From the NCBI RefSeq assembly GCF_000443165.1, contig NZ_ATJV01000001.1, forward strand, positions 248,001 to 312,000: a DNA stretch of 64,000 nucleotides, in the 5' to 3' direction. This stretch comes from Thauera terpenica 58Eu. GTDB lineage: Bacteria > Pseudomonadota > Gammaproteobacteria > Burkholderiales > Rhodocyclaceae. Shown in pieces: positions 1-64,000 of this stretch. A model generated the notes under the pieces. It was not told where the DNA came from, searched no databases, and saw only the letters and a list, made by a program, of their open reading frames with translations. The position numbers were made by a program, and so were the translations under genes. The stretch's first letter is position 1. Each line of letters begins with the position of its first letter.

Positions 1-1991
1 ACCTCGGCCAGCACCCGACGCAAGCGCTCGAGCCGGATCGGCTTGGCCACCACCGCGTCCATGCCACTGTCGAGATAGTGACGAATGTCTTCCGGCGCGA
101 CGCTGGCCGTCAGCGCCACGATCGGCGTCGCGCTGTTGAGATTGCCGGAGCTGTCAGGCTCTGCGCGGATGCAGCGCGCCACCTCGGCACCGCTCATGCC
201 AGGCAGGTGCATGTCCATCAGGATCACATCGAAGCCCTGCTGGCGGCACAACGCCAGCGCGCCCTGTCCGTCTTCGGCGGTGAACACGAGGTGCCCCGCA
301 CTTTCCAGCAGGCCGCTCAATACCTCGCGGTTGATGGCCACATCCTCGACCAGCAACAGGCTCAGGCTGTGGGCGTCCGCAAGCACCTCCTCATGGCGCG
401 CCGCCCCCGCCTGCACAGCGTCCTCCCCCGCCACCAGAACTGCGCCCGCCCCGGCGTCCGGGCACGCCACCAGCGGCACCTCGAACCAGAAGCGGCTGCC
501 CACTCCAGGTGTGCTGTCCACATCCAGCACCCCGCCCATGCCTTCGACCAGCTTGCGGCAGATCGCCAGGCCGAGGCCGGTTCCGCCAAAACGCCGGGTG
601 ATGCTCTCGTCGGCCTGCGTGAAGCGCTCGAATACGCGCTCCTTCTGTTGCGGCTCGATGCCGATCCCGCTGTCTTCGACCTCGAAGCGCAGCCCGCTCT
701 GGTCCTGCATGCGGATCGCTCGCACGCGCACAATCACCCTCCCCGCTGCCGTAAACTTGACCGCATTCGACAGCAGGTTGCCCAGCACCTGGCGCAGGCC
801 ACCCACACTGCCGCGGTAGGTGTCGGGCAAGTCCTGCGCAATTTCGGCCTGCAGCAGCAGCCCTTTCTGGCGTGCCGCCGCATCATGCAGGAGCAGCTGC
901 CCCTCCACCAGCTGGCGCAGCGAGAAGCTCAGCGTCTCAGGCAGGTAGGCCTCTTCCTCGAGGCGTGCATAGTCGAGGACCTGATTCAGGGTGGCCAGCA
1001 AGGACTCCCCCGACTGGTGCAATACTTCCAGGCGCCCGATGTTTTCAGTCGCGAGCGGGCGCTGACGCAAGAGCTGGATCATGCCCAGCATGCCATTCAT
1101 CGGCGTGCGGATCTCATGGCTCATGGTGGCAAGGAACTGCGACTTGGCCCGATTTGCCGACTCGGCGGCCTCCTTCGCCGCGCGCAGGCTGCGCGTACGC
1201 TTGTCCACCTTGTCCTTGAGCTGGTCGCGGCTGAAGGCAAGCTGCTCATGGGCGCGCTGGCGGCGATTGATATCCTGCTGGATTGCCACCCGCATGTCGT
1301 TGAGTGCGGCCACCACCGCATCCAGCTCGTCGGGCGGTACGCTGGCCGCCCGCGCAAGCCGCAGTGGCGCATCGAGCCGCCCCTCGCCCAGCTGGCGGGC
1401 ATAGCGCGCCATGCTCTCGAGGTGGCGGGTGACGAGCCACTGGAAGATCACCACCAGCACCCCGGCAATCATCAGGATGGTGAAGGTCTGGCTGAGGAAG
1501 ATCGTCACTCCATTCCACGCCAGGCGCCCCAGCACCGCATCGAGGTCAACCTGGACCACGAGCCGACCAAGCTCGCGCATACCCTCGGGCGCCGCATGGC
1601 GCAGCGCGAAGATCTGATCACGCGTCGCCCCCGGCGAGCCTTGTGGGCTCAGCCTCATCTCCATCGCGGTGGCCGCGTCCGTTCCTTCCAGACGCACTGC
1701 GCTCACGTCCGGGAAATACAGGATGCCCTGCATCTGCAAACGCAACTGCTCGTCATCGACATCCCACAGGCTGCGCGCAAGGCTGGCTACATAGCCGCTA
1801 CGGATGAGCTCGAAGCGCTGGTCGATGAGGCGCATCTCGCTGCGGTACTCGATGCCCAGTTGCAGCGCAGTCGACAACAAGGCGAAGCCCAGGCTGCAGG
1901 CCAGAACATAGATCGTCAGGCGATGGGCGAGCGGATGTTCCTGACGATAACCAGGTAGCCGGCCCAGGGCGCGTTCAATCCAGCCTTTCAT
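1..1991 (-). CDS. Hybrid sensor histidine kinase, TorS-like (3' end outside window)
   Basis: An inner-membrane kinase that should sense a signal, probably through the binding protein encoded just upstream, and phosphorylate a response regulator. Read from ATG 1991, it has TM1 at about residues 25-47, a periplasmic sensor of about 115 residues, TM2 at about 162-186, then HAMP and coiled coil. The H-box [11 protein letters not shown] has the phospho-acceptor His at about 292. The N box NLLSNAVKF, the G box DSGIGI and GGTGLGLAI mark the ATPase domain. A receiver domain follows, with [14 protein letters not shown], the acceptor Asp in LMDMHLPGM at about 593 and the KP motif. The frame is still open at base 1, so a C-terminal part (an Hpt domain would be usual for TorS-like kinases) lies outside. 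The start overlaps the preceding gene by 17 nt and has GAGG 6 nt upstream; an in-frame ATG at 1997 is an alternative. The signal is unknown. Confidence 0.93.
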
Positions 1992-2763
1992 CGCCATCCT
2001 CGGCGCTCACCGCCTCGGCCAGATAGGCCTCGGACTGGGTCTGCAAATAGCGCGCGATGCTGCCATCGGCGTGCAGCGCGGTCAGCCGCAGATCGATCTC
2101 GGGCAGCAGCGCCTCCAGCTCTGAACCCTTGCGTACCGCCACATGGTAGTACTCGGTGACCAGCATCTGCGGCAAGGCTTCGAGCACTTCGTCGTAGCCC
2201 AGACGGCGGCTCTGCAAACGCCCGCTGTCGCGCCCGATGGGCATGAAATCGATGCGCCCGAGCACGAGCTTGCGCACATTCTGGCGGCCGCTGGAAACGC
2301 GCTCCACTTTCAGCGCGGTTTCGGCAAAGCGGTCGAAACGCTCGCCGAAGCTGTCTCCCAACAGCAGCCCCACGGCACGCCCGCGCAGGTCTTCCCAGTC
2401 GTTGAACACAAAGCGTCGATCGCGGCGCACGAACAGCACGATCGGGTCAGCCACGAGGTAATGCGCGGAAAAGGCAAACTGCTGCTCGCGTTCGCGGTTG
2501 CGGTAGGCGGCAACGACGATATCGGCGCGGCCTTCGCGCACTTCCTGCAGGCAGCGCTTCCAGTTACCGAAAGCTTCGAGACGCACGTTCAGGCCGAGCT
2601 CGGCGAACAGCTCGCGCACCAGGGTGGGCGCGAGCCCGCGCAATTTTCCATCGGCCACCCAGGACACCGGCGGATAGGCAGGGTGGCCGCAAGCGATCAG
2701 CTCACGCCCGTGCGCCTGCAGCGCGCAGCCGCACAACAACAGTGCAGCCAGCAGGCGCTTCAT
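1975..2763 (-). CDS. Periplasmic solute-binding protein family 3, likely signal receptor
   Basis: A 262-residue protein with an N-terminal signal peptide ([19 protein letters not shown]) and a bacterial extracellular solute-binding family 3 fold, with [16 protein letters not shown] near the N-terminus and [17 protein letters not shown] after it. It sits between the response regulator (4-nt ATGA overlap) and the hybrid kinase (17-nt overlap). No ABC permease or ATPase is adjacent, so its likely job is to hand a ligand signal to the kinase, as TorT does for TorS in Escherichia coli, although TorT belongs to a different binding-protein family. The cysteine in the signal region (GCALQAHG) is a weak lipobox at best. 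The ligand cannot be read from the sequence. Confidence 0.9.
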
Positions 2764-3485
2764 GCGCGCGGACGGGGTGTCGGGCTGAATCGGTAACCGG
2801 CTCCATGCACGGTCAGGATGACCCTGGGGTTGGCCGCATCGTCGCGCAGCTTGCGCCGCAGGCGACCAACGAGCACGTCGACGGTGCGATCACTCGGCAC
2901 CCATTCGCGGTTGCGGATCTGATCGAGCAAGGCATCCCGACTCATGGTCTGCCCGGGGTGGGCGAGGAAGGCGCGCAGCAGCTGAAACTCGCCTTCGGTC
3001 AGCGCACACAGCTCACCGTCCTCGAAACACAGCTGGCGACCATCGTCGTCCAGCGCACAGCCCTCGCACACTGGCACCACGACCCGCGCTGGCGGGGGGC
3101 TGTGCAGGCCCGCGTGGCGCACGCGACGGATCAGGTTCTTGGCACGCGCCAGGATCTCACGCGGGTTGAAGGGCTTGGTGACGTATTCGTCGGCGCCGCA
3201 TTCGAGGCCGATGATGCGCTCGACCTCGTCCTGCCGTCCGGACACCAGGATGATGCCGACGTCCGAGCGCACCCGCAGCTCGCGCGTCAGCGTCAGGCCA
3301 TCCTTGCGCGGCAGGCGGATGTCGAGCAATACCAGATCGACCATCTCGGCAGCCAGTTGCTGCTCCGCGTCCTCGGCCGTCGCGGATTCGCGCACCTCAT
3401 AGCCCTCGGCCACGAAGTAATTGACCAGGCAGGCGCGAGTCACCGCATCGTCATCGACGACAAGAACCTTCGCATCGAGAGGCAT
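2760..3485 (-). CDS. OmpR/PhoB-family response regulator, TorR-like
   Basis: A DNA-binding response regulator of 241 residues. The receiver domain has the acidic pocket VLVVDDD, the phospho-acceptor Asp55 in LVLLDIRLPRKDGLTLTREL and the switch Lys in YVTKPF. The segment SDVGIILVSGRQDEVERIIG strongly resembles TorR. A winged-helix effector domain follows, with GEFQLLRAFLAHPGQTMSRD and RTVDVLVGRLRRKL. ATG 3485 is chosen because receiver homology begins there and an AAGG lies 5 nt upstream; the frame could extend to 3554 but that segment does not look like protein. It is the first gene of the RR / binding protein / kinase operon and overlaps the next gene by ATGA. No torCAD reductase genes are visible nearby, so the regulated pathway is not necessarily TMAO respiration. 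Confidence 0.93.
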   Translation of the reverse strand: MPLDAKVLVVDDDAVTRACLVNYFVAEGYEVRESATAEDAEQQLAAEMVDLVLLDIRLPRKDGLTLTRELRVRSDVGIILVSGRQDEVERIIGLECGADEYVTKPFNPREILARAKNLIRRVRHAGLHSPPPARVVVPVCEGCALDDDGRQLCFEDGELCALTEGEFQLLRAFLAHPGQTMSRDALLDQIRNREWVPSDRTVDVLVGRLRRKLRDDAANPRVILTVHGAGYRFSPTPRPRA

Positions 3486-3684
3486 GGACCTTGACTCCAC
3501 CCACAGACCTTGAGGCCTTGCACGCTGGGAAACTGGAAACTGGACACTGGACACGCTGGAAAACCGCAGTTTGAAGCTAACACAGCCTCAAAGCCGGAGC
3601 TTGCCCGAACGTGACATTAATTTGACCTATGACGACATTTGCGCGCCGCCAGACGCCCTATCCCCTTCTCGCTCACCTGCAATG

Positions 3685-3726
3685 CAAAACTGGCCTGTCA
3701 GCCACATGAAGTGACTGCCAGGCCAG
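3685..3726 (-). terminator. Probable rho-independent terminator after the BCCT gene
   Basis: Between the BCCT stop codon (3774) and the regulator start (3485) lies a hairpin whose arms are CTGGCCTG (3690-3697) and CAGGCCAG (3719-3726), with an additional inner GTCA/TGAC pairing. Read on the minus strand it is followed directly by TTTTGC (3689-3684). This fits an intrinsic terminator for the BCCT transcript, so the regulator operon would have its own promoter within 3486-3684. Confidence 0.6.
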
Positions 3727-3773
3727 CGCTACATCTACATCAGGGCGTGCCTGTGACTGGCACGCATAAGCTC

Positions 3774-5450
3774 TCAGCTCTGAACATCCTTGAGCTTCAC
3801 GCTCGGATCAGGGTTATTGATGATCTTCTCCAGTTCCCTGATCACGCTGTCTCTCTTCAGCAGCCGCCTGATCGTATTGACGATCATCAACAGGATCACG
3901 ATCGAGAACGGGGCGCCGCCAATGATGGTGCCGGTCTGGACCGTATCGACGACGGCGCTGCCACCAAGAGTGAGCAGCACGGTGGTGACCGATGCGATGC
4001 TGAACACGAGGATGACGCGGAACCACGGACCGGACTGCTTGGGCGCCGAAACGAAATCAGCGAGCGCATACGTTCCCGCGTCAAGCGAGGTCACGTAGTA
4101 AGTGGCCACCAGTATCGTCGCTACCACCATCAGCAAGCTACCGACGATGGGCATCGCGTCCAGCATCACGAACAGCCCGCTGGAAACGTCGCTACTGACC
4201 GCGGCCGATACCGCACGACCGCCCAGGTCGTCGTAATAGATCGCGGCAGAGCCGATCACGCCGATCCACAGCATGACGATCAGTGACGGGATGATGGTGA
4301 CGCCAATGACGAACTCACGCAGCGTGCGGCCGCGCGAAATGCGGGCGATGAAGCCGGCCACAAAGGGCGAGAACGCGATCACCCAGCACCAGATGAACAC
4401 CGTCCACCAGCCGTTCCAGCTGTCCTTCCAGGACGCCAGCGTCGTCGTCGTGCTGGGCGCATCGGTCCAGAAGCTCATGGCGACGAAATTCGCCGCATAG
4501 GCGCCAAAGCTCTCGGTGACGTTGGAGACAATGAACAGCGTGGGGCCAAAGACGAAGACCGCAACGACCAGAACGATGCTCAGCACCGAGTTCGTCTCGC
4601 TGAGGATGCGCATGCCCTTGTTGATGCCGCAGAAGGCAGAGATCGCTGCAACGCTGCCGAAGCCGGCGATGACGACCAGCCAGAGTGCGGGGCCGGAAGT
4701 AAGACCGGTGAAGGAGGTGAGTCCCGACGAGAATTGCATGGCCGCAAAACCGAAGGAGGTGGACAGGCCGAGGATGGTGGCCATGATCGCCAGCAACTCG
4801 ATGACCACTCCGGCACCACCGCGCGACCATTCCGGCAACATGTCGACAGTGGCTTCGCGGAAGGTCAGGGTCTTGCCCAGGTTGTGGTGCGAATAGGCCA
4901 GACAGACCGCCACCACGCAATACATCGCCCAAGCCGTGAACCCCCAGTGGAAGTAGGACCAGACCAGGCCGTTGCCCGCGAGGTTGGTGCCCAGCGTCTG
5001 CACCACCGGGCTTTCCTCACGCAGCATGATCGGCTCGGCCACCGACCAGAAGATCAGGCCGATACCCTGGCCACAGGCGAACAGCATCGAGTACCAGGCA
5101 AAGTTGCTGTACTCGGGCTTCGCATTGGGGCCGCCCAGACGCACACGGCTACCGATCTTGCTGAAGATGAGCCAGGCACACACCGCGACGGCAAAGAGCG
5201 AATACAACACGAACAACCAGGTGAACTGGCCGGTGACGAAGGTGCGCAGCGTGGAAATGACGGACGCAACACCGTCCGGATTCACCAGTACGCTCACAAC
5301 CAGCGAGATGATGGCCAGCGGCGGCAGGAACTGGATGAGCAATCTGCTGATGTGCGGCAGATCACATCCAGTGAAGCGTGGAATTGTCACAGGATCGGAG
5401 GGTGCTCCCGCACTCACCGACTTGTTGTGCTCCGTTTTTTTGCTTGTCAC
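3774..5450 (-). CDS. BCCT-family transporter (betaine/carnitine/choline type)
   Basis: A 558-residue secondary transporter of the inner membrane with about 12 hydrophobic segments. The family signature is seen in WTVFIWCWVIAFSPFV followed by GFIARISRGRTLREF, and in the N-terminal part as YFHWGFTAWAMYCVVAV. The BetP-type tryptophan box (WWISW) reads WCWVIAF here, so the substrate may differ from classic glycine betaine carriers. The GTG start at 5450 is supported by AGAGGTGG 7 nt upstream. Its position beside a creatinine-degradation cluster suggests an N-methylated substrate such as betaine, sarcosine or creatine; that is inference. No long osmosensory C-terminal tail like that of BetP is apparent. 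Confidence 0.92.
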   Translation of the reverse strand: MTSKKTEHNKSVSAGAPSDPVTIPRFTGCDLPHISRLLIQFLPPLAIISLVVSVLVNPDGVASVISTLRTFVTGQFTWLFVLYSLFAVAVCAWLIFSKIGSRVRLGGPNAKPEYSNFAWYSMLFACGQGIGLIFWSVAEPIMLREESPVVQTLGTNLAGNGLVWSYFHWGFTAWAMYCVVAVCLAYSHHNLGKTLTFREATVDMLPEWSRGGAGVVIELLAIMATILGLSTSFGFAAMQFSSGLTSFTGLTSGPALWLVVIAGFGSVAAISAFCGINKGMRILSETNSVLSIVLVVAVFVFGPTLFIVSNVTESFGAYAANFVAMSFWTDAPSTTTTLASWKDSWNGWWTVFIWCWVIAFSPFVAGFIARISRGRTLREFVIGVTIIPSLIVMLWIGVIGSAAIYYDDLGGRAVSAAVSSDVSSGLFVMLDAMPIVGSLLMVVATILVATYYVTSLDAGTYALADFVSAPKQSGPWFRVILVFSIASVTTVLLTLGGSAVVDTVQTGTIIGGAPFSIVILLMIVNTIRRLLKRDSVIRELEKIINNPDPSVKLKDVQS

Positions 5451-5841
5451 TTTTGTCCACCTCTCGATTATTTAGTTTTTGGGCTTGGTAAAAATCAGCA
5501 CGCCACCGGCGCCCTTGCAGCGAACACCTGCCCTTGAGCGACCGCGCCTTGCGGCGGGTCTGGCGACCTCTTTTTAATCAAACAAACTTATTGCTCAATA
5601 AGAAAAAGCCGTCGAGCACAGTATGAAAATGTCGGGATTCCTCGACTGTCCTGATACCGCCACATTTTTTCGCGTTATCGACATGGGGGACGGGGCGCAG
5701 ATGCGCCGGAAGCGCAGGCGCAGGGCACGCAAAATGGCCCTGAGCACGCCGATAAGGGGCGCGCTCAAGGCCAGGGGTCAAGCCGCTAAGAGTGTTACAG
5801 AGTCAAACCAAGCTGAAGCCCGTCATAGGCGTGAACTGCGC
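5451..5841. other. Intergenic region upstream of the BCCT gene
   Basis: About 390 bp without a convincing gene, more AT-rich than its surroundings (for example AATCAAACAAACTTATTGC at 5577-5595). It must contain the BCCT promoter and the 3' end of the bluB transcript. A GTCGAG/CTCGAC inverted pair lies at about 5611-5648. A 67-codon open frame on the minus strand (5578-5781) has no recognisable domain and was not accepted. No clear sigma-70 or sigma-54 promoter was identified. Confidence 0.5.
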
Positions 5842-6615
5842 TCAGCGCAGCGTAGACGGTTGCGCACGCACCGCGTCCAGCAAGCCTTCGCCCGCTTCGT
5901 CCGCCGCGCCCTGCCAGCCGTCGAAATGCAGCAGCGCGGGCAGCGCCATGCGCTCGATCCAGCCGGCCGCTTCCAGTTCGGGGCGGGCGTGGAAGTCGCG
6001 CACGTAGCCGATGCACAGGTAGGCGATCGGGATGATCTCTTGCGGGATGCCAAGCGCCGCGCGCAGCGCCGGCGGGTGCAGGATGCTCACCCAGCCCACG
6101 CCCAGGTTCTCCGCGCGCGCGGCGAGCCACAGGTTCTGCACCGCGCACACGGCGCTATACACATCCATCGCGCCGATGTGGGTGCGGCCGATCACCACCG
6201 GACCGTGGCGGCTGCGATCGCAGGTGACGCAAATATTGACCGGCGACTCGAGGATGCCTTCGAGCTTGAGATTGCGGTAGGTGGCACGCTTGTCCGCGTC
6301 GAACATCTGCTCGGCTTCAGCGTGGGCGGCAAGGAAGTCGGCATGGATCTTCGCGCGCACTTCGCGCGAGCGCACCACGATGAAATCCCAGGGCTGCATG
6401 AAGCCGACCGAAGGCGCGTGGTGGGCGGCGGTGAGCACGCGCGCGAGCACCTCGTCGGGGATAGGGTCGGGCAGGAATTCGCCGCGCACGTCGCGGCGGG
6501 TGTGGATGGCGCGATACACCGCATCGCGTTCGGCGGCGCCGAACTGCGGATCAGTCTGGAAGCGCGCGTGGTCGTCGTGAAGCGGCGCGCAATGCGCCGG
6601 GGTCGGGCTGCTCAT
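5842..6615 (-). CDS. bluB: 5,6-dimethylbenzimidazole synthase BluB
   Basis: A flavin-destructase enzyme of the nitroreductase fold that converts reduced FMN to 5,6-dimethylbenzimidazole, the lower ligand of cobalamin, in the cytoplasm. The 257-residue protein has the BluB N-terminal flavin-binding motif AVYRAIHTRRDVRGEF, the conserved HHAPSVGFMQPWDF and GVGWVSIL. The ATG at 6615 follows AAGGGG. It lies alone downstream of a cobalamin riboswitch (6675-6847), which supports the assignment independently. A generic nitroreductase is the alternative, but the motif set and riboswitch make BluB much more likely. No other cobalamin biosynthesis gene is adjacent. Confidence 0.95.
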   Translation of the reverse strand: MSSPTPAHCAPLHDDHARFQTDPQFGAAERDAVYRAIHTRRDVRGEFLPDPIPDEVLARVLTAAHHAPSVGFMQPWDFIVVRSREVRAKIHADFLAAHAEAEQMFDADKRATYRNLKLEGILESPVNICVTCDRSRHGPVVIGRTHIGAMDVYSAVCAVQNLWLAARAENLGVGWVSILHPPALRAALGIPQEIIPIAYLCIGYVRDFHARPELEAAGWIERMALPALLHFDGWQGAADEAGEGLLDAVRAQPSTLR

Positions 6616-6644
6616 GAAGTATTCCCCTTGTCGTCGAGCAGAAG

Positions 6645-6667
6645 ACAGCCGCCGACCAGACGGCTGT
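6645..6667 (-). promoter_or_regulatory. Hairpin between the cobalamin aptamer and bluB (expression platform)
   Basis: Minus-strand hairpin with arms ACAGCCG and CGGCTGT (6661-6667 and 6645-6651 on the plus strand), directly downstream of the riboswitch P1 and about 30 nt before the bluB start. What follows (CTTCTGCTCG) is pyrimidine-rich but not a true T tract, so it could be a weak terminator or part of a translation-blocking structure. The mode of control cannot be decided from sequence alone. Confidence 0.5.
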
Positions 6668-6674
6668 ACACAAG

Positions 6675-6847
6675 GCTTCGAGGCCGGCCTTCCGGCTGCG
6701 GATCATCTCATCCGGACGCCTTCCCGGCCCTTGCGAGCCAGTGGCTGGGCGAACCTTGCCCGGACAATCCCCTTCACGGCGCTGGGCGCGCGGTGGGTTT
6801 GCACCACCTTTCCGATTCTCCCGCGCCAGGCGCGGGCACCTCGAAGC
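6675..6847 (-). promoter_or_regulatory. Cobalamin (B12) riboswitch upstream of bluB
   Basis: On the minus strand the leader has the hallmarks of the cobalamin aptamer in order. A perfect 9-bp P1 joins GCTTCGAGG (6847-6839) to CCTCGAAGC (6683-6675). The upstream part contains GAGGTGCC and GGTGGTGCAAACCCACC. The conserved core GCCACTGG (around 6738-6745) and GGGAAGGCG (6725-6717) follow, and then a B12-box-like AGCCGGAAGGCCGGCC. The aptamer ends 60 nt before the bluB start. The expected behaviour is repression of bluB when adenosyl- or hydroxo-cobalamin is plentiful. Confidence 0.93.
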
Positions 6848-6989
6848 AAACGAGGGCGCAAGCTTAGCGGCAAACCTGCGCGCGCGCCAAAAGGTGAACA
6901 CTGCACAGGAGTGCACCCGAAGGCTCGCCACTTACGGCGCTGGCGGCGTCAGTCCCCTGCACTCACAGCGCCCAGCGCCACAACAACGC

Positions 6990-7868
6990 TCAGGCCACCT
7001 TGGCCGCGGCGGTTCCTGTGCCTGTTCCGCTGCTCGGCAGATTCAGGCTGCGCCAGATCTCGGCAACCCGGGCGTCGTCGTTGAGACTGAAGAAATGCAG
7101 GCCGGGCGCACCGAGCGTGAGCAGGCGCTCACACAGACGCACTGCGAGCTCGATGCCAAGCGCCCGGATCGAGGCCTTGTCGTCACCGTACGCCGCCATG
7201 CGCATGCTGATCCAGCGCGGAATCTCGATGCCACGGGCCTCGGAGAAACCCACCAGGCGCGAGAAACTGCCGATCGGCATGATGCCGGGCACGATCGGGA
7301 TGGTGATCCCGGTGGCCGCACAACGCTCGATGAAATCGGCATAGGCATCGGGATTGAAGAAATACTGGGTGATGGCCGAATCGGCCCCGGCCTCGACCTT
7401 GGCCTTGAAATGGCGCAAGTCCTCATCGCTGTTGCGCGCCTGGGGATGACATTCGGGAAAGGCGGCAACATCCAGATGGAAGTGCGCTCCGCACTCGGCG
7501 CGGATGAAGCGCACCAATTCACCGGCAAACAGGAAATCCCCGCTGCCGCGCTGGCCAGAAGGCGCATCCCCGCGCAGGATCACCAGGCGGCGCACACCCA
7601 GCGCCCGATAATGCGCCAGCAAGGCGCGCACCGACGCACGCTGCATGCCGATCGCCGACAGATGCGGCACGCCCACCGCGCCTGCAGCCTGCACCTGCTC
7701 CAGCGCGGCCAGCGAAGCCTGCTCGGTGGCGCCGCCAGCGCCGTAGGTGACGGACACGAACTCCGGCCCCATCGCCTGCAGACCGGTGATGACCTGCTGC
7801 AGGCGCGCGCGCCCTTGGTCGCCCTGCAGCGGAGAGATTTCGACACTGAACTGGCGTGCGTGAGACAT
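6990..7868 (-). CDS. metF: Methylenetetrahydrofolate reductase
   Basis: A 292-residue FAD-dependent reductase that converts 5,10-methylene-THF to 5-methyl-THF in the cytoplasm, feeding methionine synthesis. Family landmarks are FSVEISPLQG at the N-terminus, FVSVTYGAGG, LRGDAPSG, ADSAITQYFFNPD and PGIMPIGSFSRL. ATG 7868 is chosen because homology starts at MSHARQFSVEISP; the frame is open to 7991, but that upstream part contains a strong hairpin and no family similarity. In this context it may also drain methylene-THF generated from sarcosine methyl groups. A terminator-like hairpin only 36 nt upstream suggests leader control. Confidence 0.94.
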   Translation of the reverse strand: MSHARQFSVEISPLQGDQGRARLQQVITGLQAMGPEFVSVTYGAGGATEQASLAALEQVQAAGAVGVPHLSAIGMQRASVRALLAHYRALGVRRLVILRGDAPSGQRGSGDFLFAGELVRFIRAECGAHFHLDVAAFPECHPQARNSDEDLRHFKAKVEAGADSAITQYFFNPDAYADFIERCAATGITIPIVPGIMPIGSFSRLVGFSEARGIEIPRWISMRMAAYGDDKASIRALGIELAVRLCERLLTLGAPGLHFFSLNDDARVAEIWRSLNLPSSGTGTGTAAAKVA

Positions 7869-7903
7869 GGCTTTATCCCTGGGTTGGCAGTGAAAGCACG
7901 AAA

Positions 7904-7933
7904 AGGAGACGTCGCCGTGGGGCGTCGCCTCCT
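7904..7933 (-). terminator. Strong intrinsic terminator/attenuator in the metF leader
   Basis: A 13-bp stem with one A-A mismatch and a 4-nt loop, read on the minus strand from 7933 to 7904 (arms AGGAGGCGACGCC and GGCGACGTCTCCT), followed at once by TTTTCG. It lies 137 nt after the symporter stop and 36 nt before the metF start. It may terminate the symporter transcript, but too little sequence (7869-7903) remains for a separate metF promoter. Transcripts reaching metF must therefore pass it, which points to attenuation. Confidence 0.8.
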
Positions 7934-7991
7934 GCGCGCGCATCAGGATGGTAGAAGTGGCGCAGCGAGGCGATTTGCCTGTCCACGCCAC

Positions 7992-8010
7992 ACACTTGTC
8001 TGGATACGTC
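7992..8010 (-). promoter_or_regulatory. Operator-like motif shared with the creatinase and purU upstream regions
   Basis: The plus-strand sequence ACACTTGTCTGGATACGTC matches the motifs at 12189-12208 and 14482-14501 in the pattern CACTTGnnTnnAnACGnC, and shares the 12-base run CACTTGTCTGGA with the purU site. It is centred about 133 nt upstream of the metF start, in the gap after the symporter gene. Binding by the cluster's GbdR-like regulator is inferred. Confidence 0.5.
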
Positions 8011-8069
8011 GCTCACCGACCTCGCGGGCGAGCTCTGCGGCAGTCGCCACCGCGCTCGCCCGGCCTCGA

Positions 8070-9524
8070 TCAGGCGCGGCGAACCTGCACCTGGGCGCTG
8101 CCCCGGGTCGCCATCGACACCACGAAGTAGCACACCGACGATGCCAGGCAGCCGATCAGCGGGCCCTCGACCCAACCCATGTCGCTCGCCAGCATCAGGG
8201 TGCCGCTGGTGAGGAAGCCAACGATCATCGCCGCCAATGCCCCCGGCACCGTGCCCTGCCAGAAGGTCGAGATGAACACAGGACCGATCATCGCCGCGAG
8301 CAAGGTGCCCGAACCCAGGATGCCCAGCCACGACAGCATGAACGGCGGTGCGTACATCATCATGAACAAGCCAAGCAGGCCCAGACCGACCACCGCCAGG
8401 CGATTGATGGAGAGCGCACGCGGCGAGTCGTGCTGGGCATCCTTGAACAGCGCCAGCCGGATGTCGTGCGAGGTGGCCGAGGCGACCGTGTGCAGCATCG
8501 AGTTGGCCGTGGACTTCATCGCAAAGATGATGAACAGGGTGATGATGCCCTGCACCGCAGGGTGCATGAAGGTCTGCAGATACATCGGCATGGCCTGGTC
8601 TGCTTCAGCCAGTGCAGGCCCATAGGCGCGCATGTACAGGCCGACGATGGGGATCAGGCTCAGCACCCCGCCCATCAGCGCCACATACACTCCGACCCGG
8701 TGCATCTTCACGTCCGGGCGGAAAGCCAGGAAGCGCACCGCCATGTAGGGCAGGACCGCAGCAAACAGGAAGGCGTACGGCAGCACGAAGAACACCGAGC
8801 TCTTGCTGTCACCGTAAGGCGCAGCCGTTTCCGGATTGAGCAGCGAGGGATTGATGTCGTTGAGTCGGGTCACCCAGTCGCTCAGGTCGACGCTGAAGAA
8901 CATCTGCCCGGTGATGACCAGGGCGCCCACGACCATGCCGCACACCATGATGGTGTCGGTCCAGGCCACGGCCGCCAACCCACCCCACATGGTGTAGATG
9001 ATGATGATGGAGATCATCATCCACGCGCTGGTGGTCATGTCTATGCCCAGCCACGACGCGCCCAGCATGCCGACCGCCTTGATCTGGCTGACCATGAACA
9101 CCATCAGCAGCACGATGGTGATGATGGCGGCCACGCCTTGCAACAGACGCCCGCCGTCACCGCCGCCATGGATTTGCGCGATGTATTCGGGAATGGTGTT
9201 GCTGCCCATCTTGAGCGCGCGCTTCTGCATCGAGTTGGCGAAGAACAGCACGGCAATCATCATCGCCGGGGCAAAGAAGAAGTTGCCCAGGACTTCGATC
9301 GCGCCGAACTCATGGGCCACGCCGGGCGAGCCCATGAAGCCCCATCCGCTGAAGCCGGTGGCGACGATGGTGCTCGCGCCGACAAAGGGGCCAAGACTTC
9401 GGCCAGCGAGCAGAAAGCCACCTTCGTCGCTTTCACTGACGGTACGCGACGACATCGCGCCCACGCCTATCATCACCGCGAAGGTGGCGATCATCAGCAC
9501 CCAGTTGAGTGTGGTGTAGTCCAT
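8070..9524 (-). CDS. Sodium:solute symporter (SSS/SLC5), candidate creatinine/creatine permease
   Basis: A 484-residue inner-membrane symporter with about 13 hydrophobic segments. SSS landmarks are FLLAGRSLGPFVGASTIVATGFSG-like sodium-site segments near residues 35-55, GGLAAVAWTDTIM and PYMAVRFLAFR. ATG 9524 is chosen because AAGGTGAG lies just upstream; the frame is open to 9587. A 37-codon membrane peptide gene ends 4 nt before it. The next genes upstream encode creatininase and creatinase on the same strand, so creatinine or creatine is the most economical substrate. That is context inference; SSS sequence alone does not define a substrate. Confidence 0.92.
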   Translation of the reverse strand: MDYTTLNWVLMIATFAVMIGVGAMSSRTVSESDEGGFLLAGRSLGPFVGASTIVATGFSGWGFMGSPGVAHEFGAIEVLGNFFFAPAMMIAVLFFANSMQKRALKMGSNTIPEYIAQIHGGGDGGRLLQGVAAIITIVLLMVFMVSQIKAVGMLGASWLGIDMTTSAWMMISIIIIYTMWGGLAAVAWTDTIMVCGMVVGALVITGQMFFSVDLSDWVTRLNDINPSLLNPETAAPYGDSKSSVFFVLPYAFLFAAVLPYMAVRFLAFRPDVKMHRVGVYVALMGGVLSLIPIVGLYMRAYGPALAEADQAMPMYLQTFMHPAVQGIITLFIIFAMKSTANSMLHTVASATSHDIRLALFKDAQHDSPRALSINRLAVVGLGLLGLFMMMYAPPFMLSWLGILGSGTLLAAMIGPVFISTFWQGTVPGALAAMIVGFLTSGTLMLASDMGWVEGPLIGCLASSVCYFVVSMATRGSAQVQVRRA

Positions 9525-9528
9525 GATC

Positions 9529-9642
9529 TCACCTTCCGCCCTGACGGTTTTCACGCGAAGAACGCAACCACGCCGTACCGAACGCAATCGCCAGCATCAC
9601 TGCATTGAGCAGCAAGAAAGTATCAACCACCCAGGAATTCAT
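9529..9642 (-). CDS. 37-residue symporter small accessory membrane protein
   Basis: A very short gene, MNSWVVDTFLLLNAVMLAIA followed by FGTAWLRSSRENRQGGR, with one central transmembrane helix and a basic C-terminus. ATG 9642 is preceded by GAGGAG at good spacing. Its stop codon lies 4 nt before the symporter ATG, so the two are almost certainly translationally coupled. Small one-helix proteins encoded directly before SSS symporters are a known arrangement (symporter small accessory proteins); a role in assembly or activity of the carrier is inferred. It is easily missed by length-filtered gene callers. Confidence 0.8.
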   Translation of the reverse strand: MNSWVVDTFLLLNAVMLAIAFGTAWLRSSRENRQGGR

Positions 9643-9871
9643 GTCTGTCTCCTCATTATTTTGGTTCGACACCGGCTTGGGCCGTGTCGACCGACCGAGA
9701 CTCCGTCGCCGCCTTGGGGAGAACGCGGCGACGGGTTCGGCACAAAATCTCCCGCGCGCGGGAGCAAACCTCGATCAATGGGTGTTTTTTCTCCTGTCAT
9801 GAGCGGCGCGCAGCGCGCAGGGCTCACCCGCGACCAGACATCGCTACAGGTGAATCACTGGACAAGCCAGG

Positions 9872-9891
9872 GCCGGCGCCGAAGCACCGGC
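9872..9891 (-). terminator. Stable hairpin just after the creatininase gene
   Basis: Eight base pairs (one G-U) closed by a UUCG loop, minus-strand reading GCCGGTGC-TTCG-GCGCCGGC, starting 8 nt after the creatininase stop. It lacks a T tract, so it may be a 3'-end stabilising structure or a rho-assisted end rather than a full intrinsic terminator. Confidence 0.45.
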
Positions 9892-9898
9892 ACGAAGC

Positions 9899-10669
9899 TC
9901 AGTCGAAGGCGGTGGCCAGCTCGTGGCTGATGCCGTCGACGCAGACTTTCAGCAGGGTTTCGCCGTGTTCGGCCGAAGCCCGCTTCGCCGAGGACAGGCA
10001 GCCCGAGGCGGGGGTCCATTCCGGCTTGATGGGAAAGAAATCGTAGGGCGGGAACTCGGCCGGGGCGTGGTCGCAGACCTGCTCCATATCGACCAGGTGG
10101 GGATGCAGGTGCAGCATGAGCGAGGTCTCGAGCACGCCTCCATGCTCCACTGCCCAACCGGGAAACTCGCCCTGGTAGATGGCATCGATCGCGTCCTGGG
10201 TGACGAAGTCCCAGTACGACAGGACTACCGTGGAGAAATCGCGAATGCCGTCCCAGCGCAGCTCGCGCTGGGCAAGGTCGACGCCTTCGACGATGAAGGC
10301 GGAGTTCTCGTAGTGACCATTGACCAGCACGGTCTTGCGTACGCCGTGGCGCGCAAGCTCCTTCAGCACGTCCTTGATCGTCGAGGTCACGGTCTGCCCA
10401 TCCAGGCTGGTCGTGCCCGGCATATGGTTTCCGCCGCCGCTCTTTTGCTGCGATTTGTAGCCGTAGGCGATGGCCGGCGCGACCAGGGCATCGATGCGCG
10501 CAGCGACCCGCTCGGAAATGGCAGTCGGCAACAGCACGTCCGGGTTCATGGACATGTGCGGGCCATGCTGCTCGAGCGCGCCGACCGGAATCAGCACCGG
10601 CGTCTTGCCGTCGCGGACCTTGGCGTCGTACACGGGCCAGGTCAGCTCGGAAATATGAACACTGTTCAT
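9899..10669 (-). CDS. Creatininase (creatinine amidohydrolase)
   Basis: A 256-residue metal-dependent cyclic amidohydrolase that interconverts creatinine and creatine (EC 3.5.2.10) in the cytoplasm. It follows the Pseudomonas putida enzyme closely. Metal-binding residues Glu33 and His35 lie in VGALEQHGPHM, Asp44 in MNPDVLLP, and His119 and Glu121 in VNGHYENS, each one position before the P. putida numbering. GYKSQQKSGGGNH and GTTSLDG are also characteristic, as is the tryptophan of LSYWDFV. It is next to creatinase on the same strand, which supports the substrate. A general creatininase-family protein (for example a mycofactocin or GTP-cyclohydrolase-like member) is far less likely. Confidence 0.95.
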   Translation of the reverse strand: MNSVHISELTWPVYDAKVRDGKTPVLIPVGALEQHGPHMSMNPDVLLPTAISERVAARIDALVAPAIAYGYKSQQKSGGGNHMPGTTSLDGQTVTSTIKDVLKELARHGVRKTVLVNGHYENSAFIVEGVDLAQRELRWDGIRDFSTVVLSYWDFVTQDAIDAIYQGEFPGWAVEHGGVLETSLMLHLHPHLVDMEQVCDHAPAEFPPYDFFPIKPEWTPASGCLSSAKRASAEHGETLLKVCVDGISHELATAFD

Positions 10670-10764
10670 CTCGTGGTCTCCTCTTCATTATTGGGCGTGG
10701 CGGATTCAGAGCGCTGAATGGCGCCCGCCGCGCTTGCCTTGAAACGTGTCCAGGGCAAGCCTGC

Positions 10765-10798
10765 GCCGGGTCAAGCCTTCACTGGCGCCTGACCCGGC
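10765..10798 (-). terminator. Hairpin after the creatinase gene
   Basis: A perfect 9-bp inverted repeat, GCCGGGTCA (10765-10773) and TGACCCGGC (10790-10798), 22 nt beyond the creatinase stop codon. No T tract follows on the minus strand. A second inverted repeat, GCTTGCC/GGCAAGC, sits at 10732-10738 and 10754-10760, closer to creatininase. Either could end or process the creatinase message; the second could instead be an operator for creatininase. Confidence 0.4.
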
Positions 10799-10819
10799 GG
10801 CGGCTGCAGCAGACTACGC

Positions 10820-12064
10820 TCAAGCCTTGATGATGTTGTGCTTCGGACCGTAGCCAAAGCCGGTGATGTTTTCCGCACCGTTCTCGGTCACGACCAGGAT
10901 GTCGTGCTCGCGGTAGCCACCGGCGCCCGGCATGCCTTCGGGCAGCATGATCATCGGCTCGATCGACACCACCATGTTCGGCTCGAGCACGGTTTCGATG
11001 TCTTCACGGAACTCCAGCCCGGCTTCGCGACCGTAGTAGTGCGACAGCACACCGAAGGAGTGGCCGTAGCCGAAGGTGCGGTACTGCAGCAGGCCGTGCT
11101 CGGCAAAGATCTCGTTGAGCTCAGCGGCGAGGTCGCAGCAGCGCACGCCCGGCTTCACCAGCTTCAGACCGGCCTCGTGCACCTTGACGTTGACCTCCCA
11201 CGCCTTCAGCGAGGCGTCGTCGACGTGGTCGAAGAACATCGTGCGCTCGAGCGCGGTGTAGTAGCCCGAGATCATCGAGAAGCAGTTCAGGGACAGGATG
11301 TCGCCCTTTTGCACCTTGCGTGTGGTCACCGGGTTGTGGGCGCCGTCGGTGTTGATGCCCGACTGGAACCAGGTCCAGGTGTCCATCAGCTCCGAATCCG
11401 GGAAGCGCTTGGCAATCTCGCGGATCATCGCCTGCGTGCCGGCCAGCGCCACTTCGTGCTCGGGTGCGCCCTCGTGCACCGCTGCGGCCACCGCTGCGCC
11501 ACCGACGTCACACACATTGGCGCCGTGCTTGATGAGGACGATTTCCTCATCGGACTTGATCATGCGCATGCGCATCGTGCCCGGGCCGACGTCGACCAGC
11601 TGAGCCGCCGGCAGCGCTGCCTTCAGCTTTTCCAGACGCTCGACCGGGATGTGGTCGAACTCCACCCCGACCCGACCCTTGTTGGGGATTTCCTGCTGCA
11701 CGGCACGGAAATAGTTGTCACGGCGCCAGTCGGTGTAGACCACGTTGTAGTCACCGAAGGTGCGACGCCAGGGTTGGCCACCATCGATGTTGGCGCTGAT
11801 CGACACCACCTTGTCCTGGGTCACGACCAGGCCGTAGGGGCGACCGAAGGAGCAGTACAGGAAGTCGCTGTAGTAGTTGATGTTGTGCATCGACGTAAAC
11901 AGGATGGCGTCGATGTTGTTGGCGGCCATGTGGGCGCGCAGCTTGGACTGGCGGTTGATGTATTCCTGGTCGGAGAAAGTGTGCTTCACCTTTTCCCCGT
12001 TCTCGATGCGCAACAGATCCTTCATCTCGCTCATCGACTTGATGTCATTGGCCGCATTCGTCAT
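10820..12064 (-). CDS. Creatinase (creatine amidinohydrolase)
   Basis: A 414-residue pita-bread-fold hydrolase (EC 3.5.3.3) that cleaves creatine to sarcosine and urea. Near-identical blocks to P. putida creatinase include NINYYSDFLYCSFGRPY, SANIDGGQPWRR, DTWTWFQSGINTDGAHNPVT and YRTFGYGHSFG. The catalytic histidine is His243, equivalent to His232 of P. putida after an 11-residue N-terminal extension. It lacks the metal ligands of related aminopeptidases, as expected. It is followed by creatininase and the symporter on the same strand and preceded by a regulator gene. No urease or urea carboxylase lies in the window, so the fate of the urea is unseen. Confidence 0.96.
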   Translation of the reverse strand: MTNAANDIKSMSEMKDLLRIENGEKVKHTFSDQEYINRQSKLRAHMAANNIDAILFTSMHNINYYSDFLYCSFGRPYGLVVTQDKVVSISANIDGGQPWRRTFGDYNVVYTDWRRDNYFRAVQQEIPNKGRVGVEFDHIPVERLEKLKAALPAAQLVDVGPGTMRMRMIKSDEEIVLIKHGANVCDVGGAAVAAAVHEGAPEHEVALAGTQAMIREIAKRFPDSELMDTWTWFQSGINTDGAHNPVTTRKVQKGDILSLNCFSMISGYYTALERTMFFDHVDDASLKAWEVNVKVHEAGLKLVKPGVRCCDLAAELNEIFAEHGLLQYRTFGYGHSFGVLSHYYGREAGLEFREDIETVLEPNMVVSIEPMIMLPEGMPGAGGYREHDILVVTENGAENITGFGYGPKHNIIKA

Positions 12065-12188
12065 CGCTTGTCACTCCTTTGGTTTCGGTCTTTGGTATCC
12101 AGCCTGCCGGTCGCACTCAAACTGCGTACTGACAAGGTGAGCCAATGCTAGAGAAGGCCGCAGGAGCAGAATTTCCGCCTGCCGACGT

Positions 12189-12208
12189 GCACTTGCGTAA
12201 AAACGACT
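12189..12208 (-). promoter_or_regulatory. Operator-like motif upstream of the creatinase gene
   Basis: The plus-strand sequence GCACTTGCGTAAAAACGACT shares CACTTG, then T, A, ACG and C at fixed spacing with the motifs at 7992-8010 and 14482-14501. It lies about 134 nt upstream of the creatinase start in the 265-bp gap after the regulator gene, a suitable place for an AraC-type activator. Confidence 0.5.
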
Positions 12209-12329
12209 TTTCCACGGATAGACGAAGTTAATGGCATCTGGCGATGTGCACGAGCCCCGTCCGGGGCACGCCACGCACAGGCTCAGGCGCGACAGGCGCG
12301 CGCCCGAGCGGGCGGAATGTCAGCCGAAA

Positions 12330-13454
12330 TCAGTGCTGCGGAGCGTTTTCGTCGAGCGCGTCAGCGTCTTCATCGCGCGCGTCGCCGTCGCCGTGCTGGC
12401 CTGAAGTGGCCTTGGCGTCCGCGGTCACATTGGCGTACCGATCGCCATCGACAGCCTGCCGGCGGCGATCGGCGCTGGGCGAAATGCCGAAGCACGCGTT
12501 GTAGCGATGGGAAAAATGCGCAAAGGAGACAAAGCCGCAAGCCATGACGATGTCGGCAATCGAGCGGTTGGTGCGGGTCATGAGCTGGCGGGCGCGCTCC
12601 AGACGCAATTGCAGGTAGTACTGGCGCGGCGTGCAGTTGAGTGTTTCGCGAAACAGGCGCTCGATCTGCCGCGCCGAGAACTGCATGTGTTTCGCGATCT
12701 CCTCCATCGTCAGCGGCTCTTCGATGTTGCACTCCATGAGCTTGATGGCTTCGACCAGCTTCGGATGCGAAGTCGCGGCCACGTCACGCAGCGCGGTTCT
12801 TTGCCGCCCCTCCGAACCCCGGCAATCGTAGAGCAGCAGCTCGGCCACCGCCGCGCCGACCCGAGGCCCGCCCTCACCCAGACCGATGAGGTGGATCATC
12901 ATCTCCACCGGCGCAATACCCCCGCTGCACGAGCAGCGGTTGCGGTCGACCTCGTAGAGCTTGGACGACACCACCAGGCGCGGAAAACGGTCGAGCAGCG
13001 AATCCATGTCTTCCCAGTGGATGGTGCTGCGATAACCGTCGAGCAACCCGGCGCAGGCCAGAAAGTAACTGCCGGTGTCCACTCCGCCCAGCGCCACGCC
13101 GTTCGCGGCCTGCGCTCGCAGCCAGCGCACGATGGGTTCGTTGCCCGTCGTCGGCAAGGGATTGGGGCCGAGCACCAGTATGGCGTCGAGCTCCATGGCA
13201 TCATCCGCCGCGCAGTCAGGGGTGATGCACACCCCTGCACTGGAGCGCACCGAGGCGCCGTTGAGCGTGAGCGTGACGCACTGATAGAGGGCTTTTCTGG
13301 CCACCGTGTTGGCAAGACGCAATGGGTCGACCACTGCACCGAAACTGATCAGCGAGAACCCGGGCACGAGCAGAAAACCAACGCGCACCGGCTCGCCTGC
13401 GCCGCGCCCGCCCCAATGGCTGACGGCTCGATCCGAGCTCGACTCCTTGTCCAA
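12330..13454 (-). CDS. GlxA/GbdR-type AraC-family transcriptional regulator
   Basis: A 374-residue regulator with an N-terminal DJ-1/PfpI-like (class I glutamine amidotransferase-like) domain, VRVGFLLVPGFSLISFGAVV to about residue 200. Its nucleophile-elbow region reads GGVDTGSYFLACAGLLDG, with no obvious catalytic Cys. A C-terminal AraC double helix-turn-helix follows, with LTMEEIAKHMQFSARQIERL and RSIADIVMACGFVSFAHFSH. This architecture matches GbdR, SouR and CdhR regulators of betaine, sarcosine and carnitine catabolism. The TTG start at 13454 is backed by AAGGAGA 7 nt upstream. It lies between purU and creatinase on one strand and is the prime candidate to bind the shared motif. The last 40 residues are acidic and low-complexity. 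Confidence 0.92.
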   Translation of the reverse strand: MDKESSSDRAVSHWGGRGAGEPVRVGFLLVPGFSLISFGAVVDPLRLANTVARKALYQCVTLTLNGASVRSSAGVCITPDCAADDAMELDAILVLGPNPLPTTGNEPIVRWLRAQAANGVALGGVDTGSYFLACAGLLDGYRSTIHWEDMDSLLDRFPRLVVSSKLYEVDRNRCSCSGGIAPVEMMIHLIGLGEGGPRVGAAVAELLLYDCRGSEGRQRTALRDVAATSHPKLVEAIKLMECNIEEPLTMEEIAKHMQFSARQIERLFRETLNCTPRQYYLQLRLERARQLMTRTNRSIADIVMACGFVSFAHFSHRYNACFGISPSADRRRQAVDGDRYANVTADAKATSGQHGDGDARDEDADALDENAPQH

Positions 13455-13564
13455 TTGCTTGTCTCCTTCCCCGCAAAGCCTCCGCTGGCGTGACGCCGCC
13501 GCGGGGCCTCGGTTTCCGTGGGATCTGGCGCCCCTGGCGGATTATTCTTGTATGTGAAAGCAGT

Positions 13565-14428
13565 TTAGATGAGAACCACCGTGCGCGTACCGTTGAGGAA
13601 TACCCTGCGCTCGAGGTGGTAACGCACCGCGCGCGCCAACGCCTGGCACTCCATGTCGCGCCCCACCGACAGTAGCTGTTCGGCACCGCCGGCATGGCTC
13701 ACGCGCTCGACGACCTGCTCGATGATAGGACCCTCATCCAGGTCGGTCGTCACATAGTGTGCGGTCGCGCCAATGAGCTTGACCCCGCGTGCGTAGGCCT
13801 GATGGTAGGGCTTGGCACCCTTGAAGCCGGGCAGAAAGGAGTGGTGGATGTTGATCGCACGGCCTTCGAGCTGGTGGCACAGCTCCTGCGACAGCACCTG
13901 CATGTAGCGCGCCAGCACCACCAGTTCGGCACCGGTCGAGTCCACGATCTGCATCAGCTTGGCTTCCTGCTCCGGCTTGGTCGCCTCGCTGATCGGCAGG
14001 TGATGGAAAGGCAGGCCATCGGCCGCCACCAGCGGACCGAGATCGGGATGGTTGGACACCACGCCGACGATGTCGATCTTCAATTCGCCAATGCGCCAGC
14101 GGTACAACAGGTCACGCAGGCAATGGTCGAGCCTGGACACCATGATCAGCACCTTCGGCCGCTCGGACAGCGCGTGCATCGCCCATTCCATCTGAAAACG
14201 CGCAGCGACCGGCTCGAAGTCAGCGCGCAGGCTTGACGGAATCACAGCAGCATCCGAACCCGGACGAAACACCGCGCGCACGAAGAAGCGCTGGCTCAGG
14301 TCGTCGTCGAAGCAGGAGAACTCATTGATGTAACAGCCGTGGCCATCCAGAAACCCCGAGATCGCCGCGACCTGGCCGGATTTGCTCGGACACGCCACCT
14401 TCAACACCCAACGCTGCTCTGCAGTCAT
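13565..14428 (-). CDS. purU: Formyltetrahydrofolate deformylase
   Basis: A 287-residue enzyme that hydrolyses 10-formyl-THF to formate and THF (EC 3.5.1.10). An N-terminal ACT domain (WVLKVACPSKSGQVAAISGF) is followed by a formyltransferase-type catalytic domain with the active-site stretch INIHHSFLPGFKGAKPYHQA and LDEGPIIEQ. ATG 14428 has AGGAGA upstream. It is divergent from the formate dehydrogenase operon and shares its promoter region. PurU homologues beside sarcosine or betaine pathways are thought to regenerate THF while releasing formate, which Fds could then oxidise. It is separate from purine genes here, supporting a catabolic role. Confidence 0.95.
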   Translation of the reverse strand: MTAEQRWVLKVACPSKSGQVAAISGFLDGHGCYINEFSCFDDDLSQRFFVRAVFRPGSDAAVIPSSLRADFEPVAARFQMEWAMHALSERPKVLIMVSRLDHCLRDLLYRWRIGELKIDIVGVVSNHPDLGPLVAADGLPFHHLPISEATKPEQEAKLMQIVDSTGAELVVLARYMQVLSQELCHQLEGRAINIHHSFLPGFKGAKPYHQAYARGVKLIGATAHYVTTDLDEGPIIEQVVERVSHAGGAEQLLSVGRDMECQALARAVRYHLERRVFLNGTRTVVLI

Positions 14429-14481
14429 GATTTTGTCTCCTCTGATTGTGGGCGCCAAACCTTAAGCCCACGCATCACGAA

Positions 14482-14501
14482 CCACTTGTCTGGAAACGAC
14501 A
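14482..14501. promoter_or_regulatory. Operator-like motif in the purU/fds divergent promoter
   Basis: The plus-strand sequence CCACTTGTCTGGAAACGACA fits the same pattern as the motifs upstream of creatinase and metF. It is centred 63 nt upstream of the purU start and about 240 nt upstream of fdsG. It is therefore best placed to control purU, but could act on both. Confidence 0.55.
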
Positions 14502-14668
14502 ACTTGGACCTGAATAATGACAACTCCGTCGATGAAGGCGAGGTATTCGCAGCTCACGCTTCAAACCCGCCTCGCCAGCGCCCCCGCCACGTCGCGCGCT
14601 GATCACGCGCGGCCGATTCGCTCACCAAGCCCCCCCGGCAAAAACACGTGACCTGAAAACGATTTGCT

Positions 14669-14696
14669 TTGAAAGAACTCAAACCTCGCCTATCGT
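14669..14696 (+). promoter_or_regulatory. Candidate sigma-70 promoter for the fds operon
   Basis: TTGAAA (14669-14674) and TATCGT (14691-14696) are separated by 16 nt and lie directly before fdsG. Both hexamers match the consensus reasonably well. Transcription would start near 14703. If the first gene starts at GTG 14730, the leader is about 27 nt. Confidence 0.4.
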
Positions 14697-14729
14697 CCGC
14701 ATTATCCGATGCCCCTGCGGAGTCCCGCC

Positions 14730-15224
14730 GTGACGAACCCATTGCCCACCCAAGCCCGCCTCCACGCCCTGATCGACGCGCACCGTGCCCGCCCGGGCGC
14801 CACCCTGCCCATGCTGCACGCCATCCAGGACAGCTTCGGCTACGTGCCTGACGAAGCACTGCCGATGATCGCCAGCGCGCTCAATCTGTCGCGCGCCGAA
14901 ATACAGGGCGTGGTCAGCTTTTACCCCCACTTCCGCCGCAGCCCACCCGGCCGCCACATCGTTCAGATATGCCGCGCCGAGTCCTGTCTGGCGATGGGCG
15001 CGGAAGCGCTCGAGGCCCACGTCAAGGCACAACTCGGCGTCGACTTTCATCAGACCACCGCCGACGGCACGGTGACGCTGGAGCCGGTGTATTGCCTCGG
15101 CAACTGCGCCTGTTCGCCGGCGATACGGGTGGATGACGACATCTTCGGCCGCGTCAGCGCGCGCCGCTTCGACGCCATCGTCGAAGAACTCCAGCACCCC
15201 GCTGGCGAAGGAGCCTCGGCATGA
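14730..15224 (+). CDS. fdsG: NAD-dependent formate dehydrogenase gamma subunit
   Basis: The small [2Fe-2S] subunit (NuoE/HoxE-like) of the soluble molybdenum formate dehydrogenase. After an N-terminal helical region comes a thioredoxin-like domain with four cluster ligands in CRAESC and CLGNCAC. The GTG at 14730 is preferred (GGAG about 9 nt upstream); an in-frame ATG at 14709 lacks a ribosome site. The gene overlaps fdsB by the ATGA at 15221. The gene order fdsG-fdsB-fdsA-fdhD-fdsD matches the fdsGBACD operon of Cupriavidus necator. Confidence 0.93.
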
Positions 15225-16774
15225 GCGTCCGCATCTACGTCCCCATCGATTCCAGCGCGCTGTCGCTGGGCGCCGAGCAGGTCGCGCGCGCGATCCGGCA
15301 CCAAGCCCAAGCGCGCGGCATCGCGATCGAACTGGTACGCAACGGTTCGCGCGGCCTGTTCTGGCTCGAACCCCTGGTCGAGGTCGACACCGCGCACGGC
15401 CGTGTCGCCTACGGCCCGGTGCAGGCGGAAGACGTACCCGGCCTGTTCGATGCCGGTTTTCACCAGGGCGAACAGGGGCACGCACTGTGCCAGGGCCAGA
15501 CCGAACAGATCCCCTTCCTCGCCCGCCAGGAACGCCTCACCTTCGCCCGCGTCGGCGTGACTGATCCACTGAGCCTGGACGACTACCTGGCCCACGGCGG
15601 CTTTGCCGGCCTGAAGCGCGCAGTCGCGCTCACCCCCGCCACGGTGGTGCAGGAGGTCACCGACTCCGGTCTGCGTGGCCGTGGTGGCGCCGCCTTCCCC
15701 ACCGGCATCAAGTGGAAGACGGTGCTCGACACGCCGGCAGCGCAAAAATACATCGCCTGCAACGCCGACGAGGGCGACTCCGGCACCTTTTCCGACCGCA
15801 TGCTGATGGAAGGCGACCCCTACTGCCTGATCGAAGGCATGACCATCGCCGGCCTCGCAGTGGGAGCAAGCCTGGGCTACCTCTACCTGCGCTCCGAGTA
15901 CCCGCACGCCCATCGCACCCTGCAGGTCGCCATCGAACGCGCTCGCGCCGCCGGCTGGCTGGGGACGAACGTGGCCGACAGCGGCCGCGCCTTCGACATC
16001 GACTTGCGCCTGGGCGCCGGCGCCTACATCTGCGGCGAGGAAACCTCGATGCTGGAGAGCATCGAGGGCAAGCGCGGTGTGGTGCGCGCCAAGCCGCCCC
16101 TGCCGGCAGTGTCCGGTCTGTTCGGCCAGCCCACGGTAGTCAACAACGTCATCAGCCTGGCCAGCCTACCCATCATCCTCGCGCGCGGCGCGGCCTTTTA
16201 CCGCGACTACGGCCTGGGGCGCTCACGCGGCACCCTGCCCTTCCAGCTTGCGGGCAACCTGCGTCGCCCCGGCCTGGTGGAAAAAGCCTTCGGTGTGACG
16301 CTGCGCGAACTGCTCGAAGACTACGGCGGCGGCAGCGCCAGCGGACGAGCGCTGCGCACCGCGCAAGTGGGCGGACCGCTGGGCGCCTACCTGCCGGCGG
16401 CGCAGTTCGACGTCGCGCTCGACTACGAGCAATACGCCGCCATGGGGGCGATGGTCGGCCACGGCGGCATCGTCGCCTTTGACGACAGCGTGGACATGGC
16501 GAAGATGGCACGCCACGCGATGGCCTTCTGCGCCGAGGAGTCCTGCGGCAAGTGCACGCCCTGTCGCATCGGCTCGGTGCGCGGCGTGGAAGTCATCGAC
16601 CGCATCATCGCCGGCGAGGAGCGCGACCGAAACCTCGCCCTGCTCGGCTCGCTGTGCGACACCATGCTCGCCGGCTCGCTGTGCGCGATGGGCGGCATGA
16701 CCCCCTACCCGGTGCAGTCCGCACTGAAGCACTTCCCCGAGGACTTCGGCATCGACACCGCCGCAGGGGCGTGA
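15221..16774 (+). CDS. fdsB: NAD-dependent formate dehydrogenase beta subunit (FMN/NAD)
   Basis: The diaphorase subunit that passes electrons from the Fe-S chain to NAD. It is 517 residues, with an N-terminal thioredoxin-like segment, the NuoF-type [16 protein letters not shown] nucleotide-binding motif, [16 protein letters not shown], and the 4Fe-4S ligand motif [12 protein letters not shown] plus a downstream Cys in LGSLCDTM. The start overlaps fdsG by 4 nt. The gap to fdsA is 77 nt. All cofactor motifs look intact. Confidence 0.95.
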
Positions 16775-16851
16775 GCCCAGCGCCGCGCCGGCCCCACCAA
16801 GGGACAAGCAGCGGGGCAAGCAAGGCGACAGTACAAGAGCAGGAGACAGCA

Positions 16852-19785
16852 ATGACGATTTTTCGTGAACCCGACTACGGCACGCCGGCGCGCAGCTCCG
16901 CCGAGATGATCACGCTCAGCATCGACGGCGAAGCCGTGAGCGTGCCCGCCGGCACTTCAGTGATGCGCGCCGCCGAGCTCATCGGCAACCGCATCCCCAA
17001 GCTGTGCGCCACCGACAGCATGGAGCCCTTCGGCTCATGCCGCCTGTGCCTGGTCGAGATCGAAGGCCGGCGCGGCATGCCGGCCTCGTGCACCACGCCG
17101 GTGGAAGCCGGCATGGTGGTGCGCACCCACAGCACCCAGCTTGCCGAAGTGCGCCGCGGCGTGATGGAGCTCTACATCTCCGACCACCCGCTCGACTGCC
17201 TGACCTGCTCCGCCAATGGCAACTGCGAGCTGCAGGACATGGCCGGCGTGGTCGGCCTGCGCGAAGTGCGCTACGGCATGGAGGGGCGTAACCATTTCGA
17301 TGCGCACAGCGCGGTCGCGCCCGACGTCTCCAACCCCTACTTCAGCTTCGACGCCGCCAAGTGCATCGTGTGCAGCCGCTGCGTGCGCGCCTGCGATGAA
17401 ATCCAGGGCACCTTCGCGCTGACGATCTCGGGTCGTGGTTTCGATTCGCGCGTCACCGCCGGCATCGAGCAATCCTTCCTCGACTCGGACTGCGTGTCCT
17501 GCGGCGCCTGCGTGCAGGCCTGCCCGACCGCGACCCTGATGGAAAAGAGCGTCATCGAACTGGGCCAGGCGGAAAAGAGCATCACCACCACCTGCGCCTA
17601 TTGTGGCGTGGGCTGTTCGTTCAAGGCTGAAGTCAAGGGCAATGAAGTGGTGCGCATGGTGCCGGACAAGGACGGCAAGGCGAACATGGGCCATTCCTGC
17701 GTGAAAGGCCGCTTCGCCTGGGGCTACGCCACCCACCCCGACCGCATCACCACGCCGATGATCCGCAACACCATCGACGAGCCCTGGCAGAAGGTGAGCT
17801 GGGAGACGGCCTTGAACCACGCCGCCAGCGAGTTCCGCCGCATTCAAAGCAAGCATGGACGCAACGCAGTGGGGGGCATCACCTCCTCACGCTGCACCAA
17901 CGAAGAAACCTATCTGGTGCAAAAGCTGGTGCGCGCGGCCTTCGGCAACAACAACGTCGACACCTGCGCCCGCGTCTGCCATTCGCCCACCGGCTACGGC
18001 CTCAAGCAGACGCTGGGGGAGTCGGCCGGCACCCAGACCTTCGACTCGGTGCTGCAGGCCGACGTGGTGATGGTGATCGGCGCCAACCCCACCGAGGGCC
18101 ATCCGGTGTTCGGCTCGCTGCTCAAGCGCCGCCTGCGCGAGGGCGCGAAGCTGATCGTGATCGATCCGCGCAGCATCGAGCTGGTCAAGACCCCGCACGT
18201 GCAGGCCGACTACCACCTCAAACTGATGCCGGGCACCAACGTCGCGGTGGCCAACGCGCTCGCCCACGTCATCGTCACCGAAGGCCTGGTCGATTCCGCC
18301 TACGTCGCCGCGCGCTGCGAGGATGCCGCCTTCCAGCAGTGGTGCGAGTTCGTCGCGCGCGCCGAGAACTCACCCGAGGCCACGGCGGCGATCACCGGCG
18401 TGGCGGCCGAGGCGGTGCGCGGCGCGGCGCGGCTGTATGCAAGGGGCGCAGTGAATACAAGCGCGGATGCAGGCGCAGACGCCTGCGCGAAGCGCCACAA
18501 TGCCGCCATCTACTACGGCCTGGGCGTCACCGAGCATGCGCAGGGCTCGACCATGGTGATGGCGATCGCCAACCTCGCCATGGCCACCGGCAACGTCGGC
18601 CGCATGGGCGTGGGGGTGAATCCGCTGCGCGGCCAGAACAACGTGCAGGGCTCCTGCGACATGGGCTCCTTCCCGCACGAGCTGCCGGGCTACCGCCACG
18701 TGTCGGACTCGAGCACGCGCGGCCTGTTCGAAGCGGCCTGGGACGTGAGCCTCGACCCCGAACCCGGCCTGCGCATCCCCAACATGTTCGAGGCGGCGCT
18801 GGATGGCAGCTTCCGGGGCCTTTACGTCCAGGGTGAGGACATCGCCCAGTCCGACCCCAACATCCAGCACGTCGAGGCCGCGCTGCGGGCGCTGGAATGC
18901 CTGGTGGTGCAGGACATCTTCCTCAACGAGACCGCCAAGTTCGCCCACGTCTTTCTGCCGGGCTCGTCCTTCCTTGAAAAGGACGGCACCTTCACCAACT
19001 CCGAGCGCCGTATCTCGCGCGTGCGCAAGGTGATGCCGCCCCTGGCCGGCATGGCGGACTGGGAAGTCACGATCGCGCTCGCGCAGGCGCTGGGCTACGC
19101 GATGGACTACGCCCACCCGTCGGCAATCATGGACGAGATCGCCCGCCTCACGCCCACCTTCAAGGGCGTCAGCTACGCCCGCCTCGACGAGCTGGGCAGC
19201 ATCCAGTGGCCGTGCAACGACGAAGCGCCCGCGGGCACGCCGATCATGCACGTCGACACGTTCGTGCGTGGCAAGGGCCGCTTCATGCTCACCGCCTACG
19301 TCGCCACCGATGAGCGCGCCAGCAAACGTTTCCCGCTGCTGCTGACCACCGGCCGCATCCTCAGCCAGTACAACGTCGGCGCGCAGACCCGGCGCACCGC
19401 CAACCTCGTCTGGCATGCTGAAGACGTGCTGGAGATCCACCCCCACGACGCCGAAGAGCGCGGCATCAAGGATGGCGACTGGGCGGGGGTGGCGAGCCGC
19501 GCGGGCGACACCGTGCTGCGCGCCAATGTCACCGAGCGCGTGCAGCCCGGCGTGGTCTATACCACCTTCCACTTTCCCGAGTCGGGCGCCAACGTCGTCA
19601 CCACCGACAACTCCGACTGGGCAACCAACTGTCCCGAGTACAAGGTCACTGCGGTGCAGGTGGTGGCGGTGAATCAGCCTTCGGACTGGCAACAGCGCCA
19701 CCGTGAGTTCAGCGCCCGCCAGCAGGCCTATCTCGAAGCCGCACGCGGGCAGCGCAAGACCGGCAAGGACCGCGTCGATGCTTGA
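16852..19785 (+). CDS. fdsA: NAD-dependent formate dehydrogenase alpha subunit (Mo-bisPGD)
   Basis: The 977-residue catalytic subunit that oxidises formate to CO2. It has an N-terminal [2Fe-2S] domain (PFGSCRLCLVEIEGR), a His-ligated cluster motif (HPLDCLTCSANGNC), two [4Fe-4S] ferredoxin motifs (CIVCSRCVRAC and CVSCGACVQAC) and the Mo-domain cluster CAYCGVGC. The catalytic Cys-His pair is at about 376-377 in ARVCHSPTGYG. The C-terminal MopB-binding domain closes the protein. ATG 16852 follows AGGAGACAGCA; the open frame extends upstream to 16552 inside fdsB and was trimmed. A short stretch with direct alternation of Ala, Gly and Asp (NTSADAGADACAKRHN) interrupts the Mo domain and may be a lineage-specific loop. 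Confidence 0.96.
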   Translation: MTIFREPDYGTPARSSAEMITLSIDGEAVSVPAGTSVMRAAELIGNRIPKLCATDSMEPFGSCRLCLVEIEGRRGMPASCTTPVEAGMVVRTHSTQLAEVRRGVMELYISDHPLDCLTCSANGNCELQDMAGVVGLREVRYGMEGRNHFDAHSAVAPDVSNPYFSFDAAKCIVCSRCVRACDEIQGTFALTISGRGFDSRVTAGIEQSFLDSDCVSCGACVQACPTATLMEKSVIELGQAEKSITTTCAYCGVGCSFKAEVKGNEVVRMVPDKDGKANMGHSCVKGRFAWGYATHPDRITTPMIRNTIDEPWQKVSWETALNHAASEFRRIQSKHGRNAVGGITSSRCTNEETYLVQKLVRAAFGNNNVDTCARVCHSPTGYGLKQTLGESAGTQTFDSVLQADVVMVIGANPTEGHPVFGSLLKRRLREGAKLIVIDPRSIELVKTPHVQADYHLKLMPGTNVAVANALAHVIVTEGLVDSAYVAARCEDAAFQQWCEFVARAENSPEATAAITGVAAEAVRGAARLYARGAVNTSADAGADACAKRHNAAIYYGLGVTEHAQGSTMVMAIANLAMATGNVGRMGVGVNPLRGQNNVQGSCDMGSFPHELPGYRHVSDSSTRGLFEAAWDVSLDPEPGLRIPNMFEAALDGSFRGLYVQGEDIAQSDPNIQHVEAALRALECLVVQDIFLNETAKFAHVFLPGSSFLEKDGTFTNSERRISRVRKVMPPLAGMADWEVTIALAQALGYAMDYAHPSAIMDEIARLTPTFKGVSYARLDELGSIQWPCNDEAPAGTPIMHVDTFVRGKGRFMLTAYVATDERASKRFPLLLTTGRILSQYNVGAQTRRTANLVWHAEDVLEIHPHDAEERGIKDGDWAGVASRAGDTVLRANVTERVQPGVVYTTFHFPESGANVVTTDNSDWATNCPEYKVTAVQVVAVNQPSDWQQRHREFSARQQAYLEAARGQRKTGKDRVDA

Positions 19786-19813
19786 TCCACGTCTGCGCCC
19801 GGAGGGTTTCGCG

Positions 19814-20656
19814 ATGTCAGCCGCAGCCGCCGACGACGACCTGCCCCCGCCCGCGGACCACGCCGTGGTGCAGGCGACGGCGTGGTCCGACGCCAATCCC
19901 GATGCGCCGCCGCGCGTGCTCGACGCCAGCCTGGTCGAGGAAACCGCGGTGGCGCTGGTCTACAACGGCATCTCGCACGCGGTGATGCTGACCACGCCCA
20001 CCGATCTCGAGGACTTCGCCTACGGCTTCAGCCTCACCGAAGGCATCATCGCGCGCCGCCATGACATCTACGCCATGGACGTCGTGCACACGGCGCTGGG
20101 CATTGAAGTACGTATGGAACTGGCGAGCGCATGCTTTGCCGCGCTCAAGCTGCGCCGGCGCTCGCTTGCCGGGCGGAGCGGCTGCGGTCTGTGCGGCGTC
20201 GACAGCCTGGCCGCGGCGATGCGACCGGTGACACCGCTGTCACACCGCTTTGCGCTCTCACGCGCGGCACTGGCACGCGCGCTCGATGAACTGCCCCACG
20301 ATCAGACGCTGCACCGCCTCAGTGGTGGCGCACATGCCGCCGCCTGGGTGGCGGCCGATGGCCGCGTGAAACTGGTGCGCGAGGACGTGGGCCGCCACAA
20401 CGCGCTCGACAAGCTCATCGGCGCGGTGCTGCGCTGGGGCGACGACGCGCGCGCAGGCTTCGTGGTCATCACCAGCCGCGCCAGCCATGAGCTGGTGCAC
20501 AAGACCGCCGCCGCCGGCATCGGCTGCCTGGCTGCGGTCTCCGCACCTACCGCGCAGGCGGTGCGCGAAGCCCAGGCCGCCGGCCTCATCCTGATCGGCT
20601 TTGCGCGCAGCACGCGTTGCACCGCCTATACCTTTCCCGAAACTCTCACTGCCTGA
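19814..20656 (+). CDS. fdhD: Formate dehydrogenase sulfurtransferase FdhD (FdsC)
   Basis: An accessory protein that transfers sulfur to the molybdenum cofactor of the dehydrogenase and is needed for its activity. The 280-residue form starts at ATG 19814, which has a perfect GGAGGG 7 nt upstream; an earlier ATG at 19778 overlaps the end of fdsA. The catalytic CxxC is in RSGCGLCGVDSL, and cofactor-binding features are VREDVGRHNALDKLIG and TSRASHELVHKTA. It lies between fdsA and fdsD, as in fdsGBACD operons. Confidence 0.94.
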   Translation: MSAAAADDDLPPPADHAVVQATAWSDANPDAPPRVLDASLVEETAVALVYNGISHAVMLTTPTDLEDFAYGFSLTEGIIARRHDIYAMDVVHTALGIEVRMELASACFAALKLRRRSLAGRSGCGLCGVDSLAAAMRPVTPLSHRFALSRAALARALDELPHDQTLHRLSGGAHAAAWVAADGRVKLVREDVGRHNALDKLIGAVLRWGDDARAGFVVITSRASHELVHKTAAAGIGCLAAVSAPTAQAVREAQAAGLILIGFARSTRCTAYTFPETLTA

Positions 20657-20663
20657 ACAAGAC

Positions 20664-20906
20664 ATGGACATCGACAAGCTCGTGCGCATGGCCAACAGCA
20701 TCGGCCACCACTTCGCCGCCTACCCCGACCGCGAGGAGGCCATGGCCTCGATCGCCCATCATATCGAGATGTCGTGGACACCCCAGATGCGGCGCGAACT
20801 GCTCAGCCACGCCAGCCAGCCTGCCAGCACCCACGGGCTGCAGGCGCTGGTGGCCGACGCGCTGGCGAAACACCTGGTCCTGCCCGCCTCCACGAGCGAC
20901 GCCTGA
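20664..20906 (+). CDS. fdsD: Formate dehydrogenase delta subunit
   Basis: An 80-residue protein beginning MDIDKLVRMANSIGHHFAAY, with the conserved helix EEAMASIAHHIEMSWTPQMR, characteristic of FdsD. It is required for activity or assembly in related organisms. ATG 20664 is the start because family similarity begins there; the frame opens earlier inside fdhD. It is 7 nt after fdhD and is the last gene of the operon. Only 38 bp separate it from the convergent lipoprotein gene. Confidence 0.93.
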   Translation: MDIDKLVRMANSIGHHFAAYPDREEAMASIAHHIEMSWTPQMRRELLSHASQPASTHGLQALVADALAKHLVLPASTSDA

Positions 20907-20944
20907 AGCCGCCGCCCCGGGGGCGCTCGCGCTCATGCACGAGC

Positions 20945-21841
20945 TCAGCTTGCATCTGCGACCTGCGGCCCCGCACAGGCCAGGGCCCCGAACTGCGCGC
21001 CAAGCTCGTCAAGCTCGCCACGCACACGCTCACGCTGGGCCGGGGTGGCGGCATTGAACACATCGGCCAGCAAGCGCAGCGTCAGCTGCCGATTGTGCGC
21101 AAGCTGCGCTTGATACGCGGCCGGCGCCTCGGCATTGAACGGGGCCGCAAGGGCGGCGACGCGAGGCGCAAACTGCGCCGCCTGGTCGCGCACCGCCAGG
21201 GCATCGAGCACGCGCTGCTGCCACTGCCGCCGCCCGTCCAGCCACTGCTCGGTGGACGGGTGCAGCGCCACGCTCCAGGCCGCGACCAGGCGCTGTTGCT
21301 CGGCAGTGAGACGGCCAAACCAATTACGCAGGCGCTTTTCCATGCGCGTGATCTGAGCTGCGGCGCGCTCTTCGGCGCTGCCACCCAGATACTCCTCACG
21401 CGCCTCACGATCCTGACGCTCGAAGGCTGCGGCCAGCTCAAGAACCTGATCGTTGCTCAAGCCTGCGAGCAGTACCGCGGCGTCGGCGACGAGCACGCCG
21501 CGCAGCTCGTCCCACCACGCCTCGCCGCGCTGCACAAAGGGCTCGAGATCCGCCACCTCGACCTCATCGGCGGCCAGCGTGCTGCGCGCCTCGCGCAGCA
21601 ACTCGACGTACTGCGGCAAGTGCGCGCGACAGTGCCAGTCGAGGCGTTGGCTCAGGCGTTGATCGAGCACATCGCGTTGCCCGGCGTTGAAGCTGACGTA
21701 GTCGCGCAAATACCAGGGCACCAGCCAGTCGAGCTGGGAATACGCAAAACGCGCGCTGCAAGCGCCCAGCAGCAAGACCGCGGTGAGCAGCAGCAGGGCT
21801 TGAAGCAAGCGTCGGGGGCGGACCTGGGTAGAGGCATTCAT
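20945..21841 (-). CDS. DUF6279-type lipoprotein
   Basis: A 298-residue protein with a lipoprotein signal: basic N-terminus, hydrophobic core and LLLGAC lipobox with Cys28. The mature part starts FAYSQLDWLVPWYLRDYVSF, typical of the DUF6279 lipoproteins of beta- and gammaproteobacteria, followed by a mostly helical region rich in Glu, Arg and Ala (including KRLRNWFGRLTAEQQRLV). Function is unknown. It lies downstream of apbE on the same strand with a 69-bp gap. It is probably anchored to the outer membrane. Confidence 0.85.
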   Translation of the reverse strand: MNASTQVRPRRLLQALLLLTAVLLLGACSARFAYSQLDWLVPWYLRDYVSFNAGQRDVLDQRLSQRLDWHCRAHLPQYVELLREARSTLAADEVEVADLEPFVQRGEAWWDELRGVLVADAAVLLAGLSNDQVLELAAAFERQDREAREEYLGGSAEERAAAQITRMEKRLRNWFGRLTAEQQRLVAAWSVALHPSTEQWLDGRRQWQQRVLDALAVRDQAAQFAPRVAALAAPFNAEAPAAYQAQLAHNRQLTLRLLADVFNAATPAQRERVRGELDELGAQFGALACAGPQVADAS

Positions 21842-21910
21842 GAGCGCTCAGAGCCCGCAGTGGTCGACAAAGTTCGCCGGCACGCAAGGCCACAGCCGCT
21901 GTGTGCCGCC

Positions 21911-22978
21911 TCAATCGACAATAACGGGCTTGATGTCGCCGATGAACTGCAGGCGCGCACGCAAGGCCTTGGTGAGCTCAACGCTTCCGTCCTCAGCCAC
22001 GCGCAAGGCATGATCGATGCCAAAACGTCGGGTCTGCTCGCGCCAGCCCGCACCCGCCAGATAGGCCGGCTTGCTGGCCGCGTCGGACAAAGTGCCGACC
22101 CCGGTCGCGCTGCCTTCGCGCGGTGTGACGAGCACGGTCAGCGACTGCGTGCCGTGCGCGGGCTGGCCGCTACGTGGGTCGAGAATGTGGGCGTAGCGCT
22201 CGCCGTCGAGCATGAAGTAGCGCTGGTAGTCGCCCGAGGTGCCGATCGCCTCGCCGTCATAGAGCGGCAGGGTGGCCAGCGGCGCGGGTTGGCGCGGGTG
22301 CTGGATGCCGATGCGCCAGGGCTGATCGCCCTTCTTGCCCAGCGCCAGCACGTTGCCACCGATGTTGATGAGCGCATTGGCCACGCCGCGCTCCTTGAGG
22401 ATGGCCGCGGCACGATCCAGCGCATAACCCTTGGCATAGCCGCCAAAGTCGAGCTGCACCGCGGGGTTGCGACTTGCGATGCGATTGCCGTCGATGAGCA
22501 CATCGGCCATGCGCGGGCGCGCATCCAGCAGCGCCTGCAGCTGAGCGGGGTCGGGGCGCACGGGCACGAAGCTGTCGGCGTGAAAGCCCCACAGCGCGAC
22601 CAGGCCGCCCAGAGCCGGATCGAAGAGTTCGTCGCTGATGGCGGCGAGGTGCTGCGCGTCCTTGAGCATGGCAGCGAGCTCGTCCGACACGATCGCCGCC
22701 TCGCCACGCGCCAGCGCGGCGTTGAGGGTGCTGAGCTCGGAGGGTTCCCAGGCGTGGTAGGCGCGGTGCAGGCGATCGAACTCGCGCAGCACCGCCGCCG
22801 CCGCGGCATCGGCAGCGGCCTGGTCTTCGGCGTATACGGCGACATCGACACGGGTGCCGAAGACGAAAGCCTCGTGATGGAAGACTTCGGCGCGCGAACA
22901 CGCACCCAGGAGCAACAGGCAGGCCAGAAGGCCCAGCCCGCGCAGCCAGACCGCCGCCATCGACATGGACGAAGCCAT
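21911..22978 (-). CDS. apbE: FAD:protein FMN transferase (ApbE lipoprotein)
   Basis: Attaches FMN covalently to threonine in periplasm-exposed flavoproteins such as NqrB/C and RnfG. It is 355 residues with a lipoprotein signal (LLGAC, Cys27) and the family motifs VQLDFGGYAKGYALDRAA, NIGGNVLALG, GTSGDYQRYF and HILDPRSGQPA. ATG 22978 shares one base with the gshB stop (TGATG), so the two are coupled. No flavoprotein target is encoded in the window. The frame is open further upstream, but that part is antisense to nothing and lies inside gshB. Confidence 0.93.
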   Translation of the reverse strand: MASSMSMAAVWLRGLGLLACLLLLGACSRAEVFHHEAFVFGTRVDVAVYAEDQAAADAAAAAVLREFDRLHRAYHAWEPSELSTLNAALARGEAAIVSDELAAMLKDAQHLAAISDELFDPALGGLVALWGFHADSFVPVRPDPAQLQALLDARPRMADVLIDGNRIASRNPAVQLDFGGYAKGYALDRAAAILKERGVANALINIGGNVLALGKKGDQPWRIGIQHPRQPAPLATLPLYDGEAIGTSGDYQRYFMLDGERYAHILDPRSGQPAHGTQSLTVLVTPREGSATGVGTLSDAASKPAYLAGAGWREQTRRFGIDHALRVAEDGSVELTKALRARLQFIGDIKPVIVD

Positions 22979-23934
22979 CAGCGGCAGGCCTGCTCCAGCT
23001 TGTCGATCACCAGACCGGCTACATCGAAGCCTTGCTGCGCGGCGATCTCGACCATGCAGGTCGGGCTGGTGACGTTGATCTCGGTGAGATGACCCCCGAT
23101 GACATCCAGGCCGACGATGAGCAGGCCGCGTTCCCACAGGATGGGCGCAAGGTAGTCGGCGATCTCGCGCTCGCGCGCGGTGAGCGCCATCGCCACGCCG
23201 CGACCGCCGACGGCGAGATTGCCCCGCGTCTCGCCCGCCGGCGGGATGCGCGCCAGCGCGAAGGGCACGACTTCGCCACCGATGATGAGCACGCGCTTGT
23301 CGCCCTCGGCGATCTGCGCCAGATAGCGCTGCGCCATGATGGTGCGCGCGCCGTATTCGGTCAGGGTCTCGAGGATGACGTTGCGGTTGGGGTCGTCCTT
23401 CCTGACACGGAAGATCTGGCTGCCGCCCATGCCATCGAGCGGCTTGAGAATGACATCACCCAGTTCGTCGATGAAGGCGTTGATATCGACCGCGTCGCGC
23501 GCCACCAGGGAGCTCGCCATGAACTGCGGAAACTCGGTGATGGCGAGCTTCTCGGAGTGGTCACGAATCGCACGCGGGTTGTTGAACACGCGCGCGCCGG
23601 CCTGCATCGCGTCTTCCAGCAGCCAGGTGGCGGTGACGTACTCGAAGTCAAAGGGCGGGTCCTGGCGCATCAGCACCGCGTCGAACTCGGTCAAGGCCAG
23701 GGCCTGCTCCGCACCCGCGGCCTCGAACCACGGCGCATCGCCCGCGAGCAGGCGGATCGGCAGCGCGCGCGCCACCACCGCGCCGTCGCGCCAGGTGAGC
23801 GCGGCGCGCTGCAGCGCCCACACCTGATGACCACGCGCGGCGGCGGCGCGCATCATGGCGATGCTGGAATCCTTGTAGGCCGTGAGCGAGGCCAGCGGGT
23901 CAAGGATGAAGGCGAGTTTGAGCGCAGGGCTCAT
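22978..23934 (-). CDS. gshB: Glutathione synthetase
   Basis: The 318-residue ATP-grasp enzyme that joins gamma-glutamylcysteine and glycine. Landmarks are LAFILDPLASLTAYKDSS at the N-terminus, MRQDPPFDFEYV, ILKPLDGMGGSQIFRV and LDVIGGHLTEINVTSPTC. It overlaps gshA by 4 nt and apbE by 1 nt, so the three form an operon in the order gshA-gshB-apbE. Placing both glutathione steps together gives a complete pathway from cysteine. Confidence 0.96.
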   Translation of the reverse strand: MSPALKLAFILDPLASLTAYKDSSIAMMRAAAARGHQVWALQRAALTWRDGAVVARALPIRLLAGDAPWFEAAGAEQALALTEFDAVLMRQDPPFDFEYVTATWLLEDAMQAGARVFNNPRAIRDHSEKLAITEFPQFMASSLVARDAVDINAFIDELGDVILKPLDGMGGSQIFRVRKDDPNRNVILETLTEYGARTIMAQRYLAQIAEGDKRVLIIGGEVVPFALARIPPAGETRGNLAVGGRGVAMALTAREREIADYLAPILWERGLLIVGLDVIGGHLTEINVTSPTCMVEIAAQQGFDVAGLVIDKLEQACR

Positions 23935-25229
23935 GCTGCTTCTCCGATCTCGTGCACCGGCTCGGTTTCCTCGATCTCGACCGAGGCCGCCAGCAGCGCC
24001 AGGCGCGCCACCACACCATAGGCATAGAAGCGGTTGGGCGGCGCATCCGGCGCCAGATCCACGTCGGGCATGATGCAGCTGGTGTCGAAGGCCAGCGGCT
24101 TAAACTGCATGCCGGGCGCGTTGAGGTTCTCGTTACGACCGCGCTCGGTGTGGATACGGTAGAAACCGCCCACGACATAGTGGTCCATCATGTACACCAC
24201 CGGCTCGGCCACGCCCTCGCCGACGGTTTCGAAGGTGTGCACGCCCTCCTGGATGATGACCTCGTGCACCTGCAGGCCTTCCTTCACCACCGCCATCTTG
24301 TTGCGCTGGCGGCGGTTGAGACCGATGACCTCGGAGGCGTCGGTCACCGTCATCACGCCCATGCCATAGGTGCCGGCATCGGCCTTGACCACCACGAAGG
24401 GCTCGTCGGTGACGCCGTACTCCTTGTACTTGGCACGGATGCGGGTGAGCAGCGCATCGACCTGGGCGGCGAGGCATTCCTCGCCGGTGCGCTCCTGAAA
24501 GTTGATCTGGCCACAGACGCCGAAATCAAGATTGATACGCCACGGATCGATTCCGATCGTGGTGGCGAATTCGCGCGCCACGCGGTCGTAGCACTCGGCG
24601 TGCTTTGACTTGCGCCGCACATGCCAGCCCGCGTGCAACGGCGGGATCACCCACTGCTCGTCCAGCCCCTTGAGGACGGGCGGAATGCCTGCCGACAAGT
24701 CATTGTTGAGCAGCACGGCGCAGGGGTCGAAATTGTCCAGCCCCAGGCGCTTGCCGCTGCGCCGCAGCGGCTCGAGCGTCAGCGTGGTGCCGTTGTTCAG
24801 TTCCAGCACGGTGGGCTCGACGATGTCCGGCAGCAGGCTGCCGACCCGCACATCGAGTCCGGTGAGGCGCAGGATGGAGACCAGACTGGCCACGTTCTGC
24901 AGGTAGAACTGGTTGCGGGTGTGGTTCTCAGGGATCAGCAGCAGACTGCTCGCATCGGGGCAGATGCGCTCCACCGCGGACTGCGCTGCCTGCACGCACA
25001 AGGGCATGAAGGCGTCGTTAAGGTTGTTGAAGCCCCCCGGGAACAGGTTCAGGTCGACCGGCGCGAGCTTGAAGCCCGAGTTGCGCAGGTCGGTGGAGCC
25101 GTAAAAAGGCGGCATATGATCCTGCCACTGGGTACGGAACCACTTCTCGATTTCAGGGGCGTTGTCGAGGAACTGGCGCTCGAGCTCGAGCAGGGGACCG
25201 GTCAGGGCAGTGGTGAGGTGTGGAACCAT
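23931..25229 (-). CDS. gshA: Glutamate-cysteine ligase (proteobacterial GshA type)
   Basis: A 432-residue enzyme catalysing the first step of glutathione synthesis. It begins MVPHLTTALTGPLLELERQF and contains LLIPENHTRNQFYLQN, LDFGVCGQINFQERTGEEC and ADAGTYGMGVMTV. These are characteristic of the beta/gammaproteobacterial gshA family that is not homologous to E. coli GshA at a simple level. ATG 25229 is used; no strong ribosome site is evident. The upstream 328 bp are shared divergently with livJ. Confidence 0.94.
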   Translation of the reverse strand: MVPHLTTALTGPLLELERQFLDNAPEIEKWFRTQWQDHMPPFYGSTDLRNSGFKLAPVDLNLFPGGFNNLNDAFMPLCVQAAQSAVERICPDASSLLLIPENHTRNQFYLQNVASLVSILRLTGLDVRVGSLLPDIVEPTVLELNNGTTLTLEPLRRSGKRLGLDNFDPCAVLLNNDLSAGIPPVLKGLDEQWVIPPLHAGWHVRRKSKHAECYDRVAREFATTIGIDPWRINLDFGVCGQINFQERTGEECLAAQVDALLTRIRAKYKEYGVTDEPFVVVKADAGTYGMGVMTVTDASEVIGLNRRQRNKMAVVKEGLQVHEVIIQEGVHTFETVGEGVAEPVVYMMDHYVVGGFYRIHTERGRNENLNAPGMQFKPLAFDTSCIMPDVDLAPDAPPNRFYAYGVVARLALLAASVEIEETEPVHEIGEAA

Positions 25230-25557
25230 GGTTGTGTCTCGGGCGATACCGTCGGCGGCAGGCAGGCGGCGAATTGATTGCCCGGAATGTTACACCAAGC
25301 CCCGTCCGGCTCAGGGCGCGAGCGCACGCGCACGCGTAATGAGCGTAATGAGGCTGCACGCATCAGGCCCCGTGCCTCGCCACCTCCGCCACCTCCGCCA
25401 CCAGGCTGAGGGCGACAGAGCCGGATTATCCTGACCTAGGGCGATCACGGATGGCAAGGCGGGAGAATTGGCTTACCTTACGGGACGCAATCGCTGCGGC
25501 GCGCACCGCAGCGGTTCGATGCACCTCTTCCCACCGAAGCAAGAAAGGAGACCTCCC
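25230..25557. other. Divergent gshA/livJ promoter region
   Basis: A 328-bp region with no gene. It contains a short imperfect tandem repeat of CGCCACCTC (about 25376-25405) and a duplicated GTAATGAGC (about 25336-25352). An imperfect inverted repeat, CGCTGCGGCG/CGCACCGCAGCG, sits about 50 nt before the livJ start. The livJ ribosome site is AAGGAGA at 25546-25552. No promoter matched the consensus well enough to call. Confidence 0.5.
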
Positions 25558-26652
25558 ATGAAAAAAACCCTGCTCGCCACCGCCGTGCTCACCCTGGGCG
25601 GCTTCTCCGGCGCCGCGCTCGCCGACCTCACGGTCGCCATCGCCGGCCCCATGACCGGCCAGTATGCCTCCGCAGGCGACCAGATCCGCCGCGGTGCGGA
25701 AATGGCCATTGCCGACATCAACGCCCGGGGCGGCGTGCTCGGCGAAAAGCTGAAGCTGGAGATAGGCGACGACGCCTGCGATCCGAAGCAGGCGGTTTCA
25801 GTGGCCAACACCATGGTCAACAAGAACATCGTGTTCATGCACGGGCACTGGTGCTCGAGCTCGACCATTCCGGCCTCGGATGTGTATGTCGAGTCCGACA
25901 TCCTCATGGCCACGGTGTCGACCAACCCGCAGGTCACCGAGCGCGGCCTGAAGAACGTGTTCCGCATCATGGGCCGTGACGACCAGCAAGGCCTGGTGGC
26001 GGGCAACTACATTGCCGACGCCTTCAAGGGCAAGAAGGTGGCGGTGGTGGACGACAAGAGCGCCTACGGCAAGGGCCTTGCCGACGAGATCGCCAAGGCG
26101 ATGGAAGCCAAGGGCGCCAAGCCCACCCTGCGTGAATCGATCACCGCGGGCGAGAAGGACTACTCGGGCATCGTCACCAAGCTCAAGCAGGCTGGCGTCG
26201 AAGTCATGGCCTATGGCGGCTATCACACCGAAGTCGCGCTCCTGCTGCGCCAGGCCAAGGCGGCCGGGCTGGAGCTGACGGTGATGGGTGGCGACACCAT
26301 GACCAACTCCGAGCTCGTCACCGCCGCCGGCGACGCCGCCGACAACGTGCTGTTCACCTTCTCGCCTGACGCGCGCAAGAACCCCGACGCCGCCCCCATC
26401 GTGGAGAAGTTCCGCGCCGCCAAGATCGAGCCCGAAGGCTATGTGCTGTATGCCTATGCTGCGATGCAGTTGTTCGAGCAGGCCGCCACCACCGCCAAGA
26501 GCACGAAATACACCGCGCTCGAGAAGGCGATGCGTGACGGCAGCTTCAAGACCGTGATCGGCGAGCTGAGCTTCGATGCCAAGGGCGACCAGAAGGCGCC
26601 GGGCTTCGTCGTATACCGCTGGCAAGGCGGCAAGTACGACTACGTCAAGTAA
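25558..26652 (+). CDS. livJ: Branched-chain amino acid-type ABC transporter substrate-binding protein
   Basis: A 364-residue periplasmic Leu/Ile/Val-type binding protein. It has a clear signal peptide (MKKTLLATAVLTLGGFSGAA, cleavage near ALA-D) and the family features VAIAGPMTGQYASAGDQIRR, CDPKQAVSVANTMVNK and HWCSSSTIPASDVY. It is first of a five-gene transporter operon and separated from livH by 201 bp that hold a strong hairpin. Substrate specificity within the Liv family (amino acids, urea, amides) cannot be read with certainty. Confidence 0.94.
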   Translation: MKKTLLATAVLTLGGFSGAALADLTVAIAGPMTGQYASAGDQIRRGAEMAIADINARGGVLGEKLKLEIGDDACDPKQAVSVANTMVNKNIVFMHGHWCSSSTIPASDVYVESDILMATVSTNPQVTERGLKNVFRIMGRDDQQGLVAGNYIADAFKGKKVAVVDDKSAYGKGLADEIAKAMEAKGAKPTLRESITAGEKDYSGIVTKLKQAGVEVMAYGGYHTEVALLLRQAKAAGLELTVMGGDTMTNSELVTAAGDAADNVLFTFSPDARKNPDAAPIVEKFRAAKIEPEGYVLYAYAAMQLFEQAATTAKSTKYTALEKAMRDGSFKTVIGELSFDAKGDQKAPGFVVYRWQGGKYDYVK

Positions 26653-26682
26653 TCACACTGCGGCTCCGCCCGCGGCCTGCAC

Positions 26683-26711
26683 GCGCCGCCTGCCCACAAG
26701 GCGGGCGGCGC
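26683..26711 (+). terminator. Strong hairpin between livJ and livH
   Basis: A 12-bp stem with one G-U, arms GCGCCGCCTGCC (26683-26694) and GGCGGGCGGCGC (26700-26711), loop CACAA, 31 nt after the livJ stop. No T tract follows. Such hairpins after the binding-protein gene usually protect or partly terminate the message, giving more binding protein than permease. Confidence 0.65.
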
Positions 26712-26853
26712 TGCCCTGACTCAAAACCGCTGGCTCATTACCGCTGACGCAATACCGCTGACCCAACAACAAGATGACGGCAAGCACACGCCCTGCACCG
26801 GCCGCGATGGCCACGCCGATGCGACGACCGACGCTGCCGCCACGGGAGACATC

Positions 26854-29955
<3,102 letters not shown>

Positions 29956-29959
<4 letters not shown>

Positions 29960-30672
29960 TGCTGTCAATGGAGGGCGTACACGCCCATTACGGCCACATC
30001 CATGCGCTGCGCGGCATTGACGTCGAGGTGCAGGTGGGCGAGATCGTCACCCTGATCGGCGCCAACGGCGCAGGCAAGTCGACGCTGATGATGAGCCTGT
30101 TCGGCAGCCCCAAGGCCACGGCCGGGCGCATCGTGTTCGACGGCGAGGACATCACCCGCGTGCCCACGCACGAGATCGCCCGCCGCGGCATTGCGCTGGT
30201 GCCCGAGGGGCGGCACATCTTTCCGCGCATGACGGTGATCGAGAACCTGCAATTGGGCACCGTCCATGCCGACGCGGCCAACTACGAGGCCGACATCGCG
30301 CGCATGTTCGCGATGTTCCCCATTCTCGAAGAGCGCCAGGCACAACGTGCCGGCACCCTTTCGGGTGGCGAGCAGCAGATGCTGGCCATCGGCCGCGCGC
30401 TCATGAGCCGACCCAAGCTGCTGCTGCTCGACGAGCCCTCGCTGGGCCTGGCGCCGATCTACATCCGCCGCATCTTCCAGATCGTGAAGGAACTCAATCG
30501 CAACCACGGCATGACCATCCTGCTGGTGGAGCAGAATGCCAACCAGGCGCTGCGCGTGGCCGACCGCGGCTATGTGCTGCAACACGGCGAGATCACCCTC
30601 GCCGGCACCGGCGCAGAACTGCTGGCCAGCCCGGAAGTGCGGGCAGCCTATCTCGAAGGCGGACACGCCTGA
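29956..30672 (+). CDS. livF: ABC transporter ATP-binding protein LivF
   Basis: The 238-residue second ATPase of the transporter. The motifs are Walker A GANGAGKST, GRHIFPRMTVIENL after the Q-loop, signature LSGGEQQMLAIGRALM, Walker B LLLLDEPSLGL and switch His replaced by Gln in LLVEQNANQA, as is normal for LivF. It is the last gene of the liv operon. Confidence 0.95.
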
Positions 30673-30732
30673 ACGCAACACGTGATCACCGCCCCCGGGC
30701 GCTGAACCTGAAACCCCCACCCGCCTTTGTCC

Positions 30733-31656
30733 ATGCCCTCCTCCCCTCCGTCCGCTCGCGGCGCGCTCACATCGGCGCGCTGGTTCCCCTTCGTCATCCT
30801 CGGCATCGGCCTCACCGCCATCTCCTTTGGCGCCATCCTCGCCCGCATCGCCCAGGCTGAAGGCGTCAGCTCGCTCGCGGTGGCAAGCTGGCGGCTGGGC
30901 TTCGCCGCCCTCATCATCACCCCGGTGGCGCTGCTGCAGTCGCGCCACGAGCTGACCCGGCTCACGCGTCGACAGCTGGTGATGGCACTCACGGCGGGCT
31001 TTTTCCTGGCGCTGCACTTCGCGACCTGGATCACTTCGCTCGAATACACCTCGGTGGCCTCGAGCACCGCACTGATGACGACCAACCCGTTGTGGATCGG
31101 GCTGGCCTCGTTCTTCATCTATCGCGAGACGCCCTCGCGCATGATGGTCGGTGGCATCGCCCTGTCCTTCACCGGCAGCCTGCTCATCTTCTGGAGCGAC
31201 AGCCAGAGCGCGGGTGCGAGCGCGAACGCATTGCTTGGCAACCTGCTGGCGCTGGTGGGTAGCTGGTGCTTTTCTGCCTACCTCCTCATCGGCCGCCGCC
31301 TGCGCGCGGGGCTGGGGCTGCCGGCTTACATCTGGCTGGCGTATGGCGCGGCGGCGCTGTTCCTGTTTGCCGCCAGCAGCGCCGGCGGGGTGGAGCTGTT
31401 TGCGCTCTCGGGCACGGCCTGGCTGGTACTGGTGGCGATGGCGCTGGGGCCGCAGCTGCTCGGGCACAGCACCTACAACTGGGCGCTGCGCTATGTGTCG
31501 GCGACCTTCATCGCGGTGGTGACGCTGGGCGAGCCGGTGGGCAGCGCGCTGCTGGCCTTCATCATCTTCAATGAGGGCTTCGCGCCCCTGCAGTTTGTCG
31601 GCTTCAGCCTGCTGCTGGTGGGCATCTATTTCGCGGCCAAGGGTGAAAAGACCTGA
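30733..31656 (+). CDS. DMT-superfamily (EamA) transporter
   Basis: A 307-residue integral membrane protein with ten hydrophobic helices arranged as two EamA repeats. Landmarks include SWRLGFAALIITPVALL, EYTSVASSTALMTTNPLWIG and SATFIAVVTLGEPVGSALLA. EamA proteins export or import metabolites and amino acids; no substrate can be assigned. ATG 30733 is used; a TTG two codons earlier is also possible and neither has a good ribosome site. It lies 60 bp after livF and could be cotranscribed with it. Confidence 0.88.
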   Translation: MPSSPPSARGALTSARWFPFVILGIGLTAISFGAILARIAQAEGVSSLAVASWRLGFAALIITPVALLQSRHELTRLTRRQLVMALTAGFFLALHFATWITSLEYTSVASSTALMTTNPLWIGLASFFIYRETPSRMMVGGIALSFTGSLLIFWSDSQSAGASANALLGNLLALVGSWCFSAYLLIGRRLRAGLGLPAYIWLAYGAAALFLFAASSAGGVELFALSGTAWLVLVAMALGPQLLGHSTYNWALRYVSATFIAVVTLGEPVGSALLAFIIFNEGFAPLQFVGFSLLLVGIYFAAKGEKT

Positions 31657-31758
31657 GCCCCGGCGCCCTCGCCATGCCCTGAGGATGGCAGCAGGCGTTT
31701 TCATCCCCCCTGATGGCTATACTTTGGCCCATCACCGCAACCCGAGGCGAGGCAGACA

Positions 31759-32733
31759 ATGAATATCAAGACCATGATGGCGTTCGTGGGCATCGTGCTG
31801 ATGGGGCTGGTGCAGGCGGGCCCAGCGCACGCAGCGCCTGCAGGGACTGATATCGAACTGACGCCGGTGAAGCTGTCCGAACACGCATGGTATTTCCACG
31901 GCGAATCCGGCATGGCCTCCGCCGCCAACAAGGGCTACATGTCCAACGCCGGCTTCGTCGTCACCAAGGACGAAGTCGTCGTCTTCGACGCGCTCGGCAG
32001 CCCCGCGCTCGGCGAAGCCATGATCGCGGCCATTGGGCGGATCACCCCGCTACCGATCAAGCTGGTCGTGGTCAGTCACTATCATGCCGACCACTTCTAT
32101 GGCCTGCAGGCCTTCAAGGCGCTCGGCGCCGAGGTGTGGGCACACGAGCGCGCAACGCATTACCTCAACTCGCCGGTGGCCACTGAGCGCCTCGCGATCC
32201 GTCAGCAGGACTTGTATCCGTGGGTCAATGAGTCCACACGCATGATCGCGCCCGACAAACTGCTCAGCGGCGGCATGAAGTTCAGCCGTGGCGGCGTCGA
32301 TTTTGAAATCATCGATGCGCATGGCTCGCACGCCGACGATGACATCATGCTCATGGTCAGGCCAGACGGTGTGCTGTTTGCCGGCGACCTGTTCTTCTCC
32401 GGGCGCGTGCCCTTCGTGGGCGACGCCAACAGCGCGCAATGGCTGCTGGCGCTGGACAAGATGCTCGACTCAAAGCCCGCCATCGTCGTGCCCGGCCACG
32501 GCACTGCCTCGAGCGACCCCCGCCCCGGCATGGAAATGACCAAGGAGTATCTGCGCTACCTGCGTGCCGAGATGGGACGTGCGGTGGCCGACATGCAGAC
32601 CTTCGATGAAGCCTACGAGGGCACCGACTGGTCACGCTACCAGGACATGCCTGCTTTCGAGGCCGCCAACCGCATCAACGCCTATGGCGTGTTTCTCGAC
32701 ATGGAAGCCGCGGCGCTGAAGGGCAGGAAATAG
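31759..32733 (+). CDS. Periplasmic MBL-fold metallo-hydrolase
   Basis: A 324-residue protein with a signal peptide (cleavage near AHA-AP) and a metallo-beta-lactamase fold. The metal-binding motif SHYHADH lies at about residue 105, followed by ADDDIMLMV, LFAGDLFFSGRVPF and VVPGHGTASSD. All metal ligands (His, His, Asp, His, Asp, His) appear present. It resembles SoxH-like and quinoprotein-associated hydrolases, but no sox or PQQ genes adjoin it. It is not a typical antibiotic beta-lactamase. The ATG follows AGGCAGACA. Confidence 0.88.
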   Translation: MNIKTMMAFVGIVLMGLVQAGPAHAAPAGTDIELTPVKLSEHAWYFHGESGMASAANKGYMSNAGFVVTKDEVVVFDALGSPALGEAMIAAIGRITPLPIKLVVVSHYHADHFYGLQAFKALGAEVWAHERATHYLNSPVATERLAIRQQDLYPWVNESTRMIAPDKLLSGGMKFSRGGVDFEIIDAHGSHADDDIMLMVRPDGVLFAGDLFFSGRVPFVGDANSAQWLLALDKMLDSKPAIVVPGHGTASSDPRPGMEMTKEYLRYLRAEMGRAVADMQTFDEAYEGTDWSRYQDMPAFEAANRINAYGVFLDMEAAALKGRK

Positions 32734-32853
32734 GCCCGGCACCTGCTTCACCAGCGCCTCACAGGCGACATTGCACAATGGCAAGCACTGGCTATCGTTG
32801 AAACAGAAGACAGGAACAGCGACGCTGGCCAGTCTCGTCAGGGAGAGCACGCC

Positions 32854-33048
32854 ATGAACAAGCCCTACATCAAGACCCAGCGCCTGGCGGCCTTGTTTGC
32901 GCTCGGCGCCGTGCTGTTCAATTACCCGCTGCTGGCCCTGTTCAACCGCGCGGTGATGGTTGCGGGCGTGCCCCTGCTCTATCTCTATGTGTTCCTGGCA
33001 TGGGCGCTGCTGATCACACTGCTGGCGCTCGTGGTCGAGAAGAAATAG
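32854..33048 (+). CDS. Small two-helix membrane protein partnered with the SLC5 receptor
   Basis: 64 residues with two transmembrane helices, AALFALGAVLFNYPLLALF and VPLLYLYVFLAWALLITLLA, and a short basic end (VVEKK). Small proteins of this type commonly precede SLC5-domain symporters and SLC5-fused sensors, and this one ends 53 bp before such a gene. The ATG follows GGGAGAG. A role as an accessory subunit of the downstream receptor is inferred from position and size. Confidence 0.85.
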   Translation: MNKPYIKTQRLAALFALGAVLFNYPLLALFNRAVMVAGVPLLYLYVFLAWALLITLLALVVEKK

Positions 33049-33101
33049 TGGCCCCGCCGCGCAAGCCCTCGCCCTGCGCTGCCCGCACGGAGGACTGAAC
33101 C

Positions 33102-36100
33102 TTGCCGGCGTGGATCATCGCTCTGCTGGTCGCGTCCTATCTTGGACTGCTCTTTGTCATCGCCTACTACGGTGACAAGCGCGCCGACGCCGGACGCAGC
33201 CTGATCGCCAACCCCTACGTCTACGCCCTCTCGCTCGGTGTCTACACCACGGCGTGGACCTTCTATGGCAGCGTCGGGCGTGCCGCCGCCAGCGGGATCG
33301 GGTTTCTGCCCGTGTATATCGGCACGACGGTGATGGTCGCCCTGTGGTGGACGGTGCTGCGCAAGATCATCCGCATCGCCAAACAGAACCGCATCACCTC
33401 GCTGGCCGACTTCATCTCCTCACGCTACGGCAAGAGCGCGGCCCTGGCCGGGCTGGTGACGGTGATCGCGGTGCTCGGTGTCACCCCCTATATTTCGCTG
33501 CAGCTCAAGGCCATCTCCACCACCTTCAACGTGCTGCGCGGCTACCCGGAGATACTGTCGCTCGCACACCATGGAGCGGACAGCATCTGGAGCGACACCG
33601 CGTTTTACGTCGCGCTCGCCCTGGCGGCCTTCACCATCGCCTTCGGCACCCGCAAACTCGACGCCGCCGAGCGTCACGAGGGCATGGTCGCGGCGATCGC
33701 CTTCGAGGCCCTGCTCAAGCTGCTGGCCTTTCTCGCCGTCGGCGCCTTCGTCACCTGGGGCATGTTCGGCGGCATCAGCGACATCTTCGCGCGTGCGGCG
33801 CAGCACCCCCGACTCGCCGACACCTTCGTCATCGGCGGCGGCTCGACCGACATCTATGAAAGCTGGGCCTCGCTGTTTTCGCTGTCCTTCGTGAGCATGC
33901 TGGCGGTGATGTTCCTGCCACGCCAGTTCCAGGTGGCCGTGGTCGAGAACGTGGACGAGGCGCACCTGAACAAGGCGATCTGGTTGTTTCCGCTGTATCT
34001 CTTCCTGTTCGCCCTCTTCGTGCTGCCGATCATGTTCGGCGGCATGCTGCTCTTCCCCGATGGCAGCGTGGATCCGGACACCTTCGTCCTCATCCTGCCC
34101 CTGCTCGCGCAGCAGGATGCCCTCGCCCTGCTGGTCTTCCTCGGCGGCTTCTCCGCCGCCACCGGCATGGTGATCGTCGAGTCCATCGCCCTGTCGACCA
34201 TGGTCTGCAACGACCTCGTCATGCCGGTCCTGTTTTGCATCAAGGCCTTGCGCCTGTCCGAGCGCGCCGATCTGTCCGCGCTCCTGCTCGCCATTCGCCG
34301 CATCACCATCGTGTTCGGCATGTTGCTTGCCTATACGTATTACCGGGTGGCGGGCGAGGCCTACGCGCTGGTGGCGATCGGCCTCATCTCATTTGCCGCC
34401 GTGGCCCAGTTCGCGCCTGCAATCTTCGGCGGCATCTACTGGAAAGGCGGCACCCGCTGCGGCGCGCTGGCCGGGCTTGGCGCCGGCTTCGCGGTCTGGT
34501 TCTATACCCTGCTGCTGCCGTCTCTGGCGCGTTCGGGCTGGCTGCCGATGGATCTGCTCGAGCACGGGCCGTGGGGTATCGAACTGCTGCGCCCGCTCGC
34601 CCTCTTCGGTCTGGAAGGCCTGGACGAAATCAGCCACACCATGCTGTGGAGCATGTTCGCCAACATCGGCCTGTACGTGACGGTGTCCATCCTCACCGAG
34701 CAGAGCACCCTCGAGCACACGCAGGCGCTGCGCTTCGTCGATGTCTTCGCGGACGATCACGGCGCCGAACGGAGCTGGCGTGCGAGCGGCTCACTGCCGG
34801 ATCTGCAGGCGCTGATGACACGCTTTCTCGGCGCCAGGAACGCCGAACAGGCGTTTGCGGACTATGCCAAGCGCAACGACCTGGAGAACTTGCAGGCGAT
34901 CGACGCCAAGCTCGCGCATTACTGCGAGGCCCAGCTGGCCGGCGTCATCGGCGCCGCCTCGGCGCGCGTCATGCTCGCATCGGTGGTCGAGGAAGAGCTG
35001 TTGCGCGACAGTCTCACCGGCCTCCCCAACCGCACCCTGCTGCTGACCCGGCTCGCCGATGCCCTGAAGCACAGCCAGGACGAAGAGGCCGGGCGCCGCT
35101 TCGCCCTGCTGCTGCTCACCCTCGACCGCTTTCACCTCATCACCGACAGCCTGGGCGCAACCGTTGGCGACCAGCTCCTGACCGCCGTCGCACAACGCCT
35201 CGCGAGCCGCCTGGGCCCGGGTGACACGCTCGCCCGCGTTGGCGGCGAGAGCTTCGCCGTCCTCCTCGATGCCGCCCAGGATGCCGACGAAGCGGCGCGT
35301 TTCGCCGACAAGCTGCAGGCGGTGCTGGCAGCCGGCTTCAACGTCGACGGCCACCAGCTGTTCACCACCGCCAGCGTCGGCATCGCCCTCGGCCGCCCGG
35401 AAGACTACGCCGAGCCCGGCGACATCCTGCGTGACGCCGAAACCGTGACCCATGACGCCATGCGCCGCGGCGGCGAGCGCTACGCGGTGTTCGACGCCAG
35501 CATGCGCGAGCGCGTCGTCGCCCAGCTCGAAATGGAAACCAAACTGCGCCAGGCCATCGGTGACGGTGAAAGTTTCCGCGTCTATTACCAGCCCGTCGTC
35601 TCCCTGGAAACCGGGCTCCTGTCCGGCTTCGAGGCCCTGGTGCGCATGCGTCGCCCCGACGGCAGCATGGTGCCACCGATAGACTTCATCCCCCTCGCCG
35701 AGCAGACCGGGCTCATCGTTGGCATCGGCAGCTGGGTGCTGACCGAGGCCTGCCGGCAGATGCGGGCCTGGCAGCAGCGCTACCCCGATCACCCGCCGCT
35801 GCAGATCAGCGTGAACCTCGCCGGGCGCCAGTTCACCGAGCCCGACCTGGTCGAGCAGATCGCGGCCGTGCTGGCAGAAACCGGCCTCGACACCGCGAGC
35901 CTCAAGCTCGAAGTCACCGAGACCGTGCTGATGGAACACGTCGATGCGGCCACGGTGGTGTTGGAGAAGCTCAACACCATGGGAATCAGGCTGCTGATGG
36001 ACGACTTCGGCACCGGCTATTCCTCGCTCTCCTACCTGCACCGCTTCCCGATCAAGACGCTGAAGATCGACGGCTCCTTCGTCTGCCGCATGGACGTCGA

Positions 36101-36305
36101 CCGCAAGAACGCCGACATCATCCAGACCATCGTCACCCTGGCCCACACCCTGAACATGGACATCATCGCCGAAGGCGTCGAAAACGCCCGCCAGCTCGAG
36201 CTGCTGCGCGCGCTGAAGGTGGAATATGGACAGGGCTACCACTTCGGCAAACCGCTGGATGCGGAGGCGGCCGAGGCGATGATTGCGGCGCGGCCGGTGT
36301 GGTAG
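33102..36305 (+). CDS. SLC5-STAC receptor fused to degenerate GGDEF and EAL domains
   Basis: A 1067-residue membrane protein. Residues 1-540 are an SLC5/SSS transporter-like domain of about 13 helices (SLGVYTTAWTFYGSVGRAA, ITSLADFISSRYGKS). Residues about 560-640 match the STAC helical linker (LPDLQALMTRFLG, GVIGAASARVMLAS). A GGDEF domain follows, with its signature changed to GGESF at 714-718 and no RxxD inhibitory site, so cyclase activity is unlikely. The C-terminal EAL domain has EAL at 844-846, NLAGRQF, DDFGTGYSSL, KIDGSF, IIAEGVE and GQGYHFGKPL, all consistent with an active c-di-GMP phosphodiesterase. The TTG start at 33102 has GGAGGA upstream. CbrA-type proteins use the same front end with a kinase; here the output is c-di-GMP turnover. 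The substrate sensed or carried is unknown. Confidence 0.93.
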   Translation: MPAWIIALLVASYLGLLFVIAYYGDKRADAGRSLIANPYVYALSLGVYTTAWTFYGSVGRAAASGIGFLPVYIGTTVMVALWWTVLRKIIRIAKQNRITSLADFISSRYGKSAALAGLVTVIAVLGVTPYISLQLKAISTTFNVLRGYPEILSLAHHGADSIWSDTAFYVALALAAFTIAFGTRKLDAAERHEGMVAAIAFEALLKLLAFLAVGAFVTWGMFGGISDIFARAAQHPRLADTFVIGGGSTDIYESWASLFSLSFVSMLAVMFLPRQFQVAVVENVDEAHLNKAIWLFPLYLFLFALFVLPIMFGGMLLFPDGSVDPDTFVLILPLLAQQDALALLVFLGGFSAATGMVIVESIALSTMVCNDLVMPVLFCIKALRLSERADLSALLLAIRRITIVFGMLLAYTYYRVAGEAYALVAIGLISFAAVAQFAPAIFGGIYWKGGTRCGALAGLGAGFAVWFYTLLLPSLARSGWLPMDLLEHGPWGIELLRPLALFGLEGLDEISHTMLWSMFANIGLYVTVSILTEQSTLEHTQALRFVDVFADDHGAERSWRASGSLPDLQALMTRFLGARNAEQAFADYAKRNDLENLQAIDAKLAHYCEAQLAGVIGAASARVMLASVVEEELLRDSLTGLPNRTLLLTRLADALKHSQDEEAGRRFALLLLTLDRFHLITDSLGATVGDQLLTAVAQRLASRLGPGDTLARVGGESFAVLLDAAQDADEAARFADKLQAVLAAGFNVDGHQLFTTASVGIALGRPEDYAEPGDILRDAETVTHDAMRRGGERYAVFDASMRERVVAQLEMETKLRQAIGDGESFRVYYQPVVSLETGLLSGFEALVRMRRPDGSMVPPIDFIPLAEQTGLIVGIGSWVLTEACRQMRAWQQRYPDHPPLQISVNLAGRQFTEPDLVEQIAAVLAETGLDTASLKLEVTETVLMEHVDAATVVLEKLNTMGIRLLMDDFGTGYSSLSYLHRFPIKTLKIDGSFVCRMDVDRKNADIIQTIVTLAHTLNMDIIAEGVENARQLELLRALKVEYGQGYHFGKPLDAEAAEAMIAARPVW

Positions 36306-36361
36306 GGGGTAAGCACGCGCCAGCGCCTGTACCGGCGCGCCTCGCCCGAGGGCGAGTTGCC

Positions 36362-36670
36362 TTATCCGGCAGAATCCCGCTCGGAGTAGCCAGCCTCGCG
36401 CCGGCTGCGGATCGCCAGCACGAACACCGTATCAATCTCGTGGACATAGCGATACAAGGCCACATACCCATGTGAACGACGGCCGATCACCAGTTCGCGT
36501 TTGCTATTCGCCACCGGACGACCGATCAACGGGTTCTGCTCCAGAATTTCAACGGCAGCAATGATTTCGCCAAGGCGCTGACCAGGATTTTCTACCTCAT
36601 GGCGGGCCAGGTGGTCGAGAATGCGATCGAAATCCTCCACAAACGCCGGTGCCAACTCGATGCGAGTCAC
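36362..36670 (-). CDS. RelE/ParE-family toxin
   Basis: A 102-residue toxin with the ParE/RelE core: VEDFDRILDHLARHEVENP, NPLIGRPVANSKRELVIG and YVALYRYVHEIDTVFVLAIR. ParE members poison gyrase, RelE members cut mRNA; the sequence is closer to ParE. Its start is 2 nt after the antitoxin stop, so they form a tight antitoxin-toxin operon. The C-terminus (SRREAGYSERDSAG) replaces the commoner ending with Tyr or Phe. Confidence 0.88.
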   Translation of the reverse strand: MTRIELAPAFVEDFDRILDHLARHEVENPGQRLGEIIAAVEILEQNPLIGRPVANSKRELVIGRRSHGYVALYRYVHEIDTVFVLAIRSRREAGYSERDSAG

Positions 36671-36672
36671 CT

Positions 36673-36939
36673 TCAGTCAGCCAGCTTGCGCCCAACGGGG
36701 CGCTTCACGGCCTTGCCGTCGATGCGCGCTTCCAGATAAGCGCGCATGTCCTGCCACGGAATGGTTTTACCGGTGGCTGCATGCTGAGCATAACGAGCCT
36801 CCGCTACCGCATCGAAATCAGCACGACGCTCCGCTTGCTCCGCTTTCTCGGCGATCGCTTCGAGAATGAAAGCATGAGCCGTCGTTCCAGCGCCGCCGCT
36901 TGCGCTGTGCCGGCGCAGTTGGCGTTGTTGTAGTGGCAT
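36673..36939 (-). CDS. CopG/ParD-like antitoxin with degenerate N-terminus
   Basis: An 88-residue protein preceding the toxin. The body is typical of antitoxins in this family (GTTAHAFILEAIAEKAEQAE, then a toxin-binding tail with TIPWQDMRAYLEARIDG). The N-terminal 20 residues read MPLQQRQLRRHSASGGAGTT and lack the TTIRLP beta-strand normally used for ribbon-helix-helix DNA contact. A small deletion or frameshift near the 5' end is possible. If so, the pair might be poorly autoregulated. Confidence 0.8.
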   Translation of the reverse strand: MPLQQRQLRRHSASGGAGTTAHAFILEAIAEKAEQAERRADFDAVAEARYAQHAATGKTIPWQDMRAYLEARIDGKAVKRPVGRKLAD

Positions 36940-37054
36940 TTTTGAAAGTGCGTCCTGACAACAACAATCACTTGCGTGAACAACCGTCGAGCTTGAAGGC
37001 TTGCGCTCGCCTTTGCGGATTCGATTCGCGGCGTGCGCAACGCTCAGTCGGCAG

Positions 37055-37651
37055 TCAGCGGCGGCGGCGCAGGCCGGCCAAGCCAGCCAGAGCGAGACCC
37101 ATCAGTGCAAGTGAACCCGGCTCGGGCACGCTCTGCCCAGGCTGCCCGCTGTACTCCACCAGATAGCCGTTGAGCTGATTGGGATTGCCAGGGCCACCGT
37201 GGTCGTTCCACCTGCCGGCCGACCATGCGTACTGCAGGTAGTCTTCCCCGCCACAGCAGTTGTTCGGTTCGCCCGGAGCCCAGTTGGTGTAACCGATATT
37301 GACGCCGCCCTGGCGGAATATCTGGCCCGCTTCCGGACCGTCCATCCACTTCCAGATGCCTTCATCGGCCTCGCTGGTCGGATCCCACTCATCCGAACCG
37401 CCGATCCAGGCCAGTCCGAACGATTGCATCTGCAGGAAAGCCTGCTCCTCGGCGCTGGTGATGGTTGCCAGATAGCCGTTAAGGCCGCTGTAGGTACTGG
37501 CCAGCGCATTGGCGCGCGCAGTCGTCCAGTTGACGTCGACCTGGACGAACTCGTACCAGTGCCCATTGGCCCCCGACCCGGTGGACCACTGCACAGGCGC
37601 AGCGCTGACCGCCGACGACACGAACAAAGCCAGAAGTGCGAGCTTTTTCAT
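37055..37651 (-). CDS. PEP-CTERM protein with C-type lectin domain
   Basis: A secreted protein of 198 residues with an N-terminal signal peptide (MKKLALLALFVSSAVSA) and a C-type lectin fold (WYEFVQVDVNWTTARANALA, WIGGSDEW, GIWKWMDG, NWAPGEPNNCCGGEDYLQ). The C-terminal sorting signal is VPEPGSLALMGLALAGLAG followed by RRRR. The sorting signal directs it to an exosortase for export to the cell surface or matrix; exosortase is not in the window. ATG 37651 starts the signal peptide; a GTG at 37663 is an alternative. A sigma-54 promoter lies upstream (37687-37705). Confidence 0.92.
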   Translation of the reverse strand: MKKLALLALFVSSAVSAAPVQWSTGSGANGHWYEFVQVDVNWTTARANALASTYSGLNGYLATITSAEEQAFLQMQSFGLAWIGGSDEWDPTSEADEGIWKWMDGPEAGQIFRQGGVNIGYTNWAPGEPNNCCGGEDYLQYAWSAGRWNDHGGPGNPNQLNGYLVEYSGQPGQSVPEPGSLALMGLALAGLAGLRRRR

Positions 37652-37686
37652 TTCCTTCACCACTCATCAGTTACGTTGCCTCGTCC

Positions 37687-37705
37687 TAAGCAAACAATAT
37701 GCCAA
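37687..37705 (-). promoter_or_regulatory. Sigma-54 promoter of the PEP-CTERM gene
   Basis: The minus strand reads TTGGCATATTGTTTGCTTA. The invariant GG (-24) and GC (-12) are exactly 10 nt apart, and the surrounding bases match TTGGCAY-N-TTGCW. Transcription would start near 37678, giving a leader of about 27 nt. Sigma-54 promoters before PEP-CTERM genes, driven by PrsK/PrsR, are known in related floc-forming betaproteobacteria. Confidence 0.8.
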
Positions 37706-38101
37706 ATCTGCAAGCCAATGATTTTAATGAAAATGTAGTTTTAGGCAGGGTGACACTGTAAATCTCACCGACACCCCCGCGCTTGCTTCCCTCCCCTGCC
37801 CCTGTCCAGGGGAGGCACCCATCCACTGCCGGATGTCGTGCCTGACCCGCCCTCTTCTGACCAGCCCCCATCCACCCGATCCAACGCGACCACCTCACGC
37901 CCTTGCGCCGCTGACTGCGGGGGCCAGCCCGCCCTGACGCAAGCTCGACGGCAACCACGCCCTTGCGGCGAGTGGAAGAATCACCCAACACCGTCGCCTC
38001 GCTCTGGCACACTCGCGCTCGCACGGTGGACAAGTGCGTGGGCTTACGCGCCCCTGCTGCTCCACCATCACCAACACGCACCCGCTGACGCAGGACCACC
38101 C
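37706..38101. other. Intergenic region between the PEP-CTERM gene and ycaO
   Basis: About 400 bp with no accepted gene. The part next to the sigma-54 site is AT-rich (GATTTTAATGAAAATG at about 37720) and may hold activator sites. A perfect 9-bp inverted repeat, CCTCCCCTG/CAGGGGAGG, lies at 37790-37798 and 37807-37815 with an 8-nt loop and no T tract. The ycaO frame is open to 37838, but similarity starts at ATG 38102. Confidence 0.5.
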
Positions 38102-39847
38102 ATGCAGACCGAACACTTCATCCCCGGCAAAGACGCCGCGCTCGAAACCACCATCGCCACCTTGCAAGGCCGCCTCGCGGCCGCCGGCCTTCATGTCGAG
38201 GAGCATTCCTGGCTGAATCCGCTGCCAGGCATCTGGTCGGTTCATCTGCGCGAGCGCGACTGCCCGCTGATGTTCACCAACGGCAAGGGCGCCACCCAGC
38301 TCGCGGCGCGCGCCAGTGCGCTGGGCGAGTTCTTCGAGCGCGCGTCCTGCAACTACTTCTGGAACCACTACTACCTTGGGCGGTACGTTGCCGAAGGCGA
38401 AGGCTTCGTGCACTACCCGCAGGAGCGCTGGTTTGTGCCGGGCGAAGATGGGGAGGGCGAGGAGCGCTGGCCGGCCGGGCTGCTGACTCCGGAATTGCAG
38501 CAGTTCTACAACCCCAACGGCGGCATCCCGGCCGCGGAGCTGATCGACTTCAACTCGGGCAATGTCGAGCGCGGCATCTGCGCCATCCCCTATGTGCGCC
38601 AGCGCGACGGAGCGACGGTGTATTTCCCCGTCAACATCATCGCCAACCTCTACGTCAGCAACGGCATGTCGGCCGGCAACAGCGCGCACGAGGCGCAAGC
38701 GCAGGCGCTGTCGGAGATTTTCGAGCGTCACATCAAATACCGCATCATTGCCGAGGGCCTGTGCCTGCCCGACGTGCCGGACGACGTCATCGCGCGCTAT
38801 CCGCATATCGCCGCCGGTATCGCCGGGCTGCGTGCCGCCGGCTTTGGCATCCGGGTGAAGGACGCCTCGCTGGGCGGCAGGTATCCGGTGATGAACGTCA
38901 CCCTGCTCCACCCGCAGGACCAGGGCTGCTTCGCCAGCTTCGGCGCCCATCCGCGCTTCGAAGTCGCGCTCGAGCGCGCGCTCACCGAGCTCTTGCAGGG
39001 CCGCGCGCTGGATGCGCTGGGCGGCTTCCCCGAACCGGGCTTCGATCTCGACGAGATCGCCAGCGCGCAGAACCTGGAAATCCACTTTGTGGACTCGAGC
39101 GGAATCATCTCCTGGAACTTCCTCGGCGCCGAACCCGACTTCGCCTTCCACGACTGGAACTTCAGCACCACCACCGCCGAAGACCATGCCTGGCTGCTCG
39201 ATGCGCTGCATGCCGAAGGTCACGACGTGTATGTGGCCGAATTCGCCGCGCTCGGCGTCTACGCCTGCCGCGTGCTGGTGCCGGGCGTGTCCGAGATCTA
39301 CCCGGTCGACGAGCTCGAGTTCGAGAACAACAGCATCGGCAACGCCCTGCGCGAGGCCGTGCTGAACCTCACCGACCTCGACGACGACGAGTGCGCCGAT
39401 CTGCTCGACACCCTCACCGACAGCAAGCTCGCCGACGAGCGCCCGGTGGCGGCGCTGATCGGCCTGGCGCCGGGCAAGGACCCGTTCTGGTCCGAGCTGC
39501 GCGTGGGCGAGCTCAAGACCCTGCTCGCGCTGGCGATCGGCGACATCGATGCGATCATCGAAGGCTGCGAGTGGATCCGCCAGTTCAACCAGCTCGACGC
39601 CGATCGCCGCCGCGTGTATCGCTGCATCGAGGCTCTGGTGAACCTGGACGAACACCACGAGGACAGCACCGGGTTCGAGCCCGCGCTGCTCGACCTCTAT
39701 GGCGCGGCAACCCTGGAGCAGGCCATGGCCTTGCTTGACGGCGAGCTACGCTTCTTCGATCAGCCCTCACCCGGCCTGGACCTGGTGGGCTGCGACATGC
39801 ATCAACGATTGCTCGCGGCCTACGCGAAGGTGCAGGTGCTCAAGTAA
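38102..39847 (+). CDS. ycaO: YcaO-type S12 methylthiotransferase accessory protein
   Basis: A 581-residue protein close in length to E. coli YcaO (586 residues), which helps RimO-mediated beta-methylthiolation of ribosomal protein S12. The ATP-binding YcaO core is seen in GEFFERASCNYFWNHYY, EAQAQALSEIFERHIKYRII and ALERALTELLQGRALDAL. The C-terminal part has TPR-like helices (DADRRRVYRCIEALVNLDEH). There are no azoline or RiPP biosynthesis genes next to it, arguing against a peptide-modifying role. ATG 38102 lies directly after CCC, without a strong ribosome site. Confidence 0.92.
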   Translation: MQTEHFIPGKDAALETTIATLQGRLAAAGLHVEEHSWLNPLPGIWSVHLRERDCPLMFTNGKGATQLAARASALGEFFERASCNYFWNHYYLGRYVAEGEGFVHYPQERWFVPGEDGEGEERWPAGLLTPELQQFYNPNGGIPAAELIDFNSGNVERGICAIPYVRQRDGATVYFPVNIIANLYVSNGMSAGNSAHEAQAQALSEIFERHIKYRIIAEGLCLPDVPDDVIARYPHIAAGIAGLRAAGFGIRVKDASLGGRYPVMNVTLLHPQDQGCFASFGAHPRFEVALERALTELLQGRALDALGGFPEPGFDLDEIASAQNLEIHFVDSSGIISWNFLGAEPDFAFHDWNFSTTTAEDHAWLLDALHAEGHDVYVAEFAALGVYACRVLVPGVSEIYPVDELEFENNSIGNALREAVLNLTDLDDDECADLLDTLTDSKLADERPVAALIGLAPGKDPFWSELRVGELKTLLALAIGDIDAIIEGCEWIRQFNQLDADRRRVYRCIEALVNLDEHHEDSTGFEPALLDLYGAATLEQAMALLDGELRFFDQPSPGLDLVGCDMHQRLLAAYAKVQVLK

Positions 39848-39934
39848 CAGGGCTCAGGGAACGCGCGTTCAGTCATGACGACTCCGTCGCCAACTCGCAA
39901 CCCGGTTGGCGACGTAAGCCTTACCCACACTCGC

Positions 39935-40258
39935 TCAGATGAGCGCTTCGAGCCCCTTACGCTCCAGCAGATTGAGCAACTTCTGCGATGGGCCACTGGG
40001 ATGCTTGTCACCCCGTTCCCACTGGCGTACGGCCGAGGGACTGGTGTTGAGCAGCGATGCCAGTACGGTCTGGCTCAACTGATAATGGTCGCGCAGGGAG
40101 CGGATTTTCTCGCCGTCGTATTCCGGGATCGGCGCCAGACACAAGGCATCGTATTGACGCATCTTGCGCTGATCGATGAAGCCCAGACGATGCAGGTCCG
40201 CTGCAGTCTCGTGCACGGCTTCCAGGATTCGGCTTGCACCTTTAGTCTTTTCGGTCAT
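39935..40258 (-). CDS. HigA-type XRE antitoxin
   Basis: A 107-residue helix-turn-helix antitoxin. The DNA-binding part is IRSLRDHYQLSQTVLASLLN followed by TSPSAVRQWERGDKHPSG, as in HigA-2. The N-terminal 40 residues (RILEAVHETAADLHRLGFID) would contact the toxin. It overlaps the toxin gene by 17 nt and follows it, the inverted toxin-first order usual for higBA. ATG 40258 is used. Confidence 0.92.
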   Translation of the reverse strand: MTEKTKGASRILEAVHETAADLHRLGFIDQRKMRQYDALCLAPIPEYDGEKIRSLRDHYQLSQTVLASLLNTSPSAVRQWERGDKHPSGPSQKLLNLLERKGLEALI

Positions 40259-40625
40259 GGCAAATCTCCTGAAGTGATCCGTCCTGTGCTGCTACATCGA
40301 GTTCCGTGCCGGTGCGAGACAACAAGTCCTGCGCAATGCCCTGAAGCGCTTCTTTTTCTTCGGCACTGATGTTGGCTCGTTCGTTCTTTTCAAAACCAAA
40401 CACAAAAAACCACCGATTGCCTCCGTTGGTCGCAACCAGCGTCCTCGCACCACCGCGCTTACCCCGGCCGGCCAACCCAACTCGCTTCTTGACTACGCCA
40501 CCACCGAGATCACCGTCGATCAAGCCTTGAATCATCTCGCGAACTGCAGCGCACAGCGCCTCGTCAGTAAGCGCGGTCTTGCGCATCCAGCGATCAAAGC
40601 TGCGGGTTTTGAAGACTCGGCTCAT
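40242..40625 (-). CDS. HigB-2/RelE-type toxin
   Basis: A 127-residue toxin of the RelE superfamily. It begins MSRVFKTRSFDRWMRKTALT and contains LCAAVREMIQGLIDGDLGGG, VKKRVGLAGRGKRGGARTLV and RWFFVFGFEKNERANI, typical of HigB-2-like ribosome-dependent endoribonucleases. The last 25 residues extend beyond the core. The start lies only 6 nt from a good -10 element, so the message may be leaderless (see 40631-40658). Confidence 0.92.
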   Translation of the reverse strand: MSRVFKTRSFDRWMRKTALTDEALCAAVREMIQGLIDGDLGGGVVKKRVGLAGRGKRGGARTLVATNGGNRWFFVFGFEKNERANISAEEKEALQGIAQDLLSRTGTELDVAAQDGSLQEICHDRKD

Positions 40626-40630
40626 CTCGA

Positions 40631-40658
40631 ACTATACCACTTAGTGTCACACATTGAA
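40631..40658 (-). promoter_or_regulatory. Promoter and operator of the higBA-like pair
   Basis: On the minus strand, TTCAAT (40658-40653) and TATAGT (40636-40631) are 16 nt apart. Between them lie overlapping palindromes GTGTGACAC and CACTAAGTG, a likely HigA operator. The toxin ATG begins at 40625, about where transcription should start. Confidence 0.6.
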
Positions 40659-40688
40659 GAGTGGCCTACAGGCATCGCCGGCACTGAA

Positions 40689-41927
40689 CTAAGGCAGAAA
40701 AACCTGGAAACTCGCTGGCAAGGGCGCGTTTTCCAGGCTGCGCTGGGTGAACAGGTAGCGACCGTCGCACACGAAGCCAAGGTCGGCCCAATCGACCGCA
40801 TTCAAGGCCGCGCGGAAAGCGCTGAGATCGACATCCGCGCGACGCGGAAACACCGCCAGCACGGCGCCGTCGTAGTCGGTGCAGGCATGGATGAAGAAGG
40901 GCTGCGCGACGCGTGTCTTTCCGTTCACATATACCCGCGGCTGCGTGCTGCGGTGGTGCATGCGGCCCCACATCCACCAGTTCGACTCGTCAAAGCGGGT
41001 GACCTTGCGCTGCAGCAGGCGCGTCTTGTGCGGTCTCAGCACGGCCGGGGCGGGCTCGCCCGGTTCGGTCCAGATCATGCGTCGGGTATGGCCGGTACTG
41101 ACGGTGGATGAGCACACGAAGTCGCGATTGCCGTGCACCGCGTCGGCATACAGCTCATCCGCGCCCGACACCGCGCCGACCTTGACGAAGGCAATCTCGG
41201 ACAGGCGCAGCGGGTAGTCACCACGCGCAAACATCAGGTGGCCGCCGCACTCGAGGAAGTGGCGCGGCTCCCAGACGGGCTGTGCGAGCGCCGCACCCAG
41301 GTCGTCGCCCACGCCGATCTCGCAATGGCGCATCGCGCGCGCGCTGGCGCCCTTCTCGAAGCGCCAGATCAGGCAGTTGGGCACGGCGTCGGCGAACACG
41401 CGCGCATCGCCCAGCTCGATCGCATCGGTGATGCTGCCGGCCTCGGCCAGCAGGCGGTTGAGCTTCACCGCCGAGGTCGCCTTGAGGAAGTCGCGCGGGG
41501 TGATGAAGATCAGCTCGCCACCAGGCTTGAGGTGGCGCAGGCATTTGTCGACGAAGAACAGATAGAGATTGGAGCGCGCATCCAGGCAGTGGCCGTGGCC
41601 GCCGCGTGCGATCAGGGCACGGGTGGAGGCCGGAATGTCCTGAAAGCGCACATAAGGCGGATTGCCGATGATGGTGTCGAACTGCTCGTGTTCGGGGTAG
41701 GCGAAAAAATCGATCGCCTGCGCGCCTGGCGGGCAGTGGTCGGGGTCGAGCTCCAGCCCCACCGCGCCGGGCAGGTGGCGGAGAAAGGCACCGTCGCCGC
41801 ACGATGGCTCGAGCACGCGCCCCGTGTTGCGGCGCAAGGCCAGCATGGCGCGCACGACCGGCTCGGGCGTGAACACCTGGCCCAATGCGGCAATATCGCG
41901 CAGACCGAGGCCCAGTTGTTCAGACAT
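40689..41927 (-). CDS. N6-adenine DNA methyltransferase-like protein, no partner nuclease seen
   Basis: A 412-residue protein with a class I SAM methyltransferase fold. The SAM-binding motif is VLEPSCGDGAFLRHLPG, and the catalytic motif is IIGNPPYVRFQD, as in N6-adenine methylases of Eco57I and type I/IIG systems. GQVFTPEPVVRAML before it is also typical. The C-terminal half (WWMWGRMHHRSTQPRVYVN) would recognise DNA. There is no adjacent restriction or specificity gene, so it may be an orphan methylase. ATG 41927 has no strong ribosome site. Confidence 0.85.
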   Translation of the reverse strand: MSEQLGLGLRDIAALGQVFTPEPVVRAMLALRRNTGRVLEPSCGDGAFLRHLPGAVGLELDPDHCPPGAQAIDFFAYPEHEQFDTIIGNPPYVRFQDIPASTRALIARGGHGHCLDARSNLYLFFVDKCLRHLKPGGELIFITPRDFLKATSAVKLNRLLAEAGSITDAIELGDARVFADAVPNCLIWRFEKGASARAMRHCEIGVGDDLGAALAQPVWEPRHFLECGGHLMFARGDYPLRLSEIAFVKVGAVSGADELYADAVHGNRDFVCSSTVSTGHTRRMIWTEPGEPAPAVLRPHKTRLLQRKVTRFDESNWWMWGRMHHRSTQPRVYVNGKTRVAQPFFIHACTDYDGAVLAVFPRRADVDLSAFRAALNAVDWADLGFVCDGRYLFTQRSLENAPLPASFQVFLP

Positions 41928-42148
41928 GCGGGCCTCTGGCGGCGGAAAGGGCGCGAGGGCAAGGGAAGTGATCGGGGCAGAAAAACATAGGCCGCGATCT
42001 TACCAAGGCGCTGCCCTTGCAGGGCGGCGATGGGTGACCGCAAGGCGGTGGCGGTGCGGCGGGCATGGCGGCCACCCGCGCCCCTTGCCTATACTGCCCC
42101 CACGGGCGACAGCTTTCGGATCGCCTCCCAACCCACAAGGAAACCCAC

Positions 42149-43126
42149 ATGTCCCACTGGTACTCCGACAACCCTGAATCCATCGGCAACACCCCGCTGG
42201 TGCGCCTGAACCGCGTCACCGATGGCGCAGCCGCCACCGTGCTCGCCAAGATCGAAGGACGCAATCCGGCCTTCTCGGTGAAGTGCCGCATCGGCACCTC
42301 GATGGTCAAGGACGCCGAAGCCCGTGGTCGCCTCGGCCCGGGCAAGGAAATCATCGAGCCCACCAGCGGCAACACCGGCATCGCGCTCGCTTATGTGTGC
42401 GCCGCGCGCGACATTCCGCTCACCCTGACCATGCCCGAGACCATGAGCATCGAGCGCCGCAAGCTGCTGGTGGCCTACGGTGCCAGACTGGTGCTGACCG
42501 AAGGCGCAAAGGGCATGAACGGCGCGATCGCCAAGGCGAAGGAGATCGCGGACTCCGACCCCGGACGCTACGTACTGCTGCAGCAGTTCGAGAACCCCGC
42601 CAACCCGGCCATCCACGAAACCACCACCGGTCCGGAGATCTGGAACGACACCGATGGCGCGATCGACATCCTGGTGTCGGGCGTGGGCACCGGCGGCACC
42701 ATCACCGGCGTGGCGCGCTACATCAAGAACGTGCGCGGCAAGGCGATTCAGGCGGTGGCGGTGGAGCCTTCCGCCAGTCCGGTGCTGTCGCAGACGCTGG
42801 CCGGCGAGCCGCTCACCCCCGGCCCGCACAAGATCCAGGGCCTGGGCGCCGGCTTCGTGCCCAAGGTGCTGGACCTGGCGCTGGTCGACAGCGTCGAGCA
42901 GGTGACCAACGAGGACGCCATCCTCTACGCCCGCCGCCTCGCCCGCGAGGAAGGCATCCTCGCCGGCATCTCCTGCGGCGCTGCAGTTGCGGCCGCGGTG
43001 CGACTGGCGCAGCGTGCCGAGAACGCCGGCAAGACCATCGTCGTCATCCTGCCCGACTCGGGCGAGCGCTACCTGAGCACGGCCTTGTTTGAAGGCCTGT
43101 TCGACGACAAGGGCGTGGCCATCTGA
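42149..43126 (+). CDS. cysK: Cysteine synthase A (O-acetylserine sulfhydrylase)
   Basis: A 325-residue PLP enzyme that makes cysteine from O-acetylserine and sulfide. The PLP lysine is in [11 protein letters not shown], and the substrate and phosphate loops are [10 protein letters not shown] and [29 protein letters not shown] and [11 protein letters not shown] follow. The motifs favour CysK over CysM. ATG 42149 follows AAGGAAACCCAC. The frame is open to 42065, but the CysK family begins at [18 protein letters not shown]. Confidence 0.94.
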
Positions 43127-43137
43127 GTCGCTACCAC

Positions 43138-43167
43138 CGCCAGCCTCGCACCCCGTGCCGGCTGGCG
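43138..43167 (+). terminator. Hairpin after cysK
   Basis: Arms CGCCAGCC (43138-43145) and GGCTGGCG (43160-43167), with an additional inner GCAC/GTGC pairing, start 12 nt after the cysK stop. There is no T tract after it (AACACGGGG), so intrinsic termination is uncertain; it may protect the 3' end. Confidence 0.45.
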
Positions 43168-43189
43168 AACACGGGGCGAGGGGTCTAAT

Positions 43190-43235
43190 CTCAGAGCGGA
43201 TGCAGCGCGCATCAGGCGCGTGCGTCCGCTCTGAG
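43190..43235 (+). promoter_or_regulatory. Leader hairpin overlapping the ribosome site of the caspase gene
   Basis: A perfect 11-bp outer stem, CTCAGAGCGGA (43190-43200) with TCCGCTCTGAG (43225-43235), and an inner CGCGC/GCGCG pairing. The 3' arm covers the first half of the ribosome site GAGGAG (43233-43238), which lies 6 nt before the ATG at 43245. This could lower translation or act as a protein-binding palindrome. Confidence 0.6.
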
Positions 43236-43244
43236 GAGACGGCC

Positions 43245-44039
43245 ATGACCAGGCGCGCACTTTGCATCGGCATCAACGACTATCCCGGCACCGGCAGCGA
43301 CTTGAGCGGCTGCGTGAACGACGCCAGGGACTGGGCGTCCGAGTTGTACTCACGTGGCTTCGAGGTCGACTCGTTGATCGACGCCCAGGCCACGCGCGCG
43401 GCGATGACGAGCGCGATCCACACCCTCATCAGCAGCGCTCAGCGCGGCGACACCGTCGTGTTCACCTACTCGGGACACGGCACCTGGGTTGTGGATCAGG
43501 ACGGCGACGAGGTGGATGGACGCGACGAGGCCCTGTGCCCCCATGACATCAGCACCCGGGGCGCGCTCCTGGACGACGAGATCCGCCAGCTCTTCGATCG
43601 CCGCGGCCCGGGCGTGCGCCTGCTGCTGATCTCGGACAGCTGCCATTCGGGCTCGGTGACACGCGGCGACGACAGCGCGCTCGACCCTGGTGGCCCGCGC
43701 GCGCGCTTCCTGCCGCCCGAAGCATGGATGAAGACCGATGAGCTCCCCGCCGCCGCGCGCGCCAGCACGCTCGCCGTGATCAGCGGCATTCGCCGCACCG
43801 GCTCGGACCTGTTGCTGGCGGGGTGCCGCGATCAGGAATACAGCTGGGACACTTCGTTTGCCGGCCGCCCCAACGGCGCCTTCACCTTCTACGCGCTCAA
43901 GACCCTGCGCGAGAAGAAACCCTCGACCTACGAGCAGTGGCATGCGGAGATCCGCAAATACCTCCCCACCAACCGCCTGCCCCAGGAGCCGCAGATCTTC
44001 GGCACGCGCACCGCGCGCAAGATGCGCATCCTCGACTGA
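43245..44039 (+). CDS. Orthocaspase (caspase-family peptidase, C14)
   Basis: A 264-residue single-domain caspase-fold protease. The catalytic dyad is His78 in TYSGHGTW and Cys133 in ISDSCHSGS. The start of the fold is ALCIGINDYPGTGSDLSGCV. An acidic S1-type region surrounds DQDGDEVDGRDEALCPHD. There is no signal peptide, transmembrane segment or extra interaction domain. The enzyme probably prefers basic P1 residues, as metacaspases and orthocaspases do. No obvious target or effector is adjacent. ATG 43245 has GAGGAG upstream, and that ribosome site is partly in the leader hairpin. Confidence 0.93.
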   Translation: MTRRALCIGINDYPGTGSDLSGCVNDARDWASELYSRGFEVDSLIDAQATRAAMTSAIHTLISSAQRGDTVVFTYSGHGTWVVDQDGDEVDGRDEALCPHDISTRGALLDDEIRQLFDRRGPGVRLLLISDSCHSGSVTRGDDSALDPGGPRARFLPPEAWMKTDELPAAARASTLAVISGIRRTGSDLLLAGCRDQEYSWDTSFAGRPNGAFTFYALKTLREKKPSTYEQWHAEIRKYLPTNRLPQEPQIFGTRTARKMRILD

Positions 44040-44056
44040 GCCGCCTCTGCCCTTGC

Positions 44057-44956
44057 TCAGTTGCCCCGCATCTGCCGCGCCACCAGGGCCGGGTTGTCAC
44101 CGTTGTAGGCGGCCTTGATCAGTTCCCAGGCCTCCTCGGCGGTCTCGGCGTAGTGGAACAGCTTGACGTCGTCCGCGTTGATCACGCCGTAATCGACGAG
44201 CACGTCAAAATTGATCAGGCTCTGCCAGAACTCGCGCCCGATCAGCACGATCGGGCGGCGGCGGATCTTGTGCGTCTGCGTCAGCGTCAGCACCTCGAAC
44301 AACTCGTCGAGCGTGCCCAGCCCGCCGGGAAAGCTCACCAGCGCCACCGCACGCATCAGGAAGTGCATCTTGCGGATGGCAAAGTAGTGGAACTGAAAGC
44401 ACAACTCGGGCGTGATGTAGGGGTTGGGTGCCTCCTCGAAGGGCAGGAAGATGCTCATCCCCATGCTGCGCCCGCCGGCCTCAAAGGCGCCGCGATTGCC
44501 CGCCTCCATGATGCCGGGGCCGCCGCCAGTGGCGACGATCACCGGCTCGCCCAAGGCATCGGCCTCGCGCGTGACCAGTTCGCCAAAGCGTTGCGCTTCG
44601 GTGTACCAGTGCGCATTCCTGACCATGACCTCGGCCTTGCGCAGGGCAGCCTTGTCGCCGCTGGCGAGCGCCTCGGCATGCATTGCCGCGGCCACGTCCG
44701 GCGCCTTGAAGCGCGCGCTGCCAAACACCACCACGGTTGACTCGACGCCTTGCTCCTGCTGGATCAGCTCTGCCTTCTGCAACTCGAGTTGCAGGCGCAC
44801 AGGGCGCAACTCCTCGCGCAGCAGGAACTCGGAGTCGGCGAAAGCCATGCGAAAGGAGCTGTCCGGGCCGTCATAACGGCCATGGGGCTGGACGGCCTTG
44901 ACCTCATCCTTGGCAGAGGGGAAGTTGCGGGCGCGGATCGGGGATTCTTGCTTCAT
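44057..44956 (-). CDS. LOG-family protein (TIGR00730-like)
   Basis: A 299-residue Rossmann-like protein of the LONELY GUY family. Landmarks are VVFGSARF, the nucleotide-binding motif ATGGGPGIMEAGNRGAF, and VSFPGGLGTLDELFEVLTL. Members are cytokinin-type nucleotide 5'-monophosphate phosphoribohydrolases. An N-terminal extension of about 60 residues precedes the fold. The gene is convergent with the caspase gene with only 17 bp between them. The physiological substrate in this organism is unknown. Confidence 0.92.
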   Translation of the reverse strand: MKQESPIRARNFPSAKDEVKAVQPHGRYDGPDSSFRMAFADSEFLLREELRPVRLQLELQKAELIQQEQGVESTVVVFGSARFKAPDVAAAMHAEALASGDKAALRKAEVMVRNAHWYTEAQRFGELVTREADALGEPVIVATGGGPGIMEAGNRGAFEAGGRSMGMSIFLPFEEAPNPYITPELCFQFHYFAIRKMHFLMRAVALVSFPGGLGTLDELFEVLTLTQTHKIRRRPIVLIGREFWQSLINFDVLVDYGVINADDVKLFHYAETAEEAWELIKAAYNGDNPALVARQMRGN

Positions 44957-45048
44957 TCAGGGGGTCCATTTCTTGTGCGAACACAATCCTCGATTGCGTT
45001 CAATGACTCCGCGCTGCGGAGTGGGTGCTTGCGTACGGCGCAGGCGCG

Positions 45049-45291
45049 TCATTTCGACTTGCGTGCTGCGCGCTCCTCGCGCGCCACGGCCGACAGATCG
45101 CGCAGATACCAGGCGGCGTAGGCATAGCCCACGACGGCGACGACGGCGGTGAAGATCAGGCTGCCGGCGAAGGGCGCACCTTCGAGCAGGTTGGTGACGA
45201 CGACGACGCTCAGGTAGAGCGCGGCCACCATGCCGCCGAGAATACGAATGAGGGCAAAGGTCTTGCGTTGCTGAAGGGTCGGTGTGGCCAT
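45049..45291 (-). CDS. Small two-helix membrane protein of unknown function
   Basis: 80 residues beginning MATPTLQQRKTFALIRILGG, with two hydrophobic helices (about 15-37 and 46-64) and a basic, Arg/Lys-rich C-terminus. No family is recognised. ATG 45291 is chosen because the hydrophobic pattern starts after it; an ATG eight codons earlier is possible. It is the last gene after recD on the same strand, 61 bp downstream of it. Confidence 0.65.
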   Translation of the reverse strand: MATPTLQQRKTFALIRILGGMVAALYLSVVVVTNLLEGAPFAGSLIFTAVVAVVGYAYAAWYLRDLSAVAREERAARKSK

Positions 45292-45352
45292 GGTCGGCAG
45301 GCGCTGAGCGCGCATCAGAGGGAAACAGGGCGCAGGGTAGCGGATTCGCGAC

Positions 45353-47380
45353 TCAAGAGGAGAGCGCAGGCGAGCTTGCACCGGAAATACGTCTCGCAGT
45401 CCGTGCTGCGGCCGCTTCATGCAGGCGTTCGCGCAGCCCCGAGCTGCGCTGCGTGCGCAGCGCACAGCCGGCGACGAAGACCTCGCCCGCACCGGCCACA
45501 CTCACCCGGCTGGCGGCACGGGTGACCGCGGTATAGATCAGCTCGCGCGTGAGCACGCGCACCGGCCGCGCCGGCAACACCAGCAACACCTCCTCGAACT
45601 CCGAACCCTGGCTCTTGTGCACCGTGAGCGCAAACGCCGTGTCATGCGCCGGCAGGCGCAGCGGCGCGATGGCGCGAAAACCGCCCTCTGCCGCGGGGAA
45701 GAACACGCGCAGCTCGCCTTGCGCCGTCGGCAGGCACAAGCCGATGTCGCCATTGAACAGGCCGAGCAGATAGTCATTGGCGAGCACGATCACCGGCCGT
45801 CCCGGGTACCAGCGCCCGGCCGCGCTGCGATCGGGCGCAATGCCGAGCGCAGCGCGCAGGTGTGCGTCCAGATGCGCATTGAGCGCATCCAGCCCACGCC
45901 CGCCGTCGCGCACCGCGACCAGCACGCGAAAACGCTCGAACGCGCGCATGGCGGCATCGACATCAACACCGGTGCCGATTTCGCCGACCTGCCCCCCGCT
46001 GCGCGCGCGCAGCGCCGCCACATAGGGCGCATAGCCGGCCTCGATGCGCGCCAGGGTCGCGGCGCCGAGGCGCGCGCCCCCATCCTCGATCCAGCTCGCC
46101 GAGGCATCCGCACCCGCCGCCAACCACGCCAGCGCCGCTTCACCACGACCGCCGCGGACCTCGGCGGCGAGCCGGCCGATACCGGAGTCGGCGCGAAAAC
46201 GATGGCTTTCGGTGAGCCAGATCACCGCATCGGTGAGCGCGCTGCGGCTGGCTGCATCCGCAGCGGGGGCGTGCGTCTGCCCCGCGCTGCGCGCCGGCTC
46301 ATCCGGGCTGTCCGCGGTGGCCTCAAGCGCGGCGCCCAGCACCGCCGCCGCGTCGGCACGCGCCATCACCTGCGCCAAGTGGGCCTGCATCGCGGCGCTG
46401 AAGCTGCGCTGCGCCGACAGCTCGGCAAACACCGCGCCGGCCTCGACCGCCGCGAGCTGGTCCTTGTCACCGAGCAGGATCAGGCGCGCCGTCGGCGGCA
46501 GCGCATCGACCAGACGCGCGGCAAGGGCGAGATCGAGCATCGACGCCTCATCCACCACCAGCACATCGAGCGCGAGCGGGTTGCCGCCATGATGGCGAAA
46601 GCGCCCCACCTCGGCGGTCACGCCCAGCAGGCGATGGACGGTGAAGGCCTCGTCCGGCAAGCGTGCCACCAGCGCCGCGGGCAGGCTGTGCGCGCGCTGG
46701 CGCAGGGCCTGCAGCATGCGCGCGGCGGCCTTGCCGGTGGGCGCGGCAAGCGCGATGCGCAGGCCGGGCCGGGCGTCGAGCAGGCAGGCCAGCAGCGCGG
46801 CCACCGTCGTCGTCTTGCCCGTGCCCGGTCCGCCGCTGATCACCGTCAGCCGCCCTTGCAGCGCGAGCGCAACGGCCAGCTTCTGCCAGTCCGGGCTGTC
46901 AGCGGCGCGCGGCGGGAACAGGCTGTCGAGCAGCGCAGGCGCACCGCCCTCAAGCGCGGGCGCTGCGCGCGCCACCAGGGCCTGCGCGAGCGCGCGCTCC
47001 TGATCGAAATGGCGGCGCAGATAGAGGCGATCGCCGCTATCGAGCACCAGCGGATGGGCCGAGACACCGTCGATCGCGTGCGCCGCATCGATCACCACCC
47101 CACTCGCGTGCAACTGGTGGCGTAGCTGCGCGAGGCGGGCGCTGGCGTCGCGCACGTCGTGCTCATCCTCCGCACCCGCGGCGACTGGCGCCTCGCCTGC
47201 AAGCTCCGCGCGCGCCTGTCTGAGCAGCACATCGAGCCCCACGCACACATGCCCGGCACTGGTGGCAAGCGCCAGCCGGCGCGCGGCAAGGTCGAGCACG
47301 GCAAGGCTGTCGGCAGGTGCCTGCAGCATCCGCGCCCAGGCCACGAGATGGCGCGCAAAACCTTCGGCGAGATCGTTCAT
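45353..47380 (-). CDS. recD: Exodeoxyribonuclease V subunit alpha
   Basis: The 675-residue SF1 helicase of the RecBCD complex, moving 5'-3' on DNA. The Walker A motif is VISGGPGTGKTTTVAAL, the helicase II region is LDVLVVDEASMLDLALAARLVD with GDKDQLAAVEAG, and the C-terminal motif is TVHKSQGSEFEEVLLVLP with YTAVTRAASRV. It overlaps recB by the ATGA at 47377. The N-terminal 140 residues are the RecB-contact domain. All motifs appear intact. Confidence 0.95.
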   Translation of the reverse strand: MNDLAEGFARHLVAWARMLQAPADSLAVLDLAARRLALATSAGHVCVGLDVLLRQARAELAGEAPVAAGAEDEHDVRDASARLAQLRHQLHASGVVIDAAHAIDGVSAHPLVLDSGDRLYLRRHFDQERALAQALVARAAPALEGGAPALLDSLFPPRAADSPDWQKLAVALALQGRLTVISGGPGTGKTTTVAALLACLLDARPGLRIALAAPTGKAAARMLQALRQRAHSLPAALVARLPDEAFTVHRLLGVTAEVGRFRHHGGNPLALDVLVVDEASMLDLALAARLVDALPPTARLILLGDKDQLAAVEAGAVFAELSAQRSFSAAMQAHLAQVMARADAAAVLGAALEATADSPDEPARSAGQTHAPAADAASRSALTDAVIWLTESHRFRADSGIGRLAAEVRGGRGEAALAWLAAGADASASWIEDGGARLGAATLARIEAGYAPYVAALRARSGGQVGEIGTGVDVDAAMRAFERFRVLVAVRDGGRGLDALNAHLDAHLRAALGIAPDRSAAGRWYPGRPVIVLANDYLLGLFNGDIGLCLPTAQGELRVFFPAAEGGFRAIAPLRLPAHDTAFALTVHKSQGSEFEEVLLVLPARPVRVLTRELIYTAVTRAASRVSVAGAGEVFVAGCALRTQRSSGLRERLHEAAAARTARRISGASSPALSS

Positions 47381-50300
47381 GCCGGCTCCTGCACATCAGC
47401 GGTGGCAACACCTGCGAGCAGCGCGTCCAGCGACGCCAGCACCGCCGCCGGGCAGCGCTGATGGAACACGCCGCAAGGCACGCCATCGATCCGCCACTGC
47501 GGGCGCACGCCACGCACGAACAGATACAGCACACCGCCGAAATGGCTTTCGTAGTCGTAGCCCGCCAGGCTGCGCCCGAGGTGACGATGGAGCGCGACGC
47601 TGTAGAGCAGGTGCTGCAGGTGATAGCCGTGGGTCTGCATCGCCGTCTCCAGGCGCGCAGGCGCGTAGTCCTGCGGCTGCACGCCGAGGTGGTTGGACTT
47701 CCAGTCCAGCACCCAGTAGCGGCCATCGTGCTCGAAAATGAGGTCGATATAGCCTTTCAGATAACCGTCCAGATCCTTGAACGCGAGCCGCGGCACGACA
47801 TAGCCCTGCGCCGCCAGCCAGGTATTGAGCGCGGACGCGCGGAGATCGGGCGCCGGCAGGTGAAAGCCGAGCTCGACCAGACAGCGCGCGGGCGCCACGG
47901 TGTTCAGGCGCAGCTCGGCACGCCCCTCCTCGCCGCAGCGGGTGTCAGCAGCGCGCTCGGCAGGCGCCGGCAGCAGGGAGGTGTTGAGCACCGCGTCGAG
48001 CAAGCTGCGCAGCATCGCTGCCAACGGTGCCTCGCCGGGCTTGGGCGCAGCGGGCAGCATCTGTGGATGGGCCGCGAGCGCGGCGGCGATCGCACTGTCC
48101 CAGGTGCCGGGATCGGTGAAGTCGATAGCCTCGAACAGGGCGTGGATGCAGTCCCCCGCAGACGGCCCGCGCGGAAAGCGCAGGATGTCGTCGGCCGCAG
48201 GCGTGAATACGGCGGCCGCTTCGGGTGCAGCTTCGGGTGCTGACAGGGCGGACGCGGCGGCGCCCAGCGCGTTTGCGTCGTGGTCCTGCGCGCCGTGCTC
48301 GTGGGTGGCGCCAAAGATCAGCGCGCTGAAGCTGCCGATGCGCCAGCCCGCCGGCAGTTGCGGCGCGCGCTGCGCGCGCGGGCGCTGCCCCCCGGCGTGG
48401 GGCGGAGCGAGCGCTGCGCCCTCGCCTGCAGGCAGATCGAGCAGCGCCATGGTGGGCGCGCCGCCGCGCGCGCTGGCGGCGACCAGCGCACGCCAGTGGG
48501 CGTCTATGCCGGCCGGCGTGGGCTTGTGGCTGGCCCAGGCATCGGCGTCCATGCCGGCGCCGGCCACCATCCAGTTGAGCAGGCTGCGCCCGCTCTCGGT
48601 ATGGCTGGGGCGGCCGGAGCCGAGGCGGGCATAGCTGCCCACCACCACATAACAGCGCTGCACGGCGCGCGTGAGCGCCACATAGATCAGGCGCAAGTCC
48701 TCGGCCTGGCGCTCACGGCGCAGGCGGGCCTTGACTTCATCCAGGGTGAACGCGCCCGCGCGGTAGTCCAGCACCAGCTCGCCGTGCTCGTCGTGCCAGG
48801 GGCTCATCGCGCCTTCGCTGCTGCTGCGCACATGACCATCAAACAAGAAGGGGCAGAACACGACACCGTACTCGAGGCCCTTGGCGCGATGCACGGTGAC
48901 GATCTGCACCAGGTTGCGGTCGGACTCCAGCCTGAGCTGGGTGGCTTCGCCGCTGCCGGCCTCGCGCCGCCGCGTCGCCAGCGTACGCAGCAAGAGCTCG
49001 GGCGAGGCGGCGCCGGCCGCTTGCTGCAGCAGTTCGGCCAGGTGCATCAGATTGGTCAGGCGGCGCTCGCCATCGGCGCGCGCCAGCAAGCGCACGGCGA
49101 CGCCCTCGTCGCTCATCCATTGCCGCAGCATGATGCCAAAGCCCCGCGTCAACCACAGCTCGCGCCAGCGCACGAACGCGTCCAGGGTGGCGAGCAAGGC
49201 GGCCTCGTCATCGACCAGGCGCGCGAGCGCGGCGGCGTCGCGCCCCATCGCCGCGGTGGCGAGCGCGGCCTTCACCCGACGCTCGCGCAGCGGCTCGGCG
49301 ATCGCCAGCAGCACGCGCTGCAGCTGCTCGGCGTCCTCGGTGTGAAACACGCTGGCCTGCGACAGCTCGACGCTGCCCACCCCGAACGCTGCCAGCGCGC
49401 GGCGCATGCGCGCACCCTGGCTGTGGCTGCGCACCAGCACGGCAATGTCGGCCGGGCGCAGCGGCTGCTCACCGATGCGCACCGTGCCCGCGCCGCCGGC
49501 GGTGAGCAGGCGGGCGATCTCGGCCGCGCTGGCATGGGCGGCTCGATGCAACGCCTGCGCGCGCGCAAGACGGCTGCCGCCCGGGTCGGCAGCCTCGTGC
49601 GCAGCGCCACCCTGCCCCTTCTGCGCCGCCTCATCAGCCACGGTCTGCACCGCATCGCTGGGGATGCGCCACAGCTGCAGCGGCGCCAGGCCTGCACCAC
49701 CTGCGCTGTCGTCGACGAAGGGCGGGCGCGGCCGGCTGCCTTTGTCGACGCACACGTAGTCCAGCCCGTCCATCATGAACACCGCCGGGTTGGCGCCGAA
49801 CAAGGCATTGCAGGCGTCGATCAGCGCCGGCGCCGAGCGCTGGTTGTGGCGCAGCGTGTAGCGCGCATCGGTGCGATCGCGCGCGCTCAGATAGGTGAAC
49901 AGGTCGGCGCTGCGAAAACTGTAGATCGCCTGCTTGGGGTCGCCGACCAGGAACAGGCTGCCGTGACGACCCTCGGCGCGGTAGATGCGGTCGAAGATGC
50001 CGAACTGCAGCGGATCGGTGTCCTGAAACTCGTCGATGAGCGCCACCGGGTAGCGCGCATGAAGCGCGCCGGCGAGCCAGGGCTGGGCGCCGGAGTGCAG
50101 GGCCTGATGCGCATTCCACAGGATGTCGTCAAAGCTGATCTGGCGCTGCTCGCGCTTGCGCTCGCGCAGCCTGGCAACACAGCGCTCGATGCACTGGCGC
50201 AGCAGGCGCAAGCGTGCGCCATCGAGCACGGCGTCGACCGCGGCGCGTGCCTGCAGCAAGGCCTCGGCCGCGTCGAAGAACGCATGGCGCGGCGGAGCGC

Positions 50301-51234
50301 TACCGCTCTTGCGTCCGGCGGCGGTGCTGCGCTTTTCCAGTGTTGCGCTGGCGAGCAGGGCGAGCTTGTTGTCAGTGCCTGCAGGCAAGGGGTGCACGGC
50401 ATTGGCCGCGCCCAGCCAGTCCGCCCATTGCTGCGCGGCGGTGGCCACCGACTTGGGCTTGTAGCTGTTGGCATTGAGGCCGCCGAGCGCGTCATTCACG
50501 CACTCGACCGCCTGCGCCAGTGCGCCCGCCAGCATGCGGGCTGCGTCATAGGCCTGGGTCAGCTTCAGTTCGGCATCGGCGAGCGCGCCTGCGTCGGCAC
50601 CGTCCTCATCCCACAAGGAACGGGCGCAAGGCCGGCCCATGTGGCGCTGCAAGATGTCCGCCCAGGCCGCGGGGCTGTCACCGCACTGCAGCAGGTAGTC
50701 TGCGAGCAGGGGTGAAAGCTCGCCCCCCGCCACCTGCTGGCGCCAGAAGTCGTGCACCACCTCCAGACGCAAGGCGCTGTCGTCCTCGACCAGCTCCAGC
50801 TCATAGGGCAGGCCGGCGGCAAAGGGGGTGTCGGCGAGCGCGCGCTGACAGAAGCCGTGGATGGTGAAGATGGCCGCTTCGTCGAAAGTCTGCAGGGCGA
50901 GCTGCAGGCGGCGCTGCATCTGCGCGTGCTCGATGCCGCGTGCGAGCGTGGCTTCGATGAGTTGGCTCACGAAGGGGTCGGCGCCGGGCGCAGCGCCTTC
51001 GAGCACCTGCAGCATTTCGCCAATGCGCGCGCGGATGCGGCTGCTGAGCTCGGCGGTCGCCGCCTTGGTGAAGGTCACCACCAGCAGGGCTTCGACCGTC
51101 AGCTCACGCTCGAGCAGCAGGCGCAGATAGAGGCCGCAGATGTTCCAGGTCTTTCCGGTGCCAGCCGAAGCCTCGATGAGGCGGATGCCATCGAGCGGGC
51201 ATTGGAAGACGTCGAATTCAGGGGCGGCGGACAT
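47377..51234 (-). CDS. recB: Exodeoxyribonuclease V subunit beta
   Basis: The 1285-residue 3'-5' helicase/nuclease of RecBCD. The ATG at 51234 begins MSAAPEFDVFQCPLDGIRLI, and the Walker A is EASAGTGKTWNI. UvrD-type motifs include ALIDEFQDTDPLQFGIFDRI, LFLVGDPKQAIYSFR and VTVHRAKGLEYGVVF. The C-terminal nuclease has GYIDLIFEHDGRYWVLDWKS, carrying the catalytic Asp, Asp and Lys. The frame is open 61 codons upstream but without similarity. It is separated from recC by yigZ and dps. Confidence 0.95.
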   Translation of the reverse strand: MSAAPEFDVFQCPLDGIRLIEASAGTGKTWNICGLYLRLLLERELTVEALLVVTFTKAATAELSSRIRARIGEMLQVLEGAAPGADPFVSQLIEATLARGIEHAQMQRRLQLALQTFDEAAIFTIHGFCQRALADTPFAAGLPYELELVEDDSALRLEVVHDFWRQQVAGGELSPLLADYLLQCGDSPAAWADILQRHMGRPCARSLWDEDGADAGALADAELKLTQAYDAARMLAGALAQAVECVNDALGGLNANSYKPKSVATAAQQWADWLGAANAVHPLPAGTDNKLALLASATLEKRSTAAGRKSGSAPPRHAFFDAAEALLQARAAVDAVLDGARLRLLRQCIERCVARLRERKREQRQISFDDILWNAHQALHSGAQPWLAGALHARYPVALIDEFQDTDPLQFGIFDRIYRAEGRHGSLFLVGDPKQAIYSFRSADLFTYLSARDRTDARYTLRHNQRSAPALIDACNALFGANPAVFMMDGLDYVCVDKGSRPRPPFVDDSAGGAGLAPLQLWRIPSDAVQTVADEAAQKGQGGAAHEAADPGGSRLARAQALHRAAHASAAEIARLLTAGGAGTVRIGEQPLRPADIAVLVRSHSQGARMRRALAAFGVGSVELSQASVFHTEDAEQLQRVLLAIAEPLRERRVKAALATAAMGRDAAALARLVDDEAALLATLDAFVRWRELWLTRGFGIMLRQWMSDEGVAVRLLARADGERRLTNLMHLAELLQQAAGAASPELLLRTLATRRREAGSGEATQLRLESDRNLVQIVTVHRAKGLEYGVVFCPFLFDGHVRSSSEGAMSPWHDEHGELVLDYRAGAFTLDEVKARLRRERQAEDLRLIYVALTRAVQRCYVVVGSYARLGSGRPSHTESGRSLLNWMVAGAGMDADAWASHKPTPAGIDAHWRALVAASARGGAPTMALLDLPAGEGAALAPPHAGGQRPRAQRAPQLPAGWRIGSFSALIFGATHEHGAQDHDANALGAAASALSAPEAAPEAAAVFTPAADDILRFPRGPSAGDCIHALFEAIDFTDPGTWDSAIAAALAAHPQMLPAAPKPGEAPLAAMLRSLLDAVLNTSLLPAPAERAADTRCGEEGRAELRLNTVAPARCLVELGFHLPAPDLRASALNTWLAAQGYVVPRLAFKDLDGYLKGYIDLIFEHDGRYWVLDWKSNHLGVQPQDYAPARLETAMQTHGYHLQHLLYSVALHRHLGRSLAGYDYESHFGGVLYLFVRGVRPQWRIDGVPCGVFHQRCPAAVLASLDALLAGVATADVQEPA

Positions 51235-51563
51235 CGCAGGCGTGAGGGCACGAAGACAGAGGGCAGTACAGCATGGAGCAAGGCAGTGGCGAGGGCGATA
51301 TCGCGCCCGTGCGTGAGCCAGCGGACGATACCACGCCCCCTCCAATAGGTCTCCAGCATTCCACAAGCAGGGCAGGCATAGTCCGGAACTAACACCGGAA
51401 TAGCCCGCTGCCCGCATGCCGGACGGGCGTTTGAGGGTATGCTGTGGACACGCTGATCCTCTGTCCGGGCACCGCGGCCCACGCGTCGCAGGGCGCGGGC
51501 GTGACGGGCTGAACGCCTCGAACCTCAGGCGGCCAATCGCCGCTGTTACTCAGGAGCATCGCC
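51235..51563. other. Divergent recB/dps promoter region
   Basis: 329 bp with no gene. GCCCGC...GCGGGC-like inverted elements and a possible -10 (TATGCT, 51437-51442) are visible, but no confident -35 accompanies it. The dps ribosome site is AGGAG at 51551-51555. No clear oxidative-stress operator was recognised. Confidence 0.45.
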
Positions 51564-52055
51564 ATGGCAAGCAAGAACACCCCCCCTACAATCGATATCG
51601 GCATTGCCGAGGCGCAGCGCAAGGAGATCGTCGCCGGACTGTCCGCGCTGCTGGCCGACAGCTACACGCTGTACCTGATGACGCACAACTTCCACTGGAA
51701 CGTGACCGGGCCGCAGTTCAACAGCCTGCACAACATGTTCATGGACCAATACACCGAACAGTGGAACGCGATCGATGTCATCGCCGAGCGCATCCGCGCG
51801 CTGGGCTTCCCCGCGCCCGGCACCTACAAGGAGTTCGTCAAGCTGGCGTCGATCCAGGAAGTCGAGGGCGTGCCCAAGGCCAATGACATGATCCGCCATC
51901 TCGTCGCCGCCCAGGAAGCCACCGCGCGCACCGCGCGCAAGCTCTTCGCCACGGTGGACAAGGCCAACGACCAGCCCACCGCCGACGTGCTCACCCAGCG
52001 CATCGACGTGCACGAAAAGACCGCCTGGATGCTGCGCAGCCTGCTCGAAGAGTAA
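51564..52055 (+). CDS. dps: DNA protection during starvation protein Dps
   Basis: A 163-residue ferritin-like protein forming dodecamers that store iron and shield DNA. The ferroxidase ligands lie in THNFHWNVTGPQFNSLHNMF (His and His) and DQYTEQWNAIDVIAERIRAL (Asp and Glu). The C-terminus is KTAWMLRSLLEE. ATG 51564 is preceded by AGGAGCATCGCC. It lies on the opposite strand between recB and yigZ and ends in a strong terminator. Confidence 0.95.
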   Translation: MASKNTPPTIDIGIAEAQRKEIVAGLSALLADSYTLYLMTHNFHWNVTGPQFNSLHNMFMDQYTEQWNAIDVIAERIRALGFPAPGTYKEFVKLASIQEVEGVPKANDMIRHLVAAQEATARTARKLFATVDKANDQPTADVLTQRIDVHEKTAWMLRSLLEE

Positions 52056-52077
52056 GCGCCCACACAGCAATGGCCGA

Positions 52078-52113
52078 GGGCAGACCGCTGATGCGTGGTC
52101 TGCCCTTTTTTAT
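52078..52113 (+). terminator. Rho-independent terminator of dps
   Basis: A perfect 9-bp stem, GGGCAGACC (52078-52086) and GGTCTGCCC (52097-52105), with a 10-nt loop, followed by TTTTTTATT. It lies 22 nt after the dps stop and reaches the last base of the convergent yigZ gene. Confidence 0.93.
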
Positions 52114-52706
52114 TAGGTTTCGTCCTCCAGCCACAGCAGCCGCCCCTGCCCGGCCTCATTGAGGCGGGCGACGAGCTCGATCGCCACCTCTTCGGCGAGG
52201 CTGAAGCGCAGTGTCACCGCCTGATCGTGACGGACATCGAGCAGGCTGGCGCCGGTCGCCTCCAGCTCACGGCGCAGCAGGCCTTCGAGCGCATAGGGCG
52301 CAACACAGCCCAGCAGCTTCAGGCGCACGATCGGCACCTTGGTCGCAGTGAGCAGGGCCTGGGCCACGGCGTCGGTGTAGGCGCGCACCAGCCCGCCGGC
52401 CCCGAGCTTGACACCGCCGAAGTAGCGCACCACGGTGGCGAGCACGCCGTCCAGATCCTGATGACGCAGCACCTCGAACATCGGCCGCCCGGCAGTGCCG
52501 CTCGGTTCGCCATCATCGACCGCCGCCGATTGCCCGCCCGCCAGCAGCGCCCAGCACACATGGCGCGCGCCGGGGTGTTGCGCCCATAGTTCGGCCACCA
52601 CCTTCTGTGCGCTGGCACGGTCGGCCATGGGCTGCACACAGCCGATGAAGCGACTCTTCTTGATGATGAGTTCGCTATGAACCGGGCCGGCGAGGGTCTG
52701 TGCCAT
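52113..52706 (-). CDS. YigZ/IMPACT-family protein
   Basis: A 197-residue protein of the UPF0029/IMPACT family. It begins MAQTLAGPVHSELIIKKSRF and has DDGEPSGTAGRPMFEVL and VVRYFGGVKLGAGGLVRAY, the family signatures. A C-terminal DUF1949-type ferredoxin-like domain follows. The function in bacteria is not settled. Its start is 11 nt after the recC stop, so it is probably in the recC transcript. Confidence 0.92.
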   Translation of the reverse strand: MAQTLAGPVHSELIIKKSRFIGCVQPMADRASAQKVVAELWAQHPGARHVCWALLAGGQSAAVDDGEPSGTAGRPMFEVLRHQDLDGVLATVVRYFGGVKLGAGGLVRAYTDAVAQALLTATKVPIVRLKLLGCVAPYALEGLLRRELEATGASLLDVRHDQAVTLRFSLAEEVAIELVARLNEAGQGRLLWLEDET

Positions 52707-52717
52707 GACGTTTGCCC

Positions 52718-55700
52718 TCAGCGCAGACGAGGGTCGTCGAGATGTTCGAGGAGCGGGCGCAGGATGCGGCGCGCGAGCTCGAAGAAGCGCTCATCGGGGA
52801 GCTCTTGCTCGCCTCTGAGCGCGAGCCGATAGGCGGGATCCTTGCCTTCGCTGAACTCGGCGCTGCGCCCGCCCCTCCACTTCGTGAGCGCGGCGCCTAC
52901 ACTCTCGCCGGCGAGCATGTAGGCCCAGGCCGACTTGGGGAAGAAGTGCACAGGCTGAGTCAGCCCCTCACGGTAGAGCGCCAGCAGGCTTTGCAGCTCG
53001 GCGCGCGCGCGTGCGGGCGCCAGCGCCCGAAAGCGGAACTCGCCGTTGCGCGACAGGCCGCGTGCGCTCGCCAGCGCGCCGGCGGGCGGCACCGCGCACA
53101 GCAGCAGATGGGCCAGCCAGGTCGCCAGATAATCACCGACGCGGCTGTCGTCGTAGCGCGCATGCAGATAGCCGTCTGCATGCAGGTCGGTGAAGGCGGC
53201 GGACAAGGCCCAATCTTCTGCCTCCAGCGAGGTCTCGAAGCGGGCAAGATGCGGCGCCAGGCGCTCGCCGTGCAAGAGCTCATGCTGACGCTGGGCAAAG
53301 GCCTGCAGGCTGGTGAGCTCGCGCTCGAGCGCGCTCCGGCCGATGGCGCCGGCCGGATATTCGCCGCCGGCGCGGGCCAGCGCCCACAGCTCGGCGCAGA
53401 GGGTGGGGGCCAGCGCGTCACGACCCTGCAGCACTGGCAGCAAACGCTGCGCCAGGGCCTGGCGTGCGGGCCAGTCGGGCAGCATGGGCTCGACGTCGTC
53501 GAGCTCGTCCTCGGCCTCGGGCAGCTCGAGCCCGACCCGATCACGCAGCAGATAGCGGCAGGGGTTGGCAAGAAAGCGTGTCAGTTGCAGCATGCTCACT
53601 TCGCGCCAGGCCGCCTCGGGCGGCGGCAGCGGCGCGGCAAAGAAGGGCGTGTCGTCCTCGCCGTCGTCAGCGCTGCCTGCGCTCTCAGTGCTCTCGTCGG
53701 ACTCACCGGCATCGCCGTGCGCGTCCTCATCCGTACCCATGGACAGCTCCGTGGCCACGCCTGGCAGCGAGGTTTGCGCCGTGCGCAAGCGGCTGGCGAG
53801 CGCGAGCGCGTAATCGGTGTTGAAGCTGCTCAGGCGCGCATCGCTGCGATCGGCTGCGATGAAGTAGTCGGCGGCGAAGGCCTGCAGGGGATGCCTGAGC
53901 AGCAGGCGCGCACGCGCGGCCTCGAGCGCCGGCGGCTCGCCGGCCGCGGTGGCGGTGGCGCTGGCGAGGACGTCGAGCAGCTCGTCGACCAGCACCGAGG
54001 GCGGCAGCTCCGAGCCGTCGCGCACGCTGCGCCCGACATAGGACAGATGCAGCACCTCGCGCGCGGACAGGATGAGGTCGAGAAAGAGGTTGCGGTCATC
54101 GAGCCGGCGCTGGCGGTCGCCGGCCTGGGGGCGAGCGGCCATGAGGTCGAACTCGGGCGCACGATCGCTGCCGGGGAAGGCGCCCTGGTCCAGGCCGATC
54201 AGGCACACCACCCGATAGGGCAGGCCGCGCAGCGCGGATAGCGCCGAAAAAGTGACCGTGCCGCCAGGTACGCCACCGCGCGCCGGGTCATCGAGCAGCG
54301 CGAGCAGGGCCGGATGCACCACCTCCAGCGGCAGCGCGGTTTCGAGCTCGGCCGCGGCGATGTTGTCGGCCAGGGTGGCGATGGCGGCACGCACTTCGCG
54401 CTGCGCGTCCGCGTACTCGGCACTGTCACCCACCAGGCGCTCGAGCACATCGTTGAGCAGCTGGCGCCAGGCGGCACCCGTGTGCGGGCGCTGCAATTGC
54501 GCGTGCAGCACGCGCAGGCTGTCGACGTAGCGCCAGAAGCTGCCGAGCGCAATTGCCGCCTGGCCCTCGGGCGCCGCCGCGCCTATGCGCCCGGCGAAGG
54601 GGGTGTGCTGCGCGGCCGTGCCCGCCGCCCAGGCCAGGAATAGACGATGCAGGCCTTCTTCAAGAGTGTGGGTGGGGGCGGGGTCGATCCGCGTCGCCCC
54701 ATCGCCACCGCCCTGGCTGCCTGCGCTTGCCGCATCCAGCCCCCAGCGCACGCCCGCCGCGCGCATCCAGGCGTGGATCGTTTCCAGTTCGGCGGCGCCC
54801 AGGCCAAAGTGCGCTGCCACCGGCGCCTGCTGCAACAGGTCGAACACCCGACTGGCGGGGAATCGGCTGGCAGCCAGCTGCAGCGCCTGGTCGAGCACCT
54901 TCGCCAGCGCGTTGTCCTGCGTGCCGCCCAGGCCGGTGATGCGCCAGGGGATGCGGCGCTCTGGCGGGGCGGTGCCGAACACGGCCTCGATCAGCGCCGC
55001 CGCCTGCTCGAGGTCGGGTATCAGCACCACGATGTCGGACGGACGCAGGGCGTCTGGCGTGTTGGCGTGGAGCTTGAACAGGCCGAGCAGGCGGTCGTGC
55101 AGCACTTCGAGCTCGCGCGTGCGCGAATGGCAGACCTGCACCTCGATGCTGCGATCGGAGGCGGCCAGGCGCACACTGGCGGGCGCGAGCTGCTGCAGCT
55201 CGAGAATGGCGTTCTGCAGGCGCGCGAGCAGATGGCGCGCGGGATGGGGCGCAAAGGCGGCGTCCTCCTCCACTTCATGCTCACCTTCGAACAGCAGGCC
55301 GATGTGAGCGCGCGTCTGCTTGCCCCAGGCGGCGAGCAAGCTGTTGCCGGTCTCGAAGAACATGTCCTTTTGCTGCGCCGCCAGCCAGGACAGGCGGCGC
55401 GCGTCGACGATGTCGAACCAGAACTCGCGGCAGGGGTTGAGCACATACATGCGCACGTCCACCACGCGCGCCAGCTCGCGCAACATGTCGAGGTAGAGCG
55501 GCGGCAGCGCCGGCAGCGCGAACACATGCACCGTGGCCGGCAGGCCGACCGCGGCCAGCCCGGTCGCCGACATCGCCGTGACCCGGCGCAGGAAGGCCTG
55601 GGCCGGGTGCTCCTGACGCAGGCCGAGGCTGTCGCGGATCTGCCGCCACAAGGCCGCCTGCCAGGCCTCGTCTTCGCGCTCCACAGCTGAGGCGCTCGCC

Positions 55701-56176
55701 TCCAGCGCCGAGCCGCGGCCACCGGCCCAGATGTCCAGCCAGCGCGGGCGATAGGTCAGGTAGTGATCGAAGACGCGGGCGATGCGCTCGGCGAGCTCGA
55801 AGCGCATGCGCGCGTCCGCGGGTTCCAGATAGCGCGCCAGGCGGGGGTGCTGCGCCACCCAGGCGCCGTGTTCGTGCGTGGAATCGAGCAAGCCATGGAT
55901 GCGCCAGGCCAGCACCGCGACCGCAAACGGCGAACTCTGCGGCACCGGTATCACACGCCCGATCTGTTGCCACAGCCACTGCGCCAGGTAGTCGCAGCGC
56001 AGGTTGGCGCTCACCCCTTCGCGATCGGCGACCGCCAGTTCGAGTTTGCGCCGCAGGGCGCTGCTGGGCACCACCACCTGGCGCTGGCCGAAGGGACCGG
56101 GCTGCTCGGCGCCGAGTTGGTCAAGCAGACTGTCGAGCAGGATTTCGAAGCGGTTCGAGAAGCTGAGATGGAGCAT
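52718..56176 (-). CDS. recC: Exodeoxyribonuclease V subunit gamma
   Basis: The 1152-residue RecC subunit, a helicase-like scaffold that recognises Chi-type sites. It begins MLHLSFSNRFEILLDSLLDQ and has VVVPSSALRRKLELAVADRE and YLAQWLWQQIGRVIP. The middle part has the RecC feature YRVVCLIGLDQGAFPGSDR. A locally acidic insert (DEDAHGDAGESDESTESAGS) near residue 815 may be lineage-specific. ATG 56176 is preferred over an upstream start at 56209, because the family begins at the LHLSFSNRFE stretch. Confidence 0.95.
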   Translation of the reverse strand: MLHLSFSNRFEILLDSLLDQLGAEQPGPFGQRQVVVPSSALRRKLELAVADREGVSANLRCDYLAQWLWQQIGRVIPVPQSSPFAVAVLAWRIHGLLDSTHEHGAWVAQHPRLARYLEPADARMRFELAERIARVFDHYLTYRPRWLDIWAGGRGSALEASASAVEREDEAWQAALWRQIRDSLGLRQEHPAQAFLRRVTAMSATGLAAVGLPATVHVFALPALPPLYLDMLRELARVVDVRMYVLNPCREFWFDIVDARRLSWLAAQQKDMFFETGNSLLAAWGKQTRAHIGLLFEGEHEVEEDAAFAPHPARHLLARLQNAILELQQLAPASVRLAASDRSIEVQVCHSRTRELEVLHDRLLGLFKLHANTPDALRPSDIVVLIPDLEQAAALIEAVFGTAPPERRIPWRITGLGGTQDNALAKVLDQALQLAASRFPASRVFDLLQQAPVAAHFGLGAAELETIHAWMRAAGVRWGLDAASAGSQGGGDGATRIDPAPTHTLEEGLHRLFLAWAAGTAAQHTPFAGRIGAAAPEGQAAIALGSFWRYVDSLRVLHAQLQRPHTGAAWRQLLNDVLERLVGDSAEYADAQREVRAAIATLADNIAAAELETALPLEVVHPALLALLDDPARGGVPGGTVTFSALSALRGLPYRVVCLIGLDQGAFPGSDRAPEFDLMAARPQAGDRQRRLDDRNLFLDLILSAREVLHLSYVGRSVRDGSELPPSVLVDELLDVLASATATAAGEPPALEAARARLLLRHPLQAFAADYFIAADRSDARLSSFNTDYALALASRLRTAQTSLPGVATELSMGTDEDAHGDAGESDESTESAGSADDGEDDTPFFAAPLPPPEAAWREVSMLQLTRFLANPCRYLLRDRVGLELPEAEDELDDVEPMLPDWPARQALAQRLLPVLQGRDALAPTLCAELWALARAGGEYPAGAIGRSALERELTSLQAFAQRQHELLHGERLAPHLARFETSLEAEDWALSAAFTDLHADGYLHARYDDSRVGDYLATWLAHLLLCAVPPAGALASARGLSRNGEFRFRALAPARARAELQSLLALYREGLTQPVHFFPKSAWAYMLAGESVGAALTKWRGGRSAEFSEGKDPAYRLALRGEQELPDERFFELARRILRPLLEHLDDPRLR

Positions 56177-56280
56177 GAAAAGGCCTGCGCGCGCCGCTGT
56201 GCGGGCCAAACCGCCGGCACGGTGATCGGTGCCGCATTATACGGGCCACGCTGGACAAAGACCGTACGCGGGGTGCCGCG

Positions 56281-57597
56281 CTAAGCGCCACCGGCCGCGA
56301 GCACGCTGTACTCAGCCACCTGACCGCGGCCGTCGCGCTTGACGGAATAACAGGCGTGGTCAGCCTCGCGCAAGACCTCGGCCACGGTCGTCACCCTGCC
56401 ATCGATCATGACGAAACCGATGCTGGCCCCAATGCGGAACTCACGCCCGCCCCACTCGAAGCGCAGGTCGGCAATGGCCTTGCACATGCCCTCGGCAACG
56501 CGGCGCGCGTCCTCGCGCGCACAGCCGCGCAGGATGAGCGCGAACTCGTCACCGCCAATACGACACACGAAGTCTTCACCGCGCAGGCGTTGGCGAAAAA
56601 TATCCGCCACCGCGCGCAGCAAGGCGTCGCCGGCCGCATGCCCGGCGCTGTCGTTGACGTACTTGAAGTGATCGAGATCCACAAAGCACAGCGCGCCACG
56701 GTCGCCTGCCCGGCGCGAGGCGGCCACCGTCTCTTCGAGCGCACGCTCGAAGGCACGCCGATTCGGCAAGCCGGTGAGCGGATCGTGCAAGGCCTGATGG
56801 GCGAGCTGCTCGGTCGCCTCGTCGATACGGCTCTGCAGATTCTTGTGGGCGTTGGCGATGGAACGCGCCATGGAATTGAAGCCACGCTCGAGCGCGCGCA
56901 GCTCCTCGCCACCAGTGGTATCGGGCACCTGCACGTCGAGCTCGCCCGCCGCCATCCGGCGCACGGCTTGAGCCAGCCGCGCCACCGGCTCACCGACCGA
57001 GTTTGCGAGACGCAGGGCGAGGATGGTGGTGATGAACAGGGTGAGAAAGGCCATGCCGATGGTGAGGCTCTGCGCCATGCGCCGCTCCGCCTCATGCCCG
57101 CCGATATCGATTTCGACATACACCCAGCCCACCGGCGCCACCCCCTCAGGCTCCTGCCCCGGCGAGGTATTCAACTCATCGACCACCAGCGCCATGCTCC
57201 GCACCGGGGCGGCAAAGCCCTTGCGGCCCAGGCCCTCACTCAAACTCACCGCTGCACCCGTGCGGCGCACCTGCGCCACATCGAGGATGCGCGGCTCACC
57301 GCGCTGCGCGAGGAGACCACCGTCGCGGTCATACAGCACGGCAGCGGCGACGTCACCCTGGCTGCGCAGCGCACCGAGCACGTTGTCGATGATGTCTGAG
57401 CTACCCGAGATCACGCCGTATTCGGCCGCAGGAGCAAGAAAACTGACGATGGCCAGGCCACGCTCGGCGATCGCCCTCTCGGTCATGCGCTCACCACGCA
57501 CGATCGAAGCACTGACCAGAGCCGCGAGCAACAGCGCCACCGGCAGCAGCACGGTGAGCAACAGCCGATTGCGCAGGCTAAGGCGTGAGGGCTTCAT
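56281..57597 (-). CDS. HAMP-containing diguanylate cyclase
   Basis: A 438-residue inner-membrane cyclase. An N-terminal TM (about 10-30), a periplasmic domain of about 140 residues (AIAERGLAIVSFLAPAAEYG, YfiN-like), a second TM, a HAMP domain and a GGDEF domain follow in order. The active-site motif GGDEF is at 348-352, and the inhibitory site RGED is five residues before it, so product inhibition is likely. It overlaps the binding-protein gene by 4 nt at its start. Increased c-di-GMP when the periplasmic partner changes state is inferred. Confidence 0.93.
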   Translation of the reverse strand: MKPSRLSLRNRLLLTVLLPVALLLAALVSASIVRGERMTERAIAERGLAIVSFLAPAAEYGVISGSSDIIDNVLGALRSQGDVAAAVLYDRDGGLLAQRGEPRILDVAQVRRTGAAVSLSEGLGRKGFAAPVRSMALVVDELNTSPGQEPEGVAPVGWVYVEIDIGGHEAERRMAQSLTIGMAFLTLFITTILALRLANSVGEPVARLAQAVRRMAAGELDVQVPDTTGGEELRALERGFNSMARSIANAHKNLQSRIDEATEQLAHQALHDPLTGLPNRRAFERALEETVAASRRAGDRGALCFVDLDHFKYVNDSAGHAAGDALLRAVADIFRQRLRGEDFVCRIGGDEFALILRGCAREDARRVAEGMCKAIADLRFEWGGREFRIGASIGFVMIDGRVTTVAEVLREADHACYSVKRDGRGQVAEYSVLAAGGA

Positions 57598-58511
57598 GAC
57601 TTGTCACCCTTTTTCATCAGACGCAGCAATTCTTCATCGGACGGGAGCAAGATACCCAGCGCACGGGCCACCTGACGATTGACTGCGATCTCGAACGACT
57701 CGGGCGCACGGGGCGGCGGCAGCGTCAGCCGCCCTGGGGGGAGGCCATTGAGCCAATTGACGACATCGGTGGCGACCTGCTGCGGCGTGGTGAACACCGC
57801 CGCCAGCGCACCCGCGTCCACATAGGCGCGCGAGAAGGCAAACACCGGCTTCTGGAAACGATAGCTGGTGAGCAGAATGGCGCGCGCCGACGCGGGCTGG
57901 GACAGCAGCGCATCGGGAATGGCGACAAAGGCGTCGCTGCGCCGCAACACTGCCTCAAGGCGGGCGATCAGCTCCGCTTCGGAGGCTACGGTCGCCGCCT
58001 CCAGGTCGAACCCGGACGCAGCCGCCGCCTCCTGCAATGGCTTTGCACCGGCTTGAGCGTCGCCAAAGAGGGCGCCGACGTGCTCGCTCTTGGGCAGCAC
58101 CGCACGCAACAGCCGCAACTGGCGCGCGGCGGGCTGATCGAGCGTGAACGCGGACAGCTCTGCCTGCGGATGGCGTGCGCTCAAGGCATCGAAACGTGCG
58201 CGCCCGAGCATGACGCCCAGCGTCGGCCGCGACGGCCTGCTCAGCACAGCCGCGAGCGCGGCCTCGCCATTGGCAACCACCAGATCGGCACCCGCCAGCG
58301 CCGCCTCGTCGAGCACCCCGCCCGCCCCGCCCGCATCAATCACACGATGCCCGCTCGCCACCGCGGCACCCACGAAGGCGTCGGCAAAGGCCTGCGCCGA
58401 GCCGCTGCGCTGCGACATCACCAGCGCCACCTCATACCCCGACGCCGCAAGCGGCAGGAACAACCAGGCACCGAGCAACAGGCGGTAGAGCGGGGCGCAG
58501 AGTCGACTCAT
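57594..58511 (-). CDS. Periplasmic ABC-type substrate-binding protein, signalling partner
   Basis: A 305-residue protein with a signal peptide (LLLGAWLFLPLAASGYEVAL) and the fold of the ABC_sub_bind (periplasmic substrate-binding) family: VALVMSQRSGSAQAFADAFV, GVMLGRARFDALSARH and a second lobe with ILLTSYRFQKPVFAFSRAYV. No ABC permease or ATPase is nearby. It lies between a TonB-dependent receptor and a diguanylate cyclase and overlaps the latter by ATGA, so a ligand-sensing role towards the cyclase is likely. Confidence 0.9.
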   Translation of the reverse strand: MSRLCAPLYRLLLGAWLFLPLAASGYEVALVMSQRSGSAQAFADAFVGAAVASGHRVIDAGGAGGVLDEAALAGADLVVANGEAALAAVLSRPSRPTLGVMLGRARFDALSARHPQAELSAFTLDQPAARQLRLLRAVLPKSEHVGALFGDAQAGAKPLQEAAAASGFDLEAATVASEAELIARLEAVLRRSDAFVAIPDALLSQPASARAILLTSYRFQKPVFAFSRAYVDAGALAAVFTTPQQVATDVVNWLNGLPPGRLTLPPPRAPESFEIAVNRQVARALGILLPSDEELLRLMKKGDKS

Positions 58512-58522
58512 GATCCGCTTTT

Positions 58523-60535
58523 CTACCAGCCCAGGCTCAGGCTGAGATACACGCGCGGCTCGTGGCGATACTTGCGCTCATAGAACTCCGGGTAGCGGCC
58601 ATTGACGCTCTGCGCCACGATCGCGAACTCATTGTTTGAGCCTGGGTGGCCGAATGATCGCGCCAGCCTGAGGTCCAGCCGACGCGTATCGGGAACCCTG
58701 TCCCCGTCGTTGAGCCAGTACATGTCGCCGTGATGATAGAAACCTGCGCTCGCCGTCCAGCGTGACGCGAACTCCTTGATCAGCAACAGCGAGCTGATCG
58801 TGCTCGGCGCGCTGAGTTCAAAGTCGCCATCCGAGGCACCCGCTTTGGCATCGATGTCGATGACGGCGGTGGAGAAGATCACCCGCCCCACGCCAGGCTG
58901 GCGCCAGTCGAGCGAGAACTCGGCGCCATGCCGGGTCAAGGCCGCAGAGTTGACGAAGCGGAACTGCTTCGGCGGCCGATCGAAGGCGTGGGGAAAGGGC
59001 TCGTAGTTCGCCGGCGGTGGGCAGTTCGCCTGGTAGATCACGCAACTGCGGGTGTCCAGATAGCGCGAATAGCGCTCGTGGAAGGCGCGCAGGTCGAGCC
59101 CCAGGCCGATCTCCCGCCAGTGCGCGACGTAGCCGATTTCAGCATGTTCGACCCGCTCCGGCTCCACCGTATCGAAGGTACGGACGCCCACCCACTTGAC
59201 CTTGTCCCCCACACGGATCACTTCTTCGGCGCTGGACTCGAAGAACGAGGGCGAACGGTAGGAAATGCCCGACGACACACGCACGGCAGAGGTGTCGCTC
59301 AAAGCGTAGTTGGCGCTCAGGCGGGGCGACAACAAGGTGCCGCTGAAATAGTGATCCTCGACCGTCGCCCCCATGTCGAGGGTGAGCTGGGTGGTGGCAT
59401 CCCAGGTCAGGGTGCCGAACAACTGGCTGCTGCTTCCCTTCAGGGCATGATCGGCATTGAGGTAGTGCACCGACTGCACCGACTCACGGCGCACGCCGGC
59501 GCCGATCAGCATGCGCCACGCGGGCGCGAGACGCGCGGTGTATTGCAGTTCGAGTTCGTCACGCTGGCCGTCGGTGTTCATGTCGATCGGCACCAGCGGC
59601 GGCGTGCGCCTGACCCAGCCGGCGCGTACGCGCTCTGACTGATGGCTCAGATGCAGCGTGAGCTCGGCGTCGGCATCCAGGCTGCGCAGCCAGGAAAGAT
59701 GGAAGAACTGCGAGCGCGTATCCTCATCGTGCAGCGGCTCGGCCAGGTCGAGATCATTGCCGCGCTCGGCAGAGCCCTCATTGACTGCGAGATGCAGGTT
59801 GATCTCGTCGTTGGCGCTGATCTGCTGCGTGGCGCTGAAGCTGACGAGCGTGTTGCGAACCGTTTCGGTCTCGGTCGGCACCCGCGTGCGGTCATCGAAG
59901 CGCGGACCAAAATTCTCCGCTTCACGCCGCGAGGCGGAAAACCGCCAGTCGATGCCATTGGCGGTCAAACCGTTGCTGCGAAAGGCAACATCGGTAAAGC
60001 CGCCCTGTCCGGCCTGAGTGGTGAGGCTGTAGCCGTCTTCGGTCACTGGCGAGCGCGTGATGATGTTGATCACGCCATCGAATGCATTGACGCCGTAGGC
60101 CGCGCCATGCGCACCTCGAACCACCTCGATGCGATCGATGTCTTCCACCCGGATCGGCAGATCCTGCCAGGCGGTGTCGCCGCGCAGCGGTCGATTCACG
60201 GTGCGCCCGTCAATCATCACCTTGAGGCGCCGATCATGGGCATCGGCCAACCCGTGCCGCGCAACGACAGGCGGCCCCTTCGGCCAGTCCGCCACCAGAA
60301 AACCCGGCACCAGTCGCAGCAGCTCGTGAATCTCGGTAAAGCCCGAGGCCTTGATCATTTCCCGGTCGATGATGCTGACCGCGACCGGCGCATCAAGCGG
60401 CGACTGCGCCATGCGCGAGGCCGTGAGTACGAGCGGCATGTCGTCAAAGAACAGGTCTGAGGCCTGCACCGCAGCGGGGCTGAGGCTGAGCACGGACATG
60501 AAACCAAGGAGGGCGCGATTGAAAGGCAAGGGCAT
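58523..60535 (-). CDS. TonB-dependent outer-membrane receptor
   Basis: A 670-residue outer-membrane receptor with a signal peptide, a plug domain (DAPVAVSIIDREMIKASGFT, DRIEVVRGAHGAAYGVNAFD, GVINIITRSP) and a beta-barrel ending in a terminal aromatic (LSLSLGW). It lacks the long N-terminal signalling domain of FecA-type transducers. ATG 60535 is the likely start. It is first in an operon with the binding protein (11-bp gap) and the cyclase. The ligand is unknown; siderophore or vitamin uptake is not supported by any neighbour. Confidence 0.92.
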   Translation of the reverse strand: MPLPFNRALLGFMSVLSLSPAAVQASDLFFDDMPLVLTASRMAQSPLDAPVAVSIIDREMIKASGFTEIHELLRLVPGFLVADWPKGPPVVARHGLADAHDRRLKVMIDGRTVNRPLRGDTAWQDLPIRVEDIDRIEVVRGAHGAAYGVNAFDGVINIITRSPVTEDGYSLTTQAGQGGFTDVAFRSNGLTANGIDWRFSASRREAENFGPRFDDRTRVPTETETVRNTLVSFSATQQISANDEINLHLAVNEGSAERGNDLDLAEPLHDEDTRSQFFHLSWLRSLDADAELTLHLSHQSERVRAGWVRRTPPLVPIDMNTDGQRDELELQYTARLAPAWRMLIGAGVRRESVQSVHYLNADHALKGSSSQLFGTLTWDATTQLTLDMGATVEDHYFSGTLLSPRLSANYALSDTSAVRVSSGISYRSPSFFESSAEEVIRVGDKVKWVGVRTFDTVEPERVEHAEIGYVAHWREIGLGLDLRAFHERYSRYLDTRSCVIYQANCPPPANYEPFPHAFDRPPKQFRFVNSAALTRHGAEFSLDWRQPGVGRVIFSTAVIDIDAKAGASDGDFELSAPSTISSLLLIKEFASRWTASAGFYHHGDMYWLNDGDRVPDTRRLDLRLARSFGHPGSNNEFAIVAQSVNGRYPEFYERKYRHEPRVYLSLSLGW

Positions 60536-60737
60536 GGCGGGCTGCAGAATGTAGCAACGAAGCATGCGCGAGAAGCACAAACCAGTCCAGTGCGGTTACC
60601 ACTGCATCGCGACAATCCGCACGCTTGCAAGGCATCCTGCAGGCGGGCGACGCTTGCTAGACTGCCGCCATCGGCAGCGCAGGCCCGGATGCCTGGCCAG
60701 CGCTGCACCGCCTCACACACCAGGCACCGAAGACGAC

Positions 60738-62393
60738 ATGGCCCGTACTCACCCTGAAGGCTGGAAACAGCTCCCCGCCGCCGGCGCCCGTGGTCGCGAA
60801 CGCGCCACCCTGGCGCAGCTCGCCCAGGCCCTGCCGCGCGCATGGACGATCTATCACGGCCTGCACTGGACGCGTGCCGAAGGCACGCAGATGGTATTTG
60901 GCGACATCGCCTTCGTCGTCGTCGGGCCCAGTGGGCGGGTGCTGCTGATCGAGCAACACGCCGGCTTTCTCGAAGAGAGCGCACAGGGGCTGCTGCGCCC
61001 GGGCAAGGCGCGCGCCCAGCTCCTCAGCCATGAACTCGCGCGCAGCGCCGACGCCCTGCGCAATCGCCTGCGCCCGGCGCTGGACGGCGCCGAGCCCGAA
61101 CTCGACATCCTGCTCTATTGCCCCGACTACACCGTGCGCCAGCCCGGCAGCGCTGGCCTGGACCCGGCGCGCATCGTCGACGCGCCACGGCGCGACGCCT
61201 TCGTCGCCACCGTCGAAGCCCTCACCCGCGCCCACGACGACGAGGCGCCGGCCACGCTCGCACGGCTGCAGGCCGTGCACCGCTTCTTTGCCGATGTGCT
61301 GGAACTGGTGCCGGACGTGCAGGCCCACATCGGCCAGGCCGACGACCTGACCACCCGCCTCTCGGGTGGTCTGACCGAATGGGCGCGCCGCATCGAGATG
61401 GAGCCCCACCGCCTGCGCATTATCGCCACTGCCGGCAGCGGCAAGACCCAGCTCGCTCTGGCCGCCTATACCGACGCCCTCGCCCACGGCCGGCGCCCGC
61501 TCTACGTGTGCTACAACCGCCCGCTCGCCGACCACTTTGCGCGCATCGCACCCGCGGGCGGCGAGGTCGCCACCTTCCATCAGCTCTGCGACCGTCGCCT
61601 GCGCGACGCCGGGCGCAAGCCGGTCTTCGGTGCGCCGGGCGCCTTCCGTCGCATGGAGGCCGAGTTCGCGGCCCTGGTGAGCTCAGAGGTGGAAGCCGCC
61701 TGGCAATTCGACGAACTCATCATCGACGAGGGCCAGGACTTCATGGAAGCCTGGCGTGACGCCCTGCTCGCGCTGCTCAAGCCGACGGGCCGCGCCTGGT
61801 GGCTGGAAGACCCGCTGCAGAACCTCTACGACCGCCCTACCGTCGCCTTGCCCGGCTGGGTGCGGCTGAGCGCAGACACCAACTACCGCACCCCGGCCGA
61901 TGTGCTCGCCTTGCTCAACGCCCGCCTGCCCCTGCCCGCGCCGATCCGCACGGGCAGTCCGGTGGCCGACAGCGAACCGGAGGTTCTGCCCTGGCACGAC
62001 GACGCCAGCCTGATGGAGAGCACCAAGCGCGCGATCACGCGCGCGCTGGGCCTGGGCTTTCGCCGCGAGATGATCGTGCTGCTCACCTTTCGCGGCCGCG
62101 AGCACTCGCGCTTCACCCCGCTCGCGCAACTCGGCCCGCACCGCCTGCGTGCCTTCACCGGTCGCTACGACCTGCTCGGCGAGCCCGAGCACTCACACGG
62201 CGAGCTGCTGATCGACTCGGTGTATCGCTTCAAGGGCCAGTCCGCGCCCTGCATCATCTTCACCGAGATCGACTTCGACACCCTGGACGAACTCACCATG
62301 CGCAAGCTCTTCGTCGGTGCCACGCGGGCGACGATGAAGCTGATCATGGTGGCCTCCGAACGGGCGGCGGCGCAGCTTTCACCGCTGGACTGA
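60738..62393 (+). CDS. NERD-like / UvrD-family ATP-dependent helicase-like protein
   Basis: A 551-residue protein. The N-terminal 190 residues look like a degenerate NERD nuclease-related domain (FGDIAFVVVGPSGRVLLIEQ, with the acidic and Gln-rich active area). The helicase core has Walker A IATAGSGKTQLALAA, Walker B DELIIDEGQDFMEAW, SADTNYRTPADVLALLNARL, and the C-terminal motifs VYRFKGQSAPCIIFTEID and LFVGATRATMKLIMV. It is shorter than UvrD. No defence or phage genes adjoin it. ATG 60738 is used; the frame extends upstream without similarity. Confidence 0.88.
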   Translation: MARTHPEGWKQLPAAGARGRERATLAQLAQALPRAWTIYHGLHWTRAEGTQMVFGDIAFVVVGPSGRVLLIEQHAGFLEESAQGLLRPGKARAQLLSHELARSADALRNRLRPALDGAEPELDILLYCPDYTVRQPGSAGLDPARIVDAPRRDAFVATVEALTRAHDDEAPATLARLQAVHRFFADVLELVPDVQAHIGQADDLTTRLSGGLTEWARRIEMEPHRLRIIATAGSGKTQLALAAYTDALAHGRRPLYVCYNRPLADHFARIAPAGGEVATFHQLCDRRLRDAGRKPVFGAPGAFRRMEAEFAALVSSEVEAAWQFDELIIDEGQDFMEAWRDALLALLKPTGRAWWLEDPLQNLYDRPTVALPGWVRLSADTNYRTPADVLALLNARLPLPAPIRTGSPVADSEPEVLPWHDDASLMESTKRAITRALGLGFRREMIVLLTFRGREHSRFTPLAQLGPHRLRAFTGRYDLLGEPEHSHGELLIDSVYRFKGQSAPCIIFTEIDFDTLDELTMRKLFVGATRATMKLIMVASERAAAQLSPLD

Positions 62394-62428
62394 GGCCCAG
62401 GCGCGCCCACCTTGGCGAAGCGCAGCGC

Positions 62429-63040
62429 CTAAGCCACCGCCCGCACGCTGAACACCGCGTCGTCGTCCCAGTGCTCAAGCAGGATGCGCTGCACGCGCTG
62501 CTGCCACAGCTCGCCGAAGCGCCTAAGCTGCGCCGCATCGGCCTCGCCGCGCAAGCAGCGACTGAAAAGCTCGGGAAGATCGGGGTGGCCGGGCACGTGC
62601 GAGAGATCACTATCGACATCCACCGCCGCGCCGCTGTCGAGCCGGGTGATGCGCATGGAGGGCGTGTTTTCACTGCCAAAATCGAGCAGACCACGGCGCA
62701 TGAAACGACCGCCCACCCCCTTGAAGCCCGCCGCACCCGCGGCGCCGGTGAGCAGGGCCAGCACGCTGGCGGTGACGCCGGTGACGCCGTGATCGATCGC
62801 ATCAGCCAGTTCGACGCGCATGCCGCCGCGCTCGGGAATTGAATCGGGGTAGAGCGCCACCAGCGCACGGCAGCCCAGCACATAGGCCGCAGCCACGGTC
62901 GGGCAGGAGTGCCCGGCCAGCTTGACCACATCCACATAGGCGTATTCCAGCACGCCACCTTCGGCGGCGCCGAGGAACTCGGCGAGGGGGTCACGCATCT
63001 TGAAGCGCGGCACGGCATCGAAAAAGGCAGGAAAGCTCAC
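62429..63040 (-). CDS. FmdE-family protein
   Basis: A 203-residue protein resembling subunit E of formylmethanofuran dehydrogenase. The landmark is VDVVKLAGHSCPTVAAAYVL, with a Cys-containing hydrophobic helix, followed by ELADAIDHGVTGVTASVLAL. FmdE-like proteins of bacteria are poorly characterised and some bind metal. GTG 63040 is preferred because GGAG lies 8 nt upstream; ATG 63076 is an alternative giving 215 residues. The C-terminus is RVQRILLEHWDDDAVFSV. Confidence 0.85.
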   Translation of the reverse strand: MSFPAFFDAVPRFKMRDPLAEFLGAAEGGVLEYAYVDVVKLAGHSCPTVAAAYVLGCRALVALYPDSIPERGGMRVELADAIDHGVTGVTASVLALLTGAAGAAGFKGVGGRFMRRGLLDFGSENTPSMRITRLDSGAAVDVDSDLSHVPGHPDLPELFSRCLRGEADAAQLRRFGELWQQRVQRILLEHWDDDAVFSVRAVA

Positions 63041-63270
63041 GGATCGGACTCCAAAAAGCGTCGCTGTTGCGACCATGCAGGAAGTGTAGGCAAGGATGCC
63101 TTACGGCGCCTTGATACGCCGCAGGTGCACGCTGCTCTTGTCCGCACTCCAGCGCCAGCTCCGACCCCGGCCGGCACCTCTTCAATGTAGTCGCTGGCGG
63201 GACGCGCGCCCGCGCCGGGTACAATTGCGCCTACTTTTTCCTCGCACCAGCCCGGCTGGCAGACATCGAC

Positions 63271-64000
63271 ATGAATAGCCCGATCTCCCTCAAGCAACTT
63301 CCGCAAACGCAGCTCTTTGGCAAGAACGATGTATTCGTGCTGTTTGGCGAACTCTTCGGCCGCGGTTACGCCAGCGGCCTGGTCAATGAAGCGCGCAAGG
63401 CAGGCATGGACATCGTCGGCATCACGGTCGGCCGCCGCGACGAGAACAACGCGCTGCGCGCCTTGAACGCCGAGGAGCTCGCCGCCGCCGAAGCCAACCT
63501 GGGCGGGCGCATCATCAACCTGCCGCTGATGGCGGGCTTCGACATGGATGCACCGGCGGGCGAGCCCACTCCCACCGATCTGCTCAACAAGATGACGCTG
63601 AAGACCTGGGAGCAGGACAAGCTCGACTGGGCCCACATCGACACATGCCGCGCGCTCGGCACCCAGCGCTTCAAGGACGGCGTGACCCAGGTCATGAGCG
63701 AGCTCGAGGGCATGATCGGCGCCGGACGCAACGTCCTCTTCGCCCACACCATGGCGGGAGGCATCCCGCGCGCCAAGGTGTTCATGGTGATCGCCAACCG
63801 CATCTACAAAGGCCGCGGCGAGCGCTTCATGTCCTCGCAGAGCCTGCTCGACAGCGATCTGGGCAAGCTCATCCTGCAAAATTTCGACGAAGTCTCGGCC
63901 AACACCTTCGAACACCTCATCGCAGGCAGTGCCGCGCTGCGCGCGCGCATCGAGGCCGAGGGTGGCCAGGTGCGCTACACGGCCTACGGTTACCACGGCA
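63271..64000 (+). CDS. FabMG-like enoyl-ACP reductase family protein (5' part only)
   Basis: The first 243 residues of a gene that runs past the window. It begins MNSPISLKQLPQTQLFGKND and contains FVLFGELFGRGYASGLVNEA, DIVGITVGRRDENNALRAL and LFAHTMAGGIPRAKVFMVIA. The pattern resembles the FabMG family of enoyl-ACP reductase-like proteins, which carry a glycine-rich segment and an SDR-like fold. The family name is my recollection and the reaction is not proved by the sequence. ATG 63271 is the only good start; the ribosome site is weak. Confidence 0.8.
   Translation, partial: MNSPISLKQLPQTQLFGKNDVFVLFGELFGRGYASGLVNEARKAGMDIVGITVGRRDENNALRALNAEELAAAEANLGGRIINLPLMAGFDMDAPAGEPTPTDLLNKMTLKTWEQDKLDWAHIDTCRALGTQRFKDGVTQVMSELEGMIGAGRNVLFAHTMAGGIPRAKVFMVIANRIYKGRGERFMSSQSLLDSDLGKLILQNFDEVSANTFEHLIAGSAALRARIEAEGGQVRYTAYGYHG

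Follow-up and report, generated by a model that had tools for sequence, protein, structure and literature searches.

Results

The window analysed here is a stretch of 64,000 nucleotides of Thauera terpenica 58Eu DNA, and carries the following genes.

2760–3485, minus strand: OmpR-type response regulator (RR), under a site at 3601 (Response_reg and Trans_reg_C; start ATG inferred at 3485)
3774–5450, minus strand: BCCT-family transporter (PF02028; the specific NCBIfam models did not reach their cut-offs)
6990–7868, minus strand: second methylenetetrahydrofolate reductase (MTHFR), a metF paralog (PF02219 above cut-off; TIGR00676 at 278.6 bits, slightly below the cut-off of 293.7)
8070–9527, minus strand: sodium:solute symporter, SSS (PF00474)
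9899–10669, minus strand: creatininase, crnA (TIGR04448, 360.8 bits, cut-off 235)
10820–12064, minus strand: creatinase, creA (Creatinase_N and Peptidase_M24)
12330–13454, minus strand: GbdR-like (GlxA-type) AraC regulator (DJ-1/PfpI and AraC HTH, Pfam), proposed activator of creA, BCCT and purU
13565–14428, minus strand: formyltetrahydrofolate deformylase, purU (TIGR00655, 306.4 bits, cut-off 285.95)

The assignment of creA, as opposed to another M24 enzyme, rests on its domains and its creatininase neighbour, because no NCBIfam equivalog reached its cut-off. Together with soxB (TIGR01373, 727 bits, C1:240700–241917), the creatininase and creatinase make up a creatinine/creatine catabolic cluster. 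The genome contains two MTHFR genes, the other copy being on contig C35. The RR gene is 72–85% identical to the copies in relatives, as determined with an in-frame query. A broken histidine kinase at the start of the window was considered, and was ruled out by an open frame of 668 residues at 3–2006.

The earlier note on this DNA described the AraC protein as GbdR-like, which is apt, but it is not GbdR itself: it scored 348 bits against the GbdR equivalog model NF052371 (cut-off 480), compared to 658.5 for Pseudomonas capeferrum GbdR. It has a DJ-1/PfpI-like N-domain and a C-terminal AraC HTH (PF01965, PF12833, PF00165), the architecture of GlxA-type regulators, and the PDB relatives 3gra and 3oio cover its two halves. 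In a phylogenetic tree it falls in a separate, creatinase-linked clade. The sister of this clade (support 99/98, with a long-branch warning) is an AraC protein encoded beside creatinase in P. capeferrum (L035), 45% identical to the window regulator; no operator of the Thauera/Aromatoleum type scoring at least 14 was found in L035. A second GlxA-type regulator of the same type, encoded at L055 17462–18571, lies beside glyA-sox and is sarcosine-linked.

A 19-bp motif had been reported upstream of metF, creA and purU, and it is present at 7992–8010, 12189–12208 and 14482–14501. When the window was searched with CACTTGNNTNNANACGNC, allowing at most one mismatch, exactly these three sites were recovered, while dinucleotide shuffles of the window (n = 100) gave 0.26 matches on average and at most 2, never reaching 3. 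In the full genome (4.15 Mb) the exact pattern occurs four times, three of them in the window, and a reversed control pattern has no exact match; with one mismatch allowed the excess is smaller (14 matches, compared to 8 for the control). The reported distances of 133, 134 and 63 nt are correct if counted between the start codon and the centre of the motif (133.5, 134.5 and 63.5), and the motif has the same orientation relative to each of the three minus-strand genes. The fourth exact match in the genome (L004) was dismissed as chance, as it lacks a partner half-site 21 bp away and is not oriented towards the following transporter gene.

The literal 18-mer was rejected as a genus-wide marker, with a single exact match in 28 other genomes of the genus, and owing to this poor conservation a half-site model was used in its place. 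Conservation is seen instead in the half-site core and in a tandem architecture. Read towards the genes, the motif is a single half-site, GTCG-N9-AA, and the full operator unit consists of half-site, 5 bp, half-site, 21 bp and a –10 hexamer. The 18-mer is the distal half-site at creA and metF and the proximal one at purU. Thus the motif is a real shared site at all three genes, but it represents one half-site only and not the whole operator. The list of three sites was also incomplete: the BCCT transporter, the two-component operon and, outside the window, glyA-sda-sox carry sites as well. The predicted operators in the window are as follows.

3601–3637, minus strand: weaker tandem operator before the response regulator/solute-binding protein/histidine kinase operon, previously missed; TAGCTT at 3574–3579
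5647–5683, minus strand: BCCT transporter operator, previously missed; CATACT at 5620–5625
7975–8011, minus strand: metF operator; distal half-site 7996–8011 (the motif), proximal 7975–7990, 21 bp apart; TACCAT at 7948–7953
12172–12208, minus strand: creatinase operator; distal half-site 12193–12208 (the motif), proximal 12172–12187, 21 bp apart; TAGCAT (–10-like) at 12145–12150
14486–14522, minus strand: purU operator; strong proximal half-site 14486–14501 (the motif); the distal half is weak, begins with GTCA and lies 21 bp upstream, at 14507–14522; TAAGGT at 14459–14464

Scoring of 83 kb with a held-out half-site matrix gave five tandem matches above 18 at spacing 21 and one across the 16 other spacings tried; this cut was chosen after the ranking had been seen. 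At the same cut, 100 shuffles gave a mean of 0.03 and a maximum of 1; control loci (280,866 bases) contained one tandem match at spacing 21. The creatinase operator scored 29.9, the best of the 83 kb, followed by BCCT (23.8), metF (22.5) and the RR operon (21.8). The genome was then ranked using a model whose training sites all came from other genomes, scoring the best 150 of 2561 first-look candidates. The top 4 of 17 matches were creA (E = 3.2e-8, rank 1), metF (9.1e-5, rank 2), BCCT (7.0e-4, rank 3) and the glyA-sda-sox promoter, with E-values extending to 6.5e-3; the next was 0.216. The purU tandem is weak (12.5 bits under genome model R1) and is absent from the list of the held-out model R2 among the best 150 of 2561 candidates, and the RR-operon site appears in neither genome model's list (best 150 candidates per genome scored). 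Within the window, fds, crnA, SSS and araC had best tandem scores of 0.6, –5.1, 3.0 and 2.3, so operators are not claimed there; the motif had also been proposed to mark fds, but the site at 14482–14501 faces purU.

Across the creA promoters, the majority base reaches a mean frequency of 0.93 in one half-site, 0.82 in the other and 1.00 in the –10, whereas the two flanks average 0.55 and 0.58. By eye, all 55 promoters listed have a –10-like hexamer at 21 nt (TAGCAT, CATACT, TAGGAT, TACGAT, TAACTT, TAATTT and others). Since the proximal half-site ends 21 nt before this hexamer, it would overlap the –35, a geometry suggestive of a class II AraC activator promoter.

The creatinase operator recurs in 14 of 14 relatives, where 15 creA promoters have the same architecture, and the purU half-site is found in all 12 relatives with an adjacent purU, matching at 14 to 18 of 18 bases. 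The metF operator architecture is shared by the ortholog in L077/L132 (score 18.5), and the BCCT site with CATACT also precedes BCCT in L023, L026 and L162. The RR gene has a site within 130 nt in L127, L128 and L163, and none in L130/L023 (one relative). A truncated metF beside an operator in L079, a MAG, was left out of the counts.

With the 150 top first-look candidates scored in each genome, the operator (E ≤ 1e-3) was found in 9 of 29 genomes of the genus, and these are also the 9 with an ortholog of the window regulator. By a manual comparison of contig coordinates, 7 of them had contributed training sites, leaving only G000 and G025 as independent. The island is complete in G025, which lies outside the training set, and tandem sites are present there at creA, BCCT, RR and glyA. 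The metF gene of G025 and of L078 comes immediately after the symporter gene, and a tandem site of its own was not found at the cuts used. G072 has the window-type regulator and operators at creA, transport, crnA-operon and purU, and no sarcosine-type regulator was found there at E 1e-60. The sarcosine-type regulator is present in G122 and G065, whose sox operators score 16.5 and 14.2. Because a single island carries both the regulator and the operators, they may simply be co-inherited, and their co-occurrence is not independent evidence.

Promoters were also compared by class, the labels 'por' and 'crn' being based on translations read and crnA matches. The gene following the sarcosine-type site L132:9418 had been considered as glyA, but no glyA match was found there and the frames, by eye, resemble a dipeptidase and a TRAP transporter; the comparison was therefore repeated without that site. 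The window metF site scored 12.5 with the sarcosine class and 10.7 with the best creatinine class, and 14.0 against 10.7 once the G000 and G151 sites had been removed from the sarcosine class. By sequence, metF would fit the second regulator at least as well as the window regulator.

Discussion

The three sites are very probably half-sites of tandem operators for GbdR-type AraC activators, shared between the window regulator and a paralog at glyA-sda-sox. The simplest alternative, that of the earlier note, has the window AraC serving every site including metF and glyA-sox, in keeping with the same architecture everywhere, the single island and the motif common to creA, metF and purU. However, G122 and G065 have sox sites, and G122 also a purU site, with a sarcosine-type regulator in both, while the sole E 1e-60 match to the window regulator in these two genomes is the sarcosine-type gene of G122. 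The window-genome glyA site scores 27.2 with a sarcosine class built without it and 14.9 with the best creatinine class. Since the second GlxA-type regulator shares the operator architecture, it is unlikely that a single regulator serves every site, and the paralog probably owns the glyA-sox site and perhaps also metF. That metF is under the sarcosine-cluster regulator only, its likeness to the creA/purU 18-mer reflecting a half-site common to paralogous regulators, is a serious candidate that falls somewhat short of an even chance: in G151 (L077/L132) metF lies ~6 kb from the sarcosine-type regulator gene and its site scores 25.1 for the sarcosine class against 13.6, yet the margin in the window is small (14.0 against 10.7), and the metF of G025 and L078 lies directly 3' of the creatinine cluster's symporter.

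It is very improbable that the sites belong to a factor unrelated to both AraC proteins; the joint travel of sites and regulator in one island would allow it, but the 21-bp direct repeats match published half-sites of close relatives of the window regulator. Chance similarity among GC-rich intergenic sequences, to which the modest 14-to-8 one-mismatch excess might point, is scarcely credible given the held-out genome ranking, the exact 21-bp spacing, the conservation in relatives and the shuffles. The evidence is strongly against chance at creA, metF, BCCT and glyA; the RR site may be due to chance.

We hypothesize that in the favoured two-regulator scheme a GbdR-type (GlxA-type) AraC activator binds two GTCG-N9-AA half-sites 21 bp apart on one helix face and would recruit RNA polymerase. 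The window regulator (12330–13454), whose effector is probably creatine, creatinine or one of their breakdown products, would activate creA, the BCCT transporter and purU. The paralog, probably sensing sarcosine, would activate glyA-sda-sox via the same architecture, and metF would be read by the paralog or by both. Under this scheme creatinine would be converted to sarcosine and glycine, with the one-carbon unit leaving as formate (PurU) or 5-methyl-THF (second MetF).

The sequences are of the GbdR/CdhR/SouR/ArgR operator type, with two half-sites of the (G)GTCG(C) type in direct repeat at a 21-bp spacing, the distal half being weak at purU. CdhR half-sites are GGTCGC, in direct repeats with a 15-bp spacer (a 21-bp repeat), and are described as similar to the half-sites of GbdR, SouR and ArgR (PMC5806209). 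The Thauera system resembles GbdR, CdhR and SouR of P. aeruginosa in this repeat and in the related amine catabolism (PMC5806209), but the window regulator has its own creatinase-linked clade, and its predicted targets include creatinase and the second metF. CdhR is described as class I, whereas the geometry at the Thauera sites suggests class II. Transcription of soxBDAG requires GbdR and SouR, and purU is placed within such a cluster in Vibrio natriegens (PMC12093977). The ARG box of Pseudomonas ArgR, TGTCGCN6GNAA, is of the same half-site type and is likewise repeated after 5 bp, the second repeat usually being weaker and the spacing variable in P. alloputida (PMC10963909). In contrast, the strong half-site in Thauera may be distal or proximal, the –10-like hexamer stands at a fixed 21 nt, and targets and regulator differ. 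In Corynebacterium glutamicum, creatine/creatinine use is also under transcriptional control, by the TetR-family nitrogen regulator AmtR, unlike the candidate AraC activator of Thauera (PMC8864220).

Literature searches on creatinine degradation, gene clusters, Thauera and regulons returned nothing on this regulon among the matches listed; nothing relevant was found joining creatinase with AraC, searches on creatinase, Pseudomonas, regulator and sarcosine oxidase returned other systems only, and a combination of one-carbon terms gave no match. The type of switch is already known; its targets, taken as a set, appear to be a new prediction. We read the locus as a real regulon of ordinary mechanism, with creatinase and the second metF as new predicted targets.

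The earlier proposal of a creatinine/sarcosine regulon that also controls one-carbon disposal holds in so far as creatine/creatinine use is joined to one-carbon genes (through the published half-site match, the creA and purU sites of relatives and the 9 of 29 genomes), but fds is without a site and a single regulator is unlikely. More tentatively, and with doubt outweighing confidence, a dedicated second MetF may have been drawn into an amine-catabolic regulon where two paralogous GlxA-type regulators meet, directing creatinine methyls, as demand requires, to formate (PurU) as well as 5-methyl-THF; if true, surplus catabolic one-carbon units become a methyl source. These results predict which regulator, operator and promoter geometry serve creatinine use in the bacteria Thauera and Aromatoleum. 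They would tie creatinine use to one-carbon metabolism via purU and the second metF, and would provide a natural case of two paralogous activators with a common operator design and partly separated half-site codes.

Conservation of the putative operator in relatives

The creA (creatinase), metF and purU genes all lie on the minus strand, and the motif before them reads GNCGTNTNNANNCAAGTG in the direction of the genes. It is read here as one half-site of a putative tandem operator, in which two GTCG-N9-AA half-sites lie 21 bp apart and a -10-like hexamer follows 21 nt on. The published half-site arrangements of ArgR (PMC10963909) and CdhR (PMC5806209) both amount to 21-bp repeats.

The AraC protein of the window (the window regulator) was found at ~72–83% identity in 14 relatives, namely G072 (locus L021, same family) and 13 loci (L022–L034) from named Thauera, Aromatoleum and Azoarcus as well as unclassified genomes; 14 remoter loci from the same scan (L035–L048, 29–45% identity) served as controls. 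Each of the 14 relatives has creA near the regulator, giving 15 promoters since L024 has two. Each of the 15 contains two half-sites 21 bp apart with TAGCAT another 21 nt along, the proximal half-site ending in CA rather than AA in L026. An adjacent purU is present in 12 of 14 relatives, and the best purU-type half-site upstream matches 14 to 18 of 18 reference bases. Mean majority-base frequencies at creA (16 promoters including the window) were 0.93 and 0.82 for the half-sites and 1.00 for the -10, with flanks at 0.55 upstream and 0.58 downstream; those at purU (13 promoters) were 0.69 (distal), 0.92 (proximal) and 0.91 (-10), with flanks at 0.50 and 0.57. The half-site values, unlike those of the -10, are favoured because sites were chosen by best match. 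Creatinase is duplicated in L024 (11314–12552 and 18693–19931), with a separate operator at each copy, and creatininase in L028 (11354–12118 and 14076–14843).

Occurrence in the window and genome

The three motif sequences are present where the earlier note placed them, and its distances to the genes are right when measured to the motif centre. With up to one mismatch, these sites were the only 3 matches in the window, a number reached by 0 of 100 dinucleotide shuffles. A genome-wide scan, proposed in that note as a check, covered 4,145,786 bases in 135 contigs and bore out the exact pattern (4 matches, 3 inside the window, versus 0 for the reversed control), but gave only 14 versus 8 with one mismatch; the strength of the motif therefore lies in its exact matches and their clustering.

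A 16-bp half-site matrix, for which only sites of the relatives were used (both creA half-sites and the proximal one of purU), was scanned over the window and 19 kb of upstream contig at spacings of 18–25. The top five tandem matches all had spacing 21 on the same strand.

Held-out matrix scores of the tandem matches
creA, 29.9
BCCT, 23.8
metF, 22.5
response regulator, 21.8
glyA, 18.2

Above a cut of 18, chosen once the ranking was known, there were 5 matches at spacing 21 versus 1 across 16 other spacings (15 to 31). At this cut, shuffled sequence averaged 0.03 matches over 100 shuffles and never exceeded 1; the 280,866 bases of control loci contained 1 match at spacing 21, in L037.

A 64-position model trained on 55 promoters of other genomes gave 17 matches in the T. 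terpenica genome (G000) with the best 150 of 2561 candidates scored, led by creA (E = 3.2e-8), metF (9.1e-5), BCCT (7.0e-4) and glyA (6.5e-3), with the fifth at 0.216; the purU and response-regulator sites were not among these matches. An earlier model, whose training included five G000 sites, gave purU 12.5 bits (E = 0.66).

With the best 150 candidates scored per genome, 9 of 29 same-genus genomes (G000 counted) had a held-out model site at E ≤ 1e-3, the best E among the other 20 being 0.0065. The window AraC was found at E ≤ 1e-100 in exactly these 9 genomes. Seven of them supplied training sites (L022–L026, L032 and L033; contig coordinates compared by hand), and G000 and G025 are independent of training. 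The gene order in G025, where a model match (E = 0.0019) lies upstream of purU, is as follows.

First part: purU, araC, (site) creA, crnA, symporter, metF, (site) ~1-kb stretch
Rest: (site) BCCT, (site) response regulator, binding protein, kinase, sarcosine-type regulator, nhaC, (site) glyA-sda-soxB-soxA-soxG

The extra operator ahead of the ~1-kb stretch between metF and BCCT (L162:17615–17651, plus strand) is strong (28.5), and an extra site at L079 4032–4068 resembles it. The same locus, on a MAG contig, holds the C-terminal half of a metF paralog (L079:4298–4797, minus strand) with an operator 40 bp upstream, which may reflect either rearrangement of a copy or an error of assembly.

The response-regulator site and the bluB insertion

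3601–3637, minus strand, tandem operator before the operon of response regulator, SBP_bac_3 and hybrid kinase
5842–6615, bluB (TIGR02476), between the BCCT and metF genes
6665–6858, minus strand, cobalamin riboswitch (RF00174, 94 bits), upstream of bluB

The response-regulator operator is the weakest of the claimed sites. The gene occurs in five relatives; G158, G147 and G025 have a tandem site no more than 130 nt from it, the closest is ~540 nt away in G152, and none was found near it in G148 at score 10. No bluB was found in the loci searched in L023, L026, L162 and L163, and the insertion is therefore not common to those relatives.

Two regulators

Against the GbdR model the window regulator reaches 348 bits, short of the cut-off of 480: it is GbdR-like, as had been proposed, but not GbdR itself. 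A tree of 30 proteins groups its clade (12 rows, support 100/100) with the AraC beside creatinase of Pseudomonas capeferrum at 99/98, though with a warning of long branches; a GbdR scoring 658.5 bits sits near this grouping. We infer the effector of the window regulator from the genes.

Directly beyond the window, locus L055 carries glyA-sda-soxB-soxA-soxG with a second, sarcosine-type regulator.

L055:17462–18571 (C1:246462–247571), plus strand, second GlxA-type AraC regulator, 305 bits to GbdR

It shares 38% identity with the window regulator, and sarcosine-type proteins fall in another clade of the tree. In the single-contig G072, which has the window type but no sarcosine-type regulator at E 1e-60, there are nevertheless sites at creA, at purU and at the crnA operon and a transport operon. 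The sarcosine type is present in G122 and G065, and a search there for the window regulator at E 1e-60 matched only the sarcosine-type gene of G122 itself; their soxB sites score 16.5 and 14.2, and the G122 purU site 14.9.

Besides the G000 and G151 sites, the proximal half-site is TGACGGATACAGGCAA, or differs from it by a single base, in 7 of 9 sarcosine-class sites. In a class comparison with the G000 and G151 members left out of the sarcosine class, that class versus the best creatinine class scored 27.2 versus 14.9 at G000 glyA, 25.1 versus 13.6 at G151 metF and 14.0 versus 10.7 at the window metF. From these scores and the split distribution of regulators and sites, the two regulators seem to share an operator architecture but to differ in half-site preference. 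Where metF lies behind the symporter (L078 and G025), it has no tandem site of its own at the score cuts applied. Adjoining the G151 sarcosine-type regulator is a sarcosine-type site (L132:9418–9454, plus strand, 25.4), and the frames after it, judged by eye, resemble a dipeptidase and a TRAP transporter.

Implications for one-carbon metabolism

Going by known enzyme functions, creatininase and creatinase would yield sarcosine, which sarcosine oxidase would convert to glycine and 5,10-methylene-THF; PurU would release formate from 10-formyl-THF, and MetF would form 5-methyl-THF. G000 has two MTHFR genes, one of them the window metF. Although fdsGBA adjoins purU in the window and fds adjoins metF in L077, no operator in the window is directed at fds, and the motif does not mark fds as had been claimed.

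A search of open PMC papers found no literature on this regulon. Judged from sequence, the creatinine/sarcosine regulon with one-carbon control put forward in the earlier note is real, except that two regulators, not one, seem involved; its mechanism is of a known kind, with new predicted targets.
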